A DNA stretch of 64,000 bases from Methanomicrobiaceae archaeon (GTDB lineage Archaea > Halobacteriota > Methanomicrobia > Methanomicrobiales > Methanomicrobiaceae): the NCBI GenBank assembly GCA_029762625.1, contig JARVGI010000001.1, positions 372,001 through 436,000 of the forward strand. The letters run 5' to 3'. A program made the position numbers and the translations under genes. The notes under the pieces were generated by a model. It made no database searches. It saw only the letters and a list, made by a program, of their open reading frames with translations, and was not told where the DNA came from. Below are positions 1 to 64,000 of this stretch, piece by piece. How positions within the stretch are numbered: the first letter of the stretch is position 1; the number at the start of each line of letters is the position of its first letter.

Positions 1-70
1 CGCATAAGCCGACTCTGAAAACAAACTCAAACCATTTTTTGGCAGTTTCCGTGGAGTGTCCAGCCCGCCC

Positions 71-355
71 TCAAACGGACCTTCCGGTTCCTCCGGGAGT
101 AAGAAGCTCCTCGATCTTTCGGATATCGATATCGTCGAAATTCGATGCGCGGAGCAGAGCCGCGACGGAAAAATCCTCGTGGAACAGCAGCTCGATCGAA
201 AGGTCATCCCTGTCAGCCCCGACGATATCCGCAAGCCGCGATGCGGCATCGATCGACCCTTCTCCAGCCGGGTCCCGGGATTCCGGAGCGCGGCCGGCCG
301 GCTCACTCCCGGACGCCTTGCCTCCCGGCACAAGAACATAAGCAGGTCTGGTCAT
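71..355 (-). CDS. Hypothetical small acidic protein
   Basis: This 94-residue ORF matches no family I recognise. It has a flexible Gly/Pro/Ser-rich N-terminal third and an acidic, probably helical second half with a sequence like DIVGADRDDLSIELLF. The ATG is preceded, about 25-32 nt upstream, by the TATA-like box ATTTAAAT at 380-387, and there is no clear Shine-Dalgarno (SD), so a leaderless mRNA is likely. It follows carB in the same direction, beyond a terminator-like hairpin, and is probably a separate transcription unit. The acidic composition fits neighbouring real proteins, but only promoter spacing and composition support coding. Confidence 0.5.
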   Translation of the reverse strand: MTRPAYVLVPGGKASGSEPAGRAPESRDPAGEGSIDAASRLADIVGADRDDLSIELLFHEDFSVAALLRASNFDDIDIRKIEELLTPGGTGRSV

Positions 356-379
356 GCGAGAGAATGAAAAATTATTATT

Positions 380-387
380 ATTTAAAT
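380..387 (-). promoter_or_regulatory. TATA-like box for the 71-355 ORF
   Basis: The self-complementary ATTTAAAT lies in a very AT-rich stretch (about 365-400), 25-32 nt before the ATG at 355. That is the usual archaeal box A spacing for a leaderless or short-leader transcript. Confidence 0.4.
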
Positions 388-414
388 TTTTTTATAAAAA
401 GAGTCTTCACGAAA

Positions 415-432
415 CCCCCTTGCAGGAGGGGG
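415..432 (-). terminator. Hairpin downstream of carB
   Basis: CCCCCT and AGGGGG form a perfect 6-bp stem around a 6-nt loop, about 10 nt past the carB stop. On the minus strand a T-rich stretch follows within about 20 nt. It is a plausible 3' end for the carAB transcript. Confidence 0.45.
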
Positions 433-442
433 ATGAAAAAAG

Positions 443-3400
443 TCAGGAATTATCGTGGTAATGCCTCAGCGGCTCGATGGTAATCTCCTGCGTGGTGATA
501 TCATCGATTGCCATGGCGGCGGCACGTGCACCCTGCATGGTGGTGATATAGGGGATGCCGTAATCCATGGTTGCCCGCATGATCTCGTAGTGGTCCTGAC
601 GGGATTTCTTTCCTGCCGGGGTGTTGACGATCAGGTTCACTTCGCCGCGGCGCATCATATCGATGACATTGGGCGAACCCTCCTGCACCTTCCTCACCAG
701 GTTGGTGGCGATGCCCGCACGGGTGAGCGCTTCCACCGTGCCGCTCGTCCCGTAGAGCGCAAGGCCGTGATCCGCGAGTTTCCGGGCGATGGGGACGATT
801 TCTTCCTTTTGCTCATCGGTAACCGAGATAAACACGTTCCCCTCCAGCGGCAGCTCGTTGTCCGCGGCGATGCACGCCTTGTAGAACGCCCTGCCGAACC
901 CGTAATCGATCCCCATGACCTCGCCGGTGCTCTTCATCTCGGGGCCGAGCACGGTATCCACGCCGGGGAGCTTGTTGAAGGGCAGAAGGACCTCCTTGAT
1001 GGCCACATGCCTGATCTCCTTCTCGACGTACCCGAGATCCTTCAACTTCCTGCCCAGCATCGTCTTCGCCGCCACCTTGGCGAGCGGAATGCCGGTCGCC
1101 TTGCTCACGAAGGGCACCGTCCGGCTTGCACGCGGGTTTGCTTCGAGGACGTAGACCACGTCGTCCTTGACCGCATACTGGATATTGATCAGCCCCGCGG
1201 TGCCGATAGCGAGGGCGAGCCTGACCGTATAGTCCCGCACGCGCCCGATGACCGAATCGGAGAGCGACTGCGGCGGGATGACACAGGCGGAATCGCCGCT
1301 GTGCACGCCTGCTTCCTCGATGTGCTCCATGATGCCGCCGATGAGCACCTCTTCCCCGTCGCATACGGCATCCACATCGATCTCGACGGCGTCCTGCAGG
1401 AACGAATCGATGAGCACCGGGTGCTGCCGGCTCACCCGCACCGCCTCCTTCATATAACTCTCCAGCTCCACCTCATCGTACACGATTTCCATCGCCCGTC
1501 CGCCGAGCACGTAACTGGGACGCACGAGGACAGGATACCCGATACTTTCGGCGATTGCCCGCGCTTCCGTTTCAGAGTATGCGGCGCTGTTGGGCGGCGT
1601 GGGGATACCCAGATCCTCGAGGATGCCGCTGAACCGGTCGCGGTCTTCGGCCATGTCCATTGCATCGGGGCTCGTTCCCAGAATGCGGGTGGCAAGACCG
1701 AGCTCGGCCAGCCTCTTTTCCAGCGGCATCGCAAGATTGACCGAGTTCTGCCCTCCAAACTGCACCATCACCCCGGCATAATGGTCTTTGCGGAGGATGT
1801 TGACCACGTCTTCGAGCTGCATCGGTTCAAAAAAGAGCCGGTCCGAGGTATCGAAATCGGTGGAGACGGTTTCCGGATTGTTGTTGACGATATGAACCTC
1901 CACCCCCTCCTCCCGCAACGCCATCACCGCGTGCACGGTGCAGTAGTCGAACTCGATGCCCTGCCCGATCCGGATGGGACCCGAGCCGAGGATGAGCACC
2001 TTCTCGTGATCCTGCGGGACAATCTCACAGGTGTCCTCCCACGTGGAATAGAAATAGGGTGTGTTTGCGGGAAATTCCGCCGCACAGGTATCCACCATCT
2101 TGTAGGTGGGCAGCCCTGCCACGGCCTCCACCTCGTCGACCGATCTGCCGGTGAGGCGTGCGATCTCCTCGGTGGAGAAACCGAGGCGTTTTGCCTTCCG
2201 GATCGTATCGGAGGCGGCGCCGGATTTCAGCACCTCTTCCATTTTCACGATGTTTTCAATCTTTTTGAGGAAAAACGGCAGGATATGGGTGAGTTCTGCA
2301 ACCTCGGCAACGGAGAACCCGGTGCGAAACGCATCGAAGAGACAGGCGAACCGCTCGTCGGTGGGGCTCGAGAGCACCATCCTGATCTCGTTCGGGCTGG
2401 AATGGGAGGAGATATCGGTGTCCAGCGACCGCATCGCCTTCATGAACGCCTCTTCGACCGTCCTTCCGATCGCCATGACCTCCCCGGTGCTCTTCATGGC
2501 GGTGGTGAGCGTCCGGTCGGCGCGGCGGAATTTGTCGAACGGCCAGCGGGGCACTTTCACCACCACGTAGTCGATGGCAGGCTCGAAGGAGGCGGGCGTG
2601 GAGCCCGTGACGCTATTGGTGATCTCGTCGAGCCGGAGCCCGATAGCGATCTTTGCCGCGACACGGGCGATCGGGTAGCCGGTGGCCTTCGATGCCAGCG
2701 CCGACGAACGCGACACCCGTGGATTCACCTCGATGACCCGGTAATCGCCGTTTCTGTAGGCAAACTGGATATTGCACCCCCCCTGCACATCCAGCGCGCG
2801 GATGATCTTGATGGCGGCGCAGCGGAGCAGCTGGAACTCGTCGTCGCGGAGCGTGAGAATGGGCGCCACCACGACGCTCTCGCCGGTATGGATCCCCATG
2901 GCATCGACATTTTCCATACCGCAGACGATGAGACAGGTGTTTGCGGAATCCCTCATCACCTCGAACTCGATCTCCTGCCACCCGAGCACACTCTCCTCAA
3001 TGAGCACCTGGTGGATCCGTGACCGCTGGAGGCCCACCTCCACGATGCGGCGCATCTCCTCAGGGCTGTGCGCAACCCCGCCGCCCGCACCGCCGAGCGT
3101 GTAGGCAGGACGGATGATCGCCGGGAGTCCCACCTGCGCGAGCGCCTCGTCGATCTGATCGATATGGTTGAGGATCATGCTCCGGGGGACCGGTTCGTAG
3201 ATCTCCTCCATGAGGGTGCGGAATTTTTCGCGGTCCTCACCCCGGTAGATCGCTTCGAGCGGGGTTCCCAGGATCTCGACCCCCGCAAGCGCCCCCATCT
3301 CCGCGAGTTCGGCGGTCAGGTTCAGGCCGGTCTGCCCGCCCATGCCGCTCAAGATTCCGTCCGGCTTTTCTTTTTCGATGATTTTTGCGATGATGTCCGC

Positions 3401-3610
3401 TTTCAGCGGCTCCACGTAGATCACGTCGGCCATCTCCGGGTCGGTCTGGATGGTTGCCGGGTTGGAGTTGACCAGCACCACCTCGACGCCCTCCTCGCGC
3501 AGCGCCCTGCACGCCTGAGAGCCGGAAAAATCGAATTCGGCAGCCTGCCCGATCTGGATCGGCCCCGATCCGATGAGCAGCACTTTCTGAATATGGGGCA
3601 GTCGGGGCAT
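443..3610 (-). CDS. carB: Carbamoyl-phosphate synthase large subunit
   Basis: This 1055-residue protein has the normal full length for CarB. It makes carbamoyl phosphate from bicarbonate, ammonia supplied by CarA, and two ATP, feeding pyrimidine and arginine synthesis. The tandem ATP-grasp halves are visible: each begins with a nucleotide-binding stretch (VLLIGSGPIQIGQ near residue 10 and VLILGSGPIRIGQ near residue 560). The C-terminal 130 residues form the MGS-like regulatory domain. The ATG overlaps the carA stop codon (TGATG), so the two subunits are translationally coupled. A hairpin follows the stop. Confidence 0.98.
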   Translation of the reverse strand: MPRLPHIQKVLLIGSGPIQIGQAAEFDFSGSQACRALREEGVEVVLVNSNPATIQTDPEMADVIYVEPLKADIIAKIIEKEKPDGILSGMGGQTGLNLTAELAEMGALAGVEILGTPLEAIYRGEDREKFRTLMEEIYEPVPRSMILNHIDQIDEALAQVGLPAIIRPAYTLGGAGGGVAHSPEEMRRIVEVGLQRSRIHQVLIEESVLGWQEIEFEVMRDSANTCLIVCGMENVDAMGIHTGESVVVAPILTLRDDEFQLLRCAAIKIIRALDVQGGCNIQFAYRNGDYRVIEVNPRVSRSSALASKATGYPIARVAAKIAIGLRLDEITNSVTGSTPASFEPAIDYVVVKVPRWPFDKFRRADRTLTTAMKSTGEVMAIGRTVEEAFMKAMRSLDTDISSHSSPNEIRMVLSSPTDERFACLFDAFRTGFSVAEVAELTHILPFFLKKIENIVKMEEVLKSGAASDTIRKAKRLGFSTEEIARLTGRSVDEVEAVAGLPTYKMVDTCAAEFPANTPYFYSTWEDTCEIVPQDHEKVLILGSGPIRIGQGIEFDYCTVHAVMALREEGVEVHIVNNNPETVSTDFDTSDRLFFEPMQLEDVVNILRKDHYAGVMVQFGGQNSVNLAMPLEKRLAELGLATRILGTSPDAMDMAEDRDRFSGILEDLGIPTPPNSAAYSETEARAIAESIGYPVLVRPSYVLGGRAMEIVYDEVELESYMKEAVRVSRQHPVLIDSFLQDAVEIDVDAVCDGEEVLIGGIMEHIEEAGVHSGDSACVIPPQSLSDSVIGRVRDYTVRLALAIGTAGLINIQYAVKDDVVYVLEANPRASRTVPFVSKATGIPLAKVAAKTMLGRKLKDLGYVEKEIRHVAIKEVLLPFNKLPGVDTVLGPEMKSTGEVMGIDYGFGRAFYKACIAADNELPLEGNVFISVTDEQKEEIVPIARKLADHGLALYGTSGTVEALTRAGIATNLVRKVQEGSPNVIDMMRRGEVNLIVNTPAGKKSRQDHYEIMRATMDYGIPYITTMQGARAAAMAIDDITTQEITIEPLRHYHDNS

Positions 3611-4665
3611 CAGGGTATCCTCCGGTAAATCATATCAAAAAACGGTTGTTCTGTTTCACGCGGTCCTCCGTGGGCCTCCGGGTGAAACTGCACGGTAATG
3701 ACGTCATGGTACCGTGAACTGAACCCTTCAAGCGATCCGTCATTGAGGTTGGTAAACGCGATTTCGCAGTCTTCCGGGAGCGTGTCGCCGTCGACCGCAA
3801 AACCGTGGTTCTGGGTGGTAATATAGATCTGCCCGCCTTTGCGGCGTACCGGCTGGTTCGAGCCGCGGTGACCGAACTTCATCTTGTAGGTCTCGGCACC
3901 GAATGCGAGGGCGGCCACCTGGTTGCCCATGCAGATGCCGTAAATCGGGATCCGGCCGAGATACCTCTTGATGCAGTCGATTGCTGCACGCGCATTGCGC
4001 GGGTCGCCGGGCCCGTTGGTGAGAAACAGCGCCTGGGGTTTGCATGCCTCAATCTCGTCGTGACGCACATCGTGAGGGAATACATACAGGTCGGCCCCGC
4101 GGCGCCGGAGGCTGAGAATCATGTTCTTCTTGATGCCCAGATCGATAACTGCAATCCTCTTGCCCTTCCCTTCGATCCGGTAGGGCTGCGTGCATGACAC
4201 CTGACTGATCAGGTCGAGATCGGTGATGGGCTGTACGTTCCGGGCGCATTCCACCGCATGGTCGCCGTTATCGTCCCCGACAATCAGCGATGCACGAAGC
4301 GTTCCGTGAAGGCGCGTCCGTATCGTCAGGCTTCTGGTATCGACCCCCGATATGCCGAACACCCCGTGATCTTCAAAATAGGATTTCATGTCGGGCGCAC
4401 CGGCAGGATAGCCGCATACTTCCCGCACCACACAGCCCATCGCCTTCACCGAGGGGCTCTGGAAGTTCTGTTCGTCCACCCCGTAATTGCCCACCAGTGG
4501 GTAGGTGAACATCAGGATCTGGCCTGCATAGGAAGGATCGGTCAATGCTTCCATATACCCGGCCATTTGTGTCGTGAACACGAGTTCCCCGGCGCAGGAC
4601 CCCTCGGCACCAAAACCCTCCCCGACACAATATTCACCATCTGCTAAACCCAGAACCGCTTTCAT
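3610..4665 (-). CDS. carA: Carbamoyl-phosphate synthase small (glutaminase) subunit
   Basis: This 351-residue protein hydrolyses glutamine and passes ammonia to CarB. The class I amidotransferase domain occupies the C-terminal half. It shows the oxyanion stretch LTNGPGDP, the nucleophile in IPIYGICMGNQ, and the catalytic His/Glu in TVQFHPEAHGGP. The N-terminal half is the CarA-specific domain that starts with ADGEYCVGEGFGA. It is the first gene of a two-gene operon. A TTAATAAA box about 30 nt upstream of the ATG suggests a very short leader. Confidence 0.98.
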   Translation of the reverse strand: MKAVLGLADGEYCVGEGFGAEGSCAGELVFTTQMAGYMEALTDPSYAGQILMFTYPLVGNYGVDEQNFQSPSVKAMGCVVREVCGYPAGAPDMKSYFEDHGVFGISGVDTRSLTIRTRLHGTLRASLIVGDDNGDHAVECARNVQPITDLDLISQVSCTQPYRIEGKGKRIAVIDLGIKKNMILSLRRRGADLYVFPHDVRHDEIEACKPQALFLTNGPGDPRNARAAIDCIKRYLGRIPIYGICMGNQVAALAFGAETYKMKFGHRGSNQPVRRKGGQIYITTQNHGFAVDGDTLPEDCEIAFTNLNDGSLEGFSSRYHDVITVQFHPEAHGGPRETEQPFFDMIYRRIP

Positions 4666-4695
4666 AAAATTACCATATTAGTTGGGAAAAGCACC

Positions 4696-4703
4696 TTTAT
4701 TAA
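4696..4703 (-). promoter_or_regulatory. TATA-like box of carAB
   Basis: TTAATAAA on the minus strand is centred about 34 nt before the carA ATG, consistent with a leader of under 10 nt. Confidence 0.45.
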
Positions 4704-4832
4704 CGATTGTAAGAGGATCATTTCGGCCGCTGCCGCCATCACCGACACGGGGAGGGGTTGTGCCGGTACGGGGTGCGTGCGGGCACCGGTGCCGAGCGAA
4801 GTATCCATGTAGATCCGGGAAGAATAGTGAGT

Positions 4833-5183
4833 ATGAGCGACCGAGTGGAAGTTGAAATCATCGGGTTTGAAGATTCTTCGTGCGGGCCGTTTCCCTGCGA
4901 CGAGACGAGGACCTGCGAACTGGAGGCATGCGCCCCCACCGAGATGCTGCTTGCGGCGTTCGAAGCCTTGCGAAAGCGCATGCAGGAACTCTACGGCGAC
5001 CGGGTGGTGCTGAAGCTCACCCTCCTCGACAATGGCATCCCCGGCTATATCGAAACGATCATCGAGGAACACCATCCTCCGCTGCCGATTGTGCTCGTCA
5101 ACGGAAACGTCACGCCGCTGGGGAGAATGTCGGTGCCCCTGCTCAGAAATGAAGTGGAAAAACACCTGCGCGAAGAAAAATGA
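4833..5183 (+). CDS. Cys-rich thioredoxin-fold-like protein, unknown function
   Basis: This is a 116-residue soluble protein. The N-terminal 30 residues carry four cysteines (SSCGPFPCDETRTCELEAC). A helix follows (APTEMLLAAFEALRKRMQELY), then a strand-rich region ending in PPLPIVLVNG, which resembles the cis-proline loop of thioredoxin-like proteins. The layout recalls the YuzD/DUF1462 type of disulfide protein, but I infer this from pattern only. The start MSDRVEVE is chosen because conservation-like content begins there; the frame is open for 25 more codons upstream. It is divergent from carA and ends 6 nt before the convergent carbonic anhydrase gene. Confidence 0.75.
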   Translation: MSDRVEVEIIGFEDSSCGPFPCDETRTCELEACAPTEMLLAAFEALRKRMQELYGDRVVLKLTLLDNGIPGYIETIIEEHHPPLPIVLVNGNVTPLGRMSVPLLRNEVEKHLREEK

Positions 5184-5188
5184 GTGAA

Positions 5189-5776
5189 CTAGAGGGTTCT
5201 GGAGACATCGCCGGTTTCCAGGTCATAGTATAGCCCGTGAAGGGCAATTGTTCCCTCTTCTTCCGCCTTTCGGATAAAATCATAGGAACGGAGATGCTCG
5301 AGCTGGACACGCATGTTTTCGATCTCGATCAGCCGTCTCTTCTCCCTGACCGCCCCGGGTGTTTTCGGATCCGGCATCTTCTCGTCGGCCAGCAACTTCA
5401 CCTCTTTTGCGTTATCCAGCCATTCCGGGATGAATACATCACCGCTGCCCGGTCCGGCGTCGAGGGCCTTCATCGCCCCGCAATCCGAATGCCCGAAGAC
5501 CACGATGTCCTGCACCTTCAGGTGCTTCACCGCATATTCGAGCACCGTGGCAAGGTTCACATCGTCCTGCGGGACAATATTGCCGATATTCCGGTGCACG
5601 AAGATCTCACCCATCTTCGCATCAACCACACGCTCAAGATTGACCCGTGAGTCCGAACAGCCGATGAAGAGCGCCGTCGGGCTCTGACCGGTCGAGAGCT
5701 TTTTGTAGTATTCACGGTCTTTTTCAAAATCGTTCGCAATGAAGCGTTTATTGCCCTCAAGGAATTTGTCGATCAT
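5189..5776 (-). CDS. Beta-class carbonic anhydrase
   Basis: This 195-residue enzyme interconverts CO2 and bicarbonate. The zinc ligands and active-site dyad are visible: CSDSR near residue 40 (Cys ligand with the Asp-Arg pair) and HSDC near residue 94-97 (His and Cys ligands). The frame is open 30 codons further upstream, but the ATG at 5776 (MIDKFLEGNKRF) has a good SD (GAGAGGTG) and matches the usual N-terminus. In a methanogen it could supply bicarbonate to the neighbouring carbamoyl-phosphate synthase or help CO2 capture; the neighbourhood only suggests this. Confidence 0.93.
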   Translation of the reverse strand: MIDKFLEGNKRFIANDFEKDREYYKKLSTGQSPTALFIGCSDSRVNLERVVDAKMGEIFVHRNIGNIVPQDDVNLATVLEYAVKHLKVQDIVVFGHSDCGAMKALDAGPGSGDVFIPEWLDNAKEVKLLADEKMPDPKTPGAVREKRRLIEIENMRVQLEHLRSYDFIRKAEEEGTIALHGLYYDLETGDVSRTL

Positions 5777-5899
5777 CACAGCACCTCTCATGCGCTGGCA
5801 ATCAACGGTGGAGAACCGATATGCCAGTTTAAAGTTGTCGGCAGAATCACGTATAGCATTTGCCATCCGTGGGTGGGTGGCGAAAAGAGTATGGATTTT

Positions 5900-7543
5900 C
5901 TATTCTTGAATCGCACCGCGATTCGCCTGTGCAACCGTGGCAGCATACCGCGCCAGCACCCCGGAGAGCCTGCGCTCCTTCGGCTTCCAGTTCCTGCGCC
6001 GCTCGGAGAGTTCCGGGGGATCGACTGCAAGATCGAGCGTGCGGCGCGAGATATCGAGGGTTATCGTGTCCCCTTCTTCGACGAGAGCAATCGGGCCGCC
6101 CACCGCGGCTTCGGGCGCCACGTGCCCGATGCAGGGGCCGCGCGTGCCCCCGGAAAACCTGCCGTCGGTCACGAGCGCCACCCTGCGGTACCCGAGCCCC
6201 ATCAAAGCCGAGGTGGGTGAGAGCATCTCGGGCATGCCGGGGCCGCCCCGCGGCCCTTCGTAGCGGATGACCACCACATCCCCTTCACGGATTTCTTGTG
6301 CCATTATCGCCTTCATTGCTGCTATTTCGCCGTCGAACACCCGTGCAGGCCCCGAATGCTCCCACATCTCGGGGAGCACGCCGGCGCTCTTGATCACGCA
6401 CCCGTCGGGGGCGAGCGACCCGCGAAGGATGCGAAGGCCGCCCGCCGCGTTCACCGGGTCGTCCACCGGGCGGATGACCATCCCGTCGGAAACAGTAGCC
6501 TCCCGCGCGATCTGCAGCGTGGTTTTTCCGGATACCGTCGGGCAGTCACCGATCAATCCTTCGAGCCGCCTGAACACCGCGGGGATGCCCCCGGCCCTGT
6601 ACAGTGCCTGCATGGAATGGGGGCCAGAAGGCTGCATATAGCAGATATGAGGCACGTCCTCACCGATACGGGTGAAATCCTCGAGATCGAGGGGCACGCC
6701 CGCCTCCTGCGCTACTGCCATCAGGTGCAGCACGGTGTTGGTCGACCCGCCCAGTGCCAGATCCACCCTGATCGCGTTTTCCAGCGACGCACGGGTGATG
6801 ATATCGCGGGAGGTTGTACCCTCTCCAAGGATCTCCAGTATCCGCTCGCCGCTTTCACGCGCAATGCGCAGTTTGGCGGCGTCAACGGCGGGGATGGCAG
6901 CACAGCCGGGAAGCGACATCCCCATGGCCTCGGTCATACAGGCCATGGTGTTTGCCGTATACAGCCCCTGGCAGCTGCCGCACCCGGGCATCGCCGCGGC
7001 CTCCAGTTCATAGAGCTCCTCCTCGGTCATCGTCCCTGCAGCCACGCATCCCACGCCTTCGAAGACATCGATGAGGGAGAGCTCGTCGCCGCCCCGGTAC
7101 CCGGGCAGCATTGCTCCTCCCGTGACCACGATGGCCGGTATAGTGCAGCGCGCCGCCGCCATGAGCATCCCGGGGACGATTTTATCGCAGGTGCACACGC
7201 AGACAATCGCGTCGAACCGGTGGGCCTCCACCATCAGCTCGATCGAATCGGCGATGGTTTCGCGGGAGGGGAGGGAATAGCGCATCCCCTCGTGGCCCAT
7301 GGCGATACCGTCGCAGATGCCGATGGTATTGAACTCGAAGGGCACGCCGCCGGCAGCGGCCACCCCTTCACGCACCTTCTCGCCGATCATCCTGAGATGA
7401 AGGTGTCCGGGGACCACATTGTTCCAGGAATTTGCGATGCCGATAAAGGGAAGATCCATTTCCCTCCGGGTGATTCCGAGCGAACGCAGCAGCGACCTGT
7501 TGGGAGCACGCTCGAACCCCAGTTTGACCACATCACTTCGCAT
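5900..7543 (-). CDS. ilvD: Dihydroxy-acid dehydratase
   Basis: This 547-residue enzyme dehydrates 2,3-dihydroxy-isovalerate (or the methylvalerate homologue) in valine, leucine and isoleucine synthesis. The Fe-S cysteines are in the expected places: [12 protein letters not shown] near residue 115 and [16 protein letters not shown] near residue 190. The family end motif region is complete. I start at the ATG ([19 protein letters not shown]); a TTG three codons earlier is possible. It appears monocistronic, between the heme operon and the carbonic anhydrase gene. Confidence 0.97.
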
Positions 7544-7620
7544 AGGCTTCAATAGAGGAATTTACCGGAGGGCATAAATAGAAGTGGGGTGGAGGGGCGC
7601 CACCCGGCGGGCGCAGGCTC

Positions 7621-8352
7621 TCAGGGTTCCCGGTAGAGCTCGACCACGGGGCCGATGACGATGATTGCCGGCGGGCGGACATTGCGCTCCCGCGCAATCT
7701 CGGCGATCTCTCCGAGCGGTCCCGTCGTGACCTGCTGGTCGGGGCGCAGGCCCCGCTCGATGACGGCCACGGGCGTGGCCGCGTCCATGCCGTGGCTGGT
7801 GAGCTGGGAGGCGATGGCGGGGAGGTTCTTGACCCCCATGAGGATGACGAGGGTTCCCGGCGACCGGGCAAGCCATGCCCAGTCCAGTGCGGATCGCCCT
7901 TTGGTCGGGTCTTCATGGCCCGTGAGGATGGTGACCTGCGACGCGAGGGTGCGGTGGGTGACCGGAATGCCCACGCACTCGGGCACGGCGATGGCGCTGG
8001 TGATGCCGGGGACGACCTCATAGGGAATGCCTTCGGCGCGCAGCACCTCCATCTCCTCTCCGCCCCGCCCGAAGAGAAAGGGATCGCCGCCCTTCAGGCG
8101 CACGACCGACCTGCCCTCCCGGGCATACCGCACCATCAGCGCCTCGATATCCTCCTGCTCGAGGGTATGCATCCCCCCGTACTTGCCGCAGTCGATCAGT
8201 TCGGCTGTGGGCGGGAGCGTGAGCAGGACCTCCTCGCCCGGGAGCTGGTCGTAGAGGATCACATCGGCGCCGTCGATGACTTGACGCGCCCGGAAGGTGA
8301 GGAGCCCCAGCCCCCCCGGTCCGGAACCAACCAGGTAGACTCGGCCGCTCAT
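7621..8352 (-). CDS. Uroporphyrinogen-III C-methyltransferase
   Basis: This 243-residue SAM-dependent enzyme (CobA/SumT family) methylates uroporphyrinogen III at C-2 and C-7 to give precorrin-2, the branch to siroheme, cobalamin, F430 and archaeal heme. Family signatures are the N-terminal VYLVGSGPGGLGLLT, the KGGDPFLFGRGGEE block near residue 90, and the VVPGITSA stretch that follows. The start is the ATG overlapping the hemC stop as ATGA; the open frame upstream of it lies inside hemC and looks spurious. It is the last gene of the tetrapyrrole operon. Confidence 0.96.
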   Translation of the reverse strand: MSGRVYLVGSGPGGLGLLTFRARQVIDGADVILYDQLPGEEVLLTLPPTAELIDCGKYGGMHTLEQEDIEALMVRYAREGRSVVRLKGGDPFLFGRGGEEMEVLRAEGIPYEVVPGITSAIAVPECVGIPVTHRTLASQVTILTGHEDPTKGRSALDWAWLARSPGTLVILMGVKNLPAIASQLTSHGMDAATPVAVIERGLRPDQQVTTGPLGEIAEIARERNVRPPAIIVIGPVVELYREP

Positions 8353-9233
8353 TCGCTCACCCCCAGCGATACCCGGGCGTCTTCGATCAGGTCGCGGGCG
8401 ATCATCCGCAGCTTCTCTCCGACCTCGCGCGCCTCGTCGATGCGAATTCCCGCGTCCTCGATGCGCTCCCACCTCGAGCCGTCCAGCGCCAGCACCTCCG
8501 CGATGAGAAATCCAGATTCGCAGAAGATCCCCATCGGGGTAAAGCATCCGCCGCCGACCTCCTCCATCACCGCGCGTTCGATTTCCACCTCTTTGCGGGT
8601 CTGGAAATGATCGAGCGGCTCAAATTGCTCGATGCAGTCGGGATCGTCGCGGCACACCACCGCGATCGCCCCCTGGTTGGGCGAGGGGACGTACCACTGC
8701 GGGAGGAGGCGCGTGCCCGGAAGGTCGAGGCCCAGCCGCTGCATGCCCGCCTCTGCCAGCACGATGGCGTCGTACTCGCCATTTTCCATTTTTTTGAGCC
8801 GGGTGTCGACATTCCCTCGCAGATCCCGCACCTCGATGGGAAGGGGGCTCCTGAGCAGCTGCGCCCTCCTGCGGGTGCTCGAGGTCCCGACCACCCGCAC
8901 CTCCTCGAGATCGCAGGAATGCACCAGGAAATCGGCAGGGGAATCCCGTCTCAGGACCGCACAGGTACTCAGGCCATCGGGGCGGGCGGCGGGGATGTCC
9001 TTCATGCTGTGCACCGCGGCATCGATCCGCCCTTCCAGGATGGCATCGTCAAGGGCGCGCACGAAGACCCCCTGCCCCCCGATCGCGTGGAGGGGAACCC
9101 CGGTTGTGGTATCCCCGGGGGTGGTGATGAGAACCGTTTCCGTCTCGATCCCGCGGCGATCCAGATCCGCGGTCACCCGCCGGGTCTGGGCGAGCGCCAG
9201 TTTGCTCCCCCGGGTGCCGATTCTCAGAGACAT
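8349..9233 (-). CDS. hemC: Hydroxymethylbilane synthase (porphobilinogen deaminase)
   Basis: This 294-residue enzyme condenses four porphobilinogens to hydroxymethylbilane. Seen in the sequence are the N-terminal [12 protein letters not shown], the substrate-binding VHSMKDIP near residue 80, the RRRAQLL segment, and the dipyrromethane-anchoring Cys in [11 protein letters not shown] near residue 238. It overlaps hemL by 10 nt and sumT by 4 nt. The length is normal for the family. Confidence 0.97.
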
Positions 9234-10465
9234 GCCTCGTATGCCCCGGCTATCCTTTCGATGTCCTCATCGCTGTGTACTGCGGAGAGGAAATTCGTCT
9301 CGAACTGCGATGGCGGCAGGAAAATGCCTTCTTCGAGCATGGTTTTCCAGAACCCGGCAAATGCTGCGGTATCGCTCTCTTTTGCCTCCCGGTAGTTCTG
9401 CGGGGCTGCGTCCCTGAAGAAGTACTTGAACATCGACCCGATGGCGACGAACGATCCGGACGGCCGTGCAGGGATCGACTCGCCGATCGCCCGTACGGCC
9501 TGCTCGAGGCGTCCGTAGACATCCCGGTGCGCGTGGATCCAGTCGATGGTGGCGATCCCGCCGGTCAGGGAGAGGGGGTTGCCCGAAAAGGTCCCGGCCT
9601 GGTAGACCGGCCCGGCGGGCGCCACGAGCTCCATGACCTCGCGCCTGCCGCCGAACGCCCCGATGGGGAGCCCGCCCCCGATGATCTTGCCGAGCGTGGT
9701 AAGGTCCGGCGTCACCCCGAACGCCGCCTGCGCACCCCCGATGCCCAGACGGTACCCGGTGATGACCTCGTCGAAGATCAGCAGCACATCGTGGTCCCTC
9801 GTGATCGCCCGCACCTCGGCGAGGTAGCCGTCGGAGGGCGGGATGGGGCCGATATTTCCCATCACCGGTTCCAGGATCACCGCCGCCACATCATCGGTGC
9901 CGGAAAGCAGTGCCTCCAGCGCCTCTGTGTCGTTGAACGGCACCTGGCAGGTGTGGGCCACGAGATCGGGCACCACCCCGGCAGAATCGGGAACGCCCAT
10001 GGTGGTCGCACCGGATCCCGCTTTGACGAGCACCGCATCGTGGGCGCCGTGGAACCCGCCCTCGATCTTGACGATGTCCTGCCTGCCGGTATACCCGCGG
10101 GCGAGACGGATCGCCGCCATTGTCGCTTCCGAACCGCTCGAGACAAAGCGGACCATGTCGAGGCCCGGATAATCGGTGCAGAGACGCCGGGCAAGGTCGA
10201 TCTCCCGCTCCACCGGCGTGCCGTACAGCCACCCCCGGTTGAGCTGCTCCTCGATGGCAGTGCGGATCGCCGGGTGGGCATGGCCGAGCAGGAGCGGGCC
10301 GTACCCCAAACAGCAGTCGATAAGGGTGGTGCCGTCCACCGTGACCATCGTCGATCCTTGTGCCCGCTCCACGTAGAACGGATTGGGCGATATCGCACGG
10401 ACCGGGCTGCTCACGCCCCCCGGCATCAGTCTCTTCGCTTCCTCGAATAATTCACTGCTCTTCAT
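9224..10465 (-). CDS. hemL: Glutamate-1-semialdehyde 2,1-aminomutase
   Basis: This 413-residue PLP enzyme makes 5-aminolevulinate from glutamate-1-semialdehyde, the second step of the C5 pathway after HemA. The PLP Lys region is [19 protein letters not shown] and the upstream aminotransferase motif is [14 protein letters not shown]. The ATG at 10465 ([17 protein letters not shown]) has the SD GGGGTGG and lies inside the hemB end (14-nt overlap), so the two are probably coupled. Confidence 0.97.
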
Positions 10466-11435
10466 CAAGCCACCCCGCAACGTCCTCTGCAAAATAGGTG
10501 ATAATGATATCCGCCCCCGCGCGTTTGATGCCGGTGAGGCTCTCCATCACCACCTGCCTCTCATCCAGCCACCCGTTGCCGCCTGCCGCCTTGATCATGG
10601 CATACTCCCCGCTCACCTGAAACGCGGCAACGGGCAGGCCGATCGAGGCGACGGACGTGATGATGTCGAGATAGAATCCCGCCGGTTTGACCATCAGCAC
10701 ATCGGCCCCTTCTTCGGCATCCAGCACCGATTCCCGGACACCCTCGCGGGCGTTTGCGGGATCGAGCTGGTAGGTGGAGCGGTCCCCGAACGCGTACCCG
10801 GAATCGGCGGCCTCGCGGAAGGGGCCATAGAGAGCGCTCGCATATTTGGTCGAATAGGACATGATCGGGAGAGCCTCATACCCCGCACCATCGAGGGTGT
10901 TTCGTATCGCCGCCACCATGCCGTCGAGCATGCAGGAGGGGGCCACCATGTCGGCGCCGCTCTCCGCGTGGCTGACCGCGATCTTCGCCATCAGGTCCAG
11001 CGAGGGGTCATTGAGAAGGTCGGGGCCGCACGGCGTATCGCCGATGATGCCGCAGTGGCCGTGGTCGGTATACTCGCAGGCGCAGACGTCGGTGATCACC
11101 GCCATATCGGGTACTGCCCGCTTGATGGTCTGCACCGCCTTCTGGATGACCCCGTCCTGCGCGAACGCTCCGCTTCCCCGAGCATCCTTGTGTGCAGGAA
11201 TGCCGAAGAGCACCATCGCAGAAAGCCCGCAATCCCAGAGCGTCTCCGCAACCTCCCCCACCGTGCCGGGGGGGATGCGGGACTGCCCCGGCATCGAGAG
11301 AATGGGTTTGCGCGCGGCAATGGTCTCGTCCACGAACACCGGCGCGATGAGATCAGTTTTGTGCAGGCGGTTCTCCTTGAATAACGGCTGGAACAACCGT
11401 TTCCTCAATCGTCTCAGTCTTTTTTTCGGATACAT
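10452..11435 (-). CDS. hemB: Porphobilinogen synthase (5-aminolevulinate dehydratase)
   Basis: This 327-residue enzyme condenses two 5-aminolevulinates. It shows the metal-binding segment [13 protein letters not shown] near residue 117, the Schiff-base lysine regions ([13 protein letters not shown] and [12 protein letters not shown]), and the family N-terminus with R-rich [13 protein letters not shown]. The three-cysteine site suggests a zinc-type enzyme. Its start overlaps the hemA end by 22 nt. Confidence 0.97.
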
Positions 11436-12688
11436 GTCGTCTCACCCCGGGTAATTGCCATGACCAGCGCCTCGGCCTCCTCCAGATGTCCGCATTCCGC
11501 TCCCGTCCGTATCGCAAACGTGGCATCGAGGAGCAGTTTCTTCGCAAGCACTCGCGAGAAATCATCGAACACGGCCAGCGTCCTCTCATCCGCACCCTGC
11601 AGCCGGACACGGGCGCGGTCCCGTTCCCTGACGCGGATCGCCTCGGCCCAGGTGTGGAGGGCCGCAAGGGCGTCCTCGGCCGCACACCCGTTGAGCAGCA
11701 CCACGAACCGGGATATTTCCTCTTCCAGAAACCGTGCCGCCATCGATGCTTCCTTCTTTCTGGCATGCAGGTTGTTCTCGCTCACGTTCCGGAGATCGTC
11801 GATGCTAAACAGGTGGACGCCGTGAATCGATCCCACTGATGGTTCGACGTCCCGCGGCTGGGCGATATCGATGATGATCAGCGGGCGGGGGTGCTGGTCG
11901 AGAGGCCAGCGCCGCTCTTCCATCATAGCCGTGAGCCGGCCGGCATGGATCACCGGGTGGGGAGCGGCCGTACACGAGATGACCACGTCGGAGAGGGAGA
12001 TGTAGTGATAGAGCTCCTCGAATTTCACCGCTTTTCCCCCCACCTCCCGGGCGAGCACCTGCGCCCGCTCGTACGTCCGGTTGGTGACATAGATGGCGGT
12101 GAGCTGTTTTGCCGCAAGCGCCTTCGTGACCAGCGTCCCCATCTCCCCGCCCCCCACCACGGTGATATGCCTGCCGTCGAGCGATCCCAGGAGATGTTCT
12201 CCCAGCTGGACCGCCGCGGACCCGATAGAGACCGCTCCTTTGTTGATCTGCGTGCGTTTGCGCACCTCAACGCCGACATGGACCGCCTTTTTGATGCAGT
12301 GGTCGATGACCGCGCTGCAGGCCCCGGCCTCCTGCGAGGCGGAGAGCGCCGCCTTCAGCTGCCCGAGGATCTGGTCTTCTCCCACGATCATCGAGTCCAT
12401 GCCCGCCGCGAGCTGCAGCAGATGGCGGAGTGCCTCTTCGCCTGCAAGGATCCAGTACCCGCAGCGGCCCCGCTCCTCGAAAAATGCCTCGAGCTGGGAC
12501 GCCTCGCCGTGGACGATCAGCTCGATGCGGTTGCAGGTCTGCAGCAGGCACACCCCCCTGAACCATTCGCGGGCTCCGGAGAGCACCGACAGCTCGTCGT
12601 CGAACCGGAACTGCTCGAGTGCACCGATATCGGCATCGTGGTGGCTGATGCCGCCGACGGCGATGGGGACATGCAGGGTCCGGGTCAT
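11414..12688 (-). CDS. hemA: Glutamyl-tRNA reductase
   Basis: This 424-residue enzyme reduces glutamyl-tRNA(Glu) to glutamate-1-semialdehyde, the first committed step of archaeal tetrapyrrole synthesis. The catalytic Cys lies in LLQTCNRIELIVHG near residue 45-55. A Rossmann domain with VVGGGEMGTLV follows, then the helical C-terminal dimerisation domain. The start at MTRTLHVPIAVGGISH overlaps the sirC stop as ATGA; the longer open frame upstream has no family similarity. Confidence 0.97.
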   Translation of the reverse strand: MTRTLHVPIAVGGISHHDADIGALEQFRFDDELSVLSGAREWFRGVCLLQTCNRIELIVHGEASQLEAFFEERGRCGYWILAGEEALRHLLQLAAGMDSMIVGEDQILGQLKAALSASQEAGACSAVIDHCIKKAVHVGVEVRKRTQINKGAVSIGSAAVQLGEHLLGSLDGRHITVVGGGEMGTLVTKALAAKQLTAIYVTNRTYERAQVLAREVGGKAVKFEELYHYISLSDVVISCTAAPHPVIHAGRLTAMMEERRWPLDQHPRPLIIIDIAQPRDVEPSVGSIHGVHLFSIDDLRNVSENNLHARKKEASMAARFLEEEISRFVVLLNGCAAEDALAALHTWAEAIRVRERDRARVRLQGADERTLAVFDDFSRVLAKKLLLDATFAIRTGAECGHLEEAEALVMAITRGETTCIRKKD

Positions 12689-13308
12689 GGGCAGTACTTC
12701 CTCCGGGCAAGCGTGCGTGCCGCGTCGCGATCGTGCCGGAGCGCATCCCACACTTCGGGATCGCCGAGCATTTTCCAGATAATGTCGGATCGCAACCCCT
12801 GCGAGGGCTCGGTCTCCTTCAGACGGTCGCGCATCTCCGCCTGCAGCTCGATCATGGGATCGATTTCCTTCCATTCGTCCCGGATGCGCATGCGGAGGTA
12901 GCGGGCGACCCCGGGGCTTTTCCCGAGCGTGGTGATGGCCACGAGATAGTGATCGCCCCTGACCACCGAGGGGATGATGACATCTCCCGCTTCGCCATCG
13001 GCGTTATTGAAGAGGATCCCTTCCCGGGTGCAGAGCGCCCCGATGCGGTCGTTGAGATCCCGGTCGGAGGTGGCCGCGATCACCAGAAATGCACCGCGGA
13101 TCAGGGCACACAGGTCATCGTCGGACGCCGCAGTGATGTCGAGTGTCCGGCATTCGACACCGAGAATCTCGAATCCGGGAAGAAAGGACCGGCTGATCAC
13201 CGTCACGTCGCTTTCTCCTGCAAAGAATGCCGCCTTCCTGAGGCCCACGCCTCCTCCCCCGAAAATACACACACGCCGGTTGCGCAGATCCAGGATGAGG
13301 GGAATCAT
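12685..13308 (-). CDS. Precorrin-2 dehydrogenase (Met8/SirC-like)
   Basis: This 207-residue protein oxidises precorrin-2 to sirohydrochlorin with NAD and may also chelate metal. It has an N-terminal Rossmann motif IFGGGGVGLRKA, then the family block DRDLNDRIGALC and the ITTLGKSPGVARYLR stretch. The ATG at 13308 is preferred over the TTG one codon earlier. It leads the tetrapyrrole operon although it acts last, after SumT; a TATA-like AAATTTTATTC lies about 30 nt upstream. Confidence 0.92.
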   Translation of the reverse strand: MIPLILDLRNRRVCIFGGGGVGLRKAAFFAGESDVTVISRSFLPGFEILGVECRTLDITAASDDDLCALIRGAFLVIAATSDRDLNDRIGALCTREGILFNNADGEAGDVIIPSVVRGDHYLVAITTLGKSPGVARYLRMRIRDEWKEIDPMIELQAEMRDRLKETEPSQGLRSDIIWKMLGDPEVWDALRHDRDAARTLARRKYCP

Positions 13309-13465
13309 CAATGTATGATTTGTTTGCGAAGCGAATAAAATTTTGTTCTATTTCTACCCGCTTCGACAGCACCTTTTCTCATACCTTTTGCAATAGTTGT
13401 AGTCCTGCGCAGGAACCGCGTGCGAGCATTCCCCGGCCTGACAACCGGAAGAGCCCGTGAGAGAA

Positions 13466-13476
13466 TTTAACTATAC
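13466..13476 (+). promoter_or_regulatory. TATA-like box of trkH
   Basis: TTTAACTATAC is centred roughly 30 nt before the trkH ATG, in the divergent spacer shared with the tetrapyrrole operon. Confidence 0.4.
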
Positions 13477-13499
13477 AGCGGAAAATTGTTTACCGGTTC

Positions 13500-14975
13500 A
13501 TGTACGAACTCGTCTCGCCAGTCAACCGGGCTGCAGTGCTCAAGTATCTCGGGCTGGTCATGATCGGGATGGGGGCGGTGCTGTTCGTACCCCTTGTGGT
13601 TGCGGTGTTGTTTGGGTCCTATACAGTTGCCGCAGCCTATGCCACCATCGCGGTATGCGTGATCGTTGCCGGTTATGGGATGTACCGGATGCTTCCCGAT
13701 GCTGATCTCGAATGGAAGGATGCGCTCGTGATTGCCGCATTGATCTTTCCTCTCTCCTCGGCGATCAGCGCCATCCCCATATCGATCTCCACCGGGATGC
13801 CTCTGCTGGATTCTTTGTTCGAAGCCGTGTCCGGTCTCACCACCACCGGGCTTTCGGTCGCCCCGGATGGTGGTGACCCGGTCTTTCTCTTTGCCCGCAG
13901 CTGGCTGCAGTGGATCGGCGGGATCGGCATCGTGCTCATCGTCCTCTCCGTCGTCATTGACCCCGGAACCAGCGCCTATCGGCTCTATTCAATCAATTTT
14001 GCGGGAAAAAAGCTGCGCCCGAACGTTATCGGTGCGGCAAAGACGCTTGGCAGCATCTACCTTGGCATCACCCTGATCGCGTTATTCCTGCTCATTGCCG
14101 CAGGCATGCCCCCCTTCGACGCCCTCTGCCATGCCTTCGCATCAGTATCAACGGGAGGATTTTCCACGAAAGACGATTCTATCGCAGGATTTTCCGGCAT
14201 TCTCATCCCGGCCACCGTCCTCCTCGGCTGCGTGCTGGGCGCGATCAACTTCGGCCTCTACCCGCGCCTCATCGAAAACCCGCGGCTGCTGCTGTCGAGC
14301 GAGCAGGTCAGGGGATTTCTTGTGGTGCTCGCCGCAGGTGTGCTCATGCTGGCCTTCACCATGCAGGAGTGCGGGACTTTTTCATTCGTTGCGGGAGCGG
14401 CGGCATTTCAGGCCCTTTCTGCCCTTACCACCGCGGGGTTTTCCACCATCGACGTGGGCGCTCTTCCGGAGAGCGCAAAATTTGTGCTCTCCGCGCTCAT
14501 GTGGATCGGGGGCAGTGTCGGTTCTACCGCCGGCGGCATCAAGATTCTCAGGCTGATTCTCCTTGCAAAAATCATTCATCTCGTCTTCATCCGTTTTTTC
14601 CTCCCCCGTGAAGCGCTTACCCCCTTCAAGATCGAAGGCGAGGTGGTCGAGTCAGGGGAGGTATCCACTATCCTGACCTTCGTGCTGCTCTACATACTGG
14701 TGATAGTCGTCTCCGTGCTGGTGTTCACACTCCATGGTATCGGGACAGGGGATGCGCTCTTCGAGGTCTCGTCAGCGCTCGGAACCGTGGGGCTATCCGC
14801 AGGTGTAACATCGGCTGCAATGGCGCCCCTGCTGAAAGTGGTGCTGATCGCCGACATGCTGCTCGGAAGGATGGAGATCATCCCTCTCTGTATACTGCTG
14901 TTCCCGAGGACATGGATTCGTCTGCCGCCAGTCCGTGAGAATGGCGGACGGATAGCCGGGGGATCAAATCCGTGA
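13500..14975 (+). CDS. trkH: Trk potassium uptake system membrane subunit TrkH
   Basis: This 491-residue polytopic membrane protein forms the K+-conducting subunit. Four pore-loop-like repeats of the KtrB/TrkH family are seen, each with a selectivity glycine: LTTTGLSVAP, VSTGGFSTKD, LTTAGFSTID and LGTVGLSAGV. The segment IGGSVGSTAGGIK is the family stretch before the fourth repeat. The cytoplasmic partner TrkA is encoded 73 nt downstream. A TATA box about 30 nt upstream suggests a nearly leaderless mRNA. Confidence 0.95.
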   Translation: MYELVSPVNRAAVLKYLGLVMIGMGAVLFVPLVVAVLFGSYTVAAAYATIAVCVIVAGYGMYRMLPDADLEWKDALVIAALIFPLSSAISAIPISISTGMPLLDSLFEAVSGLTTTGLSVAPDGGDPVFLFARSWLQWIGGIGIVLIVLSVVIDPGTSAYRLYSINFAGKKLRPNVIGAAKTLGSIYLGITLIALFLLIAAGMPPFDALCHAFASVSTGGFSTKDDSIAGFSGILIPATVLLGCVLGAINFGLYPRLIENPRLLLSSEQVRGFLVVLAAGVLMLAFTMQECGTFSFVAGAAAFQALSALTTAGFSTIDVGALPESAKFVLSALMWIGGSVGSTAGGIKILRLILLAKIIHLVFIRFFLPREALTPFKIEGEVVESGEVSTILTFVLLYILVIVVSVLVFTLHGIGTGDALFEVSSALGTVGLSAGVTSAAMAPLLKVVLIADMLLGRMEIIPLCILLFPRTWIRLPPVRENGGRIAGGSNP

Positions 14976-15048
14976 CGACGAATGTTTCCCCCCTTTTAGA
15001 AAACCTATATCAGCTCGACGACCACTGCATGAAACAGGGAGACAGGAG

Positions 15049-15744
15049 ATGAGAATCATTATTGCGGGGGCGAGTCCGCTGGGTGTCGACCTTGCAACCA
15101 ACCTGATCGCACAGGGCCACGAGATTATCATCATCGAGCGCAACGCCGAAAAAGCGCAGGAACTCGCGGAGTGTATGGACTGCACAGTGATCAATGCAGA
15201 GGCGACCAGGCCGGAAATTCTTGAAAAAGCGGAACTCGAGGAGGCACAGGCAGTGATCGCCTGCACCGGCCACGACCAGGACAACATACTCATCGGGCTT
15301 ATCGCCCGGACTGCGAACGTCCCCGAAATCATTATCAAAACCGATAGTGTCGAACTGATGACGGTGGCAAAAAAACTGGGATTCAGGCACGTGGTCAATC
15401 CATCCCGGACAACCTCGGTGATCATTGCCGACACGCTGCGGGGCCTTGACGTCATCGAGCTCTCGACCCTCGTGCGCGGCGAGGTGCGGTTCACAAGCCT
15501 GATTGTTGCAAAAAAATCTGCAGGTGAACATCTCCTTGATCTCGTTCTGCCTCCAAAAACTGCAGCGATAGGTCTTTATCGCGGTTCCGAGTTAATTCTC
15601 TATTCCGAAAACCCTGTCCTCCAGGCAGGCGACGAACTGCTCTTTGCCACGAATACCGAGGCCGAGGATAAAATCCGCATGATGTTGAGCGAGGACGAAG
15701 AAGCGCAGATGCAGGACGTTTCACCCAATTCGATACGCTTATAA
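15049..15744 (+). CDS. trkA: TrkA potassium uptake regulatory subunit
   Basis: This 231-residue cytoplasmic protein has an N-terminal RCK_N (Rossmann) domain at residues 1-120 and an RCK_C domain at about 140-220. It gates TrkH in response to nucleotide. The usual GxGxxG is altered to GASPLG at residues 6-11; the acidic ribose-binding residue (IIIIERN) is kept. A polar tail ends at SIRL. The SD is GGAGACAGGAG just before the ATG. The stop codon overlaps the promoter of the following tRNA gene. Confidence 0.93.
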   Translation: MRIIIAGASPLGVDLATNLIAQGHEIIIIERNAEKAQELAECMDCTVINAEATRPEILEKAELEEAQAVIACTGHDQDNILIGLIARTANVPEIIIKTDSVELMTVAKKLGFRHVVNPSRTTSVIIADTLRGLDVIELSTLVRGEVRFTSLIVAKKSAGEHLLDLVLPPKTAAIGLYRGSELILYSENPVLQAGDELLFATNTEAEDKIRMMLSEDEEAQMQDVSPNSIRL

Positions 15745-15746
15745 TC
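15739..15746 (+). promoter_or_regulatory. TATA-like box of tRNA-Gly
   Basis: TTATAATC is centred about 31 nt before the mature 5' end of tRNA-Gly and overlaps the trkA stop codon. Confidence 0.45.
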
Positions 15747-15772
15747 TTTTAGCGTCCACATAGTAAAGCACT

Positions 15773-15844
15773 GCGCCGATAGTGTAGTGGTTATCACTAG
15801 GCGTTGCCAACGCCTAAACCCGGGTTCGAGTCCCGGTCGGCGCA
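15773..15844 (+). tRNA. tRNA-Gly (GCC)
   Basis: A complete cloverleaf can be drawn. The acceptor stem is GCGCCGA/TCGGCGC, the anticodon loop is TTGCCAA closed by AGGCG/CGCCT, and the T-arm is CCCGGGTTCGAGTCCCGG. The discriminator base is A and CCA is not encoded. There is no intron. Confidence 0.97.
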
Positions 15845-15963
15845 CTCCGTTTTTGCGAGCGCAGCACACCCGGCAGCCCTGCCTGCATACCGCACCCGTC
15901 AGGGGAGGCCGCATGCCCCAAATCCCCGCACATTTATGCGCCCGGAAGGCACATTCCTGCATA

Positions 15964-16401
15964 ATGAACATGCTTCTCGGCATCGGCAACACCCTTCGCC
16001 GGGACGACGGCATCGGGTGCCTCGTGGCGCGGCGCTTTTCCCACGCGGGCTGGAAGGCCGTCGAGTGCGGGACGGCGCCGGAGAACTTCACCGCCGTGGT
16101 GCGAAGGGATCGGCCCGATCTGCTCGTCCTCGTCGATGCCGCCGACATGGGCCTTGCCCCGGGCGACCTTCGCCGCATTCCGCCGGAGAAGATCCAGGAC
16201 GTCGGCATCGGCACCCACCAGCTGCCCCTCTCCCACCTCATCGCCTTTCTCGCCCCCGATGCCGGGGAGATCGTCTTCGTCGGCATCCAGCCGGAATCGG
16301 TTGCCGACGGCGAAGCGATCAGCAGCACGGTCATGAAGGGCGCGGAGCGGCTGATGGCGGCGATCCGGCAAGGCGAACTCGACCGGATCCCCCTGTACTG
16401 A
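15964..16401 (+). CDS. Hydrogenase maturation endopeptidase (HycI/HyaD family)
   Basis: This 145-residue protease cleaves the C-terminal tail of a [NiFe] hydrogenase large subunit after nickel insertion. The family motifs are LGIGNTLRRDDGIG at the N-terminus, VDAADMG near residue 60, and GTHQLPLSHLIAFL near residue 85, supplying the Glu/Asp, Asp and His nickel-sensing residues (Asp appears here in the first position). It faces the mbh operon, whose large subunit carries a cleavable tail, so MbhL is the likely substrate. The start MNMLLGIG is set by the family N-terminus; the frame is open upstream through the tRNA gene. Confidence 0.92.
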   Translation: MNMLLGIGNTLRRDDGIGCLVARRFSHAGWKAVECGTAPENFTAVVRRDRPDLLVLVDAADMGLAPGDLRRIPPEKIQDVGIGTHQLPLSHLIAFLAPDAGEIVFVGIQPESVADGEAISSTVMKGAERLMAAIRQGELDRIPLY

Positions 16402-16462
16402 CCGTGAGGGACGAAGCAGAGGGTTGACGGTCCACGTCCATTCCGGCAATCGGGAGAAGACT

Positions 16463-16477
16463 GTAAAAAAGATTTTT
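16463..16477. terminator. Convergent T-tract terminator region
   Basis: An A6 run followed by T5 gives a T-rich tract on both strands in the 150-nt gap between the convergent protease gene and mbhN. A CCCC/GGGG hairpin sits just upstream in the mbh direction. Archaeal termination needs little more than a T-tract. Confidence 0.35.
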
Positions 16478-16552
16478 GGCGATGGAGAGCCCCTCTTCCG
16501 GGGAGTGGCTGCACCAACGGGCCCGCCTGTCTTTTTCAGGGTGCAGGGGCGA

Positions 16553-16957
16553 TTACTCCACGATCATGTTCTCCGAGTACCGGTCCTCATCGGCGAGGAG
16601 GAACTCGTCGCTCATGTGCAGGGCATCCACCGGGCAGGCATCGTTGCACTGCGAACAGAAGATGCACTGGGTCACATAGATGCGCACCCTCTTGGTCTCG
16701 GGCAGGAATTCAATCGCGTTCGCCGGACAGACCCGGATGCAGAGCTTGCAGCCGATGCAGGTATCGCGGTCGTAGAGGATCTTGCCCCTGAAATTGGGGG
16801 GCGTTTCCACCGGCGGGTGGATCGAGGTTTTTCCTTCCTGTACCGACTGGAGATATTTCGTTACCGAGGGCGGGAGGTACTTCGCCGGGAATATGTTGGT
16901 CGCAGGCCGCTTCAAAAACTGCCTGAGAATCTCGGGAATTGCGGGAAGGAAACTCAC
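16553..16957 (-). CDS. mbhN: Mbh hydrogenase ferredoxin-like subunit MbhN (NuoI-like)
   Basis: This 134-residue subunit has two [4Fe-4S] motifs, CIGCKLCIRVCP near residue 68 and CIFCSQCNDACP near residue 98. It carries electrons between soluble ferredoxin and the MbhJ/MbhL core and corresponds to NuoI of complex I and EchF. It is the last gene of the operon. Its start overlaps the mbhM stop as ATGA, and the C-terminal region after the second cluster is short and acidic. Confidence 0.93.
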   Translation of the reverse strand: MSFLPAIPEILRQFLKRPATNIFPAKYLPPSVTKYLQSVQEGKTSIHPPVETPPNFRGKILYDRDTCIGCKLCIRVCPANAIEFLPETKRVRIYVTQCIFCSQCNDACPVDALHMSDEFLLADEDRYSENMIVE

Positions 16958-17988
16958 AGCATACCACCTCCTCCAAGGGAGGCGTCAAGCACCACACAGA
17001 GCAGCCCCAGCAGTCCCAGGCCGCCGAGATACCCCCAGTAGATGGAGACCACGTGGGTGATCCGGAACCTCGCCATGCCCACCCTGATCACGGAGACGGA
17101 GAAGAAGATCACCACCATGAGTTTGAGCAGGAAAAAGGCGAAATCCGCCACGAGCGCTGCATTGGGGCTCAGGGCCACGTACCATGAGATGTTCCAGGGC
17201 AGAAAGAGCGCCACGGCAAGCGCCGCCATGGCCACGGTTTTGACGCCCTGCGCAAGGTAGAACAGGCCAAGGTTCCTGCCGGAGTATTCCACCAGCAGAC
17301 CGCCGCAGAGCTCGGTCTCCGCCTCCGGCGTATCACAGGGGACCCGGGAGAGCTCCGCCGGCGTCACCCATGCGAGCACGATGAGCAGCAGCACAAAGCC
17401 GATGATGCCCAGCGGGCCTGCCACGCTCCAGATGGTGATGCCGGTTGCGGTCCCGGCGATGGTGGCCAGCGAAAAGGGATCGGCGATCCCTGCCGCGGCC
17501 AGCCGCCATGCGATGGCGATGACCGCAATGGCCAGGGGCAGTTCATAGGACATCATGGTCACCATCTCACGCTGGGACCCGACTGTTGCGTACGGCGACC
17601 CCGAGGCGAACCCGCCCGCCACCAGCGCGAGCGCCGGCACGGTGAGCAGGTACATCACCAGGATGAGGTCCCCGTACCCGGCAAGGACGGGCAGGAAGCC
17701 ACCCAGGGGGATATAGAGCAGGATCACGATGGACGATGCCAGCGCCAGCACGGGAGCCATGTTGAACAACAACGGGATGGCGTTTTCCGGGACGATGGAG
17801 TCCTTGGAAAGGAGTTTTGCCACGTCCCGGAAGGGCTGGCGTATGGGTGGCCCGATCCTCGCCTGCATGTGGGCGGCGAACTTGCGCTCGACACCCATGA
17901 ATACCAGCCCGGCGAGAATGCCGAAGAGCGCCACCGCAACGGTCCCTCCGATAATCGAGATCGGATCCATTCCGAGCATCATGACCAT
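16954..17988 (-). CDS. mbhM: Mbh hydrogenase membrane subunit MbhM (NuoH-like)
   Basis: This 344-residue protein with about eight membrane helices anchors the hydrogenase arm to the membrane arm, like NuoH/EchB. Family features are KFAAHMQARIGPP near residue 32 and CDTPEAETELCGGLLVEYSG near residue 218. The ATG at 17988 has the SD GAGGAGG 8 nt upstream; an ATG two codons on would give an exact ATGA overlap with mbhL. It is predicted to help couple electron flow to ion movement. Confidence 0.94.
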   Translation of the reverse strand: MVMMLGMDPISIIGGTVAVALFGILAGLVFMGVERKFAAHMQARIGPPIRQPFRDVAKLLSKDSIVPENAIPLLFNMAPVLALASSIVILLYIPLGGFLPVLAGYGDLILVMYLLTVPALALVAGGFASGSPYATVGSQREMVTMMSYELPLAIAVIAIAWRLAAAGIADPFSLATIAGTATGITIWSVAGPLGIIGFVLLLIVLAWVTPAELSRVPCDTPEAETELCGGLLVEYSGRNLGLFYLAQGVKTVAMAALAVALFLPWNISWYVALSPNAALVADFAFFLLKLMVVIFFSVSVIRVGMARFRITHVVSIYWGYLGGLGLLGLLCVVLDASLGGGGML

Positions 17989-19217
17989 TGCGCCAGCCTC
18001 CTCGTCTTTTCGACCGACAATCGGTGCAGGTCCGCTTTGGTGAGGATATCGGTCCGGTCATCCCGCACCACCGCCACACGGTCGGTGCAGGACATACAGG
18101 GATCGATCGACGCGACCACGATGGGGATGTCCGCTATCTGTTCCCCTTTCAGCATTTTAAGCCATGAAAGCTGGTTGCTGTAGGTGGAAGCCTTCACCTT
18201 CCAGGTCTGCGGGCTCGGGTTGCCGTCCATGCGCACGTAGTGGAGGCATTCGCCCCGCGGCGCCTCAACGCGGCCGACCGCCTCGCCCGTCGCTTTCTTG
18301 CAGGCGGCAAGGATCTTGGGGTACTTCTTCTCCCACAACACCTCGCCCGGCGGCATGTTTGCGAGGCACTGGCGGATGAGATCGACCGACTGCACGACCT
18401 CCAGCAGGCGGACAACGATGCGGTCGTAGACGTCGCCGTTGGTGAGCCCGAGGTAGTGGTGGGGCAGCACCGGCGCAATGTCGAGGTCGCCGTAGGCCGC
18501 GTAGGGTGAGTCGGAGCGCACGTCCATGGCAACGCCTGATGCCCTCGCGGTCGGGCCCACGGTGCAGAGCTCGAGGGCTTCCCTCTTCGACATCACGCCG
18601 CACTGCTTGCAGCGTATCTGGATGGTTTTGTCCTCGAGGAAGAGTTTGAGCAGTTTAGCGGCGATATCTTCGTAATATTGCAGGGACGCCTCGATCCGCG
18701 GGAACTGGTCCTCGGTGAAGTCCCGCCGGACACCGCCGACCTGGACGATGCCGTAGTTGACCCGGTTGCCGGTGAGGTACTCGATGACATCCATCGACTC
18801 CTCGCGCACGCGCCAGGCGAGGAAGAAGAGGGTGTCGAATCCCAGCTCGTGGGCCGCGACACCCGCCCACAGCAGGTGCGACTGGAGGCGCTCATACTCG
18901 GCGATAATGGTCCGTACATAGTGCGCCCGTTCCGGCACCTCGATCTCCGCGATCTGCTCCACCGCTCTCGCAAAGGCCAGCGAGTGCGAAACCCCGCAGA
19001 TACCGCAGATGCGGTCGGTGAGATGCACGATCTGGACGGGGTTCCTGCGCATCCCCATCCATTCGATGCCCCGGTGGCACTTGCCGGGGGCGAAATCGAC
19101 TTCCTCGACCAGCTCTCCGTCCATCTTGAAGGTGAAGAGGATCGGCTCTTTTAACGCGGGATGGACGGGGCCGATGGGGACATTGAAGGTCGCTTTGTTC
19201 TTTGAATCCTCACTCAT
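17979..19217 (-). CDS. mbhL: Mbh [NiFe]-hydrogenase large subunit MbhL
   Basis: This 412-residue catalytic subunit has both nickel-binding Cys pairs: RICGICGVSHS near residue 69-79 and DPCMSCTDR near residue 372-380. A tail of 32 residues follows the second motif, as expected for a precursor cut by a HycI-type protease, and such a gene lies across the convergent gap. Retained cysteines mean a true hydrogenase rather than the Mbs/Mbx type that has lost one pair. The SD GGGAGGTG precedes the ATG. Confidence 0.96.
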   Translation of the reverse strand: MSEDSKNKATFNVPIGPVHPALKEPILFTFKMDGELVEEVDFAPGKCHRGIEWMGMRRNPVQIVHLTDRICGICGVSHSLAFARAVEQIAEIEVPERAHYVRTIIAEYERLQSHLLWAGVAAHELGFDTLFFLAWRVREESMDVIEYLTGNRVNYGIVQVGGVRRDFTEDQFPRIEASLQYYEDIAAKLLKLFLEDKTIQIRCKQCGVMSKREALELCTVGPTARASGVAMDVRSDSPYAAYGDLDIAPVLPHHYLGLTNGDVYDRIVVRLLEVVQSVDLIRQCLANMPPGEVLWEKKYPKILAACKKATGEAVGRVEAPRGECLHYVRMDGNPSPQTWKVKASTYSNQLSWLKMLKGEQIADIPIVVASIDPCMSCTDRVAVVRDDRTDILTKADLHRLSVEKTRRLAQWS

Positions 19218-19887
19218 CGTTCTTCACCTCCCCGGTTTCGGGCTCCGCCGGCGGGCTCTGCTCCGGCGTATCGCCGGCAGGGGCGGGCTCCGCCTCATGC
19301 TCTTTCTTCTTCTCCTCTTTCGGCGTCACGGGCGGTGCCGGCCTGTCGGTCGGCCGCCCTACCGCCCAGAGGTTCTTGACCATATCCTCCCGGATCCCGG
19401 TCTCGTCCTTTCTCCACGGGTAGACGCCCTCGGGGAAGTCGGGCGGCAGGAAAAGACCCCGTGAATCGGGGATGCCGGCCACCTTGATTCCCAGCATTTC
19501 CTGTTTTTCCCGCTCCGAATACACGGCGCCGGGGATGATGTCGGAGATGGTGGGGATGGAAAGATCGCTTTTCTGCAGGGGCACCGCCAGCGTGACCTTG
19601 ATCTCTTGGCCCCGTTCACCGAAATAGATCCACATGTGGTAGAGCAGCTCGATCTCGTCACCGATATCCGCACCCGAGATGACCCCGAGGTGCGGATAGT
19701 CGATGTCGACAAGACACTGCACGGCATCATGGAAGATATCACGGCTCATCCTGATCCAGACGGCCCGGTTTGGTGTCTTTTTCAATCCCTCGGCCCATTC
19801 CCTGATGGTGACCTCACCGATGGCATCGCCGAATTTTTCGGTGAATACTGCGGCGATCTCCTCGGGGGTATGTATCGTCCGTGTCAT
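19210..19887 (-). CDS. mbhK: Mbh hydrogenase subunit MbhK (NuoC-like, 30-kDa family)
   Basis: This 225-residue subunit has a complex-I 30-kDa domain over residues 1-175, including the signature YSEREKQEMLGI and a following FLPPDFPEGVYPWRKDE. The last 48 residues are a Pro/Glu/Lys-rich tail with no predicted fold (PAPPVTPKEEKKKEHEAEP and similar), longer than I expect for MbhK. The gene overlaps mbhL by 8 nt. The SD is GGGAGAAGG. Confidence 0.92.
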   Translation of the reverse strand: MTRTIHTPEEIAAVFTEKFGDAIGEVTIREWAEGLKKTPNRAVWIRMSRDIFHDAVQCLVDIDYPHLGVISGADIGDEIELLYHMWIYFGERGQEIKVTLAVPLQKSDLSIPTISDIIPGAVYSEREKQEMLGIKVAGIPDSRGLFLPPDFPEGVYPWRKDETGIREDMVKNLWAVGRPTDRPAPPVTPKEEKKKEHEAEPAPAGDTPEQSPPAEPETGEVKNDE

Positions 19888-20315
19888 TTGCCTTCTCCCT
19901 CCAGCCGTTCAAGTTTTGCGATGGCCTTGACCACACCGTCGATGATCGCCTCGGGGCGCGGGGGGCAGCCGGGGACGAAGACGTCCACCGGGATGTGCTC
20001 CTCCAGCGGGCCCACCAGGTTGTATGAGTCGTAAAACACCCCTCCCGACATGCAGCTCCCGATGCCCATCACCACTTTCGGGTCGGCCATCTGCTCGTAG
20101 ACCCGTCGCGCCCGGTCGGCCATTGCCCGGGTGACCGGGCCGCTGACCAGCAGCACATCCGCATGCTTCGGCGAACCGACAAGTTTTATCCCGAACCTCT
20201 CGGGGTCGTACCGCGGCGTGAGCGTTGCCACGATCTCGATATCACATCCATTGCAGGATCCGGTATTCAGATGGAACACCCACAATGAACGGTTAAACGC
20301 TTTGGTCAGTCTCAT
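19884..20315 (-). CDS. mbhJ: Mbh hydrogenase small subunit MbhJ (NuoB-like)
   Basis: This 143-residue subunit holds the proximal [4Fe-4S] cluster next to the NiFe site. The four ligands are in GSCNGCDIE (residues 19-27), GIGSCMSGG (near 86) and VPGCPPRPE (near 117). No additional cluster motifs are present, as in the group 4 energy-converting hydrogenases. It is joined to mbhK and mbhI by short overlaps. Confidence 0.95.
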   Translation of the reverse strand: MRLTKAFNRSLWVFHLNTGSCNGCDIEIVATLTPRYDPERFGIKLVGSPKHADVLLVSGPVTRAMADRARRVYEQMADPKVVMGIGSCMSGGVFYDSYNLVGPLEEHIPVDVFVPGCPPRPEAIIDGVVKAIAKLERLEGEGK

Positions 20316-20659
20316 GCAGCAACCCCCACGATCACGAATACCAGTGCCATCACCCCGAGGAACCAGAGCACATAGTCGTTGAGCACGCCCGTGTGCAGGG
20401 GCACGAGGCGGGAGTAGTAACCCTTCATAGCCTCCGTGAACCCCCAGTACAGGTTTCCGGCGCGCATATGGACGTCAGCCTTCTCCGGCTCCACGTTCCC
20501 CGAGAGGAAGGGCTTGACCGCCTGCGTGTCGCGGGGGTACTCCTTCTCGCCGAGCAGCCAGATGGCGAGAGCGATCAGGAAGGCAACCAGAAAGACGACG
20601 ATCCAGACGACGGGATCCCAGAACCCGGTTCCCGTCTGCAGGGTATACGCGTCCAGCAT
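20312..20659 (-). CDS. mbhI: Mbh hydrogenase membrane subunit MbhI
   Basis: This 115-residue protein has one membrane helix near the N-terminus, a central soluble loop (KPFLSGNVEPEKADVHMRAGNL) and a second helix at the C-terminus. It matches the MbhI position between the NuoL/M-like subunit and the small subunit. The ATG at 20659 is preferred because SD GGGAGGTG sits 5-6 nt upstream; an in-frame GTG three codons earlier overlaps mbhH. Confidence 0.85.
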   Translation of the reverse strand: MLDAYTLQTGTGFWDPVVWIVVFLVAFLIALAIWLLGEKEYPRDTQAVKPFLSGNVEPEKADVHMRAGNLYWGFTEAMKGYYSRLVPLHTGVLNDYVLWFLGVMALVFVIVGVAA

Positions 20660-20660
20660 C

Positions 20661-22235
20661 CTAGGCACCTCCCAGCACCGAGGCGATATAGCCGCCCTGG
20701 TCGATCAGCGCTCCTGCCGCAGGGGTGATCAGGAGGTCCACCACTTCCTGGGGGAACACCCCGAACAGGATGACAAGAAGCGAGAGCAGCGCCATTCCGA
20801 TAATCATCGGCGCAGGCACTTCCCTGACGTCGGCGTACTCGGGGAGGCGGGGGCCCATGAAGATGGAGTGGAACACCTTCACGAACGAAGCCAGGGTGAG
20901 GATACTGACGACCATGGCGATGATTGCGAGAAGCGGGTTGAAAAGGAACACCGATTCGTAGATCATCAGTTTGGAGGCAAACCCATTAAAGGGTGGGATA
21001 CCTGCAATCGCCAGCGCACCGATAATGAAAAAGACCATCGTCCATTTCATCGAATGGCCGAGCCCGCCGAGCTGGTTGAGGTTGCGGGTTCCCGTCCGGT
21101 AGAAGATGGCGCCTGCGGTCAGAAAGAGCAGCCCCTTGTACATCGCGTGGTTGATGATGTGAAAGATGCCGCCTTCCATGGCGATCACGCCGTAGGTGTC
21201 GAGCAGCTGCTGGTTGCCCAGCACGGCAAGCCCCACGCCAACGCCGAGGAGCATGTAGCCGGTCTGCGAGACGGCGTGGTAGGCCATGAGCCGTTTGACG
21301 TCCTTTTGCGGGATGGCCATCGTCACCCCCACGAACATGGAGAGCACACCGAGGATGATGATGATCCAGCCGATGGTCGCGTACTCCAGCGTAAGACCGT
21401 AGAGGGTAAAAACCACCCTGAATACCCCGTACAGGCTCGCCTGGCTCGCCACCACCAGAAGAGCGGTGATGGACGAGGGCGCCATCGAGTACGCGTCCGG
21501 CGTCCAGAAATGCATGGGCACGGCACCCGCCTTCATGGCGAGCGCGACGAGCAGCATCACGAGAGCGATCTGGTCGAGCGGGGTAAACAGCATCCTGCTG
21601 GCGATCACGGCGATGTTGAGGGCGCCGTACTGCCCGTAGAGAAGGGCGATGGCGAAGAGGACGAGCAGCCCCCCGAGGGTGGAGAGCACCGCATACTTCA
21701 GGCCCGCCTCGACCGCCACCCCCTTATCGACCCGTGAAGCGACGAGCGCGGCACCTGCAAGGGAGTTGATCTCTAAGAAGACGAAGAAGTTGAACATATC
21801 GCCCGTGCAGACCATGCCGAGAATGCCCACGACGAGGAGCAGGAGCAGGGCATAGTACCCGTTCTGCCCCGTGCTCCGTGATGCGCTGGCGAACGAGTAG
21901 AGCATGACGCCGAGGCCGACGAAGGAGGCGGCGAGGGCCATGAACGCGCCCATTGCGTCCACCGTGAAGATGATCCGGATGGGTATGCCCCCTGAATCGG
22001 CGGGTACCGTGAGATCCGGCGTTTCGGCGCCGAAGGTGTAGACCACGGTCCCCGTCGAGAGGACCTGTGCGGTGAGGAGGACGGCGACGGCAAGCGTCGC
22101 CAGCATGATCGCCACAGCCCAGAGATTCCGTGCGCCTCCGCTCGCTTTGCCGATGAGGGGCGTGGCAAACGCGCCGAGCATCGGCACGGCAAGCAGCAGC
22201 GCCGGCAGGTTCTGGAGAAGTAATTCCTGCATCAT
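20661..22235 (-). CDS. mbhH: Mbh antiporter-like subunit MbhH (MrpD/NuoN family)
   Basis: This 524-residue protein has about 14 membrane helices and belongs to the proton/sodium-translocating MrpD/NuoL/M/N family. The family core includes the EINSLAGAALVAS segment near residue 152, the MKAGAVPMHFWTPDAYSMAP stretch near 236, and HAMYKGLLFLTAGAIF near 362. The conserved Lys and Glu of the ion channel are within these. It is predicted to couple ferredoxin/H2 electron transfer to ion movement. Confidence 0.95.
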   Translation of the reverse strand: MMQELLLQNLPALLLAVPMLGAFATPLIGKASGGARNLWAVAIMLATLAVAVLLTAQVLSTGTVVYTFGAETPDLTVPADSGGIPIRIIFTVDAMGAFMALAASFVGLGVMLYSFASASRSTGQNGYYALLLLLVVGILGMVCTGDMFNFFVFLEINSLAGAALVASRVDKGVAVEAGLKYAVLSTLGGLLVLFAIALLYGQYGALNIAVIASRMLFTPLDQIALVMLLVALAMKAGAVPMHFWTPDAYSMAPSSITALLVVASQASLYGVFRVVFTLYGLTLEYATIGWIIIILGVLSMFVGVTMAIPQKDVKRLMAYHAVSQTGYMLLGVGVGLAVLGNQQLLDTYGVIAMEGGIFHIINHAMYKGLLFLTAGAIFYRTGTRNLNQLGGLGHSMKWTMVFFIIGALAIAGIPPFNGFASKLMIYESVFLFNPLLAIIAMVVSILTLASFVKVFHSIFMGPRLPEYADVREVPAPMIIGMALLSLLVILFGVFPQEVVDLLITPAAGALIDQGGYIASVLGGA

Positions 22236-22576
22236 CCTCTCAACTTCCTTACTTTTTCAGCGTTCGCAGTGCCGTACATCCGGTAGATCACCATCACAAA
22301 CGAGAGCAGGAGCGCCGTCGTGGCGATCCCGATGACGATATTGGTCAGCGTCATCGCCTGCACGGTCGGCATCACCATCACTCCGTCGGGAGCGCTGGTG
22401 AAGATCGGGGCGATGCCCCCTGCCCGGTAACCGATTGACACGAGCAGCAGGTTGACGCCTGCTTCTACCAGCGCCAGCCCCATGATCATCTTGATGAGGT
22501 TGCGCTTGATCAGCATCGTGATGATGCCGAGGATCACGAGCAGCGCCGCCACGATGAACGGGAGATTGAAAAACAT
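22232..22576 (-). CDS. mbhG: Mbh antiporter-like subunit MbhG (MrpC/NuoK-like)
   Basis: This 114-residue protein has three membrane helices, like MrpC and NuoK. The segment KMIMGLALVEAGVNLLLVSIG carries the conserved Glu in the second helix. It overlaps mbhH by 4 nt and mbhF by 1 nt. Confidence 0.92.
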   Translation of the reverse strand: MFFNLPFIVAALLVILGIITMLIKRNLIKMIMGLALVEAGVNLLLVSIGYRAGGIAPIFTSAPDGVMVMPTVQAMTLTNIVIGIATTALLLSFVMVIYRMYGTANAEKVRKLRG

Positions 22577-23040
22577 CAGATTTCCTCCTTTGTTCCGGAC
22601 AGCATGTAGAGCACGATCACCGAAAGCGCTCCGAGCACCTCGATGCCGACTGCAAGGTTCATGACCGGAATGAAGCCTGCGGTATTGAGATCCCCCGGAT
22701 TGGGGCCGTAGGCTACCGGGTTGTTCAGGACCGGGCCGACATCGAGCATCCAGTTGGTAAAGAACGTCACCCCGAACCCGAGGGCGACGAGGGCGGTGAC
22801 AATGAAGAGCAAAAGCCCGATCGTCTCGGTGGTATGGAGCGATTCAGCCCCGATGCACCCGGTGATGAAGTCATAGGAGTACGCCACGAACATGAGCACG
22901 AACCCCGTCGCGATCACCGCGCCGCCCTGGAACCCGCCGCCGGGGGTGAGGTGGCCGTGGAGGACGATGTAGAACCCGAAGACAAGGATGAACGGGAAGA
23001 GCAGGTTTGCCGCCGACCTGACGATTTTACTCATATTCAT
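22576..23040 (-). CDS. mbhF: Mbh antiporter-like subunit MbhF (MrpB-like)
   Basis: This 154-residue membrane protein is of the MnhB/MrpB family, recognised by YIVLHGHLTPGGGFQGGAVI near residue 30. The frame is open upstream into mbhE; ATGs at 23049, 23040 and 23034 are possible. I prefer 23040 because the SD GGGAGG then lies 9 nt away; the ATG at 23049 would sit directly against it. Confidence 0.9.
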   Translation of the reverse strand: MNMSKIVRSAANLLFPFILVFGFYIVLHGHLTPGGGFQGGAVIATGFVLMFVAYSYDFITGCIGAESLHTTETIGLLLFIVTALVALGFGVTFFTNWMLDVGPVLNNPVAYGPNPGDLNTAGFIPVMNLAVGIEVLGALSVIVLYMLSGTKEEI

Positions 23041-23311
23041 AGTCTTCATCCTCCCTTCGCTTCCTGAATGCGAGACCGGCACCGAGCACCGCGGTGAAGA
23101 GCACCGTGGCCTCGCCTAACGTATCGAATCCCCTGAAATCGAACACGATGTCGGTGACAATGTTGTTGCCGCCGGTCTGTTCCTGTCCGTGACTGACAAA
23201 ATAATCGTCCATATCGGTGAAGGGCGGAGCCCCGAATTCAAGGCCCACCCCTGCATACAGTATGCCGAGGGACAGGATGAGCACGGTTGCGCCAATGACC
23301 AGATTCTTCAC
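23027..23311 (-). CDS. mbhE: Mbh subunit MbhE (MrpB/MbhE-like small membrane protein)
   Basis: This 94-residue protein has an N-terminal membrane helix (NLVIGATVLILSLGILYAGV), a central loop, and a second helix in the C-terminal part before a charged tail RKRREDEDYEYE. The motif DFRGFDTLGEATVLF is typical of MbhE/MnhB N-terminal modules. The start is a GTG overlapping the mbhD stop as GTGA; the longer open frame upstream lies inside mbhD and is not real. Confidence 0.88.
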   Translation of the reverse strand: MKNLVIGATVLILSLGILYAGVGLEFGAPPFTDMDDYFVSHGQEQTGGNNIVTDIVFDFRGFDTLGEATVLFTAVLGAGLAFRKRREDEDYEYE

Positions 23312-23565
23312 TCTTCCACCTCCTCCTCCATTCGCCGGGTGCCCCGTATCGCCACGATGAAGATCGCCGTGGTGAGCCCCGCACCGATGCCCGCTTCCGC
23401 GATGGCCACGTCGGGGGCCTGCAGGATGTAGAATTCCAGGGACAGCAGGAAGCTGAAAATACCAAACGCAATCGCCGCCGAAAGGAGGTCCCTGAAATGG
23501 ATGACCAGCAGTGCCGCACATATCAGGCCGACGAGCACTGCCGCGTGCACGACGAGCTCTATCAT
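23308..23565 (-). CDS. mbhD: Mbh subunit MbhD (MnhB/NuoJ-like)
   Basis: This 85-residue, three-helix membrane protein carries LQAPDVAIAEAGIGAGLTTAIF, the DUF4040-type signature found in Mrp and Mbh complexes, where the Glu in the last helix is part of the ion path. It ends in an acidic tail. It overlaps both neighbours by 4 nt. Confidence 0.9.
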   Translation of the reverse strand: MIELVVHAAVLVGLICAALLVIHFRDLLSAAIAFGIFSFLLSLEFYILQAPDVAIAEAGIGAGLTTAIFIVAIRGTRRMEEEVEE

Positions 23566-23918
23566 TCGCGCACCTCCTGCAGGCGGTCGACCACGGCGGG
23601 TTTGGGAACCTGTCCGCTGCGGTGCGCCGCCCGGGCGATGGCGTGCGCCCCGGTGGCGTTGGTGAATGCCAGCGCCAGCAGTGCGACGAACGTGTGCACG
23701 GACAGCGTGAGATACGTCCCGGTCTCGCCCTCCATGACCCGGGCGGCGCCGTAGACGATCACCGCGAGGGAGATGAAGATCGTCCCGAACGTCGTCGTCT
23801 TCGTCTCGGCGTGAAGCCTCGTGTAGACGTCCGGGAACCGGAGGATGCCGAGCACACCGAGCGCGTTGAAGAGCAGCCCGATGCCGAGGCAGACCATGAT
23901 GATCGTATCGGCGATCAT
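23562..23918 (-). CDS. mbhC: Mbh antiporter-like subunit MbhC (MrpG-like)
   Basis: This 118-residue protein has three membrane helices of the MnhG/MrpG family. The motif LGILRFPDVYTRLHAETKT between helices one and two is characteristic. The C-terminal 20 residues are hydrophilic. ATGA overlaps link it to mbhB and mbhD. Confidence 0.92.
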   Translation of the reverse strand: MIADTIIMVCLGIGLLFNALGVLGILRFPDVYTRLHAETKTTTFGTIFISLAVIVYGAARVMEGETGTYLTLSVHTFVALLALAFTNATGAHAIARAAHRSGQVPKPAVVDRLQEVRE

Positions 23919-24178
23919 GCGCTTATCTCACCCCCCAGGTACTTGGCGATATACAGCGTGCCCACGAACGAGAGCAGTGCGTAGACGATCGCCACGTCGA
24001 CGAACACCGTCTGCTCGTATGCCACGCTGAGCACGATCATCGATGCCACGGTGAGGGTGTTGACGGTGTCGAGCGCCACCACGCGGTCGGGAGCGGTCGG
24101 CCCGATCAGCAGACGCACCAGGGTGAGCACGATCAGGGCGCCGAGCACGGCGACCGCGACAAACCACACCTCCGTCAT
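23915..24178 (-). CDS. mbhB: Mbh antiporter-like subunit MbhB (MrpF-like)
   Basis: This 87-residue, three-helix MrpF-family protein shows the conserved RLLIGPTAPDRVVALDT after helix one. The ATG at 24178 gives an ATGA overlap with mbhA; seven extra codons upstream are open but overlap mbhA further. Confidence 0.91.
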   Translation of the reverse strand: MTEVWFVAVAVLGALIVLTLVRLLIGPTAPDRVVALDTVNTLTVASMIVLSVAYEQTVFVDVAIVYALLSFVGTLYIAKYLGGEISA

Positions 24179-24702
24179 TCGGCAATTCTCCTGATCCATT
24201 CGGGGAACTGGAAGAGGGCGAACACATCGTCCGGCTCAAAGGATTCCTTCGTTTCAGTTCCCATCCCGATGTTGATCATGTGCACGTAGAGATCGTTGGT
24301 CTCCTCATCGACACCCACCGTGAGCGTCCCCGGCGTCAGCGTAATGGAGTTTGCCAGCAAAAGCACCCCGAGGTCCGTCTCCAGTCCCGTCGAGAGCTTC
24401 ACGATCCCCGGCCTGATCTTTCCGGTTATCACACGATACGCAACATCGATATTCGCCCGCGCCATCTCGATGAAGAAAGGCACCGCCGCATATGCCACGA
24501 GCAGCACCCAGCGCAGGGGATTCGCCATCCGGTATTCACCCGTCCTGCAGAAAAATTTGCGGGAAATGGCAGCAACGACAAGACTGATTCCACCGCCTGC
24601 AATCAATTCCGCCTGGGACCACAGGCCGATCGTTCCGCTTCCGGCCGTGAGCACCAGGTAGACGAGATATGCAAACAGTGCGGTTACCAAAAACGCGATC
24701 AT
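24175..24702 (-). CDS. mbhA: Mbh antiporter-like subunit MbhA (MrpE-like)
   Basis: This 175-residue protein of the MnhE/MrpE family is the first gene of the mbh operon. It has four predicted membrane helices in the first 110 residues, then the family segment LLANSITLTPGTLTVGVDEE and a soluble C-terminus. The SD AGGTGATG precedes the ATG. The 280-nt spacer upstream holds a strong inverted repeat that may control the operon. Confidence 0.92.
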   Translation of the reverse strand: MIAFLVTALFAYLVYLVLTAGSGTIGLWSQAELIAGGGISLVVAAISRKFFCRTGEYRMANPLRWVLLVAYAAVPFFIEMARANIDVAYRVITGKIRPGIVKLSTGLETDLGVLLLANSITLTPGTLTVGVDEETNDLYVHMINIGMGTETKESFEPDDVFALFQFPEWIRRIAE

Positions 24703-24778
24703 TGCATCACCTGAAACACACCCATTTCGTCCTCCTCGTTACGGTACAAGTAGAATCAAACGAGATCTATGTGGAACA

Positions 24779-24812
24779 GCGAATAATGTTGCGATAAGTA
24801 CACATTATTCGC
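24779..24812. promoter_or_regulatory. Perfect 11-bp inverted repeat upstream of mbhA
   Basis: GCGAATAATGT and ACATTATTCGC are exact reverse complements separated by 12 nt. The site lies 77-110 nt upstream of the mbhA ATG and 170-203 nt upstream of the divergent PUA/PP-loop gene. It could be an operator for a dimeric regulator or a stem-loop. Confidence 0.6.
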
Positions 24813-24944
24813 CGCATTCTACATGATTAATTATGATCAAGCGGGAAAGATATACCTTTTGACCTGTCCCTTTTCGGGAGAAGGGGCGTTTTGGCAGGGG
24901 CGGTGCGGGACCAGTGCCGCGATACGTCGATGCCCGTTTCACGC

Positions 24945-24954
24945 ATTATTTATC
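24945..24954 (+). promoter_or_regulatory. TATA-like box for the PUA/PP-loop gene
   Basis: ATTATTTATC is centred about 33 nt before the ATG at 24982, which supports that start over the longer open frame beginning near 24823. Confidence 0.4.
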
Positions 24955-24981
24955 AGCCCGGCATCCACTGTACCTACTAGT

Positions 24982-26388
24982 ATGCGCCGTTCATACCTCG
25001 GGAAACTGGTCCTCCGCTGGTGCGATCGCTGCCACGTGCCCGTGCTGGGCAGCCGCTGCGCCTGCGGCGCCGAAACCAGACCGGTTCCCATCACCCCGCC
25101 GGGAGACATCCGCCCGGCGTTTGATGCAGATATCAGGCACATCAATACGGTGTGCAGGGAATATTTCGGATCGGATCTCGTCCCGGAAGGGCACCTCGCC
25201 CTCCTGAACAAGATTCCCGACGCCGACCGCATGGAAGAGATCATCCTTGGCGGAAGCGTGGTCAGCGCACTCCGTTTTCTTCCCGGCGAGAAGCGCTGGG
25301 AACCCATCCCGCGGCTTGCCGCGGCACAGTTCATGCAGCCATCGAAACGACGCGTGATCGTCGACCGCGGCGCTGTCGAATCAATCCGGCAGGGTTCGAG
25401 CGTGCTTGCGCCCGGGCTTGTCGGGATGGACGAAGGGATATGCGAGGGCGACGAGGTCGTCATCTTCGATGAGGACGGGCAGTGCGTCGGCGTGGGCAGG
25501 GCAAAAGTCGGCACCGGAGAAGCGCGCACCATGCAACGGGGCATGATCGTCCGCACCCGCAAAAATGTCCCGTCACCCTGCATCCCGGGCAGGGCGACAT
25601 GGGACGATGCGGTGGAGGCAAACAGTGCCATTCTCGACCGCGCCGAAACCGAAAGTGTTCGGTTCGTGCGCGATGTGGCGGCAAAAAACCCCCTCCCGGC
25701 AAATGTCTCCTATTCGGGGGGCAAAGACAGCCTTGCGACCCTCCTCATCGTCCGCAAGGCGATCGGCGAGGTCCCCCTGCTCTTTGCGGATACGGGGCTT
25801 GAGTTTGCTGAGACCTACCGGAATATCGAGGAGGTCGCATCGGCGTACGGGCTCGAGGTGATCCGCACGGGCAGCGCGGACACCTTCTGGGAAGCTTTTG
25901 CGCGGGAAGGCCCTCCTGCCGTCGATAAGCGGTGGTGCTGCAAGGCATGCAAACTGCTCCCGGTGCGCGATCTCATCGCAGAGCGGTGGGGCGAATGCCT
26001 CTCGTTTATCGGGCAGCGCAAGTACGAATCGTTTGCACGAAAAAACAGTCCGAGGGTATGGAGAAACCGCGTGGTCGGCTGCCAGCTTTCCGCCGCACCC
26101 ATCCAGCACTGGACCGCCCTGCATGTCTGGCTCTACCTCTTCCGCGAGCACGCCCCCTACAATGCGCTGTACGAGCAGAGGATCGACAGGATCGGGTGCT
26201 ACATGTGCCCCTCGAGCGACATGGCGGTGTTTGAGACGATTCGCGAGGAGTTCCCCGAACTCTGGGCGACCTGGCAGGCGAGGCTCATCCAGTGGCAAAC
26301 AATAAACGGCCTCTCCGTCGAATGGATAGAGAAGGGATTGTGGCGACGTATCGGAGAATCAGGGGATGAAGACGGTAGCTATTCTTGA
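24982..26388 (+). CDS. Zn-ribbon/PUA/PP-loop ATPase with Fe-S cysteines (PAPS reductase family)
   Basis: This 468-residue protein has three parts. Residues 10-30 hold a zinc-ribbon half (WCDRCHVPVLGSRCACG). Residues about 115-200 look like a PUA RNA-binding domain (RRVIVDRGAVESIRQG through GVGRAKVG). The C-terminal half is a PAPS-reductase/PP-loop domain with YSGGKDSLATLLIV. Cysteines in RWCCKACKL and IGCYMCPSS could bind [4Fe-4S]. Archaeal members are annotated as PAPS reductases; with a PUA domain, an RNA-sulfur role is equally possible. The start follows a TATA box; the end overlaps hisH by 23 nt. Confidence 0.88.
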   Translation: MRRSYLGKLVLRWCDRCHVPVLGSRCACGAETRPVPITPPGDIRPAFDADIRHINTVCREYFGSDLVPEGHLALLNKIPDADRMEEIILGGSVVSALRFLPGEKRWEPIPRLAAAQFMQPSKRRVIVDRGAVESIRQGSSVLAPGLVGMDEGICEGDEVVIFDEDGQCVGVGRAKVGTGEARTMQRGMIVRTRKNVPSPCIPGRATWDDAVEANSAILDRAETESVRFVRDVAAKNPLPANVSYSGGKDSLATLLIVRKAIGEVPLLFADTGLEFAETYRNIEEVASAYGLEVIRTGSADTFWEAFAREGPPAVDKRWCCKACKLLPVRDLIAERWGECLSFIGQRKYESFARKNSPRVWRNRVVGCQLSAAPIQHWTALHVWLYLFREHAPYNALYEQRIDRIGCYMCPSSDMAVFETIREEFPELWATWQARLIQWQTINGLSVEWIEKGLWRRIGESGDEDGSYS

Positions 26389-26968
26389 TTACGGGCTGGG
26401 AAACCTGCGCAGCGTGATGCGGGGCCTCGAACGTTCGGGAGCGCACGCGTTGATCACCGCCGATATTGAAACAGCCTCCTCTGCCGACGGCATCGTGCTT
26501 CCCGGCGTGGGAGCATTCTCGCAGGGCATGGAGCAGCTGCGGACGATCCAGGATACGCTGATCGCCTATGTCAGGGATGCTCCGGTGCTCGGGATCTGTC
26601 TGGGGATGCAGATGCTCATGGAGTGGAGCGAGGAGCACGGCCTGCACCGGGGCCTCGGCCTCGTCCCGGGAACGGTCCGGCGGTTCCCGAAGGAGGATGG
26701 CTTCAAGGTGCCCCACATGGGATGGAACACCATTCGCATCAACAATGAATCCCCCCTTTTTGACGGGATCCCGCAGGAAAGTTACGTGTATTTCGTGCAT
26801 TCCTACTACGCCGACACCGCACCCGAATACCGCGCCTCCACGACCTCGTACATCTGCCCGTTCGCCTCCTCGCTGCAGAACGGCAATGCCTTCGGGGTGC
26901 AGTTCCACCCGGAAAAGAGCGGTGCAGTGGGCCTCAAAATCCTTGAAAACTTCATTGATCTGCTCTGA
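26366..26968 (+). CDS. hisH: Imidazole glycerol phosphate synthase glutaminase subunit
   Basis: This 200-residue class I amidotransferase supplies ammonia to HisF in histidine synthesis. The N-terminus (VAILDYGLGNLRSV), nucleophile motif (VLGICLGMQML near residue 75), and His/Glu dyad (GVQFHPEKSG near residue 177) are all present. No hisF is nearby. It begins inside the 3' end of the preceding gene, so coupled translation is likely. Confidence 0.96.
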   Translation: MKTVAILDYGLGNLRSVMRGLERSGAHALITADIETASSADGIVLPGVGAFSQGMEQLRTIQDTLIAYVRDAPVLGICLGMQMLMEWSEEHGLHRGLGLVPGTVRRFPKEDGFKVPHMGWNTIRINNESPLFDGIPQESYVYFVHSYYADTAPEYRASTTSYICPFASSLQNGNAFGVQFHPEKSGAVGLKILENFIDLL

Positions 26969-27049
26969 CTCCCCCCCGACCCCGGCACCGCCCGGCTTTT
27001 CAAAAAGAGGAGAGGCGGGGCCAGTCATCCCCCGCGTATGCTGCGCCTG

Positions 27050-27655
27050 CTATTTCCTGCGGTAGAGGTAGAGCTCATAGGTGATTAGCAGCAGCAGGAT
27101 CAGGCACCCGCCCGAAAAGAATGCCAGAACGAGATCATGGATCGGCACCGGGAACTCGCCGGCCGGGGCCCGCAGCGCACCGTCCTCCTGCGCAATGCCG
27201 AAACCGTTCGACGGGCTTTGCAGGGTTTTTTCAAGGTCAGGTGCGCCCGGCAGCAGCCCTCCCGGGGCGATCAGGGGGGCAACTGCCACCATCATGAAGG
27301 AGGCAAAGATCAGGATTGCAAAGAGGGACGCGTACTTGAGCAGGATCGAGTGGATATCCTTTGTCGCAGGGCTCACGATGACGAGCTGATCGCGAAGCCC
27401 GTAGATCTTCATCTCCCGGCCTTTTTCGCTCCAGCGCATCCGGACGACATCGATGATGCCCGCACTGCTCAGTTTGTCAAGATGGTAGGTCACCGTGGTG
27501 ATGGGAAGCGAGAGCGCCTCGGAGATCTGGGAGGAGGAGTATTCGCCTTCCTTCATGAACACAAGGATATCGCTGGCAGTCTTGCTCGCCATCGCCCGGG
27601 CAATTTTTTTCGCCCGTTCATCGCCGGGCTCAAGGATCACCACATCCTCAGTCAT
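27050..27655 (-). CDS. Membrane-anchored winged-helix regulator (ArsR-like)
   Basis: This 201-residue protein has an N-terminal winged helix at residues 20-85 (SSSQISEALSLPITTVTYHLDKL is the recognition region). Two hydrophobic helices follow, near residues 108-132 and 172-197, the last ending in YLYRRK. This is the layout of archaeal membrane-bound HTH regulators. The ATG at 27655 overlaps the alaS stop by 8 nt; the longer open frame upstream is inside alaS. Its signal is unknown. Confidence 0.88.
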   Translation of the reverse strand: MTEDVVILEPGDERAKKIARAMASKTASDILVFMKEGEYSSSQISEALSLPITTVTYHLDKLSSAGIIDVVRMRWSEKGREMKIYGLRDQLVIVSPATKDIHSILLKYASLFAILIFASFMMVAVAPLIAPGGLLPGAPDLEKTLQSPSNGFGIAQEDGALRAPAGEFPVPIHDLVLAFFSGGCLILLLLITYELYLYRRK

Positions 27656-30392
27656 TGAGCATTGCCATGATTGCCGAACGTCCCGCGGCGAGTGCCTCTT
27701 CAAGATGCTCCTTCTCTGCCCCGCCTCCCTGTCCAAGATCGGGCTTTCCTCCGCCCTTTCCGCCCAGGAGCGTGCACACTTCCCTGACGATCTCGCCGGC
27801 GTTCACCGCATCCGAGCCTGACGCAACCACCACGTGCACGCGTTCGTTGCCGCCGGCAAGTAATGCCACGCCTCCCTTCGCAGAGACGCGGGTTGCAAGG
27901 GAGACCAGTTCACGGGGTGATGCGTCCACCGCCTGCACCGCAACGGAGGTTTCGCCCACGCGGTCGATTACCAGCTGCGCCATCTCCAGTCCGACCAGCT
28001 TGTTCTGGAGCCGCTCGATCTCCTTCTTCTGCTCCTTCCATTCGTTGAAGAAGCGCTCCACGGTCTGTGGGAGGTTTTCGTGCTGGACCGAGAGCGTGGA
28101 TGCCGCCTGGCTGAGAATCTGCTCCACGTGCTGCATATAGTATATCGCTGCCGTTCCGGCGGCAAATTCGAGTCGTTCGATGCCGTCCTGCACATGTTCG
28201 ACCCTGATGATCTTGATGGGGCCGATCTCGCCCGTGCACCGGCAGTGCGTCCCGGCGCAGGCCTGCACGTCCCCGCAGACCTTCACCACGCGGATCTCGC
28301 GTCCCGGCGGGACCCCGCCCTGGTAGAGATCGAAGCCGTATTTTTGCTCCGCCCGGGTCCGGTCCTCCGATTTGATGTAGACCGGCATGTCGGCGAGCAC
28401 CATACGGTTTGCCGCGATCTCGATCCTGCGCAGTTCCTCGGGGGAGATGTGCTTGTAGTGACGGATATCAAGCCTCGAGCTCTCGCTGCCTTTCTGCGCG
28501 CCAGCCTGGTGCACGTGCCGCCCGAGGATGTCACGCGCCGCGTGGAGAAGGACGTGGGTGGCGGTATGGTGGCGCATCATGGACCACCGGCGTTCCTCGT
28601 CCACCATTCCCTTGACGCGTTCGCCCCGTTTCAGCGCGCCTCCCCTGATCTGGTGCAGGATCACATCGCCGATCCTGAACGTGTGCTCGATGCGCACCAT
28701 GGAGTCCTCGGTTACCAGCGTCCCGGTGTCCGAAGGCTGGCCGCCGCCTTCCGGGTACAGGAGCGTCTGGTCGAGCACCGCGTAGCCGTCGAAATAGTCC
28801 AGCACGATCGCCTCGAACTCGATCTCGCAGGGCTGCTCGTAGTACAGCTTCTTGGTCGCGGGGAGGGACCGGATACGCTCTTTGAGCGGTGCATGCTCAT
28901 CGTCGGCTTCCGCCGCAGTCTCCGACTCCGAATGGACATCCGCGATATGCGAGTAGAAGTCGTCGGGCAGGTCGACCACCGCCCCCTCCTCCGCTGCAAC
29001 ATCCCTGACAATTTCCGGCGGGATGCCGTGTGAATCGTACAGCGTGATCAGTTCTGCAAGGGGGACCCGTTCGCTCTTCTTTTTATACGTGCGGGCAATC
29101 TTCTGGACGATGCGCGTCCCCCGCTCCATCGTCTGGGCGTACTTGGCAACTTCATTGTTCACGATCTCCCGCACGACGCCGGGTTCCTGCTCGAAGGAAT
29201 CGATGCCGATGATATCCATCTGCATCTCGATCAGGTCGGCCAGATCGTCCTCGAGATCCAGTTCCTGCATCATGCGAAGGGTGCGCCGGAGCACGAGCCG
29301 GGCGAGGTAGCCTTCATGGGCATTCGAGGGGACGATACAGTCCCCCAGCATGTAGGTCAGGCAGCGGGTGTGGTCGGCGATGGTATAGACTTTCTCGATG
29401 GGCGTGATCATCTTCTGCAGTTTTTCCATCGATACGCCGATGCTCACGGCGACCTTCTTGCGCAGGTCATAGAGGTTCGACCCGTGGATATCCATGAGCC
29501 CCGCATACTTGGCGTTGAGCGCGAGAATCTTGGTATATTCGGATTTTTCCAGCATCTCCTCGAGGCCCGCGGACGACATCAGCCGGCTCACCATCTCCGG
29601 CATCACCGCGTCATAGATGGTGGGCGAGCCGCGGGACGCCCAGACCAGGCGCTCGAGCCCGTATCCCGTATCCACGATCCTGATGTTCATGGGGTAGTAG
29701 GCGGCACCGTCCAGTTCCACCGGTTCATGCGCCGTGGGCTTTTTGCCCAGGCTCATGAACACCAGCGTGGCAACTTCAAGACCGCCGATGATGACCTCGA
29801 CACTCGGCCCGGCGTTGCCGCCCCCGATCCAGGGATGCTCCTTGTAGGTCACGGCATTGAGGTCTCCGCCGATGGAGGCCAGAAATTCGTCGCAGAGTTC
29901 CACCGTCCGGTCCTTCCAGTAGATCTCCTCGTCCGGGTAGTTGAAGGCGTGGTGGGCCATCATCTCAAATGTCGTCAGGTGCCTGCCGGAGCGCCCCACG
30001 GAATCGAGATCGTTGAGGCGGATACAGGGCTGCGAGATGGTGAGCGGGTTCGCCGGAGGCGGGACTTCTCCGCCGGTCACAAAGGGCTGGAAATCCGCAA
30101 TCGAGGCGATGGTAAGATAGATGTCGTCCCGCCACCGTGCGGCAACGGGATAGCGCTCGATGCGAGTGTGGTCATGCCGCTCGAAAAAGGAGAGGAAGGC
30201 CTCACGCATCTCGTCGGTCGTATGCGGGGTGAACACGGGATGCCCGATAAACGAGTAGGGCTCGCACGGTGCGTCGCCACACAGTTCACGGTTCGGGTCG
30301 CGTGTCCAGAACGCCGATCCGCATTTTTTACAAATTTTCCGCACAAGACCTTGCGAATGAAAATAATCAAGCTGGTATTCTTCCTCGAGCAT
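27648..30392 (-). CDS. alaS: Alanyl-tRNA synthetase
   Basis: This 914-residue enzyme charges tRNA-Ala. The archaeal-type N-terminus with a Cys pair (KICKKCGSAFW) is present, followed by the class II catalytic core (motif-like RHDHTRIERYPVAARW). The editing domain has the zinc motif HTATHVLLHAA and its partner CAGTHCRC. The C-terminal Gly-rich GGKGGGKPDLGQGGG is the DHHA1 domain. A TATA-like CATTTATATCG lies about 45 nt upstream. Confidence 0.98.
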   Translation of the reverse strand: MLEEEYQLDYFHSQGLVRKICKKCGSAFWTRDPNRELCGDAPCEPYSFIGHPVFTPHTTDEMREAFLSFFERHDHTRIERYPVAARWRDDIYLTIASIADFQPFVTGGEVPPPANPLTISQPCIRLNDLDSVGRSGRHLTTFEMMAHHAFNYPDEEIYWKDRTVELCDEFLASIGGDLNAVTYKEHPWIGGGNAGPSVEVIIGGLEVATLVFMSLGKKPTAHEPVELDGAAYYPMNIRIVDTGYGLERLVWASRGSPTIYDAVMPEMVSRLMSSAGLEEMLEKSEYTKILALNAKYAGLMDIHGSNLYDLRKKVAVSIGVSMEKLQKMITPIEKVYTIADHTRCLTYMLGDCIVPSNAHEGYLARLVLRRTLRMMQELDLEDDLADLIEMQMDIIGIDSFEQEPGVVREIVNNEVAKYAQTMERGTRIVQKIARTYKKKSERVPLAELITLYDSHGIPPEIVRDVAAEEGAVVDLPDDFYSHIADVHSESETAAEADDEHAPLKERIRSLPATKKLYYEQPCEIEFEAIVLDYFDGYAVLDQTLLYPEGGGQPSDTGTLVTEDSMVRIEHTFRIGDVILHQIRGGALKRGERVKGMVDEERRWSMMRHHTATHVLLHAARDILGRHVHQAGAQKGSESSRLDIRHYKHISPEELRRIEIAANRMVLADMPVYIKSEDRTRAEQKYGFDLYQGGVPPGREIRVVKVCGDVQACAGTHCRCTGEIGPIKIIRVEHVQDGIERLEFAAGTAAIYYMQHVEQILSQAASTLSVQHENLPQTVERFFNEWKEQKKEIERLQNKLVGLEMAQLVIDRVGETSVAVQAVDASPRELVSLATRVSAKGGVALLAGGNERVHVVVASGSDAVNAGEIVREVCTLLGGKGGGKPDLGQGGGAEKEHLEEALAAGRSAIMAMLND

Positions 30393-30446
30393 GGAAAACC
30401 ACGTTCTTCTGCTGTACTGTACTTGCGCGAACGATATAAATGGTTA

Positions 30447-30773
30447 CTATAGCCCCCTCATTGACCATGTATCCTGGTACCAGAGAGGGTAGTTTTCATA
30501 TTTCCCCGTCGCCTCGGCAATCCTGACGGCGAGGATATGCCAGCAGTGCCTGCTCCGGTACATGAAGTCGCTGCACGTGCAGAAATCCTCGTCGACGACG
30601 TACTCGTCGCTCTGCCCGACCACCACAAAAAAGTCCAGATAGCGCTTGACGCGGCCCTCGTCGACCGCACGCAGGGCCTTTCTGCCGCGCTCGCCAAAGA
30701 CGTCCTCGATGCGCCGCCTCGCGTCAGCAGTCAGGCATCCACCCTCGCGCAGGCATTCCCAGACATCATTCAT
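30447..30773 (-). CDS. SWIM zinc-finger protein
   Basis: This 108-residue protein has the SWIM pattern CxCx(n)CxH in FCTCSDFMYRSRHCWHILA at residues 64-82. The domain binds DNA or protein partners and in archaea is often found in small stand-alone proteins. The N-terminal half is helical and basic (RGRKALRAVDEGRVKRYLDFF). The ATG overlaps the stop of the upstream Nif3-family gene as ATGA. Function is not known. Confidence 0.88.
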   Translation of the reverse strand: MNDVWECLREGGCLTADARRRIEDVFGERGRKALRAVDEGRVKRYLDFFVVVGQSDEYVVDEDFCTCSDFMYRSRHCWHILAVRIAEATGKYENYPLWYQDTWSMRGL

Positions 30774-31477
30774 TGCAGGGTGACCATCCGCGGGGGATCA
30801 GGGATGAATTCCCAGCCCATGCGCATCGCAAGCTGGCGCATGCCGGGGGATTCCAGCGCATAGTGGGTGGACTCGATGAGCGGGAGCGGTGAGGCAAGGG
30901 CGACACTGTGCTTGAGTTCCGCCGAGAGAAACGCATCCGCCCCCCACTCTGCCGCCTCGTCGATGAGGTCGGGGTCGAATCCGCTCCCCCCTACGACCGC
31001 AAGGCTCCCGGGTGTCTCCATGGTGCCATAGACCCGCGCACCGCCGCCGAGTCGGCGGACAATCTCGTCGGGGGTGATTTCACAGGCGCCCACCACCCCC
31101 AGCGTCATGTGCTCCACATCCTGCAGTTCCAGCAGGCCTGCGAGGGCATCGTTGATGCCGCCCGCAGCGCGGTCGAAATTCGAGTGCATGACATAGACGT
31201 TTGTGTCGGTGGACAGGAGACGGCGCAGCAGCGCCGCACATCTCCCCTCGATCCGGGTGATCGGGTGCCAGAGGGGGGTGTGGTGCACCACCAGCATATC
31301 GGCGCCAGAGGCGATTGCCGCGTCCACGACCCGCGGCGTTGCATCGAGTGCGCACACGACCGTCCCGATCTCGCGGGCCCCCTCGACGACCAGCCCGATC
31401 CTCCCCTCGTCGTACTCCTCGGCAAGATCGCCCGGTGCGATCCGCTCCATGGTGCGAATGAACTGATCAATATGCAT
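30770..31477 (-). CDS. Nif3-like dinuclear metal-centre protein
   Basis: This 235-residue protein belongs to the Nif3/YbgI/DUF34 family. The metal-binding regions are VVHHTPLWHPI near residue 62, VYVMHSNFDRAAGGIN near 93 and the C-terminal ALIESTHYALE-like stretch near 205, supplying His, Asp and Glu ligands. Members have been called GTP cyclohydrolase type 2 but the true role is unsettled. The ATG at 31477 has SD GGGTGG; the frame is open 14 codons upstream. Confidence 0.92.
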   Translation of the reverse strand: MHIDQFIRTMERIAPGDLAEEYDEGRIGLVVEGAREIGTVVCALDATPRVVDAAIASGADMLVVHHTPLWHPITRIEGRCAALLRRLLSTDTNVYVMHSNFDRAAGGINDALAGLLELQDVEHMTLGVVGACEITPDEIVRRLGGGARVYGTMETPGSLAVVGGSGFDPDLIDEAAEWGADAFLSAELKHSVALASPLPLIESTHYALESPGMRQLAMRMGWEFIPDPPRMVTLQ

Positions 31478-31826
31478 GATTCCACCCATTTCCCGGCAGG
31501 CGCGCCATGCATTCCGCATCCATCCTTCGCGGCGGCGCGACCGTTTTCATGATAAGTTTACGCATCCCCCTCCCCCATAACACTATTGCATCGCCTGCAC
31601 CGGGACGGAGCGTGGACGCCGAACCCACGCCTGCACCCTCCTCCCGACAGGAACGGCAATACCGCCGCCGCATACAGCACAAGGCAAGGGGTCCTACCAA
31701 CGACTATTACTCCCATTCTGGCAGGATCTCCTTTGAATGCAGGGGAATGAAAATTCATTCGGGGAATAAATATTACTAATAATAATATTCCATTAGATTC
31801 AATATGCACCAAAAACCATTTCTTGT
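31478..31826. other. Intergenic region between divergent genes (349 nt)
   Basis: No convincing gene lies here; the short open frames on both strands lack a start signal and have biased composition. The part next to the Nif3 gene is GC-rich. The last 90 nt are AT-rich and hold an inverted repeat (31769-31789) and a TATA-like CAATATGC about 25 nt before the start of the sulfurtransferase gene. Confidence 0.6.
31769..31789. promoter_or_regulatory. AT-rich inverted repeat upstream of the homocysteine operon
   Basis: AATATTA and TAATATT are exact inverted copies separated by 7 nt, ending about 38 nt before the ATG, just upstream of the TATA-like box. The low complexity makes chance plausible. Confidence 0.3.
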
Positions 31827-33335
31827 ATGCACAAGTCCATCGACCTGATCAACGAACGCATTCGAGACGGGAACGCTCGCGTCGTTTCCGCCGAGGAGAT
31901 GCCCGATATCGTGCAGGAGCTCGGCGAGGAGAGAGCTCTGGAGGAGGTTGACGTCGTCACCACCGGCACGTTCGGGGCCATGTGTTCGTCAGGGGCATTT
32001 TTTAACTTTGGACATGCCGACCCACCGATCCGGATGGAGCGGATCTGGCTCAACGACGTGGAGGCCTATGCGGGTATCGCTGCGGTGGACGCCTACCTCG
32101 GCGCCGCCTCCGATTCGGATACGCAGGGCATTGAGTACGGGGGGGCGCACGTCCTCGAGGATCTCGTGGCGGGCAATCCGGTCGAACTGCGCGCACTCTC
32201 GCGGGGGACGGACTGCTACCCGAGAAAGACGATCACGACCGAGCTCTATCTCGAGGACATGAACCACGCTATCATGTGCAACCCTCGCAATGCCTTCCAG
32301 CGCTATGCGGCCGCCACGAACACCAGCGAGCGCACGCTCCACACCTACATGGGCACCCTGCTCCCGCATGGCGGTAATATCAGCTTTTCAGGAGCCGGCA
32401 CGCTCTCCCCCCTCGCAAACGATCCCCACCTGCGGGTGATCGGAAGCGGGGTGCCGATCTTTCTCTGCGGCGCCCGCGGTATGGTGGTGGGTGACGGGAC
32501 CCAGTCGTCGCCGGGATCGCAATTCGGCAACCTGATGACCACCGGCGATCTGCAGGAGATGTCATATGACTTCCTGCGGGCCGCCACCTTCACCGGCTAC
32601 GGGGCGACCCTGTACGTCGGCGTCGGCATCCCTCTCCCGGTCATCGATATCGGGGTGGTGCGGAGCACCGCCGTGCGTGACGAGGATATCAGCACCCCCG
32701 TCGTCGATTACGGGGTGCCGCGACGCGACCGGCCAACGGTCAGGACCGTGACCTATCAGGATCTCAAGAGCGGGGTCATCGAGATCGACGGGGAAGAGGT
32801 ACGGACCTCCTCGCTCTCGAGCTTTCGCAAAGCACGGGAAGTGGCGGGGGAACTTGCAAGATGGATCGAGACCGGGCAGATGCTGCTCTCGATGCCGACG
32901 CGCACCCTCGATGCGACCCGCACGGTGCACCCGATCCGGGAGACCGCCCAGGCCCCGCGCGTGAAGGAGATCATGGAGAAAAACGTGGTGTCGATCGCCG
33001 AAGACGAGGAGATCAGGACCGCCGCGAAAAACCTGCTGCGCGGGGAGACCAACCACCTCCCGGTGCTCAACGGCGAGGGGAAACTGGTGGGCATCGTCAC
33101 CACCTACGATATCTCCAAGGCCGTGGTCAGGCCGGACAGCGGGCCGCGGGTGCGGGACATCATGACCCGGAAGGTCATCAAGACCAGCCCGGACGAACCG
33201 GTTGACATTGCGGCCCGGAAACTGGAACAGCACAACATCAGCGCCCTTCCCGTGGTGGACGAATCGGATCGCCTGCTCGGGATGCTGACGGCGATCGACC
33301 TCGGCAAGCTCTTCGGCGGGAGGTGGAGGCGGTGA
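31827..33335 (+). CDS. Homocysteine biosynthesis protein, DUF39-CBS (aspartate-semialdehyde sulfurtransferase type)
   Basis: This 502-residue protein has the COG1900/DUF39 domain over residues 1-365 and two CBS motifs in the last 125 residues (VKEIMEKNVVSIAEDEEI and VRDIMTRKVIKTSPDEPV). The MA1821 family converts aspartate semialdehyde to homocysteine in anaerobic archaea with its ferredoxin partner. Candidate catalytic Cys residues lie in GAMCSSGAFF, GTDCYPRKT and IFLCGARGM. The CBS pair suggests nucleotide sensing. The two partner genes follow with stop/start overlaps. Confidence 0.93.
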   Translation: MHKSIDLINERIRDGNARVVSAEEMPDIVQELGEERALEEVDVVTTGTFGAMCSSGAFFNFGHADPPIRMERIWLNDVEAYAGIAAVDAYLGAASDSDTQGIEYGGAHVLEDLVAGNPVELRALSRGTDCYPRKTITTELYLEDMNHAIMCNPRNAFQRYAAATNTSERTLHTYMGTLLPHGGNISFSGAGTLSPLANDPHLRVIGSGVPIFLCGARGMVVGDGTQSSPGSQFGNLMTTGDLQEMSYDFLRAATFTGYGATLYVGVGIPLPVIDIGVVRSTAVRDEDISTPVVDYGVPRRDRPTVRTVTYQDLKSGVIEIDGEEVRTSSLSSFRKAREVAGELARWIETGQMLLSMPTRTLDATRTVHPIRETAQAPRVKEIMEKNVVSIAEDEEIRTAAKNLLRGETNHLPVLNGEGKLVGIVTTYDISKAVVRPDSGPRVRDIMTRKVIKTSPDEPVDIAARKLEQHNISALPVVDESDRLLGMLTAIDLGKLFGGRWRR

Positions 33336-33718
33336 AACTCCTGGTGACCTTTTCACGAAAAGGAGGGCATGAACCGGTCATTGCCCGCACCGTCAAGGAG
33401 ACGGGTGTGCTCATCAACGTGGAACGCGCCCATATCGACTCCCATGCGGGGGAGGTGCTGATCGACGTGCCCGACGAGTATGCACAGACCGTCTGCAGGA
33501 GCATGGTGGGGGCCGGCGCGAATGTCAAGGTTCTCGAAGATGCGGTGGTGCGGGACGAGAACGAGTGCATCGATTGCGGAGCATGCATCAGCGTCTGCCC
33601 GCAGGATGTGTTCTTCCTCGATGAGAACTGGAACCTGCAACTGCACGCGGAGCGGTGCGTGCTGTGCGGCAAGTGCGTCGTCGCGTGTCCCCATAACGCC
33701 CTCTCCATCCTCGAATGA
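33332..33718 (+). CDS. NIL domain-ferredoxin fusion (MA1822 type)
   Basis: This 128-residue protein has an N-terminal NIL domain (residues 1-70) and a C-terminal 2[4Fe-4S] ferredoxin with CIDCGACISVCP and CVLCGKCVVACP. It is the electron partner for sulfur incorporation by the DUF39-CBS protein. I choose the GTG at 33332 because it overlaps the upstream stop as GTGA behind a GGGAGGTGGAGG stretch; a GTG three codons earlier is also possible. Confidence 0.92.
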   Translation: MKLLVTFSRKGGHEPVIARTVKETGVLINVERAHIDSHAGEVLIDVPDEYAQTVCRSMVGAGANVKVLEDAVVRDENECIDCGACISVCPQDVFFLDENWNLQLHAERCVLCGKCVVACPHNALSILE

Positions 33719-34422
33719 TACGGGAGCACTTCCAGTACCGCCAGACCATCGCCACCCTCCTCGCCGACGACCAGCGCCATATTGCGGCGGCGAAAGAGGG
33801 GATGATCGCGGCGCGGCAGGAACTCGAGAGGTTTCTGGCAACCGACCCTTTTTTCGGCTCGACATTCGAGCCCTGCAGCCCGCAATCATCCTCCACTGTC
33901 ATCCGCCGCATGGCATTGGCGGCAGAACCGGCAGGCGTGGGGCCGATGGCCGCCGTTGCAGGCACGATCGCATGGGCGGGCGTGGAAGCGATGGTGGACG
34001 CAGGCGCTTCATTTGCTGTGGTCGACAATGGAGGAGATATCGCGCTCATCGCCGACAGGGAGGTGCGCATCGGGATTTATGCAGGCACTTCACCCTTCAG
34101 CAACCGCCTCGCCTTCCTCGTCCCTCCGCAGGAGGAGACCCTCGGTATCTGCACCTCATCGGCGACGGTCGGGCCTTCGATTTCATTCGGCACTGCCGAT
34201 GCGGTGACGGTGTTTTCCCGTGACGTCGCCGCCGCGGATGCCTGGGCAACCTCCCTGTGCAACCGCTTTGAGGAGTGCCGGGAGGAATTCTTCGCCCCCC
34301 TGCAGGAAACCGCGATCGAGGGGGTGCACATCATCGCCGGCGACCGGCGCTGCGCGTGGGGGCATGTACCCCGGATTGTCGCAGCCTGCGTGGACGAATC
34401 CCTGATCACCGCCGGAAAGTAG
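33715..34422 (+). CDS. UPF0280/COG2122 (ApbE-like) protein of the homocysteine cluster
   Basis: This 235-residue protein belongs to UPF0280, distantly related to the ApbE flavin transferase fold. Typical stretches are GPMAAVAGTIAW near residue 80, VDNGGDIAL near 103 and ICTSSATVGPSISFGTADA near 143. It is part of the conserved trio with the DUF39-CBS and NIL-ferredoxin genes and overlaps the latter as ATGA. Its biochemical role is undefined; a maturation or flavin role is only inference. Confidence 0.92.
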   Translation: MIREHFQYRQTIATLLADDQRHIAAAKEGMIAARQELERFLATDPFFGSTFEPCSPQSSSTVIRRMALAAEPAGVGPMAAVAGTIAWAGVEAMVDAGASFAVVDNGGDIALIADREVRIGIYAGTSPFSNRLAFLVPPQEETLGICTSSATVGPSISFGTADAVTVFSRDVAAADAWATSLCNRFEECREEFFAPLQETAIEGVHIIAGDRRCAWGHVPRIVAACVDESLITAGK

Positions 34423-34430
34423 CCCCTCTC

Positions 34431-34823
34431 TCAGTACGTCTCCTCGGCGAACGACACCGCGTCCCGGTATGCCGATGCGCCTTCAAACGCCTTCAGCACC
34501 TGTCCGCCGTCGGTGACGAGAATGAGCGGCGATCGGTCTTTCACCACAAAGACGAGCTCTGCAACACCCCACTCCTCGAAAAAGGCGCCGCGGCCGAGCG
34601 ATGACGCTGCCTGGAGGATAAGCCGTTCCTCGGCCAGAAGGGTGGGCGTCTCCCGGAACAGGTAGTAGAATACCTGGTAGGCATTCAAAAAGTCCGATTC
34701 GAGAAGTTCCCACCGGAGCGCCGCATCAAGGGTATCGAGCACCTCCGCAAGTTTCTCCACGTCGTCCTCGGCGATCGAAAAAATTCTGTCGGCCAGTTCG
34801 GCTAGTTCGTAATAATCGGTCAT
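34431..34823 (-). CDS. Hypothetical acidic protein
   Basis: This 130-residue acidic protein has an N-terminal helical half ([19 protein letters not shown]) and a C-terminal half with strand-like pieces ([20 protein letters not shown]). I do not recognise the family. The SD GGGGAGAGTG lies directly upstream of the ATG, and a GC-rich hairpin sits just upstream of that in the leader. It converges with the UPF0280 gene, with 8 nt between stops. Confidence 0.75.
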
Positions 34824-34836
34824 TCACTCTCCCCTG

Positions 34837-34857
34837 TGCGCAAGGGGGGGTTCGCGC
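34837..34857 (-). promoter_or_regulatory. Leader hairpin upstream of the acidic protein
   Basis: TGCGC and GCGCA pair, extended by AA/TT with one bulged base around a C6 loop, ending 14 nt before the ATG and abutting the SD. It could affect translation of the gene. Confidence 0.3.
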
Positions 34858-34943
34858 AACCACCTGCGTTCAATCATACTGCACGAGCACACTCTTTGTT
34901 GCCCCAAAAAACTATATGGCGGTTTCGGCACAAAAGATGAAAG

Positions 34944-35234
34944 GTGCGAGAAGAGGATCTGGACTGGGATGTCTACCATATCATTGCGATGAACGGTCAT
35001 ATCGCCATGGACGAACTGGTGGCGATCAGCAATCAGCCCGGGAACGTGATTGCGGATTCGGTCGCGCGGCTCGAGCGCAGGTTCCTGATCGCCCGTACCG
35101 GGGTGGGCGTGCGCGTGCTTTCGGTGCAGGAGTCCATCGCACGGTGCCAGCTGCAGTCTTGTATGGACGACCGTCTGGTCATGGAAAACGGCGTTATCAA
35201 GGTCCGTCCCGAGGCCGAGAGGGATTCCCGGTGA
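34944..35234 (+). CDS. Small winged-helix-like protein
   Basis: This 96-residue protein looks like an [26 protein letters not shown] then [21 protein letters not shown], as in a MarR/Lrp-type wing helix, followed by a short variable tail. It starts with GTG shortly after a TATA-like AACTATATGG (about 34908-34917). Its stop overlaps the start of the tRNA methyltransferase gene as GTGA. It may regulate the downstream operon; this is inference. Confidence 0.82.
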
Positions 35235-35755
35235 GGGAAGCCTGCGTGCTGCGTATCGGTCACCGCCCCGAACGGGACCAGCGGGTGACCACCCATGTGG
35301 GGCTTGCCGCACGAGCATTCGGGGCCCGGGGAATGTACCTGGCAGCCGATGACCCGGGGGTGAAGCGCTCTATCGACGATGTGGTCGTGCGCTGGGGTGG
35401 CGATTTTTTTGTGGAGAACAATGTTTCTTGGAGGCGGTGCATCCAGCAGTGGAAGCGTGAAGGCGGGAAGGTGGTCCATCTCACGATGTACGGCCTGCGC
35501 ATGACCGACGAGATCGCGGCCGTCCGCGGGGAGGAAAGGGTGCTCGTCGTGGTCGGGGCCGAAAAGGTGCCCGGCGAGATCTACGGGGTTGCGGACTACA
35601 ACATCTCGGTCACCACCCAGCCCCACTCGGAAATCTCGAGTCTGGGCGTGTTCCTCGACCATCTCTTCGAAGGCGAGGAGCTCAACCGGGAATTCCCCGA
35701 TGCGGCGATGAAGATCACGCCGTCGGAACGCTGGAAGGCGAGGCGCGGGGAGTGA
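35231..35755 (+). CDS. tRNA (cytidine(56)-2'-O)-methyltransferase (aTrm56)
   Basis: This 174-residue archaeal SPOUT enzyme methylates the ribose of C56 in the tRNA T-loop. The family N-terminal motif [18 protein letters not shown] is intact, as is the C-terminal knot region ([20 protein letters not shown]). The GTG start overlaps the previous stop as GTGA; the long open frame reaching back to about 34916 is out of frame with the real upstream gene. Confidence 0.95.
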
Positions 35756-36831
35756 GGCGAAAGGTGCTTGTGGCCGGGTTTGCCACCCGCCACGTCGTGC
35801 AGTCGGCATACAGGGCAGGCTACGATGTCTACGCCGTGGACCATTTCTGCGACCAGGATCTCTGCTGGTACACGAAAGACCGGGCAACCTTCGACGAACT
35901 CGACGAAATCCCCGCAGCGATCGAGACGATTGCATCGACCTATCCCATCGACATCTTCGTGGTGACGTCCGGGGCCGAGGATCTCAAGACTCCCCTCCCC
36001 CTGTACGGGACGCAGCCGGAGCAGGTTGCACGCCATTTAGACAAGCTGGATCTCCAGCATTTTTTTGAAGAGCACGCCATCCCCGTGCCGGGGCTTGCGG
36101 CCGCGGGAGAATACCCCTGCCTGATCAAGCCCCGCAGGGGTGCGGGTGGATGGCGGAACCAGATCCTTTCCTCGGAAGACGAGCGCAGGGGCTGGGAGGA
36201 GACCTGGCCGGGTGTGCCCTCCCTCTGTCAGCAGGTCGTGCACGGTCAGGCGTGCAGCGTCTCGTGCATCGGTGACGGGCAGCGTGCACGGGCAGTTGCG
36301 ACCAACGAGCAGATGCTGCGCAGCGAAGGGGAGCGGGCGTTCGGGTTCGCAGGATCGATCACCCCCTACCTCCACACGAAGGCCGGTGCCATGGTGCACT
36401 ATGCCGAAAAAGCCGTCTCTTTGAGCGGGTGCAGGGGGTCCGTGGGCGTGGATTTTATCGCCGGCGAAACCCCGTGGGCCATCGAGATAAATCCGCGGTT
36501 CCAGGCCACCGTCGATACCGTGGAGATGGCGACGGGATGCAACCTCTTCTCCCTCCACGTCGATGCATGCAGGGGAGCAATCCCCGCGGCAATGCCGGAA
36601 CCCCGGCGGTTTGCAGCCCGGCGCATTCTGTTCGCCGATCGAGACCTTGTCGTTGCCGATGACCTCAAACACCTCGCCCCCCGGATCTCCGATATCCCGT
36701 GGGTGGGATCCGAATTCGAGGACGGCGCCGCGGTGGTGAGCGCGTACGGGTGGGGGTCCACGCGGGCCGGTGCCCTCGATATGCTGGATAAGACTATAAC
36801 ACACCTGCGCAGATATATGAGCAGATGGTAG
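35752..36831 (+). CDS. ATP-grasp family ligase, unknown substrate
   Basis: This 359-residue protein has a pre-ATP-grasp fold at the N-terminus ([20 protein letters not shown]) and an ATP-grasp core with [14 protein letters not shown] near residue 122 and the metal-binding [12 protein letters not shown] near 243. Archaeal relatives are uncharacterised ATP-grasp enzymes that form amide or thioester bonds. It starts with GTG overlapping aTrm56 as GTGA and overlaps tfe by 7 nt, so it belongs to this operon. Confidence 0.88.
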
Positions 36832-37346
36832 CCGCGGATGAAGTGCTGGAACATAGGGCCATCAGGGCGTACCTGATGCGGCTGATTGGCGCGGAGGGGA
36901 TGGACCTCATCGAGAGGTTCCCGGAGGAAGGCGAGCACAGCGACGAAGAGCTCGCCGAAAAGACCGGAATCAATCTCAACAGCGTCCGCCACACCCTCTA
37001 TACGCTCTACGAAAAACGCCTTGCAGAATACCGACGCATCAAGAACGCGGAAACCGGGTGGCTCACCTACCTCTGGCGGCTGCGACTCGACCAGATGGAC
37101 GATGTCCTGTACGAGGACATGAGCCGCGTACTCGAGCGGCTCGAGGCACGCGAACGCTATGAAGAGGAGAACGACTTCTATATCTGCAAACACTGCGGCA
37201 TTATCTTTACTTTCAACGATGCGTTCTCAAGGGATTTCGAGTGCCCCCACTGCGATGAAAAGATGGACCATTTTGACAACGAACTGCTCCTGAAGGCGTT
37301 GAAAACGCGCGTGGCGGCAATGCGGGCAACACTGGGAATGGGGTGA
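36825..37346 (+). CDS. tfe: Transcription initiation factor E subunit alpha
   Basis: This 173-residue archaeal TFE assists promoter opening by TBP/TFB-recruited RNA polymerase. The winged-helix domain (residues 1-90) includes [28 protein letters not shown] coiled linker follows, then a zinc ribbon formed by CKHCGIIF and CPHCDEKM. The length is normal. Confidence 0.96.
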
Positions 37347-37828
37347 CCGGCATCCTGGACCCGGAAATCGCGCTTCGCAGGGCCGGGTGCAGCGAAAAAG
37401 TGATCGAACACTGCCGCGCGGTCCGCCGGCGTGCCATGGAGTTCTCCCGCGCTCCCGCAGACCGCGATATCGTCGCCGCCGGCGCCATGCTCCACGATAT
37501 CGGCAGGGCAACCACCCACTCGATCGCCCACGGCCAGGCCGGTGCGGAAACATGCCGCGATTTCGGTTTTCCTGAAGACATCTGCCGTATTGTCGAGCGC
37601 CATATCGGCGCAGGGATGACCGCCGACGAGTGCGCGATCCTCAATCTCATCCCCCGCAACTGCGTCCCGATCACGCTTGAGGAGAAAATCGTCGCCCATG
37701 CAGACAACCTTGTCAGGGGCAGGCATGAGATTTCGATTGAAGCACGGTTTCTGCGCTCGCCGCACCTTTCCCGAAGGATAAAAACCCGCATGTACCGGCT
37801 GGCACGCGAGGTGGAGCTCTTCAGATGA
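37343..37828 (+). CDS. HD-domain phosphohydrolase (TIGR00295-like)
   Basis: This 161-residue protein shows the HD metal site: [11 protein letters not shown] near residue 20, [14 protein letters not shown] near 46-60 and a later His/Asp region ([22 protein letters not shown]). The archaeal family is predicted to hydrolyse phosphoesters; the substrate is unknown. The GTG start overlaps tfe as GTGA. It converges with the ACT regulator gene, and the two ORFs overlap tail-to-tail by 8 nt. Confidence 0.93.
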
Positions 37829-38321
37829 TCAGCCGGCTCACCTGAGGCAGGGCCCGCAGCTCCTCGTACACCGAGGCGGGCGGTTTCTCGTTGACGATGA
37901 TGACGAGCTTCGGCTCTTCGGAGAGCAGCGGATCGGTGACGAAGATCTGGCGGATGGTGAGATCATGATCGGTGAGCACCCGCACCGCCGCGCCCACGAT
38001 CCCTTTCTCCCGGGCATCCCTGACCAGGACGGTGATCACCGATACGCCGAGCTTCTGGGCGACGAGGCTCAAATCAGGGGTCACCCGCAGGTTGAGAAAT
38101 ATTCCGGCGAGGTCGGGCGCCTGAAGGATTCTGCGAGCCGTGGCGTCGACCACGCGCCGGTCGGTCCCGGCCGCCTTGGCGATATGGGTGGCGGGAATTT
38201 CAACACCATTGCAGACGATACGGGCCTCCGCATTGACCCCGAACCCGTTTTCGAGAAGAAACCGCACAACACGGCTCTGCGAGGGTGAATCGGCAAATTC
38301 ACGCAGGATTTCTTCCCACAT
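37821..38321 (-). CDS. HTH/ACT-domain regulatory protein
   Basis: This 166-residue protein has an N-terminal HTH-like region (residues 5-70, with SRVVRFLLENGFGV and THIAKAAGTDRRVVDATARR) and a C-terminal ACT-like domain (SVITVLVRDAREKGIVGAAVRVLTDH). It probably responds to an amino acid. The ATG at 38321 is fixed by a TATA box 27 nt upstream, giving a leaderless mRNA; the longer open frame reads through that promoter. Confidence 0.85.
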   Translation of the reverse strand: MWEEILREFADSPSQSRVVRFLLENGFGVNAEARIVCNGVEIPATHIAKAAGTDRRVVDATARRILQAPDLAGIFLNLRVTPDLSLVAQKLGVSVITVLVRDAREKGIVGAAVRVLTDHDLTIRQIFVTDPLLSEEPKLVIIVNEKPPASVYEELRALPQVSRLII

Positions 38322-38343
38322 GAGAAAAACGTTGAACAGGAGG

Positions 38344-38352
38344 CTATAAATA
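38344..38352 (-). promoter_or_regulatory. TATA box of the HTH/ACT gene
   Basis: TATTTATAG on the minus strand, centred 27 nt before the ATG, is a near-consensus archaeal box A with leaderless spacing. Confidence 0.55.
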
Positions 38353-38535
38353 GACATCGGCAGGGGAAGAACGCCCGAGGCATCAGCCATCCCGCATGAA
38401 CGGCCCGGCACGCACGTGCCGGCGGGTACGGGTAGTGCCCGTTCTCTGCGCTCGCAGTATCCGCCCCTCTCGCTCGTCGGGGACGGGAATAGCAACCTAT
38501 TTTATGTCGGAACACATTATTTGTAGGGTAACAGG

Positions 38536-38620
38536 GCGAGGGTTGCCAAGCCAGGTCAAAGGCGCTGGGTTGAGGGCCCAGTCTCGCAGGAGTTCGTGAG
38601 TTCGAATCTCACCCCTCGCA
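38536..38620 (+). tRNA. tRNA-Leu (GAG)
   Basis: This is an 85-nt class II tRNA. The acceptor stem is GCGAGGG/CCCTCGC, the anticodon loop is TTGAGGG closed by CTGGG/CCCAG, there is a long variable arm, and the T-arm is GTGAGTTCGAATCTCAC. The discriminator base is A, CCA is not encoded and there is no intron. Confidence 0.96.
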
Positions 38621-38710
38621 TATTCCTTTATTTTGGGTGCACCATTCGATTCCGGACTGCAGGGTCACCATTTTATACTCCCATGCCCATACCCGGTTCC
38701 TCTCCAGGTG

Positions 38711-39112
38711 ATGCGCGTGCAGAACGAAGAGACAATCAGAACCCGTCTCCTGAAGGCGAATGTCCGGTATCTTGCAAGCCCGGACGAGAACGAACGCCTC
38801 GTCGGGGTGGAATCGCTGCTTATGAGTGCATGGGATCCCGACTGGGCTCCCCGCCGGCTGATCGACGAGGGCGGGATTCCCGGCCTTGTCGCCTGCCTCG
38901 GCGACGATATCGATCTCATCAGGGGCGCCGCCGCCCGCCTGCTGGGAAGGATCGCGGCACACGGTGAAGCCGAGGCGGTTCTCAGCGCTGGTGCGCAGGA
39001 ACCGCTCGAAGCCATGCTCGCCGACGAGGACCCGCTGAACCGGCAGAATGCACAGGAGGCGCTCGAAGAGATACGGCGGCAGAGGTGCGCTCCATCCCCC
39101 GCCACAGGATGA
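38711..39112 (+). CDS. HEAT/armadillo-like repeat protein
   Basis: This 133-residue helical protein has HEAT-like repeats: NERLVGVESLLMSAWD, GGIPGLVACLGDDIDLIRGAAARLL and AQEPLEAMLADEDPLNRQNAQEALEEI. Such proteins are protein-binding scaffolds. The start is uncertain: ATG at 38711 or GTG two codons on, both after CCAGGTG. The upstream open codons overlap the tRNA-Leu 3' flank. Confidence 0.75.
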   Translation: MRVQNEETIRTRLLKANVRYLASPDENERLVGVESLLMSAWDPDWAPRRLIDEGGIPGLVACLGDDIDLIRGAAARLLGRIAAHGEAEAVLSAGAQEPLEAMLADEDPLNRQNAQEALEEIRRQRCAPSPATG

Positions 39113-39201
39113 ACAATCAACGGAAACGGCGTATATATCCGGGCCATCCCCGGATGCCGTCCCGGACGGCGCCGGGGGTGAGGCCTGCAAAACATGCGAG
39201 G

Positions 39202-41892
39202 CTATTCCTCGAACCGTGCCAGCGTGAATTTGATGGCGAGCCCTTCGGAGGATTTCCCCGAGACGCGATCTTCGGCCCAGATCGAGCCGCAATAGCGGTC
39301 GATCAGGAGGCGGCACACATAGAGGCCGAGGTTTCTCCCCCCGGCCCTCGGGCTTTGCAGACGCGAGAGATCGAAGATCGCGTGTTTTTCCTCGTCGGAG
39401 ATACCCGGCCCGGTATCCTCCACCGAGACGATAATGAGCCCCTCCCGTTCTTCAAGGGTGATGGAGATCTGTACGTTTGGCCCGCCGTGCCGTAGCGAGT
39501 TGTCGATGAGATTGGTGAAGACACACGCCAGCATGCCATCGGCGATCACGGTAAACCCGCAGGGTTCGAAATCGACAGTATCAGGAGGGAATTTGGCCAT
39601 CTCGGTCTGGATAACCGAATCGATGTCGATGGGTTCGAGCGATTCCGGATCGGTCTGGAGCCTGCGCAGCACCGAGACATTGGTGATGATCTGGGAGATC
39701 TGCCATGATGTCGTCCGCAACTTCTGCCCGTAACTTTCCGCATTCCCGAGAAGCATGCCGGAGATGACCTCGGATAACCCCGACAATTCATTGGCCGCCC
39801 GGTTGATGTCATTCTCGATGACATCGAGGTAGACGTTCATCTCCCCGTACGCGTCCTCGAGTTGCTCCTGCAGCATCCCGCGAAGAATCGTGCCGCCGAT
39901 CTCTTTTCCCACGGACTCGAGCACGGTCTTTTCCCGCTCGGAAAGCTCCACCTGCTCTTTTCTCCCCACGTAGAGCGCGCCGACCACCACCGAATCGGCA
40001 ATCAGCGGTATGCCCGCGTAACTGAGGGCGTCCACCGCTTCGAGAATGCGACAATCGAACATTCCCGGCGGGTTGTCGGGGAGGTTTTCCACGAAACGGG
40101 GCTGGCCCGCGAAAAAGATGACATTGTAGGGATAGTCCCTGATGACAAGCGTGGCGTTCTCCTCCACAAACGACTCGGGGACACCGTGGTGGGCAACGAG
40201 GCGGGCGCGTTTATCGGTGTGCTTCAGGTAGACCCACCCGAAATCGAAATCCAGCAAATCCACGGTAATGGTGAGGATGATCTCCAGCATCTCGTCGAGA
40301 ATAAGCGATGAGTTCGCCACCCGGATGATCTGGTTGATGATGGAGAGATGCCGGTTCTGGGAAAATATTTCCTTTTCAGCCTTCTTCTGGCTGGTGATAT
40401 CCCTGCAGATGGCGATGGTCGCACGTTTGCCCTCGAAGATGATGGGAAGTGTCCTGAGTTCAATATCCACGACCTTCCCGTCGAGCCGGACGAACTTCTC
40501 CTCGGCAACAGGAAATCCCGTGCGGTCGAGATACCCCGTGCGCATCCGCTCCCACGCCAGATCGCGATAATCCCTGTGAATGAAATCAAGCGCATACCTG
40601 CCGAGAATGTCATCTGCCTTCCCTGCCCCCAGTAGTGCCACTCCCGCCGGGTTGGCATAGACGATCTTTGCTTCGCAGTGCACATAGATCGGTTCGGGAT
40701 GGAGTTCGACGAGGCTCCGGTACCGCTCTTCGCTCTCCCTTAATGCCGCCTCGAACTGTGTGCGTTCGGTGACGTCGACCGCAATGGCCGCAACATGCTC
40801 CACCCCGCCCTCGCTCCCGAAGACGGGGTAGAGTGTCCGGACCAGCTCTTTTTTTCCATCTTTTCCCTCAAACCGGACCGAATTGCCCGTGTCGAGTACA
40901 TGTTCCACATAGGCGCGCAATTCCCCGGCAGCACCCTGCGGCAGAAGGCTGTATATGGAGTGCCCCGCAACAGTCTCCGATGGTTGGCTGAATTTCCTGG
41001 AAAGGGCTTCGTTGGCAGCGAGAACCGTCCCTTCCTTATCGATGAGAAAGGCCTCCTCCGGGATGGCGTTCATGAATACCCTGAGTATCGCATTGCGGTC
41101 ACGGAGCGCGGCCGATGCCTGGTGTATGTCGGTGACATCTCTGGCAATCCCCTCGAACCCACAATAATTGCCGCCGTCGTCCCTGAGCAGCGAGAGGTTC
41201 AATAGCACCGGAAAGACGCGCCCTTCTCCTTCCCGCGCCTGCATCCTGCACTCGAAATTATGAATGGTGCCGCAGGATTCCTCGATCCGTAACAACGTTG
41301 CCGCGAAGGCTTCGCAATCGTCCGGGTGGATGAAATGGAAAATCCGGGCAGAACCGCTGCCGTCTGCAGGACATTCAAGCACTGCCCGGCCTGATGTGTT
41401 CAGAAAAAGAAATTCTCCCGCCGGATCGCAGCGAAAAATGATATCCCCGGTATGTTCCACCAGGCTCTGGTAGTGTTCCCGTGAGCGATGGAGCAGTTTT
41501 TCTGCGGCGTTCCGATCGATTGCGTACCTGATCGCTCGCCGCAGGAGCGGGGGCGTGATCTCGCCCTTGGCGAGGCAGTCCCGGGCGCCCTCCATTCCGT
41601 GCTCAAACGCACCGTTCCCACTACCATCCGCGATGAGCACGATCAGTGGAATATCGGAAAAGCGCGTCCGCACTCCCAGGACGACAGCATCCGCCCGGTG
41701 TCCCTTTCGGTTCAGACCGAGCAGGATCACATCGGGGCGCGAATCGCCGCATCCTTCGGGCACCTCCTCAAGACATGCGCACCATGTCACCTGCGCCTGC
41801 AACCCGCACCCGCATTCGCCCAGCATCTCACGAACCAGCGTCGCATCCCCTGGATCGTCCTCGATGAGCAGGACCGAGACAGTCGCATTCAT
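39202..41892 (-). CDS. Degenerate hybrid kinase: pseudo-receiver, 3 PAS, GAF, HATPase
   Basis: This 896-residue cytoplasmic protein has, in order, a receiver-like domain (5-122), three PAS domains (about 135-250, 262-380, 388-505), a GAF domain (about 520-660), a helical dimerisation region, and a HATPase (about 780-890). The receiver has Gly59 (LLGLN) where the phosphorylated Asp should be and has lost the switch Thr. The H-box equivalent reads YLDVIENDINR, with Asn694 where the neighbouring paralogue has His. The ATP-binding N-box (VFTNLIDNSLRHG) and G-boxes are mostly kept. The start is an ATG; a GTG three codons earlier is possible. Confidence 0.9.
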   Translation of the reverse strand: MNATVSVLLIEDDPGDATLVREMLGECGCGLQAQVTWCACLEEVPEGCGDSRPDVILLGLNRKGHRADAVVLGVRTRFSDIPLIVLIADGSGNGAFEHGMEGARDCLAKGEITPPLLRRAIRYAIDRNAAEKLLHRSREHYQSLVEHTGDIIFRCDPAGEFLFLNTSGRAVLECPADGSGSARIFHFIHPDDCEAFAATLLRIEESCGTIHNFECRMQAREGEGRVFPVLLNLSLLRDDGGNYCGFEGIARDVTDIHQASAALRDRNAILRVFMNAIPEEAFLIDKEGTVLAANEALSRKFSQPSETVAGHSIYSLLPQGAAGELRAYVEHVLDTGNSVRFEGKDGKKELVRTLYPVFGSEGGVEHVAAIAVDVTERTQFEAALRESEERYRSLVELHPEPIYVHCEAKIVYANPAGVALLGAGKADDILGRYALDFIHRDYRDLAWERMRTGYLDRTGFPVAEEKFVRLDGKVVDIELRTLPIIFEGKRATIAICRDITSQKKAEKEIFSQNRHLSIINQIIRVANSSLILDEMLEIILTITVDLLDFDFGWVYLKHTDKRARLVAHHGVPESFVEENATLVIRDYPYNVIFFAGQPRFVENLPDNPPGMFDCRILEAVDALSYAGIPLIADSVVVGALYVGRKEQVELSEREKTVLESVGKEIGGTILRGMLQEQLEDAYGEMNVYLDVIENDINRAANELSGLSEVISGMLLGNAESYGQKLRTTSWQISQIITNVSVLRRLQTDPESLEPIDIDSVIQTEMAKFPPDTVDFEPCGFTVIADGMLACVFTNLIDNSLRHGGPNVQISITLEEREGLIIVSVEDTGPGISDEEKHAIFDLSRLQSPRAGGRNLGLYVCRLLIDRYCGSIWAEDRVSGKSSEGLAIKFTLARFEE

Positions 41893-41902
41893 TGCATTCA
41901 CA

Positions 41903-42343
41903 TCATGGCAGTTTTACGATCGACAACCAGAAATTCTCGATCGAATGCACAACATGCAGGAATTGCTCCAGATCGACCGGTTTGGTAATATAGCAGTTCG
42001 CATGCAGGTTGTAGGTCCGGGCGACATCCTCTTCCGCCTGGGAAGTGGTCAGGACAACCACCGGGATGCTCTTCAAATCCTCATCATCCTTGATCTCGGC
42101 GAGCACCTCTCTCCCGTCTTTTCTGGGCAGATTGAGGTCCAGGAGAATGAGATCGGGCCGGGGAGCCCCCGCATATTCACCCTCTTTTCTCAAGAACGCC
42201 ATGGCTTCCTCGCCGTCCATGACGATATGCAGGTTGTTTCTCACCTTGCCCTCCCGCAAAGCCTCCTTCGTCAACCGGACATCGCCCGGATTGTCCTCGA
42301 CAAGGAGGATCTCGACATGCTGTACCCCCGCATTCACACTCAT
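41903..42343 (-). CDS. Stand-alone response regulator receiver protein
   Basis: This 146-residue single-domain receiver resembles Rcp1-type regulators paired with PAS or phytochrome-like kinases. The acidic pair (VEDNPGD), the phosphorylatable Asp in [13 protein letters not shown], the switch Thr in VVVLTTSQ and the Lys in YITKPVD are all present. It overlaps the upstream kinase gene as ATGA and is the probable partner of that kinase. There is no output domain. Confidence 0.95.
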
Positions 42344-44511
42344 ACGTGATCGCCCACCTCTCTTATAGGGATCGTGAAAAAGAAGGTCGAACCCTCACCC
42401 GGCTCCGACGCCACCCAGATCCGACCCCCGTGCCGTTCGATGATCCTCTTGCATATCGCAAGACCGATGCCGGTGCCCGCATACTCCGCCTTTGAATGGA
42501 GGCGCTGGAAGATGACGAAGATACGGTCGAAATACTGCTGCTCGATGCCGATCCCGTTGTCCTTCACCGAAAAGACCCATTCATCGCCGGACTGCTGTGC
42601 GCTCACGTGCACGCGGGGCGCATCGCTGCCGTGGAACTTGATGGCGTTGCTGATCAGGTTCTGGAATACCTGCGACAGCTGGGATGTGTCCGCCATCACC
42701 ACGGGGAGCGGGTCATGGGTCACCAGCGCATCCGATTCCTCGATCTGGATTTTCAGGTTTCTCAGCGTCTGTCCGAGGAGGGTTTCCGTGTCCGTTTCTT
42801 CAAAGGGCTTGCCCCTCGTGCTCACGCGGGAAAAGGCCAGCAGGTCATTGATGAGCAGCTGCATCCTGCTCGCTCCGTCCACCGCATAATGAATGAACTC
42901 GTCTGCGTCCTCATCGAGCCGGCCTTCATAGCGGCGCTTGAGCAGCTGCACGTAACTGGCCACCATGCGCAGCGGCTCCTGGAGATCGTGGGACGCCACA
43001 TAGGCGAACTGTTCGAGCTCCTCGTTTCGCAGTTTGAGATCGCGTGCATAGGATCGCAGCTGGGCTTCCGCTTTTTTTCGCTCGGTGATGTCTCGTCCAA
43101 TCGAGGAGGCCCCGATGACCCTCCCCGCGGCATTGGTGATGGGGGAGATGGTGAGGGATACATCCATGATCGATCCGTCCTTTCTGACCCGCTGCGTCTC
43201 GAAATGCTCCAGACGCTTCCCCTGCCGGATCGTGTTCAGGATCATCTCCGTCTCGCCCGTGCGGTCCTCCGGCACAAGCATGGAGATATGGTTCCCGATC
43301 GCCTCATCCGCCCTATAGCCGGTATTGCGCTCCGCACCGCGGTTCCAGCTGAGGATAGTGCCGTCGAGGGTTTTTCCGATGATGGTGGCGTCGGACGATT
43401 CGACGATCGAGGCCAGAAAGGAGTGCTCTTCTTCTGCCTCCTTGCGGTTGGTGATATCCGTAAAACTCCCGTCCACACGCAGCACCGCGCCGGTTTCATC
43501 AAGCGTGGGGCTGCCGGAATTGTGCACCCAGCGCACTGTGCCGTCTTTTCGCACCACCCGCTCTTCAACGGAGTACGGCCTCCCCTCATTGATGCGATCG
43601 ATGATGTGCCGGCGGGCGTGGCGGTCATCCTCGTGCACGATCCCCTCCCAGAGATCGGGGTGATCCCGAAATTCACCGGGACCATACCCGAAAAGGTCCC
43701 GGCTTTTCGGGCTGATAAACGTCGGGCGCAGGGAACGGTCCAGAGAATACACCACGACCGGCACATTCGCAATAATCGATTCCGTAAAAATGCGGGTTTC
43801 CTGCAGAGAGCGTTCGACTTTTTTCTTTTCGGTGATGTCGAGAAACGAGATCACAAGGCCTTCATTCTCACCGGCACCGGCGATTGTCAGCAGCACGTCC
43901 ACGCATCCCCCGTCACGGCGGACGAACAGTGTCTCACACTGGGCCGGCACGAAGCCGCGTCCCTGCATGCGGCCGGCCAGATAGTTCGCGATGCGGGACC
44001 TTTCACCATCAGCAATGAAACCGGTCAATTTCCGGCCGACCATCTCGCTGCCAGGATACCCAAGGATAGTTTCCATTTCGTAATTTGCCTGCCTGATGCG
44101 CCCCTTTTTGTCGAGAATCGCCGTTGCCGACCCGATATGCTCGAAAATAGTACGGTACCGCTGTTCTTTCCTCGAAAGGCTGGAGGCGAGAGTGGCAATC
44201 ACGCCGCTGACGACCAGAAACACGCCCGAGCGGGCACATGCCTCGGGAAGTGTTTCGGCAGGATCGGGTGCCAGCACCACGACAAGGGCAAGGTACCCGG
44301 CACTCAGCGCCGCCGTGAACAGGACCCCGCGACGGTTGTACCAGTAGGAGGCAAGGATGATGGGAATATAGAAGACGTGAGAATAGATCGTGGTAACTCC
44401 CCTCGAGAGGGCGACGGCATTCACGCATACTGCCAGCAGGGAAACAAGCAGGAGAATGAAGCGCTGCTGCCCCGACGTGAGCCGCAGGTCCATCGTAAAG
44501 GGGGATGGCAT
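42340..44511 (-). CDS. Membrane PAS sensor histidine kinase
   Basis: This 723-residue protein has four N-terminal membrane helices (about residues 15-110). Three PAS domains follow (about 118-235, 245-365, 372-490), then a HisKA domain with intact H-box ([15 protein letters not shown]) and an intact HATPase ([31 protein letters not shown]). It autophosphorylates on His and probably passes phosphate to the following receiver. The ATG at 44511 lies about 30 nt after a CTATATAC box; an ATG six codons on is possible. Confidence 0.92.
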
Positions 44512-44642
44512 AAAAAAAAATGTATTTGACGATGTATATAGATGATCACCAATGAATGCGGCACTCCGGATCGCCGAAACCCTGCCGGGCCACACCGGGA
44601 GAGCAGCAATGAAGCGCAGTCGGAAAACCGGGGTATTTTCGT

Positions 44643-47600
44643 TTATTCATCAAGCGGAACGAGGGTAAAGCGGACTGCTGCCCCCTCCGAGTGCTTGCCG
44701 GGAACGCGGTCCTCGATCCAGATTGATCCGCAATACCGCTCGATGAGCAGGCGCGCGATATGGAGGCCGAGGCCCCTTCCGCTGGCCTTTTGTGAATTTC
44801 TTTGAAATACGGTAAAGACGGCCTGTTTTTGCTCGTCCGGGATGCCGCACCCTGTATCCTCCACGGAGACCAGCACTTTTCCGTCCATTTCCTCCGCTTT
44901 CACGACGATCGTCACATCAGGACCCCCGAATTTGATGCTGTTGCCGAAGAGGTTGGCAAAGATCTCGGCGAGGAATTCGTCGGCAATCACCGTATACCCG
45001 GTAGCTTCAAACGAGATCGAGGCATGGCCGAACCTCTGCATTTCGGCGCGTATGAGAGGATCGAGTTCCACCTGCCCCAGATCAGGAGGCATATCGTTGA
45101 TTCTTCGAATCACGGCCACATTGTTGATGATCTCCTTGCCCCTTGCGATGGTGTCCTCGATTTTTTGCGCATAGAAACGCGCCTGACCATCGAGCATCTC
45201 CCCGATTATGCCCGTGGTAACACAGAGATCATCATGGATTCTCAGCATGTCATGCTCGATAATGTCAAGGTAGCAGCTCATCTCGTCATATGCCTCCTCG
45301 AGCTGATCCTGCAGTATACCGCGTAAAATCGTACCCCCGATCTCTTTTCCGATAGATTCCAGCGTTGACCGCTCATTTTCCGAAAACCGGACTTCTTCGC
45401 GTCTCCCGATATAGAGCGCACCCACGACCACGGATTCTGCAATGAGGGGAATCCCCGCAAACGAAAGTGCGTCCACATCCTCCATGATGCGCGACTCGAA
45501 TATGCCGGGCGGGTTGTCGGGCAGGTTCTCCACAAACCGGGACTGACCGCCATAAAAGACGATGTTGTAGGGATGATCCCGGACACCGATTGTCCTGTCA
45601 CGGTCCGCAAAGGATTCGGGCACGCCATAGTGCGCGACCATCTCGGCGGTCTTGCCGTCCCGGTTTTTCAAATAGACCCACCCGAAATCGAAATCAAGCA
45701 GATCCGCCACGATTTCAAGAATGATCTCAAGCGTCTCGTCGAGAATCAGGGACGAATTGGCGACACGGATGATGGTATTGATGATCGAGAGGTGCCGGTT
45801 CCATTCACGTATCTTATTCTCCACGCTTTTCCGGCGGGAAATATCACGGACAATTTCCTGGGTGGCGCGCGTGTCGTCGAAGAGCACCGGGACGGAAGCC
45901 ACCTCGATGTCGAGCACGCTCCCGTCGATGCGGACGAGTTTTTCCTCCACGAGAGGGGTGATCGCCCGGTCAACGTAACTTCTTGTAATACGGTTCCCCA
46001 GCGCCCTTCTCGATTCCCGGTCAAAAAAGTCGCATACACGTTTACCGATGAGATCCCCGGCAGACTCCACGCCGAAGAGATCCACCGTTGCGGCATTGCC
46101 ATACAGGATCCTGCCGTCGCTGTGCACGAAAATCGCCTCGGGTGAGTGCTCGACCAGCGACCGATACCGTTCTTCGCTTTCCCGCAGTGCACGCTCCATC
46201 TGCAGTTTTTCAGCGATATCACGGGCGAATACCGAAATGCCATCGAGGGACGGGTAGACGGTCCATTCAACGAGGGCGCTCGTACCGGGGAGGGGGCGCT
46301 CGTCGATCATGCTCCGCGGCGTGCCGTCCTCGAGCACGTCCCCGCAGAGCCGAGCAAGTACGGTCGGTGAGGAGGGGAGAACATCCATTAATGATTTCCC
46401 AATCGCTGCCTCCGCCGAAACACCGATAAGACGCTCTGAAGCCGGATTCCAGTAGGTGCACCGCAGATCCCCGTCCAGCGCAAAGAAGATATCGGTGATG
46501 CTGTCTGCAAGCTGGCGATACTTCGCCTTGCTTTCCATAAGAACCTGTTCCGCCACTTTACGTCCGGTGATGTCGCCGGAGATGAATGCGATCTGCTCCA
46601 CTGCGCCGTCCGAACCGGTGATGGGAAAGAGGCACTGCTCGAACCAGCAGGCCTCGACCTGATCCTCATAGACAACGGTGCTATTGGATTGGATGGCCTC
46701 TTCGAGGTGTGTTTGCAGGCGTTCGAGGATCGGGCCCGGACAGAAGGAGAAGAGGTTCGCACCGGCGCCGTCTTCAATCCCGAAATGCTTCTTAAACGCC
46801 GTGTTTGCGGCGAGTATCTTCCCGTCCGTGCCAATGAGGACCGCATGCTCAGAAATGGCATTCATGAACGCCGACAGGATCTGCTCCCGCTCGATCAGTT
46901 CTTTCTCTGCCCGTTTTTTCTCGGTACAATCGATACTCTGGATGACCATGCCCCCCGGTACGCCGCCGTCATCCCGCAGCACCTCCCACGAACTCGAGAG
47001 GTACACGAGTTTACCGTCTTTTCGTCTCGCCCGGCACTCGACGTTCCGCATGCCTTCGCCGGTGGCAAAGGATCTCCGTACGAGATCCTTGATCATTTCG
47101 ACATCGTCCTCGTGGAATACCCCGAGGATAGCGCCTTCCAGTTCTTCCTGGGAATACCCGGTCACATCCCTGCTATTCGGGCTGACATACCGGATCTTTT
47201 TCTCCTCGTCGAGAATGAACAGGACGCTCGGCGCTGTTTCCACGATAGTCCTGAACCTCTCCTCTGATTGCTTCAGGTTCTCGGCGATCTTTGTTTTTTC
47301 CGTGACGTCAATGAACGATACATACACCCTCGACCAGCGCTCGTCCTCGCCGGGTGCAAGGGAGAGGCGCATGATCGACTCCTTTCTGGAGCCCTGCAGT
47401 GCCGTGAATGTAAGTTCACCCTCAAACACCGATCGGCCCTCCCAGAGCGCAGAGAATGCGGAACATAACAGCGGATGGATGTCGCCGGAGAAGATGCCTT
47501 TCAGGCGGTTCGCGAGGTGCTCTTTATTCTCCGCTTCAAACATCGTGCAGCAATGCTCGTTCATCTCCACAAGGCGCATCATGGAAACGAAATTCCCGAG

Positions 47601-48971
47601 CACGTGGGGGCGGCCGGCGAGATAGCTCCCGATATCGTGCACACCCGATGCGTACAGGATATCAAGGCACAGCCTGATGTCTGAAAAATCCAGTTCAAAT
47701 AATGAAAACGGCGAGTATTCGAACAGATTCTGGTACCGCTTCTCGCTCAGGCGCAGTCTGCTCTCGTCCTCTTTCTGGCGCGTGATATCCGTGATCGTCC
47801 CGATCATCCGGAGAGGTATGCCCGATTCGTCACGCGCAATAACCTGCCCCCGGGCCAGCATCCACCGCCACGTGGCGTCGGCTGCGCGAAGGCGGAATTC
47901 CATCTCGCTGCATCCCCCCCCGTGCTCACGGGCACGTTCAAGTGCCCGGGTGACCGGCTCTTCGTCTTCGGGGTGGAGAAGCGGCATGAGCGAATGGCAG
48001 GTCGGATCGAACTGGCCGGAAGAGTACCCGAGTCCTGTATAGAACGACCTGCTCAACTCCAGGCCCCATGTCGCCAAATCCAGCTCCCAAAGAGACTCTT
48101 TAGAGGATTCGAGAACAATTTGAAGGCGGAACTCATTCTCCAGGAGGTGCTGTTCAACCATTTTGCCGGGGGTGTTGTCCACAGCAGAGAGCACACAACA
48201 GCCGGTGCCAGGCATTGCACCCGCAACGACGAGCACAGTCCGATAGGGCCCTTCCCTGTGCTTCAATTGCAATTCATGGATATCCGGGGGGATACACAGG
48301 TCGCTGTGCCCGGGGCGGGGGTACGCAAACAGCCTCGTTTTATCCTCCCCACCCACGATGTCAAAAAGCGCCAGTTTTCCTTCCACATCTTCTCGTGCAT
48401 AGCCAAGCAGCTGGCAGAATGCCGGGTTCGCAAGCACGATGCGCGTATCCCTGTCGAGAACGATCGTGCCCGCCCCGGAGTGTTCAAACATGGTGCGGAA
48501 CAGTCCCTCGGGAACCGGGTCAGGATCCCCGGTACGCGGTTGTCCTCCCAGGTCCAGCCCTGTTATCATCATATTTTCCGTACGCGGGATAAGGGCGGTG
48601 GTAATGACGGTGGTATGCAATCCCCCATGCCGGTCAATAATGCGTATTTCAGACATCCGGGGAGAATTCGATGGATCTTCCTTCATCGATTCATGGAGAT
48701 GCACCACCTTTTCAAGGTCATCTTTTCCGATGAAATCAGCAATATTCTTCTTTCTCTCGACTTCAGCGCGGGAAAAGAGCAGTGCACGGGCAAACGCATT
48801 GTTGGCAAACAGTACTGTTCCCCTTCCATCGACCACCACGATTCCTGAGGGAAGTGTATCGAGCAGCAATCGATACGCATCATCGGATGTGCCGAAAATA
48901 TGTTCCTGCTGCGACCGCATTGCATCAAGATCTTCTATCGCATCCATTCCAATTAACCCCGGGTATCGCAC
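44643..48971 (-). CDS. Giant cytoplasmic kinase: 8 PAS, GAF, HATPase
   Basis: This 1442-residue protein has about eight consecutive PAS domains, then a GAF domain and a kinase core. No membrane helices are seen. The H-box equivalent is YLDIIEHDMLRI with His1240, and the HATPase keeps IFANLFGNSIKF, VEDTGCGIPD and GRGLGLHIARL. From the last PAS onward it closely parallels the hybrid kinase at 39202. The GTG at 48971 is chosen because AAGGAG lies 6 nt upstream; an ATG eight codons later is the alternative. The family usually senses redox or small ligands through PAS cofactors; the signal here is unknown. Confidence 0.9.
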   Translation of the reverse strand: MRYPGLIGMDAIEDLDAMRSQQEHIFGTSDDAYRLLLDTLPSGIVVVDGRGTVLFANNAFARALLFSRAEVERKKNIADFIGKDDLEKVVHLHESMKEDPSNSPRMSEIRIIDRHGGLHTTVITTALIPRTENMMITGLDLGGQPRTGDPDPVPEGLFRTMFEHSGAGTIVLDRDTRIVLANPAFCQLLGYAREDVEGKLALFDIVGGEDKTRLFAYPRPGHSDLCIPPDIHELQLKHREGPYRTVLVVAGAMPGTGCCVLSAVDNTPGKMVEQHLLENEFRLQIVLESSKESLWELDLATWGLELSRSFYTGLGYSSGQFDPTCHSLMPLLHPEDEEPVTRALERAREHGGGCSEMEFRLRAADATWRWMLARGQVIARDESGIPLRMIGTITDITRQKEDESRLRLSEKRYQNLFEYSPFSLFELDFSDIRLCLDILYASGVHDIGSYLAGRPHVLGNFVSMMRLVEMNEHCCTMFEAENKEHLANRLKGIFSGDIHPLLCSAFSALWEGRSVFEGELTFTALQGSRKESIMRLSLAPGEDERWSRVYVSFIDVTEKTKIAENLKQSEERFRTIVETAPSVLFILDEEKKIRYVSPNSRDVTGYSQEELEGAILGVFHEDDVEMIKDLVRRSFATGEGMRNVECRARRKDGKLVYLSSSWEVLRDDGGVPGGMVIQSIDCTEKKRAEKELIEREQILSAFMNAISEHAVLIGTDGKILAANTAFKKHFGIEDGAGANLFSFCPGPILERLQTHLEEAIQSNSTVVYEDQVEACWFEQCLFPITGSDGAVEQIAFISGDITGRKVAEQVLMESKAKYRQLADSITDIFFALDGDLRCTYWNPASERLIGVSAEAAIGKSLMDVLPSSPTVLARLCGDVLEDGTPRSMIDERPLPGTSALVEWTVYPSLDGISVFARDIAEKLQMERALRESEERYRSLVEHSPEAIFVHSDGRILYGNAATVDLFGVESAGDLIGKRVCDFFDRESRRALGNRITRSYVDRAITPLVEEKLVRIDGSVLDIEVASVPVLFDDTRATQEIVRDISRRKSVENKIREWNRHLSIINTIIRVANSSLILDETLEIILEIVADLLDFDFGWVYLKNRDGKTAEMVAHYGVPESFADRDRTIGVRDHPYNIVFYGGQSRFVENLPDNPPGIFESRIMEDVDALSFAGIPLIAESVVVGALYIGRREEVRFSENERSTLESIGKEIGGTILRGILQDQLEEAYDEMSCYLDIIEHDMLRIHDDLCVTTGIIGEMLDGQARFYAQKIEDTIARGKEIINNVAVIRRINDMPPDLGQVELDPLIRAEMQRFGHASISFEATGYTVIADEFLAEIFANLFGNSIKFGGPDVTIVVKAEEMDGKVLVSVEDTGCGIPDEQKQAVFTVFQRNSQKASGRGLGLHIARLLIERYCGSIWIEDRVPGKHSEGAAVRFTLVPLDE

Positions 48972-49385
48972 GGTTCGCTCCTTGCGGCACGATTCTCCGA
49001 CAAATGGCAGAAATACTATAATAGAACCTATATTTTTGTGCAATTTATATTTATTTACATGAGGTATTTATTATAATACTATCAACATCTGATTTCTGCC
49101 TGGCCTCGCACGGACTGCCGCAGACAGGGCATACAATGGTTCTGTTTTCAAGAAGAAATACCGCAACGAAGATATAATATTTAAAGCCCGGAATAAAGGC
49201 CGTTCCAGGTTTCATCGCAGGATAGGGTTGCATTGGCTGCAAAAACTGCAAAAAGTTACTGGTTTTTGAAAAGGACCGCATCCCCGGGAAATCTGCCCCC
49301 CACGCAGAATCCGGCACCCTGAACCGTCGAGCCGGCACCGCCGCGCCGCACCCGGCAGGGGGGGGACTCATACCGAGAGCTGTTG
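48972..49385. other. Intergenic region upstream of the giant kinase (414 nt)
   Basis: The right half is GC-rich with no clear coding. The left 150 nt are AT-rich and contain TATA-like sequences (ACCTATATTTT near 49026 and TTTATATTTAT near 49044) suitable for the kinase gene. On the minus strand at 49061-49147 a short reading frame encodes a zinc-ribbon-like CPVCGSPC segment without a standard start codon. Confidence 0.5.
49061..49147 (-). pseudogene. Possible zinc-ribbon gene remnant
   Basis: The frame reads VCPVCGSPCEARQKSDVD and ends SIIINTSCK before a TAA. The first Cys cluster and the following SDVDSIIIN resemble the N-terminus of small archaeal zinc-ribbon proteins, but the second Cys pair is cut off by stops. 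The codon where Met would be is ATT. A TTTAAATATT box lies about 25-30 nt upstream. It may be a decayed gene or chance. Confidence 0.25.
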
Positions 49386-49880
49386 TTATGCATTGAGCAC
49401 CAGAATGCGGTAGTTCAGGAATGTGGCAAAACTCACCCAGAGCAGATAGGGGATCAGCAGGAAGGCGGCAGTCCTGTTCACCTTCATGAATGCGGCGATT
49501 GTGGCAACGATGGCGACCCAGAGAATCACGATGTCGATCAGGCCAAGCAGCGGCGATTCAAGCCCGAAAAACAGGAAACTCCAGAGGAAATTGAGCACCA
49601 GCTGCACCCCGAAGATCGCCATGGCGCTGCGGACGCCCGGCCGATCGGTCCCTTCCATCCAGACAAGGTACAGGGCAATGCCCATCAGCACATACAGTGT
49701 CGTCCATACCGGGGCGAATACAAACGACGGCGGATTGATCTCGGGTTTGACGAGCTGGGCATACCATGAATCCGGCCCCGTCTGTGTAAAGATTGCACCC
49801 AGAATTCCTGCCATATTGCATACGACAATGGCAATCACGAGTTTTACCGGATCACGCAGACCAACGAGGCTCGACGACAT
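49386..49880 (-). CDS. TspO/MBR family membrane protein
   Basis: This 164-residue protein has five membrane helices of the TspO (peripheral benzodiazepine receptor) family, which bind porphyrins and cholesterol-like ligands. Family pieces are SWYAQLVKPEINPPSFVFAPVWTTLY (in part) near residue 40, VQLVLNFLWSFLFFG near 95 and the WVSFATFLNY end. The ATG at 49880 is about 30 nt after a TATA box, giving a leaderless mRNA. Confidence 0.93.
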   Translation of the reverse strand: MSSSLVGLRDPVKLVIAIVVCNMAGILGAIFTQTGPDSWYAQLVKPEINPPSFVFAPVWTTLYVLMGIALYLVWMEGTDRPGVRSAMAIFGVQLVLNFLWSFLFFGLESPLLGLIDIVILWVAIVATIAAFMKVNRTAAFLLIPYLLWVSFATFLNYRILVLNA

Positions 49881-49906
49881 ACAATATCGATACTGAAGGT
49901 CGATGG

Positions 49907-49914
49907 TTATATAC
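49907..49914 (-). promoter_or_regulatory. TATA box of tspO-like gene
   Basis: GTATATAA on the minus strand is centred about 30 nt before the start codon. Confidence 0.5.
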
Positions 49915-49968
49915 ATACCGCTGCCCGGGTGGGTGGCGTACGAATTGTCCGCATGCAGCGAGAATCAG

Positions 49969-49976
49969 TATAATAA
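49969..49976 (+). promoter_or_regulatory. TATA box of the HAD hydrolase gene
   Basis: TATAATAA is centred 30 nt before the ATG at 50002 and only 18 nt before the ATG at 49990, which favours the later start. Confidence 0.5.
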
Positions 49977-50001
49977 GAGCTCAACCCCCATGGATACATG
50001 C

Positions 50002-50691
50002 ATGGACGGATCCCTGGTACGCCGGATAAACCCGCAGGAATGTGTCTGCCTCTTTGATATGGACAATACGCTCTATAATTTCGTCGATGCGAAGAAAGCT
50101 GCATGCATGCAGGCCGCAAAACGCATCGGAACCGGCGAGGGCATAGAGCTGTTTCGCTATTTTTTACGCGATATCCACGGCTTTGAGCACCACGACAATA
50201 TCAGGGATTTCATGGAAGCCCGGGGCATCCGGGACAGTGCGGTGTTCGAGGCGGCATGCCGGGACTATGACACCATCAAACTTGCCCTGATCGACCCGTA
50301 CCCCGGCGTTCTGGACACTCTCGACCGCCTTAAAGCCGCGGGGATGAAGATGGCGGTGGTCACCGACGCGGAGAGCAGCCAGGCGTACAGGCGCCTCGAA
50401 AAGGTGGGAATACGGGGGCACTTCGAGAGCGTTATCACCCCCGATGTCTCCGGAAAGCGCAAACCCGCGCATGATTCGTTTCTCATGGCACTCGAATCGC
50501 TCGGTTCGCGTCCAGAACACGCATGGATCGTGGGCGACAGCCTGCAACGGGAGATCGAGCCGGGCAACCAGCTGGGGATGACCACCGTCCACGCAGTCTA
50601 CGGCGACTGGACGGACATCCCCTGCCCCTCGATAACCCCGACGTTCGTGCTGCACTCCTTCCCCGATCTCCTCCGGTATATGGGGCTTTGA
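50002..50691 (+). CDS. HAD-superfamily hydrolase
   Basis: This 229-residue phosphatase-like protein has HAD motif I (CLFDMDNTLYNF), motif II (MAVVTDAES), the motif III Lys region (SGKRKPAHDSF) and motif IV (AWIVGDSLQREIEPG). The cap domain after motif I is helical, so it is a subfamily I (pyrimidine-nucleotidase/phosphoglycolate-like) enzyme; the substrate cannot be told. An ATG four codons earlier (49990) is possible, but promoter spacing favours 50002. Confidence 0.92.
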   Translation: MDGSLVRRINPQECVCLFDMDNTLYNFVDAKKAACMQAAKRIGTGEGIELFRYFLRDIHGFEHHDNIRDFMEARGIRDSAVFEAACRDYDTIKLALIDPYPGVLDTLDRLKAAGMKMAVVTDAESSQAYRRLEKVGIRGHFESVITPDVSGKRKPAHDSFLMALESLGSRPEHAWIVGDSLQREIEPGNQLGMTTVHAVYGDWTDIPCPSITPTFVLHSFPDLLRYMGL

Positions 50692-50704
50692 GTCCGGCGA
50701 GTGA

Positions 50705-51562
50705 TCACCGGAGGGGGGCGGGATCCCGCCCGTCCGAAACGGGCAGCAGTCCCCCCCGGACCACGACGGGGCTGTCGCTCGCGAGGATCTTGTCGAGAAT
50801 GATCTCTTTTCCCCGCACGCTGAGGGCAAAGACCGGGATGGCGACGCCTGCCTGAAGCAGGGCGCCCGCGCCCGCATGCACGCGGAGTTCGCGAGACGCG
50901 CATGCGGATACGATATCGCAGGACGCGGCAAGTCGCCGTGCATCATCCTCTGATACACCGGTAAGGTGCACGCCCACGATCAGGGCGTCGGGATGTGCCG
51001 ACCGGATCGCCTCGGCCTCATCCGCCCCGGCGACAGTGACCGCCACACGGGTGTAGCCTGCCGCATATGCGGCCTCGACGGCGCCGACCGGGTCGATTCT
51101 CGCGTCCCCGGGATACACCACCGTCCCGCCCTGCCGGGCGATGCCCTCGATGACAGCGGGGATGGGGCTCGTACTGACCAGCCCGGACATCCTTCCCCCG
51201 ATGCCCTGCACGAGCCCGGCACGGTCCGCGATCACCGATCCAGCGCCGTCGCAGACGATGGCCGCACACCCGATACTGCCGCGGGAGAGTGCGGATGCCA
51301 GCAGCTCCGAGGCCCCGAACCCCACAAATTCCCTATCATCCTGCAGAATGCGGTCTTTGGTGCACATCCCGAACGAACGGATGCGGTGCTCGATATTTTT
51401 CCGGACGGCATCGGGGGTTGCATGCGGGACAGGCCTTGCAAACCGTGCCGCGAGCGGGCATGTGTCGATCAGCGGCCTGCCGACCTTTACCACGGCGCCG
51501 TTGCGGATGACGACGCTGGTCTTGCCGATCGCTTCGATGATGTGCTCGTCCTCACGGGGCAT
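50705..51562 (-). CDS. Methanogenesis marker protein 8 (DUF2099)
   Basis: This 285-residue protein belongs to a family found almost only in methanogens. It begins with HIIEAIGKTSVVIRNGAVVKVG and carries the conserved CPLAARF and GFGASELLASAL regions. The later part has Gly/Ala-rich stretches (GIGGRMSGLVSTSPIPAVIEGI) and ends with VVRGGLLPVSDGRDPAPLR. Its role in methanogenesis is not established. A TATA-like TCTATTATCC lies about 30 nt upstream. Confidence 0.92.
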   Translation of the reverse strand: MPREDEHIIEAIGKTSVVIRNGAVVKVGRPLIDTCPLAARFARPVPHATPDAVRKNIEHRIRSFGMCTKDRILQDDREFVGFGASELLASALSRGSIGCAAIVCDGAGSVIADRAGLVQGIGGRMSGLVSTSPIPAVIEGIARQGGTVVYPGDARIDPVGAVEAAYAAGYTRVAVTVAGADEAEAIRSAHPDALIVGVHLTGVSEDDARRLAASCDIVSACASRELRVHAGAGALLQAGVAIPVFALSVRGKEIILDKILASDSPVVVRGGLLPVSDGRDPAPLR

Positions 51563-51636
51563 ACCAGACTATATTGCCGGTGAAAACGGATAATAGATGG
51601 GATTCACACGAACAATACTATCCGGGCTACAAAGGG

Positions 51637-52386
51637 ATGACAGACCAGAGCGCAGGATTCGGGGGGAGGTACTGGGAGATCGACACAGTCCGGGGAATCG
51701 CCATCGTCATGATGGTGACCTTTCATGTCCTGTTTGATCTCAGTTACCTCGGGATCCCTCTCGTGGACGTCCATTCGGGATTCTGGCGGCTGTTTGCCAT
51801 CACCACCGCATCGACCTTCGTCTTTCTCGTCGGCCTTTCCCTGAGCATCAGCCATGCCCGCAGCAGCGCGCACCTCCACGGGAGGGCGCTCACGATGAAG
51901 TACCTCCGCCGGGGCATGGGCATTTTCCTCCTGGGAATGATCATCACCCTCGTAACGGGGCTCCTGATCGGGGAAGGGGTGATCATCTTCGGCATTCTGC
52001 ACCTGATAGGCGTCTCGATCATGATCGCACCGCTCTTTCTCCGGCTCGGGTGCGCGAACTTCATGCTGGGCATCGGCGTGATACTGATCGGCATCGGCCT
52101 GACCGCGTTCGAGGGGCCCATCTGGCTCGCATGGTTGGGGCTGCACCCCTCATGGTTTTACAGCCTCGACTACGAGCCGTTGTTCCCCTGGTTCGGCATC
52201 GTGCTCATCGGCATTGCGGTGGGAAGCGCGCTCTACCCCGGGGGCCGGAGGCTGGTTGCCATTCCCGAGGTGCAGGCGGCCCCCGTACGAGCGCTTTCGG
52301 CCGCAGGACGGCATTCGCTGTTCATTTACATGCTCCACCAGCCGGTTATCATCGCCCTCATCCTGCTGGGTACCGGATTGCTATGA
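51637..52386 (+). CDS. DUF1624 (heparan-alpha-glucosaminide acetyltransferase-like) membrane protein
   Basis: This 249-residue protein has about seven membrane helices. The family motif at the first helix (RYWEIDTVRGIAIVMMVTFH) and the SISHAR/RRGMGIFLLG loop are clear, and the protein ends with SLFIYMLHQPVII. It resembles the acyltransferase-3-like families that move acyl groups across membranes; the substrate is unknown. The ATG at 51637 fits a TATA-like CAATACTAT about 24 nt upstream. Confidence 0.9.
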   Translation: MTDQSAGFGGRYWEIDTVRGIAIVMMVTFHVLFDLSYLGIPLVDVHSGFWRLFAITTASTFVFLVGLSLSISHARSSAHLHGRALTMKYLRRGMGIFLLGMIITLVTGLLIGEGVIIFGILHLIGVSIMIAPLFLRLGCANFMLGIGVILIGIGLTAFEGPIWLAWLGLHPSWFYSLDYEPLFPWFGIVLIGIAVGSALYPGGRRLVAIPEVQAAPVRALSAAGRHSLFIYMLHQPVIIALILLGTGLL

Positions 52387-52397
52387 GAGGAACAATC

Positions 52398-52694
52398 ATG
52401 GAGCATGGTGCGGCACGGTGGTATATCCGGGTGCGTTCCCGGAGCGGAGAGGAGATTTGCATCACCGCCGCGGGCAGCGACCCCCGGTGCCCCTCGTCGG
52501 TGACCACGCAGGCGCACGGGGCCGCCGCCGAAGAGACGCTCGGGGAAATCAGGGTGGAAGTGCTCACGCCGCCACAGGATATGCGGTGGGAGCTCCATTC
52601 CGCCGACGATCTCTACGGGTGGCATGCGGCGGTCGGCGCGGTCATCAGCCGCCGGAAACGGGAAGGCTGGACCGTGGACCATAACCTCCCCTGA
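52398..52694 (+). CDS. Hypothetical small protein
   Basis: This 98-residue protein shows no family I know. It has MEHGAARWYIRVRSRSGEEI at the start and ends with ISRRKREGWTVDHNLP, with alternating charged and hydrophobic segments suggesting a small alpha/beta fold. The ATG at 52398 has SD GAGAGG 7 nt upstream; an ATG five codons earlier would overlap the DUF1624 stop as ATGA. It is likely co-transcribed with the membrane protein. Confidence 0.7.
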   Translation: MEHGAARWYIRVRSRSGEEICITAAGSDPRCPSSVTTQAHGAAAEETLGEIRVEVLTPPQDMRWELHSADDLYGWHAAVGAVISRRKREGWTVDHNLP

Positions 52695-52742
52695 TCACGG
52701 CAACCGGCAGCGAAAACGAAGATCCGCACCGCGGACCGGTGT

Positions 52743-54410
52743 TCACGCCCCCGGATCCAGAAAGAGGGGCACATCCTCGAATGAGTTCGCGTCGAACACG
52801 CCGCGTGCGGTCACGCGCAGGTGCGGGATCACGGTGAGCGCAAGAAACGAGAGGTACATAAACGGGTGATCGATGCATCCCATCCTCTCGACATGGTTCT
52901 CGAGGGCGGCGAGCCGTTCCAGCACATCCTCGAAGGGGAGGCGCGACATCAGCCCGCCGCATTCCAGCGGGAGCACGGCGGTGCCCTCGCCCGACACGGC
53001 GACCAGCGCGCCCTGCCGGTCGATCACCTCGCGGATGGCCCGAAGGATGCTTTCGTCATCCGCCCCCACCGCCACGATATTGTGCGCATCATGAGCGACG
53101 CTGCCGGCGATAGCACCCTCGTTCAGCCTGAATCCATGCACGAGCCCGATGCCGCATCCGCGGTGCCGGTAACGGTCGCACACGACTGCTTTCAGGATAT
53201 CGTTGCCGGTATCGGGCAGCAGGCGGCCATCGACCTCCCTGACGAGGTCGCGGGTGAGGATCTGGTGCTCCACAAGGCCGATGACGCGTGCCCATCCTGA
53301 GCCCTCGATCGCAAGGTCGGCGCTTGAGAGGGGGGCACAGGCAAATTCCCGGCGGAGGCATGGGCGCGTGCCCGGGGGAGCGGGGCGCACCTCCACCCCG
53401 CGCTTGAAGGTTCGCGCCACCATGAAATCGTCCCCCCCGGAGAGAACGCAGAAATCCGCGAGCCTTCCCGGTGCGATCGCCCCGCGGTCCCGGAGCCGGT
53501 AGTGGTCGGCCGGCGAGAGCGTCGCCATCCTGATTGCGAGCCTCTCATCCACGCCTGCGCGAATCGCCTTCCGGATACAGTCGTCGATATGCCCTTCGTG
53601 CGCCAGCATGTCGGCGTGCCGGTCATCGGTGGCAAAACAGCACCGGGGGGCCGTGCAGGGCGAGACGATTGCGGCCAGCTCGGCGAGGTTCTTCTCGGTG
53701 GACCCTTCCCTGATGAACACGGCCATCCCCCGCCGGAGCTTTTCTGCGGCCTCGGCGGCGCCCGTGGACTCGTGATCGCTGCTCATGCCGGCGTACACGT
53801 ACGCGTTCAGCGGGGTGCCCCCGAGGAGGGGTGCATGACCGTCGATCAGGTCGCAGAGACCGATCTTGTCCCAGACCTCCGCGTCACCACCGAGCACACC
53901 GGGCACGTTCATCATCTCGCCGAGCCCGAGTATGCCCTCACGGCCAAGAAAGGGCCGCAAATCCCGTGCCGACAGCTGCGCTCCCCCCACGTCCTGCGGT
54001 GTTGCGGGAACGCAGGAGGGGAGCATGTAGAAGATATCGAGCGGGGTGCGCCGTCCTTCTTCGAGCATGTAGTCGAGGCCCGCCGCTCCGGCCACGTTGG
54101 CGATTTCGTGGGGATCGGCGATCACGGTCGTGGTGCCGCGGGACAGGACAAGCCTGCCGTACTCGGACGGGGTGAGCAGGGAGCTCTCGATATGGACATG
54201 GGCATCGATGAGACCGGGAACCACACGGGCCCCCCCCAGATCGATGACGGATCGGCCCCGGTACTCCCCGATCCCCACCACAATGCCGTCCTTTACCGCA
54301 AAAGATGTGTGCTCCCACTCGCAGGAAAAGGGATTGAAGAGATTGCAATTTTCAAAGACGAGATCGGCAGGCTCGTCTCCCAGAGAAGCGCGAAGGCCGG
54401 CGGGGATCAT
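52743..54410 (-). CDS. ade: Adenine deaminase
   Basis: This 555-residue amidohydrolase converts adenine to hypoxanthine for purine salvage. The first metal-binding motif is VPGLIDAHVHIESS near residue 65. Next come IADPHEIANVAG near 97 and the C-terminal VGADDESILRAI and AHDAHNIVAVG stretches characteristic of Ade. The length is typical. The start overlaps nothing upstream except the lipoprotein stop (ATGA), making a two-gene unit. Confidence 0.96.
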   Translation of the reverse strand: MIPAGLRASLGDEPADLVFENCNLFNPFSCEWEHTSFAVKDGIVVGIGEYRGRSVIDLGGARVVPGLIDAHVHIESSLLTPSEYGRLVLSRGTTTVIADPHEIANVAGAAGLDYMLEEGRRTPLDIFYMLPSCVPATPQDVGGAQLSARDLRPFLGREGILGLGEMMNVPGVLGGDAEVWDKIGLCDLIDGHAPLLGGTPLNAYVYAGMSSDHESTGAAEAAEKLRRGMAVFIREGSTEKNLAELAAIVSPCTAPRCCFATDDRHADMLAHEGHIDDCIRKAIRAGVDERLAIRMATLSPADHYRLRDRGAIAPGRLADFCVLSGGDDFMVARTFKRGVEVRPAPPGTRPCLRREFACAPLSSADLAIEGSGWARVIGLVEHQILTRDLVREVDGRLLPDTGNDILKAVVCDRYRHRGCGIGLVHGFRLNEGAIAGSVAHDAHNIVAVGADDESILRAIREVIDRQGALVAVSGEGTAVLPLECGGLMSRLPFEDVLERLAALENHVERMGCIDHPFMYLSFLALTVIPHLRVTARGVFDANSFEDVPLFLDPGA

Positions 54411-54766
54411 GCCTGTATTTCGATATCGCGTATTTCGGTGGCGGCGCGGTCTCCGTCGATCATGACATAGAGGTAGATCTTGTACGTGCCCGGTTCGAGA
54501 TCGATGGGAATGCGGTATTCATTCTCCCCCTGCTCCAGGAACTTATATTCCGCCTTCCTGTACACCTCCGTCTGGCTGAATTGCTCGGTCCGGAAGATCG
54601 TCGCCTGCACGACCACCTCCCGCGGCTCCCCGGTGTTGAATACCTGAACATGCAATTCCTCCCCGTCATAGGCCACGGCACCGAATGAATACGAGAGGCA
54701 GCCCGCAATGCACCCGAAGAGCAGGAGAACCAGTACAAGAAGAACCAGAGAACACCTGGACGTCAT
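54407..54766 (-). CDS. Predicted secreted lipoprotein-like protein
   Basis: This 119-residue protein has a signal peptide with a hydrophobic core (LVLLVLVLLLFG) and a lipobox-like CIAGC at about residues 19-23. The mature part is beta-rich (VQVFNTGEPREVVVQATIF, GTYKIYLYVMIDG) and looks like an Ig/FN3-like extracellular domain. It sits upstream of ade with an ATGA overlap, an unexpected pairing of a surface protein and a salvage enzyme. Confidence 0.82.
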   Translation of the reverse strand: MTSRCSLVLLVLVLLLFGCIAGCLSYSFGAVAYDGEELHVQVFNTGEPREVVVQATIFRTEQFSQTEVYRKAEYKFLEQGENEYRIPIDLEPGTYKIYLYVMIDGDRAATEIRDIEIQA

Positions 54767-54798
54767 TATTTCAATATAAAAATCAGCATGATTTAATA

Positions 54799-55293
54799 CT
54801 ATTTGTTTTTCCGGGATACCAGATCGATGCGGTTGACAAATGCGGCAAGGGCCTCGTGCACGTTTTCCCCGGTGATGGCGGAGATTTTGTGGGCGTAGCC
54901 ATCGCAGATCACATCAACGAACTTTTCGGGGCTGGCATCGGTGCAATCGCACTTGTTGAGCATCACCACGAACGGTATGTCCCGATCGGTGAGCCATTCG
55001 CAGAGATACAGGGTCATATCATCGATTTCGGCGGTCGAGTCCACCATCACGACGGCCCCGTCCGTCCCCCGCGCAAGGATCTGCCTGACAAACTCAAAAC
55101 GCTCCTGGCCGGGTGTACCAAAGAGGTATACTTTCTTGTCGCCCACCATCACCCGCCCGTAGTCGAGCGCAACGGTGGTTGACCCGTTCTCATTATCCGC
55201 CTCAATATGACGGGATTCGGGATCGAGTGAACGGATGAAGGTTGATTTACCGGCATTGTAGGAGCCGAAGACGACGATTTTGAGCTTATCCAT
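54799..55293 (-). CDS. Small GTPase (COG2229/MglA-like)
   Basis: This 164-residue Ras-like GTPase has G1 FGSYNAGKST, switch II LFGTPGQERFEFV (Gly where Ras has Asp, as in COG2229), G4 NKCD and G5 SAIT. Prokaryotic relatives, such as MglA and COG2229 proteins, control cell polarity or signalling. The ATG at 55293 (MDKLKIVVFG) is fixed by the family start; a second ATG two codons upstream exists. It faces the ParA-MCP-Che genes across a 590-nt gap. Confidence 0.92.
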   Translation of the reverse strand: MDKLKIVVFGSYNAGKSTFIRSLDPESRHIEADNENGSTTVALDYGRVMVGDKKVYLFGTPGQERFEFVRQILARGTDGAVVMVDSTAEIDDMTLYLCEWLTDRDIPFVVMLNKCDCTDASPEKFVDVICDGYAHKISAITGENVHEALAAFVNRIDLVSRKNK

Positions 55294-55883
55294 ACACATT
55301 ATCTGTACGATCGGCGCCACAGGGTTTAACCTTTCCATTCTTCCTCTCCTCGCATTGGCGAGGCGGCAACCGGGTGGATGCCGCCGCCACGCCTGCGCCC
55401 CGGCGCTGCACGGCAGAAGAAGACCGGAACGGCATATCCTGCCGCATATGAGCAGCACCCGGGATCCCCCTGCATCCGGAAGGGGATGTCGTACCGTACT
55501 CAGCGCGGCGGGAGAAGAATCGGCACATTTCTGTTCGGGGAACGGGCACGGTCACTCCTTTCGCATAGTCCGAAACCGCACATCACATGAATGGGTCCAC
55601 CGGTTTGTCCCGCCGAGACCGATCCGGACCCATGGAAAAAATTGGAATGCCAATGAGCGCTCAATAGCCTGATCCGACCCGCCTGACCACCGTTCGGGTA
55701 CCATGGGCAGGGGTGGTTTTCCGCAAAGAAAAACGTTGCAAAACACCAATGGCATGATCGTTATTTCCATCACCATTTGTCTCCAAAACCGTAATTATCA
55801 ATCCAATTATCAAATAGAATTGTTTTTAACTAAAAATCTCATACGTCATTTTTATACAATTCCTAAACGCGAGGTGTTGTACA
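55294..55883. other. Largest non-coding gap (590 nt) between GTPase and ParA genes
   Basis: No gene is supported. From about 55300 to 55700 the sequence is GC-rich with open frames of low-complexity Arg/Pro/Ser character in several frames. From 55730 on it becomes AT-rich and contains TTTTTAAC and TTTATACA boxes leading to the ParA gene. A regulatory RNA or decayed gene cannot be excluded. Confidence 0.55.
55851..55858 (+). promoter_or_regulatory. TATA-like box of the ParA-MCP operon
   Basis: TTTATACA is centred about 29 nt before the ATT at 55884, which would place the transcription start at about 55880, at or just before the proposed ATT start. Confidence 0.4.
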
Positions 55884-56735
55884 ATTTCTATCATTGCATT
55901 TGCCCACCACAAGGGGGGTACGGGAAAAACCACGTCATGTCTCAATATCGCAGGATTTCTGCAATGCAAAGGGGATCGTGTACTGGTCGTCGACAGCGAT
56001 CCGCAGGCGAACGCCACCTCGGGGCTGGGGGTGGATCCGTTCGCACAGCAGCCCAATATGTATGACGTGTACATGAACTTTTTCGAAGGATTCCCGGACA
56101 TTTTTCTCGAAGATGTTATCATAGAAACCCAATCCGGAATCAGTCTTGCGCCGTCGTCGCTCGACCTTGTGGGAGTCGAGCCGTATCTCTACAACATCGA
56201 CGAGAGAGCGGAGATCCTCAAAGAGGCATTGCAGCCGGTGAAGGATGCCTACGACCATATCCTCATCGATACGCCGCCGAGCATGGGTCAGTTTGTCATT
56301 AACGGCCTTGTTGCGGCAGATAAGACCATCGTCACGCTTGATTCCGGGATTTTCGCCCTGAAGGGCATCGAGGCGCTCACCACCATTTTCGATGACATCG
56401 AAGAGCATGTGGGCGGAAAAATTGCCGCCGATATGGCCATCCTCACGCGCTGGGGGAACGGCTCGCATCCGGTAACCCCGATCGACGAGATTGCTGCCTT
56501 TATTAAACGCATGCTCTACGGAAAGGCGGCGGAAGGCGACGGGGCATCGGAGGCCGAACGGCTCGATGCATTCGAACATGAAGTGAAAAAACTGTTTCCC
56601 TCGGTGTATGCAGTCCCCTTTGACGGGAGCGTCTCCGAGGCCCAGCACCATGGCATGCCCCTGTCCGCGTACGCGCCGGAGAGTGCGGCAGCCCGCACGT
56701 ATCGTGAAATCACCGAAGCCATCAGGAACTGGTGA
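55884..56735 (+). CDS. ParA/MinD-family ATPase with non-canonical start
   Basis: This 283-residue protein is a ParA-type Walker ATPase: [20 protein letters not shown] carries the deviant Walker A (Lys10 as the signature lysine), [15 protein letters not shown] the A' motif, and [11 protein letters not shown] the Walker B. The frame from an in-frame stop at 55827 contains no ATG, GTG or TTG before the Walker A. ATT at 55884 is the best start, 7 nt after GAGGTG; the first standard start, GTG 56031, would delete the ATP-binding site. A +1 base near 55880 is the alternative explanation. The MCP gene overlaps the stop. Confidence 0.75.
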
Positions 56736-56776
56736 ACAGCCCAGACCAACACAGTACACGTATGGAGGGAGAGACT

Positions 56777-58873
56777 ATGGAACGGCCCGGAAGAAAAGCA
56801 CTCTTTAACGGCACAACCAGAACAGCTGGCAGCGACAACGGACATGACAGCACGAAAATCACCGCACTGGTCTCCGAATGGGCATCGATCCTCGATGCGG
56901 TGAACGCGGGTGACTATGCCGCCCGCATTTCCGTCGACGGTATCGACGATTCGCTGCAACCCTTTGCCGCCGCACTGAATGCCGCAATCGAGCGCATCGC
57001 AGGGGAATATGCAGAGAAAATGCAGATGGCGGCGATATTCCGCGACAACCCCCTGCCGATGCTGATCCTGGATCGCTCGTTTGCCATCCGCGATCTCAAC
57101 GAGGCATACGAGGATCTCATGCAGCAGTCTCGCGACCGGCTGATGAGCATGGAGGCCTCGGATTACAGGATATCCCTGTTGAAGGGCGACAAAACCGATG
57201 CGACCTTCACGGGCGTGAAGACACAATCCGAGCTGGCGATCTCGTTCCGCGACGGCTCGACGAAGATCGTGGAGCAGTACGGCATCCCCGTTGCGGACGA
57301 CGAAGGCGGGATCGCGAGTGCGGTCTTCGTGTTCAACGATGTCTCCCGTGAACGCGAGGAGGCGGATGAGAGAGAAAAGCAGATGAAAAAAGCGCAGGCC
57401 CTCCAGCAGCGGTCCGAGAGCATCGTGCAGGAAAATCCCATGCCGATGATCCTCGTCAGCACGGACTTCAAAATCCTCGTCACGAACCAGGCGTTTGTCG
57501 ACATGAGCGGGATCGGAAAGGACCAGATTCTCAGGATGAACGCACGGGATTTCAAGATACTCGAACAGCATGGAGATGGCCTCGGATTCGTGATCAAGCA
57601 GCAGAAACGGAGTTATGGGGTCGTCACCGTCGACCTTCCCAGCGGCGTGCACGTACTCGAGCAGTACGGCATTCCCATCACCACCAGTGACGGCGAGCTC
57701 GCAAACATCCTGATCGTGTACAACGACATCACCGAGGTCAAAGAGAAGGAGAAAGAAGTCCAGAAACTGATGGAGGAGGCGCAACAGGAGGCCGCACGGC
57801 TGAACGCGAGCGCGGAAGATCTCGCAGGTGCCATGGCGAGGATGGCGGACGGCGACCTGACCGCAACCGCAACGATCGAGGAAAGCGACCCGCTCGCCCG
57901 GCTCAAACACGATTACAACACCACCCTCGCATCCATCAAGGCCACCATCGAGGAGGTCAGCAGAAGCAGTGATCTCGTGCAGAACACCTCCAGCGAGGTG
58001 AGCAAGAGCGCAGACGAGATCGGCAGGGCAACCGAACAGGTCGCGGTCGCCACCCAGCAGTCGTCAGAGTTCACCCGCAACCTCCTGATCCAGATCGAAG
58101 ATATCAACAGGGAGATTTCCGACCTCTCCGCTTCCATCGAGGAAATTGCCAGCACGTCGCAGGAGGTCATGGCACGGGCCCAGAAAGCAGCCGCCGAAGG
58201 GAATACAGCAGCGGAAATCGGGATGGATGCCCACAATAAAATGCAGGCCGTCGGCGAGATCTCCCAGCAGAGCGTCGACGAGATCACCCACCTCAATGAA
58301 CAGATGCACGAGATCAGCAACATCGTCAAGCTGATCGGCGGTATCGCCGGACAGACAAACCTGCTTGCGCTGAATGCGGCCATCGAAGCCGCACGCGCAG
58401 GCGAGCACGGGCGCGGGTTCGCGGTCGTGGCAGGCGAGATCAGGAATCTTGCGGGGGAGGCAAAGGAGGCGAGCCAGACCATCGAGGATCTCATCGGCAC
58501 CATCCAGACGAACAGCGACCGGACCGCCGCATCCATGAAGGCATCCCACACGGAGATCCGGGACGGCATCGACCGGGTGAACGAAGCGATCGAGGCGCTC
58601 AACAGGATCGTGGCCGATATCGAGGTTGCGGCCCACGGCATCACCGAGATCACCCGAGCGGCCGAGGACCAGGCAAATGCCACCACCCGTGTCATGCAGA
58701 GCATGGAAGACTCCACCCAGATGACCAAGGAGAACATGGAGCGTATCGAAGATATGGCCGCCCTTGCCGAGGAGGTGAGCGCATCCACCGAGGAAGTGGG
58801 CAGCGCATCCCATGAAATGACGGAAATGGCCGAGCAGCTCAAGGCGAAAATGGCGCAGTTCACGCTGAACTGA
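56777..58873 (+). CDS. Cytoplasmic methyl-accepting chemotaxis protein with two PAS domains
   Basis: This 698-residue receptor lacks membrane helices. HAMP-like segments ([11 protein letters not shown] near residue 40 and [10 protein letters not shown] near 360) flank two PAS domains (about 80-195 and 205-325). The signalling helical hairpin follows with tip [20 protein letters not shown] and [18 protein letters not shown]. The ATG at 56777 has a strong SD (GGAGGGA) 6 nt upstream. It is followed directly by cheW and cheR, but cheA and cheY are absent from the window. Confidence 0.95.
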
Positions 58874-58883
58874 GGGGAGCTAC

Positions 58884-59360
58884 ATGAGCGGCATGGTAGA
58901 TCTGGTTGAATTCGAACTCAACGGCGAGCGGTACGCCATGGACATCCACCTTGCACGTGAAATCGTGGAGATGATGCCCATCACCCCCATCCCCCGGGCC
59001 CCCTCGTATATTACGGGCGTCATCAACCTCCGCGGGGAGATCACGTCGATCATCAACGTCAACAACCTCCTGCGGATCACGCAGAACGATGACGTGGAAA
59101 ACAAAAAGATCATTGTCCTGATGTCCGATGCCGCCGGCGGGAGCAATGTTGGGATCATCGTGGACGATGTGCACAGCGTCATCCAGATTTCGGATGATGA
59201 TATCGAGCAGATGGGTGACGGCATTACCTCCGATATCAGCACCTTCGTCAAGGGAATTATCAAGGTCGGTGCAAACGGAGACGGAAAAGAGCGGAACCTG
59301 GTCATCTGGATCGATATGGTCAGGGTGCTCCGGGATCTGGTCAACCAGCAGATCGGATAA
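58884..59360 (+). CDS. cheW: Chemotaxis coupling protein CheW
   Basis: This 158-residue adaptor couples receptors to CheA. It has the CheW fold signatures VEFELNGERYAMDIHLAREIVE, PSYITGVINLRGEITSIINV and VGIIVDDVHSVIQI. The SD GAGGGGAG precedes the ATG, and the gene starts 10 nt after the MCP stop. Confidence 0.95.
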   Translation: MSGMVDLVEFELNGERYAMDIHLAREIVEMMPITPIPRAPSYITGVINLRGEITSIINVNNLLRITQNDDVENKKIIVLMSDAAGGSNVGIIVDDVHSVIQISDDDIEQMGDGITSDISTFVKGIIKVGANGDGKERNLVIWIDMVRVLRDLVNQQIG

Positions 59361-59366
59361 GATCAG

Positions 59367-60224
59367 ATGGATGGGTTTCTGGCGCTCAGGAGAAGTATCG
59401 AGCGGCTCCTCTCCATCCGGTGCGCGAATTACAAGGAGGATTACATCAGGCGGCGCGTGCTGTCGAGGATGAGGCTCACCGGCAGGAAGGACTTCGAGGA
59501 CTACCACACGCTGCTCCTCTCGAGCCCGGACGAGCAGGAGCAGCTGCGCACCACCCTGACGATCAATGTCACCAAATTCTCGCGTGATGCGGAGGTCTTT
59601 GAGATCATTCAAAAGGAGATACTCCCGGAGCTGATGCGGCGGAAAGACCGCATCCGCATATGGAGCGCAGGGTGCGCCACGGGGGAAGAGCCCTACTCAC
59701 TCGCCCTCATCGCGCACGACCTCTGCCGCCTGCGCCCCGGCGTCCGGGTGACAATCCTCGCCACCGACCTTGATGTGGAGGCGCTCGGCAAAGCGAAAGC
59801 CGGCGTTTACCACGAAAAATCACTTGAGAACCTGACACCGGGCCAGGTCAGGAGGCATTTCACCCTGCGGGAGGACGGAACGTATGCGGTGAAACCCCAC
59901 CTGCGCGAGTACATCAGGTTCCAGGCCCACGACCTGATGAGCCAGACGCCCGTCTCACGCTATATCGATGTCATCCTCTGCCGGAATGTCACGATATATT
60001 TCACGGAAACGCAAAAAAACGACCTTGCGGTGATGTTTCATGGCGCGCTCCTCCACGACGGCTATTATATTATGGGCAAGACCGAATTCTTGAGCAGGGA
60101 AGTTGAATCGCTCTTCGTGCCCTATAATTCGCTGCAAAAAATCTACCGGAAACCGATCGGGCCGTCGCCGGGCGGTGCGGCAAGGGGTGTGGACCGGGAA
60201 CGCGCGCGAAACCATCCCGCGTGA
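59367..60224 (+). CDS. cheR: Chemotaxis protein methyltransferase CheR
   Basis: This 285-residue enzyme methylates receptor glutamates with SAM. The N-terminal helical domain is followed by the SAM-binding IWSAGCATGEEPYSLAL near residue 98 and the family VILCRNVTIYF near 206. The last 20 residues are a polar, basic tail. No methylesterase cheB is nearby. Confidence 0.95.
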   Translation: MDGFLALRRSIERLLSIRCANYKEDYIRRRVLSRMRLTGRKDFEDYHTLLLSSPDEQEQLRTTLTINVTKFSRDAEVFEIIQKEILPELMRRKDRIRIWSAGCATGEEPYSLALIAHDLCRLRPGVRVTILATDLDVEALGKAKAGVYHEKSLENLTPGQVRRHFTLREDGTYAVKPHLREYIRFQAHDLMSQTPVSRYIDVILCRNVTIYFTETQKNDLAVMFHGALLHDGYYIMGKTEFLSREVESLFVPYNSLQKIYRKPIGPSPGGAARGVDRERARNHPA

Positions 60225-60260
60225 GAAGGGCCGGCGCTGCCGGGCAGTGCAAACCTCCGT

Positions 60261-60524
60261 CTATTCGAGAAACCCCATGGTTTCGGGTTCGTTTTCAGAT
60301 GATTCCTCGCTTTTTTGCACGAATCGTTTCATCATTTCCTTTCTCCGGGATGCTTTTTTCAGCTCTGCCGATACCATGACACAATTCATGCCGACGATCA
60401 CGATCACCATGGTCAGACCGAACCCGAGAAGCACGCCCCGGGTGGTCAGGAAGAGCGCCCAGAGAAGAACGACAAAGGATAAGAGGTAAAAGAGGATCCA
60501 GGTTCTCGACGCATGAATATCCAT
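60261..60524 (-). CDS. Small two-helix membrane protein
   Basis: This 87-residue protein has two membrane helices (TWILFYLLSFVVLLWALF and a second around VLLGFGLTMVIVIVG), then a charged tail (KKASRRKEMMKRFVQKSEE). The start MDIHASRTW is chosen because the open frame upstream has no features and overlaps the promoter region. The function is unknown. Confidence 0.7.
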   Translation of the reverse strand: MDIHASRTWILFYLLSFVVLLWALFLTTRGVLLGFGLTMVIVIVGMNCVMVSAELKKASRRKEMMKRFVQKSEESSENEPETMGFLE

Positions 60525-60687
60525 TATCTCACCAGATCGTCGTATGGCAAATGAGTTAAGAGTTGCCACTTGAACCGGGCACCACTGATGCCGCACGATT
60601 TCCATTGCAACCGCACAATTCCCCGCCCAATGCAATTCCGCTGGGTTTATCAGACCCTGCCGCCTTGATGTGTGTAGCGGTTCTGCT

Positions 60688-61296
60688 ATGGATCTCCACG
60701 ATGCACTCACGCTGGTCGGGGCAATTCTCATCGTTGCGCTCTTCTCAGTATTCTACAGCCCCGTGTCGCCGGACGATGTGCAGGCACCCCGTCCCACCGT
60801 CACACCGACGCCGGAGACCCACAACACCCCGGCGACCCCCACGCCGGCACCACCCGCACCGTCGATCCACGATCCGGTGCGCATCACCTATACCAGAAAT
60901 TACCTCTCCTATCCGGTCCACATCCTCCCGTCCAATATGAACGTATTCGGGGCATCCGATCCCGACTGGCAGTGGCGGTTCAAAGAGATGGTTGCGTTTG
61001 CCTTTCTCGAAGAATCGGTGGGAGGACTGACGGAGACCTTCAGCGTGCCGTACCCCGTGTGGCGGGTCAACAGCACCCTGACCGCCACGACCACCCCGCA
61101 GTATGCCCTGCTTCAATGGGTGCTGGTCGATGCAACAACAGGAGAAATTCTGGAGGGAGGAGAGCTTCGCCACGGAGGAAGCATGACAAAAACCGTCCAG
61201 GTCTCCTGCACCGCCATGTATTTCATCGTCCACACCCGCTCTGCGGACGGCATCACGCTCTCGCTCGAGACGATGGCCGACCACCTGTCCCCGTAG
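60688..61296 (+). CDS. Secreted/membrane-anchored protein with proline-threonine linker
   Basis: This 202-residue protein has one N-terminal helix (LTLVGAILIVALFSVFY), then a Pro/Thr-rich linker (TPTPETHNTPATPTPAPPAP) and a beta-rich extracellular domain of about 140 residues. Such linkers are common in Methanomicrobiales surface proteins. The family is not recognised. The start MDLHDALTL is the last ATG before the helix. Confidence 0.8.
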   Translation: MDLHDALTLVGAILIVALFSVFYSPVSPDDVQAPRPTVTPTPETHNTPATPTPAPPAPSIHDPVRITYTRNYLSYPVHILPSNMNVFGASDPDWQWRFKEMVAFAFLEESVGGLTETFSVPYPVWRVNSTLTATTTPQYALLQWVLVDATTGEILEGGELRHGGSMTKTVQVSCTAMYFIVHTRSADGITLSLETMADHLSP

Positions 61297-61316
61297 GTCT
61301 CGAAAGATCAGGGTGC

Positions 61317-61511
61317 TTATTCGACCTTTTCGATAATGATCCGCACCCGGTCCCCCATCGAGAGACCATGCCCTTTGGGAACGTCGATGTTGAACCAGAG
61401 GGCGGCAGGGTCGTCCTGCGTGTTGTCCTGGTTCATCAGGCAATCCTTGTACTCGTTAATGTCGGCCACGAATTCGAGTTCTGAAACAAAATCAGCTATT
61501 TTTCCCTTCAT
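61317..61511 (-). CDS. Hypothetical small protein with possible OB-like fold
   Basis: This 64-residue protein (from the ATG) ends in LSMGDRVRIIIEKVE, with DIVPK-like strand-rich character. A GTG at 61565 would add 18 residues (VTVFQQGAEVRGTARDVI), which also look strand-forming and may be real, giving 82 residues. An AAGGGATG near the ATG is the better SD. It lies 28 nt (GTG) or 82 nt (ATG) downstream of the zinc-ribbon gene, in the same direction. Confidence 0.55.
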   Translation of the reverse strand: MKGKIADFVSELEFVADINEYKDCLMNQDNTQDDPAALWFNIDVPKGHGLSMGDRVRIIIEKVE

Positions 61512-61592
61512 AATAACATCCCTTGCCGTTCCACGGACTTCTGCACCTTGCTGGAAAACCGTCACGAGCCGCCGGTCTGCTGCCGCAGCATA

Positions 61593-61754
61593 TCACTCGT
61601 CCCAGCGGTATTCGAATCCACACTGGGGACAGATGGTTGATATCACTTTCTGTCCGCACCGTGGACAGGGAGCCCCCGGCGCTTTCTCCGCCCCGCATTG
61701 CGGGCAGAACACATTCTTGATTACCCCGCATTGCGGGCATTGCCAGCGCGCCAA
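61593..61754 (-). CDS. 53-residue double zinc-ribbon protein
   Basis: This short gene encodes four CPxC or CPxCG motifs (QCPQCG, FCPQCG, PCPRCG, ICPQCG), two zinc ribbons in 53 residues, ending EYRWDE. A TTG start preceded by AAAGGAG (7 nt spacing) is the only good start. The Cys spacing and SD argue that it is coding. Such small ribbon proteins often bind nucleic acids or act as adaptors. Confidence 0.75.
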   Translation of the reverse strand: MARWQCPQCGVIKNVFCPQCGAEKAPGAPCPRCGQKVISTICPQCGFEYRWDE

Positions 61755-61864
61755 CAGATTACTCCTTTATTCTATCCGTTTGGCGAGGGACCATACAAAA
61801 CTTTCCCCTTTCTGCAGGATGCGTCCGGGGATCCGAAAAAGGGGGAGGAAAAGAGAGAAATCAA

Positions 61865-62116
61865 TCAGAATGCCCGTGCCGTGACGCGCCATGTGGTGCT
61901 GTTGGAATAACTCCACCGGGATATATCAAGCTCCTCGCAGATGTCTGCGAGTATGGCGAGATTGGTTCCCACCTCTTTCGGGGAAAGACCCAGTTCCTTG
62001 GCAATATACTTTGACTTAAAGTAGTGTTTTCCTTTCGTCAGGCCCGCAAGGAGATATGTCAAAATCTTGATCTGCGATGCGGTATACTTCTCTCGAATGG
62101 TGCCCATGCGTGACAT
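61865..62116 (-). CDS. Small winged-helix-like protein (DUF7123-like)
   Basis: This 83-residue protein contains YTASQIKILTYLLAGLTKG, then YFKSKYIAKELGLSPKEVGTNLAILADIC and a final strand pair, a compact winged helix common in archaea. The ATG at 62116 has SD GGAGGGAC 5 nt away; another ATG three codons later is possible. A TTTAAATATG box lies about 40 nt upstream, and the spacer behind it holds two short inverted repeats. Confidence 0.82.
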   Translation of the reverse strand: MSRMGTIREKYTASQIKILTYLLAGLTKGKHYFKSKYIAKELGLSPKEVGTNLAILADICEELDISRWSYSNSTTWRVTARAF

Positions 62117-62274
62117 TCGGTCCCTCCACAAGTAAACTCAGTTATAGTACAATTCATATTTAAATGTACCCTTTTCCCCCTGGTAAAAGCACTCTTTTGA
62201 TATGACACCTGACTGATAGGTGCTCACAATGCTCACCAAAACAGAAGCCAGGACCAGGCACATTTGATTAGCTC

Positions 62275-62289
62275 CAGTGATTATCACTG
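62275..62289. promoter_or_regulatory. Short perfect palindrome in the spacer
   Basis: CAGTGATTATCACTG has 7-bp arms around one base. It lies about 160 nt upstream of the winged-helix gene and 87 nt past the end of the DHH gene. About four such 15-mers are expected by chance in 64 kb, so it is weak evidence. Confidence 0.25.
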
Positions 62290-62375
62290 CTATCCACGAT
62301 TTATAATAATCCAGTTCGTTTTAAATATCAGAAGAAAGAGGAATGGTTTGCGGGAAGAAATTTTATAATGCGGAG

Positions 62376-64000
62376 TTAGCGGGTGGATTCAACGGGAAAC
62401 GCGCCAATCTTTTCAATTAAGCGTTTAAACACCACATCACGCATTCCTTCGACGAATTTTATGCTCCCCACCACGAGGTGCCCCCCGCCGTTCACCCCGC
62501 CGCCGGTGATCTCGTCCCGCAATTCCCGTACCATCTGCGGGATGTTCATCAGCACCCCACGGGACCGGATCACCGCGAAGTCAGGCCCGAGACCGAGCGT
62601 GACCACGGCGTCCTGGGCGTTGGCGGTGCAAAGCCGGTCATGCACTTCCCCGGACGTCTTGCCGGGCGGCGGGAACGTGAACCGGTGGGCGTACATTTCC
62701 ACATCGAGCACAAAGAGCCGGGCGCCGTTTTCGAGTACCTGCTCCTGCACGTGGGGCATCGACGCGCTCAGCTGCTCCTCGATCGCCCGGTTGGCCTCCA
62801 TCGTCAGCAGGGCCACAAGGTTTCTGTGCCGTTCGGGGTTGTTCTTGAGATTCAGAATATCCTTGACGATTTCCCTGCCGTCATTGAACCGCAGCCAGAA
62901 CTGCTCATAGTCAAGGGAGAGCGCAATGTTCTTCAGGTACGCTTCATCATAGTCATCGCTCACGAGATCCAGATAGCGGTGCCGTTCGGGTGCCTCGCTC
63001 CGGTCACCCACCGCCGCAACGGCGGGCAGGTGGCGGATGAGGGGTTCCACGGGCGGATGGATCAGGCGGGCGAGTTCGGTCCCGAGCATTCCCGCGGTGA
63101 TCCCGAAATCACCGCCGGCATGGTAGGGGTTGACGTGGGCCATGAGGTACTGGTCGACGCTTGCGTCCGGGTGGTGGTGGTCGACGACCACGATCGGCAA
63201 CCCGTAGACCTTCGCCATCCGGTACGAAGGCTCATCCTCCTCCGTCGAGCCGTTGTCCATCATGAGGATCAGGGGAAGTTTCTGCCCGAAGCGTACATGG
63301 TCCTTGAGCGCGTAGTCGAGATCCCTCGTAACGTCCTCGATCTCATAGAAGGGGGCTTTTGAAGGAGCGCGTTTGAACAGGTACGATTCAGAGTCGAAAT
63401 CGGCACCGCTCTCGCGGATCAGGGCGACGACCGCCTGTTCCACGGCGACCGAAGCACAGATGCCGTCCGCGTCCGCATGGTGCCTGAGAATGATGGGCTG
63501 TGCGGTGAACACCGATTTCCTGATTATCTTGGCGATTTTGCGGAGCTCGGGTTTGAGGTTTTCCAGCACCTCGCTCTCCACCAGGAACGGGATGTCTTCT
63601 GGTTCAGCCCGTACCTCAAGCGCCTCTTCAAGCCGCTGCCGCACCCGGTCCGCTTCCTCCCCCACCAGGACGGTCATCGAGGCAACCTCGATCTGGACCT
63701 GGTTGTTGCGCATCATGACCTCGCCGACAACCTCAACGAGATCCCCGAGCTGCACGTCAGGATAGGCGCGAACCCCCGCTTCGATAAATGCCGCCGCGTT
63801 TTCTGTGCCGGTCTCATCCACGATCGTGAAGATCGTAGGGCCGGAAGTCTGCTTGATCTGGGCAACCTCGCCATCGATGGTGACCGTCCGCCCCACGCGG
63901 GTGGCGAGATCTGAAAGCCGCACCATCGGGGTTTTCTTGACCACCATCTGGGTGGTATACACGGGCGGGGTTACCTCTTCGAGGTCAATATTGCCGTTGC
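62376..64000 (-). CDS. DHH-family phosphoesterase with OB fold (RecJ-like), 5' end missing
   Basis: At least 541 residues are visible; the reading frame continues through the right edge, so the N-terminus is missing. An OB-fold domain (VGRTVTIDGEVAQIKQTSGPTIFTIVDE) precedes the DHH catalytic domain with RHHADADGIC, MMDNGSTEEDE and VVVDHHHPD motifs. A C-terminal DHHA1-like GGGVNGGGHLVVG follows. This is the archaeal RecJ-like or GAN nuclease family. A GTG near 63962 is in frame but family length suggests more N-terminal sequence. Confidence 0.93.
   Translation of the reverse strand, partial: NGNIDLEEVTPPVYTTQMVVKKTPMVRLSDLATRVGRTVTIDGEVAQIKQTSGPTIFTIVDETGTENAAAFIEAGVRAYPDVQLGDLVEVVGEVMMRNNQVQIEVASMTVLVGEEADRVRQRLEEALEVRAEPEDIPFLVESEVLENLKPELRKIAKIIRKSVFTAQPIILRHHADADGICASVAVEQAVVALIRESGADFDSESYLFKRAPSKAPFYEIEDVTRDLDYALKDHVRFGQKLPLILMMDNGSTEEDEPSYRMAKVYGLPIVVVDHHHPDASVDQYLMAHVNPYHAGGDFGITAGMLGTELARLIHPPVEPLIRHLPAVAAVGDRSEAPERHRYLDLVSDDYDEAYLKNIALSLDYEQFWLRFNDGREIVKDILNLKNNPERHRNLVALLTMEANRAIEEQLSASMPHVQEQVLENGARLFVLDVEMYAHRFTFPPPGKTSGEVHDRLCTANAQDAVVTLGLGPDFAVIRSRGVLMNIPQMVRELRDEITGGGVNGGGHLVVGSIKFVEGMRDVVFKRLIEKIGAFPVESTR

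Follow-up and report, generated by a model that had tools for sequence, protein, structure and literature searches.

We lean, with moderate confidence, towards reading the region upstream of the mbh operon as two separate elements lying side by side: an operator that overlaps the predicted transcription start and would belong to a carbon-assimilation regulon, and a leader hairpin found in one genus only. The reading draws on the sequence itself, on its conservation among relatives and on its sharing between promoters.

Locus layout and the mbh operon

The window (the whole 64-kb stretch of DNA analysed) comes from a genome of 2.2 Mb (G000), and two other members of the same genus (G001 and G002) were available for comparison. 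Pfam matches of mbh-type kinds were obtained in 12 of the 13 reading frames scanned. The subunits recognised were MnhE, MrpF, MnhG, MbhD, MnhB, NuoK-like, antiporter-like, Oxidored_q6, 30-kDa, [NiFe]/49-kDa, NADHdh and ferredoxin-like, which identifies this as a genuine mbh operon. A search with MnhE found relatives among Methanomicrobiaceae, Methanoregulaceae and Methanocalculus. Since the operon runs leftwards from 24702 and the ATG of the divergent plus-strand gene is most likely at 24982, the spacer between them is 24703-24981, which bears out the length of 279 nt given in the initial annotation. The main features of the locus were as follows.

16553..24702, minus strand: mbh operon, with Mrp-type subunits, MbhD, antiporter-like subunits, [NiFe] hydrogenase and Fe-S subunits (Pfam)
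24699..24725, minus strand: mini-ORF encoding MGVFQVMQ, with a TGA stop that overlaps the start of mnhE (ATGA) (sequence reading)
24731..24737, minus strand: strong Shine-Dalgarno-like GAGGAGG (read from the sequence)
24824..24830, minus strand: predicted mbh transcription start, some 26 nt downstream from the centre of the TATA-like stretch (archaeal promoter geometry)
24850..24856, minus strand: TATA-like GGTATAT of the putative mbh promoter (read from the sequence)
24857-24862, minus strand: BRE-like TCAAAA (read from the sequence)
24982..26388, plus strand: divergent gene for a protein with a PUA domain and a PAPS-reductase domain (domain search)

The start was placed by the usual geometry of archaeal promoters, in which transcription begins about 26 nt downstream of the TATA centre. 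The ATG of the mini-ORF is missing in G002. As a raw count, taken without a chance control, 56 of 58 genomes have an ORF with a start codon that terminates at the mnhE start or overlaps it; in g5 this ORF is a conserved short peptide ending in GSVGSE or alike.

The dyad: sequence, rarity and conservation

The inverted repeat reported in the initial annotation is exact, with 11-bp arms that are 100% complementary and 12 nt between them. It is enclosed by a second, outer repeat.

24747..24756, minus strand: outer inverted repeat, forming 9 of 10 pairs with 24816-24825 and enclosing the dyad (inverted-repeat search)
24779..24789, minus strand: dyad arm, GCGAATAATGT as read on the plus strand; the 3' arm in mbh mRNA, where it reads ACATTATTCGC; identical in the three genus members
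24790..24801, minus strand: 12-nt spacer, the loop of the predicted hairpin; 4 of its 12 columns vary among the three genus members
24802..24812, minus strand: dyad arm, ACATTATTCGC as read on the plus strand; the 5' arm in mbh mRNA, where it reads GCGAATAATGT (inverted-repeat search)

Such a repeat could have arisen by chance and been retained, without function, through conservation of the whole leader in three close species. Shuffle counts, in which spacers of 3-30 nt were allowed, speak on both sides of this explanation. Arms of at least 11 appeared in just two of 2000 dinucleotide shuffles of the 279-nt spacer, whereas eight shuffles of the entire 64-kb window gave four such repeats in all, that is, about 0.5 each, against the one observed. 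The dyad is therefore unusual for the 279-nt spacer but not for a window scanned end to end; the earlier argument from 4^-11 overstated its rarity.

Conservation upstream of orthologous mbh operons, on which the proposed regulatory role had been made to depend, does not extend beyond the genus. Among the 59 mbh upstream regions examined across the order, three, all from one genus, had arms with at most four mismatches of 22, and the next-best region had seven mismatches of 22. Both arms are exact in G001, where the loop is changed. In G002, one arm is kept and the other carries two changes, reading GCGGATAATGG at 24802..24812; the change of A to G keeps a G.U wobble pair, in the mbh-sense strand only, and the second change breaks the innermost of the 11 pairs, only three sequences being compared. 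Across the leader of these three sequences, 14 of 122 columns vary, with two of 22 in the arms, four of 12 in the loop and eight of 88 in the remainder. The arms are without special protection, and the loop is freer (Fisher p 0.036 for the loop against positions outside arms and loop, on small numbers). That the arms show no more conservation than the leader around them, and that G000 and G001 differ little, suits a chance repeat; the faster change of the loop, on the same small numbers, does not.

The half-site was sought in the genome, as had been suggested, and exact copies occur only at the dyad (both strands, one site), with no reuse at other promoters. One-mismatch copies numbered 15, scattered in the genome, and a backwards control pattern gave three. 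Being restricted to one genus, with a unique half-site and with arms that vary like the rest of the leader, the dyad does not fit a widely used operator responding to redox, metal or H2 state. Action on both divergent genes, also proposed earlier, is unlikely, as about 130 nt separate the dyad from the TATA-like stretch belonging to the plus-strand gene.

The dyad as a probable leader hairpin

The dyad is probably a lineage-specific 5'-leader hairpin in the mbh mRNA, with a putative function. Counted from the predicted start, it occupies about +15 to +48 of this mRNA, a place that favours a hairpin of the 5' leader. When the first 80 nt of the leader were folded as mbh-sense RNA, z was -3.5 in G000, -4.2 in G001 and -3.0 in G002; at 120 nt the values were -2.5, -2.7 and -2.0, respectively, with -2.1 for the antisense strand. 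The outer repeat was present in the 80-nt folds of all three genomes and absent from the best 120-nt fold. These scores, together with the sense-only wobble pair of G002, favour a leader hairpin and fall short of proof; folding of the antisense strand is almost equally good and the arms vary like the leader, so conservation does not single out the hairpin. The low z in all three species nevertheless counts against a chance repeat, as does the scarcity of such arms in shuffled spacers, and we rate the chance explanation as rather unlikely.

Stem-loops at the 5' terminus of an mRNA can stabilise transcripts. The dyad resembles these in that its 11-bp stem begins some 15 nt into the mRNA as predicted, and it differs from them as a hairpin of one genus that matches no Rfam family: a scan of 24600-25100 gave nothing near the gathering score, and the best hit (E 4.4) was away from the dyad.

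We consider it improbable that the dyad itself is the DNA operator of a genus-specific regulator, with two half-sites spaced by about two turns of the helix, immediately downstream of the start. Its exact symmetry, a position downstream of the start that suits an archaeal repressor, a right arm unchanged in all three species and a resemblance, noticed after the fact, between CATTATT in its arms and the half CATNATT of the palindrome described below would all agree with this, but the half-site is not reused in the genome, the dyad is absent from 56 of the 59 mbh upstream regions, the left arm of G002 lacks CATTATT, and a matrix built from that palindrome gives no score of note over the dyad.

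A near-palindrome conserved in the order

A regulatory signal is nevertheless present at the mbh promoter, as the initial annotation had supposed; it is not the dyad but a separate near-palindrome a few bases away, which is far more widely conserved.

24816..24836, minus strand: near-palindrome TCATAATTAATCATGTAGAAT, proposed operator over the predicted start (25.6 bits with the mbh matrix)
24822-24835, minus strand: palindrome core CATAATTAATCATG, then A+T-rich bases (alignment of mbh upstream regions)

Of the 74 genomes of the order with the mbh first gene, 59 were examined; the 15 left out were G063 and 14 genomes of g21, a diverged genus. A 20-letter consensus, drawn by eye from the same mbh regions that it scored, matched at 15 or more of its 20 positions in 42 of the 59 regions, compared with 11 of 1180 shuffles. 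The other 17 were without a clear motif; they include all members listed of g5 and g9, both of which have mbh. In several genera of the family the palindrome is preceded, at about 25-28 nt upstream, by a TTCAAAAG-type stretch. Because the consensus came from the regions scored, the independent test is that of a matrix made from mbh sites only (31 distinct ones) and applied to other promoters. Within the 64-kb window, this matrix gave 25.6 bits at the palindrome and 10.1 at the best non-overlapping match.

Two more general leader structures were considered and set aside. An order-wide leader hairpin is unsupported, as the 42 genomes with the motif have leaders that are, on average, only weakly structured (mean z -0.68); their best perfect arm was 5.95 nt, against 5.52 in shuffles, with p < 0.05 in three of 42, two of which belong to this genus. 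Pairing of the 3' half of the palindrome with sequence downstream was rejected as a general structure, with p < 0.05 in five of 42 genomes and a combined p of 0.11. Four genomes, G123 (L132), G053 (L155), G068 (L133) and G034 (L153), of which G053 and G068 form a pair, carry a 10- to 11-bp inverted copy of this 3' half 17-53 nt downstream in the leader. In the Methanocalculus-like genus g14, an ORF of about 33-35 codons runs from an ATG inside the palindrome to over the mnhE start (L134, L135, L136, L138, L154, L156 and L159), with a CRC motif in most copies.

Sharing of the palindrome with porC and acs

The mbh matrix was applied to the 300 nt upstream of porC, acs and, as a control, alaS, with the 99% level of shuffles as the threshold. 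The porC and alaS sets came from the same 20 genomes of 16 genera; porC had been chosen after one match was seen (G031, L187), and a model search had already listed five of its 20 sites. The 20 acs regions came from 12 genomes, paralogues included, and the same search had listed seven of them.

All 20 porC regions exceeded the 99% level, with a median of 18.0 bits compared with -3.2 in shuffles, and every site lay upstream of the match start, at a distance of 30-42 nt. For acs, 17 of 20 regions exceeded it (median 20.2) and three were without a site. No alaS region did so (median 0.2), five of 20 being above the 95% level. Rank tests against alaS gave p-values of 3e-8 for porC and 5e-6 for acs, not corrected for relatedness; close pairs (G000/G001 and G029/G034) are present in the sets, so the counts are not independent events. 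Among the acs sites the best are perfectly palindromic, for example ACATGATTAATCATGT. The palindrome is thus reused as in a regulon, at orthologous mbh promoters and at the promoters of linked genes, above the alaS control.

The model search covered 10 genomes and, besides mbh sites, the 16 loci inspected comprised six at acetyl-CoA synthetase genes, one at PorC, two at genes for HTH-CBS proteins, one about 150 nt away from a transporter gene and six others. Among 20 further matches, four were at por-type genes (PorC in G005 and G002; PorB/VorB-like in G024 and G009, both scoring narrowly below the family cut-offs) and the other 16 were without a visible link. In its own genome the site is found at mbh, acs (L123) and porC, the acs and porC sites being individually weak (E 0.2 and 0.7).

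Several single loci are recorded here as side observations. The second-best own-genome match, L181 (G000:C11:29904-29921, E 0.02), ranks above the acs and porC sites and adjoins a gene that gave a weak match to a LuxR-type HTH and none in NCBIfam. L180 (G005:C30:46977-46999, E 4.8e-4) lies about 150 nt from a gene for an MFS transporter of the oxalate/formate or lactate type. The own-genome acetyl-CoA synthetase genes are at G000:C2:15031-16455 and G000:C11:7713-9131, with 81% and 65% identity to the query; both upstream regions are above the 99% level, and there is an additional relative at 43%.

We give little credence to the idea that the palindrome serves strong promoters of the order as their core-promoter or initiator sequence and is not a regulator site: it is A+T-rich, lies 10-25 nt downstream of TATA-like stretches and keeps a fixed distance from the gene at porC, but alaS, the sole control gene, gave no region above the 99% level (albeit five of 20 above 95%), the distance between palindrome and TATA-like stretch differs between mbh and porC, and the best sites are true palindromes.

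Comparison with known operators and candidate regulators

Operators of archaeal repressors may overlap the transcription start, as palindromes of about 16-20 bp located between the TATA box and the start or over the start. The near-palindrome shares with them its placement and its presence at several promoters of one pathway; it differs in its gene set of mbh, porC and acs, which we did not find described in the open-licence literature searched, and in that its regulator is putative.

The box bound by the regulator MsvR is given as TTCGN7-9CGAA in PMC3729527, where homologues are said to occur in Methanomicrobiales. As in our case, this is an inverted repeat near the TATA box or start of a methanogen promoter, and it is bound by a homodimer. 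It was rejected here: the dyad reads CGAA-N24-TTCG, that is, with the opposite arrangement and a long spacer, the order-wide palindrome is without a TTCG half-site, and no MsvR-type match was present in 24703-24981. Elsewhere in the window TTCGN7-9CGAA had three matches, compared with 5.6 expected.

Two kinds of protein are candidate regulators. An HTH(PF03444)-CBS protein was present in all 20 genomes searched, and in only four of these did the start of its own gene carry a site exceeding the 99% level. HTH/PAS proteins are encoded divergently from acs in G005 and G024. The open-licence literature that we searched yielded no description of a site shared by mbh, por and acs; within that literature the mbh/porC/acs site appears undescribed, whereas a transcription-factor site as such is of a known kind.

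Proposed control of mbh

On the two-element reading favoured here, 24816-24836 would be the operator of a putative homodimeric DNA-binding regulator. A protein bound over the predicted mbh start would block RNA polymerase, and as the operator overlaps that start, repression is the likeliest mode. The same site at porC and acs would make mbh part of a carbon-assimilation regulon that may comprise acetate activation, pyruvate synthesis and a hydrogenase supplying reduced ferredoxin. The partner promoters point to carbon assimilation and not to redox or metal state. The dyad would be transcribed and, in this genus only, fold into a stem-loop close to the 5' end of the mbh transcript, where its likeliest role would be to adjust mRNA stability or the folding of the leader.

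Methanomicrobiales need low-potential ferredoxin for pyruvate synthesis, and an energy-converting hydrogenase can supply it. We tentatively propose, as a possibility somewhat short of even, that through the palindrome WCATNATTAATCATGWNAAAT one putative regulator controls Mbh, pyruvate synthase and acetyl-CoA synthetase across Methanomicrobiales, that Mbh serves as an anabolic supplier of ferredoxin and not in heterodisulfide reduction, and that the mRNA hairpin adds a second layer of control in this genus. A role of Mbh in heterodisulfide reduction was suggested as a possibility in a 2009 genome paper (PMC2686161).

The dyad is of little import beyond its genus. Transcription control in Methanomicrobiales has been little studied, and a control site common to mbh, porC and acs offers a testable case for Mbh feeding carbon assimilation, with the palindrome as a ready DNA bait for the regulator.

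Follow-up and report, generated by a model that had tools for sequence, protein, structure and literature searches.

What can a sensor kinase do once it has lost the histidine it would phosphorylate, when the genes beside it encode intact kinases and an intact receiver? The question is raised by a gene in a 64,000-nucleotide stretch of a Methanomicrobiaceae archaeon contig (JARVGI010000001.1, positions 372,001 to 436,000; hereafter the window), for which the original prediction had proposed a hybrid kinase lacking both phosphorylation sites. We find that its product is a cytosolic, conserved pseudo-histidine kinase (hereafter the pseudokinase), and we consider below how it arose and what it may do.

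Gene organization

The reading frame is open over 39202-41901(-) with a GTG start, while the ATG at 41892 is the start common to the pseudokinase and both of its orthologues. From N to C terminus the domain order is REC-PAS-PAS-PAS-GAF-DHp-CA (Table 1). The gene is the last of a cluster of four on one strand, in the order HK1466 (His), HK751 (His), REC146 (Asp) and pseudokinase. The neighbours are intact at the codon level: CAT at 45252-45254 encodes the His of HK1466 (in IEHDM) and GAC at 42137-42139 the Asp of the adjacent single-domain receiver REC146, both as first reported, and CAC at 42988-42990 encodes the H-box His of HK751. HK1466 has an Arg four residues after its His. The four-gene order is the same in the window and in G002, one of two further genomes of the genus; the contig of the other, G001, starts inside the first gene and is otherwise the same. 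HK751 shares its last 4 bases with REC146, whose stop is followed 10 bases later by the pseudokinase ATG, a spacing of these three genes that suggests a single transcript.

Table 1. Features of the pseudokinase gene, its cluster and a second His-less hybrid of the same genome.
Feature	Position	Strand	Basis or remark
Pseudo-histidine kinase CDS	39202..41892	-	896 aa from ATG; in-frame GTG upstream at 41901
N-terminal pseudo-receiver (REC), residues 5-127	41512..41880	-	Pfam Response_reg 16.1 bits, cut-off 30.2
Gly59, codon GGT, at receiver phospho-Asp position	41716..41718	-	codon reading and alignment
Three PAS domains, ~residues 137-512	40357..41484	-	Pfam PAS_4, PAS_9, PAS, three stretches each
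GAF domain, residues 522-669	39886..40329	-	Pfam GAF_2 E=2.9e-12; 72% identity to HK1466 GAF
DHp-like two-helix segment, residues 670-767	39592..39885	-	no His; AlphaFold2 core-model helices 136-196, 202-231
Asn694, codon AAT, at H-box His position	39811..39813	-	codon reading and alignment
CA (HATPase_c) domain	39217..39591	-	HATPase_c PF02518 63.9 bits, cut-off 26.4
REC146, single-domain receiver, Asp69 intact (LLDLN)	41903..42343	-	Response_reg 73.2 bits
HK751, PAS-HisKA-HATPase kinase, His536 intact	42340..44595	-	HisKA 47 bits, HATPase_c 103.8 bits
HK1466, multi-PAS-GAF-DHp-CA kinase, His1264 intact	44643..49043	-	domain search, trees
Second His-less hybrid, 521 aa, REC-GAF-DHp-CA	L143:10858-12420 (G000 C21:378217)		Gln at His site

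The kinase core

Re-reading of the codon confirmed AAT, and hence Asn694, in place of the H-box His. The H-box helix is present and alignable, the His alone being replaced, and a reading of the whole DHp region (residues 670-787) revealed no other His as a candidate phosphoacceptor. Because the DHp has no His, phosphate on a DHp histidine is impossible for this protein. The claim that its ATP-binding motifs mostly remain proved generous: the N box (NLIDNS) and G1 (DTGPG) are both intact, but the F box has Ser843 for its Phe and G2 has Asn854 for its second Gly (GGRNLGL versus GRGLGL in relatives), sites at which nearly all relatives keep Phe and Gly. Compared with a histidine kinase, the protein has a HATPase_c domain with N and G1 boxes and lacks the H-box His and intact F and G2 boxes; as expected of a pseudo-histidine kinase, the fold is kept, the phosphoacceptor His is lost and the loss is conserved in the orthologues. 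The case for a pseudokinase is strong.

An AlphaFold2 model of the 380-residue core, built from 49 alignment rows, reached a pLDDT of 84 and comprises a GAF fold, a 61-residue helix leading into a second helix of 30, a DHp hairpin and a CA domain. When this model was used as a Foldseek query, many histidine kinases were matched, and of the 50 listed, chain B of DivL (4q20) ranked first by target-normalised TM-score (0.80, 2.9 A). The match shows that the kinase fold is kept and does not indicate a partner, the DHp-CA fold being general.

The receiver-like domain and the age of the losses

The GGT codon of Gly59 at the receiver Asp position was likewise confirmed, and the switch Thr is absent as claimed, Ile87 standing at that site. 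The acidic pair (EDD) and Lys109 are still present; with phospho-Asp and switch Thr/Ser both missing, the domain scores below the Response_reg (PF00072) cut-off. As far as the sequence tells, phosphate uptake on the receiver Asp is impossible in the window species. Receivers without the Asp account for 2% in bacteria and 10-15% in archaea (PMC12632262), and, according to PMC5847659, up to 40% of the receivers of archaeal N-terminal REC hybrid kinases might escape phosphorylation. Other N-terminal receivers of the order (L051-L056) keep the Asp and have lost acidic-pair residues (LLIGKS, LLIGAS).

The orthologues came from three genomes of the genus (window, G001 and G002), all draft assemblies, and each has a full-length orthologue with an open reading frame; the two others are 91% and 79% identical to the window protein. 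At the kinase site Asn is found in all three, within an invariant IENDI motif. At the receiver site the window and G001 have Gly and G002 has Asp, with a receiver score of 53.0 bits; in all three, Ile has taken the place of the switch Thr. The conservation that the original prediction proposed to check therefore holds for Asn (3/3) but only partly for Gly (2/3), and of the two canonical residues Asp was recovered in one orthologue and His in none. The idea that the two losses are linked and equally old is not supported, as G002 keeps the receiver Asp and the switch-Thr loss alone is common to all three receivers. Since the G002 orthologue has Asp, the change to Gly59 came later, on a receiver that is evolving fast.

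When dN/dS was calculated per domain among the three genus members by the Nei-Gojobori method, the pseudokinase receiver gave 0.36-0.55 and the PAS domains 0.15-0.33, against 0-0.06 for the GAF, 0.13-0.14 for the DHp and 0.06-0.20 for the CA domain; the controls REC146 and HK1466 gave 0.07-0.11 and 0.08-0.18, respectively. Between the window and G001 the GAF is identical across all 148 residues. Given the low ratios of the core and the high ratio of the receiver, we conclude that selection keeps the His-less core while the receiver is loosening. Together with the fixation of Asn in 3/3 genus members, this purifying selection on the core bears out the pseudokinase reading, and the constraint on GAF, DHp and CA rules out a pseudogene.

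Relation to HK1466

The nearest paralogue of the pseudokinase within the genome is HK1466, with 55-59% identity over the shared core. Between the two proteins, identity is 72% in the GAF domain and 49% and 42% in the two DHp helices. A tree groups the two proteins with a support of 82/79, so that HK1466 is probably the sister paralogue, with moderate support; that the pseudokinase was born by duplication of HK1466, the first kinase of the cluster, is supported by the tree though not proven. Both proteins have the PAS-GAF-DHp-CA arrangement, whereas HK1466 has His1264, intact F and G2 boxes and no receiver. Given the divergence of the DHp helices, dimerisation between the two could have been lost. 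Gene conversion with HK1466 was considered as a cause of the conserved GAF and found no support, the identity between pseudokinase and paralogue being 72% in both species compared versus 91-95% between orthologues.

Proposed role and alternatives

The reading that we favour, with belief and doubt about evenly balanced, is that the pseudokinase works in the manner of DivL, as a regulator that does not itself phosphorylate and acts on the operon's intact kinases and receiver. DivL of Caulobacter crescentus (PDB 4q20) also combines multiple PAS domains with a DHp-CA core. According to the available text of PMC4211667, it carries Tyr at the His site, where its orthologues, too, all have some residue other than His; it has neither kinase nor phosphatase activity, acts by binding a phosphorylated receiver, and works alongside intact kinases and a single-domain receiver, as the gene setting here suggests for the pseudokinase. 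There are differences as well. DivL is bacterial and has Tyr, not Asn; the same text describes it with no GAF and no N-terminal receiver, whereas the pseudokinase has both, and with the H, N, G1, F and G2 motifs kept except for the His, whereas F and G2 are degraded here. Partner binding has been demonstrated for DivL and is predicted for the pseudokinase. The combination of N-terminal receiver, sensor domains and kinase core recalls the archaeal N-terminal REC hybrid kinases (REC-PAS/GAF-HK), for which the accessible portion of PMC5847659 does not describe a loss of the kinase His too, as in the pseudokinase.

By analogy with DivL (PMC4211667) and from the paralogy with HK1466, we infer a mechanism with sensing through GAF and PAS. 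The nearly invariant GAF would sense a ligand that is the same as, or similar to, that of HK1466, and the signal would then run along the unbroken helix to the DHp bundle that lacks the His. At the surface of this bundle REC146 or HK1466 would dock or dimerise, and the pseudokinase would raise or lower the flow of phosphate from HK1466/HK751 to REC146 while standing outside that flow itself, an action resembling that of DivL. Of the scaffold or partner role originally suggested, the pseudokinase part is supported, and a putative partnership with the neighbours is suggested by operon structure and paralogy. An ATP-regulated partner role is possible, though the ATP lid is degenerate.

The main rival, which we consider unlikely, is an ATPase-type kinase that phosphorylates another protein and not itself, as proposed by comparison with RdmS/MsmS (MA_type 2) of Methanosarcina acetivorans, which are also sensor kinases of an archaeal methanogen and also have no His to accept phosphate. 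RdmS can bind ATP and hydrolyse it but does not phosphorylate itself (PMC11784639), and N and G1 are intact in the pseudokinase. ATP binding, demonstrated for RdmS, may occur in the pseudokinase as well. The loss there of the F-box Phe and second G2 Gly, however, argues against efficient phosphotransfer. Moreover, MA_type 2 proteins are defined by the absence of the entire H-box region, whereas the pseudokinase keeps it as an archaeal YLDxxxHDI-type helix with one substitution.

It is quite unlikely that the pseudokinase is a phosphatase-type regulator whose His-less DHp strips phosphate from REC146. In phosphatase-competent HisKA kinases the residue four after the His is usually Asn or Thr. 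The pseudokinase has Arg there (NDINR), which argues against this role even though the phosphatase activity of HisKA-type domains does not require the His (PMC12632262) and the REC146 gene adjoins its own. We regard as very improbable the supply of a CA domain in trans, by which the pseudokinase would phosphorylate the His of HK1466 within a heterodimer: close paralogy, high GAF identity and the common operon would suit such a pair, but the ATP lid of the pseudokinase is degenerate and HK1466 owns an intact CA domain, so that a donor is unneeded. Finally, a decaying duplicate heading for loss, with no present function, is largely refuted already and scarcely credible, since the fast receiver (0.36-0.55) without Asp and Thr is outweighed by a frame open in 3/3 species, the 148 identical GAF residues (window versus G001) and DHp and CA ratios of 0.06-0.20.

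His-less kinases elsewhere in the order

Counted from the sequences, 25 of the 30 HATPase_c places in the genome are histidine kinases, and the H-box His is missing in two of these, the pseudokinase and the 521-aa protein at C21:378217, whose receiver has Asp, Thr and Lys and whose CA domain has a disturbed N box and G2. In a bacterial survey, 0.9% of HisKA domains were His-less (PMC12632262). The GAF clade of the family includes Gln at the His site in three genomes and Arg/Lys in two; the proteins L020 and L022 (G004, G005) are PAS-PAS-GAF-DHp-CA kinases with Arg or Lys at this site and KRGLGL as G2. On the tree of the clade, the His site must have changed state at least twice, and a topology that unites the eight His-less rows was not rejected (p-AU 0.069). 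Separate losses of His within the clade are suggested by this tree, not proven, and one loss followed by a regain in HK1466 is formally possible.

We also scanned 231 genomes of the order for the DNA motif of a non-His H-box, then read the frames and kept only matches in a kinase frame. The scan yielded many chance matches. It covers only codons starting with A, G or T and needs intact flanks, and it therefore undercounts. A separate scan of genome contigs gave 8 loci, mostly from genomes already in the sample. A separate PAS-PAS-DHp-CA family of ~500 aa (L147:8415-9911, L151-L180) was found in 30 genomes of genus code g19 and also in g18, g20 and g21. Its His site is Thr in 29 of the 33 loci read and Asn in the other 4, with G1 in 33/33, a simple N-box pattern in 29/33 and a simple F-box pattern in 23/33; the GLGL-type G2 in 33/33 was a filter condition and hence is not independent evidence. 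Most genomes of a different taxonomic family retain these Thr/Asn kinases, whose ATP-site motifs are for the most part preserved, and no two-component neighbours were seen around L147. One genome only has a membrane kinase of CHASE4-HAMP-DHp-CA architecture in which Tyr occupies the His site (YLDVLLYDI; L104:1089-2825). A literature phrase search for His-less archaeal kinases found nothing direct.

Pseudo-histidine kinases are known from bacteria and hardly studied in archaea, and the pseudokinase is one more of that sort. Functions have been established for few of them, for the most part bacterial proteins like DivL, and a review of 2025 was aware of no archaeal pseudo-receiver whose function had been studied in print (PMC12632262). 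In the present case a single protein, conserved across species, unites pseudokinase and pseudo-receiver. Its operon also encodes an intact receiver and the probable parent kinase, itself intact, and the cluster is a small complete protein set for asking how an inactive kinase controls an active one in archaea. More tentatively, and with doubt prevailing, the Methanomicrobiales may have repeatedly converted His-type sensor kinases into His-less signalling proteins (with Asn here, Gln in a second hybrid of the genus, Arg/Lys in relatives and Tyr in one genome, and the Thr/Asn family). If so, archaeal two-component networks would contain a lasting tier of control that works without phosphorylation, or without phosphorylating histidine.
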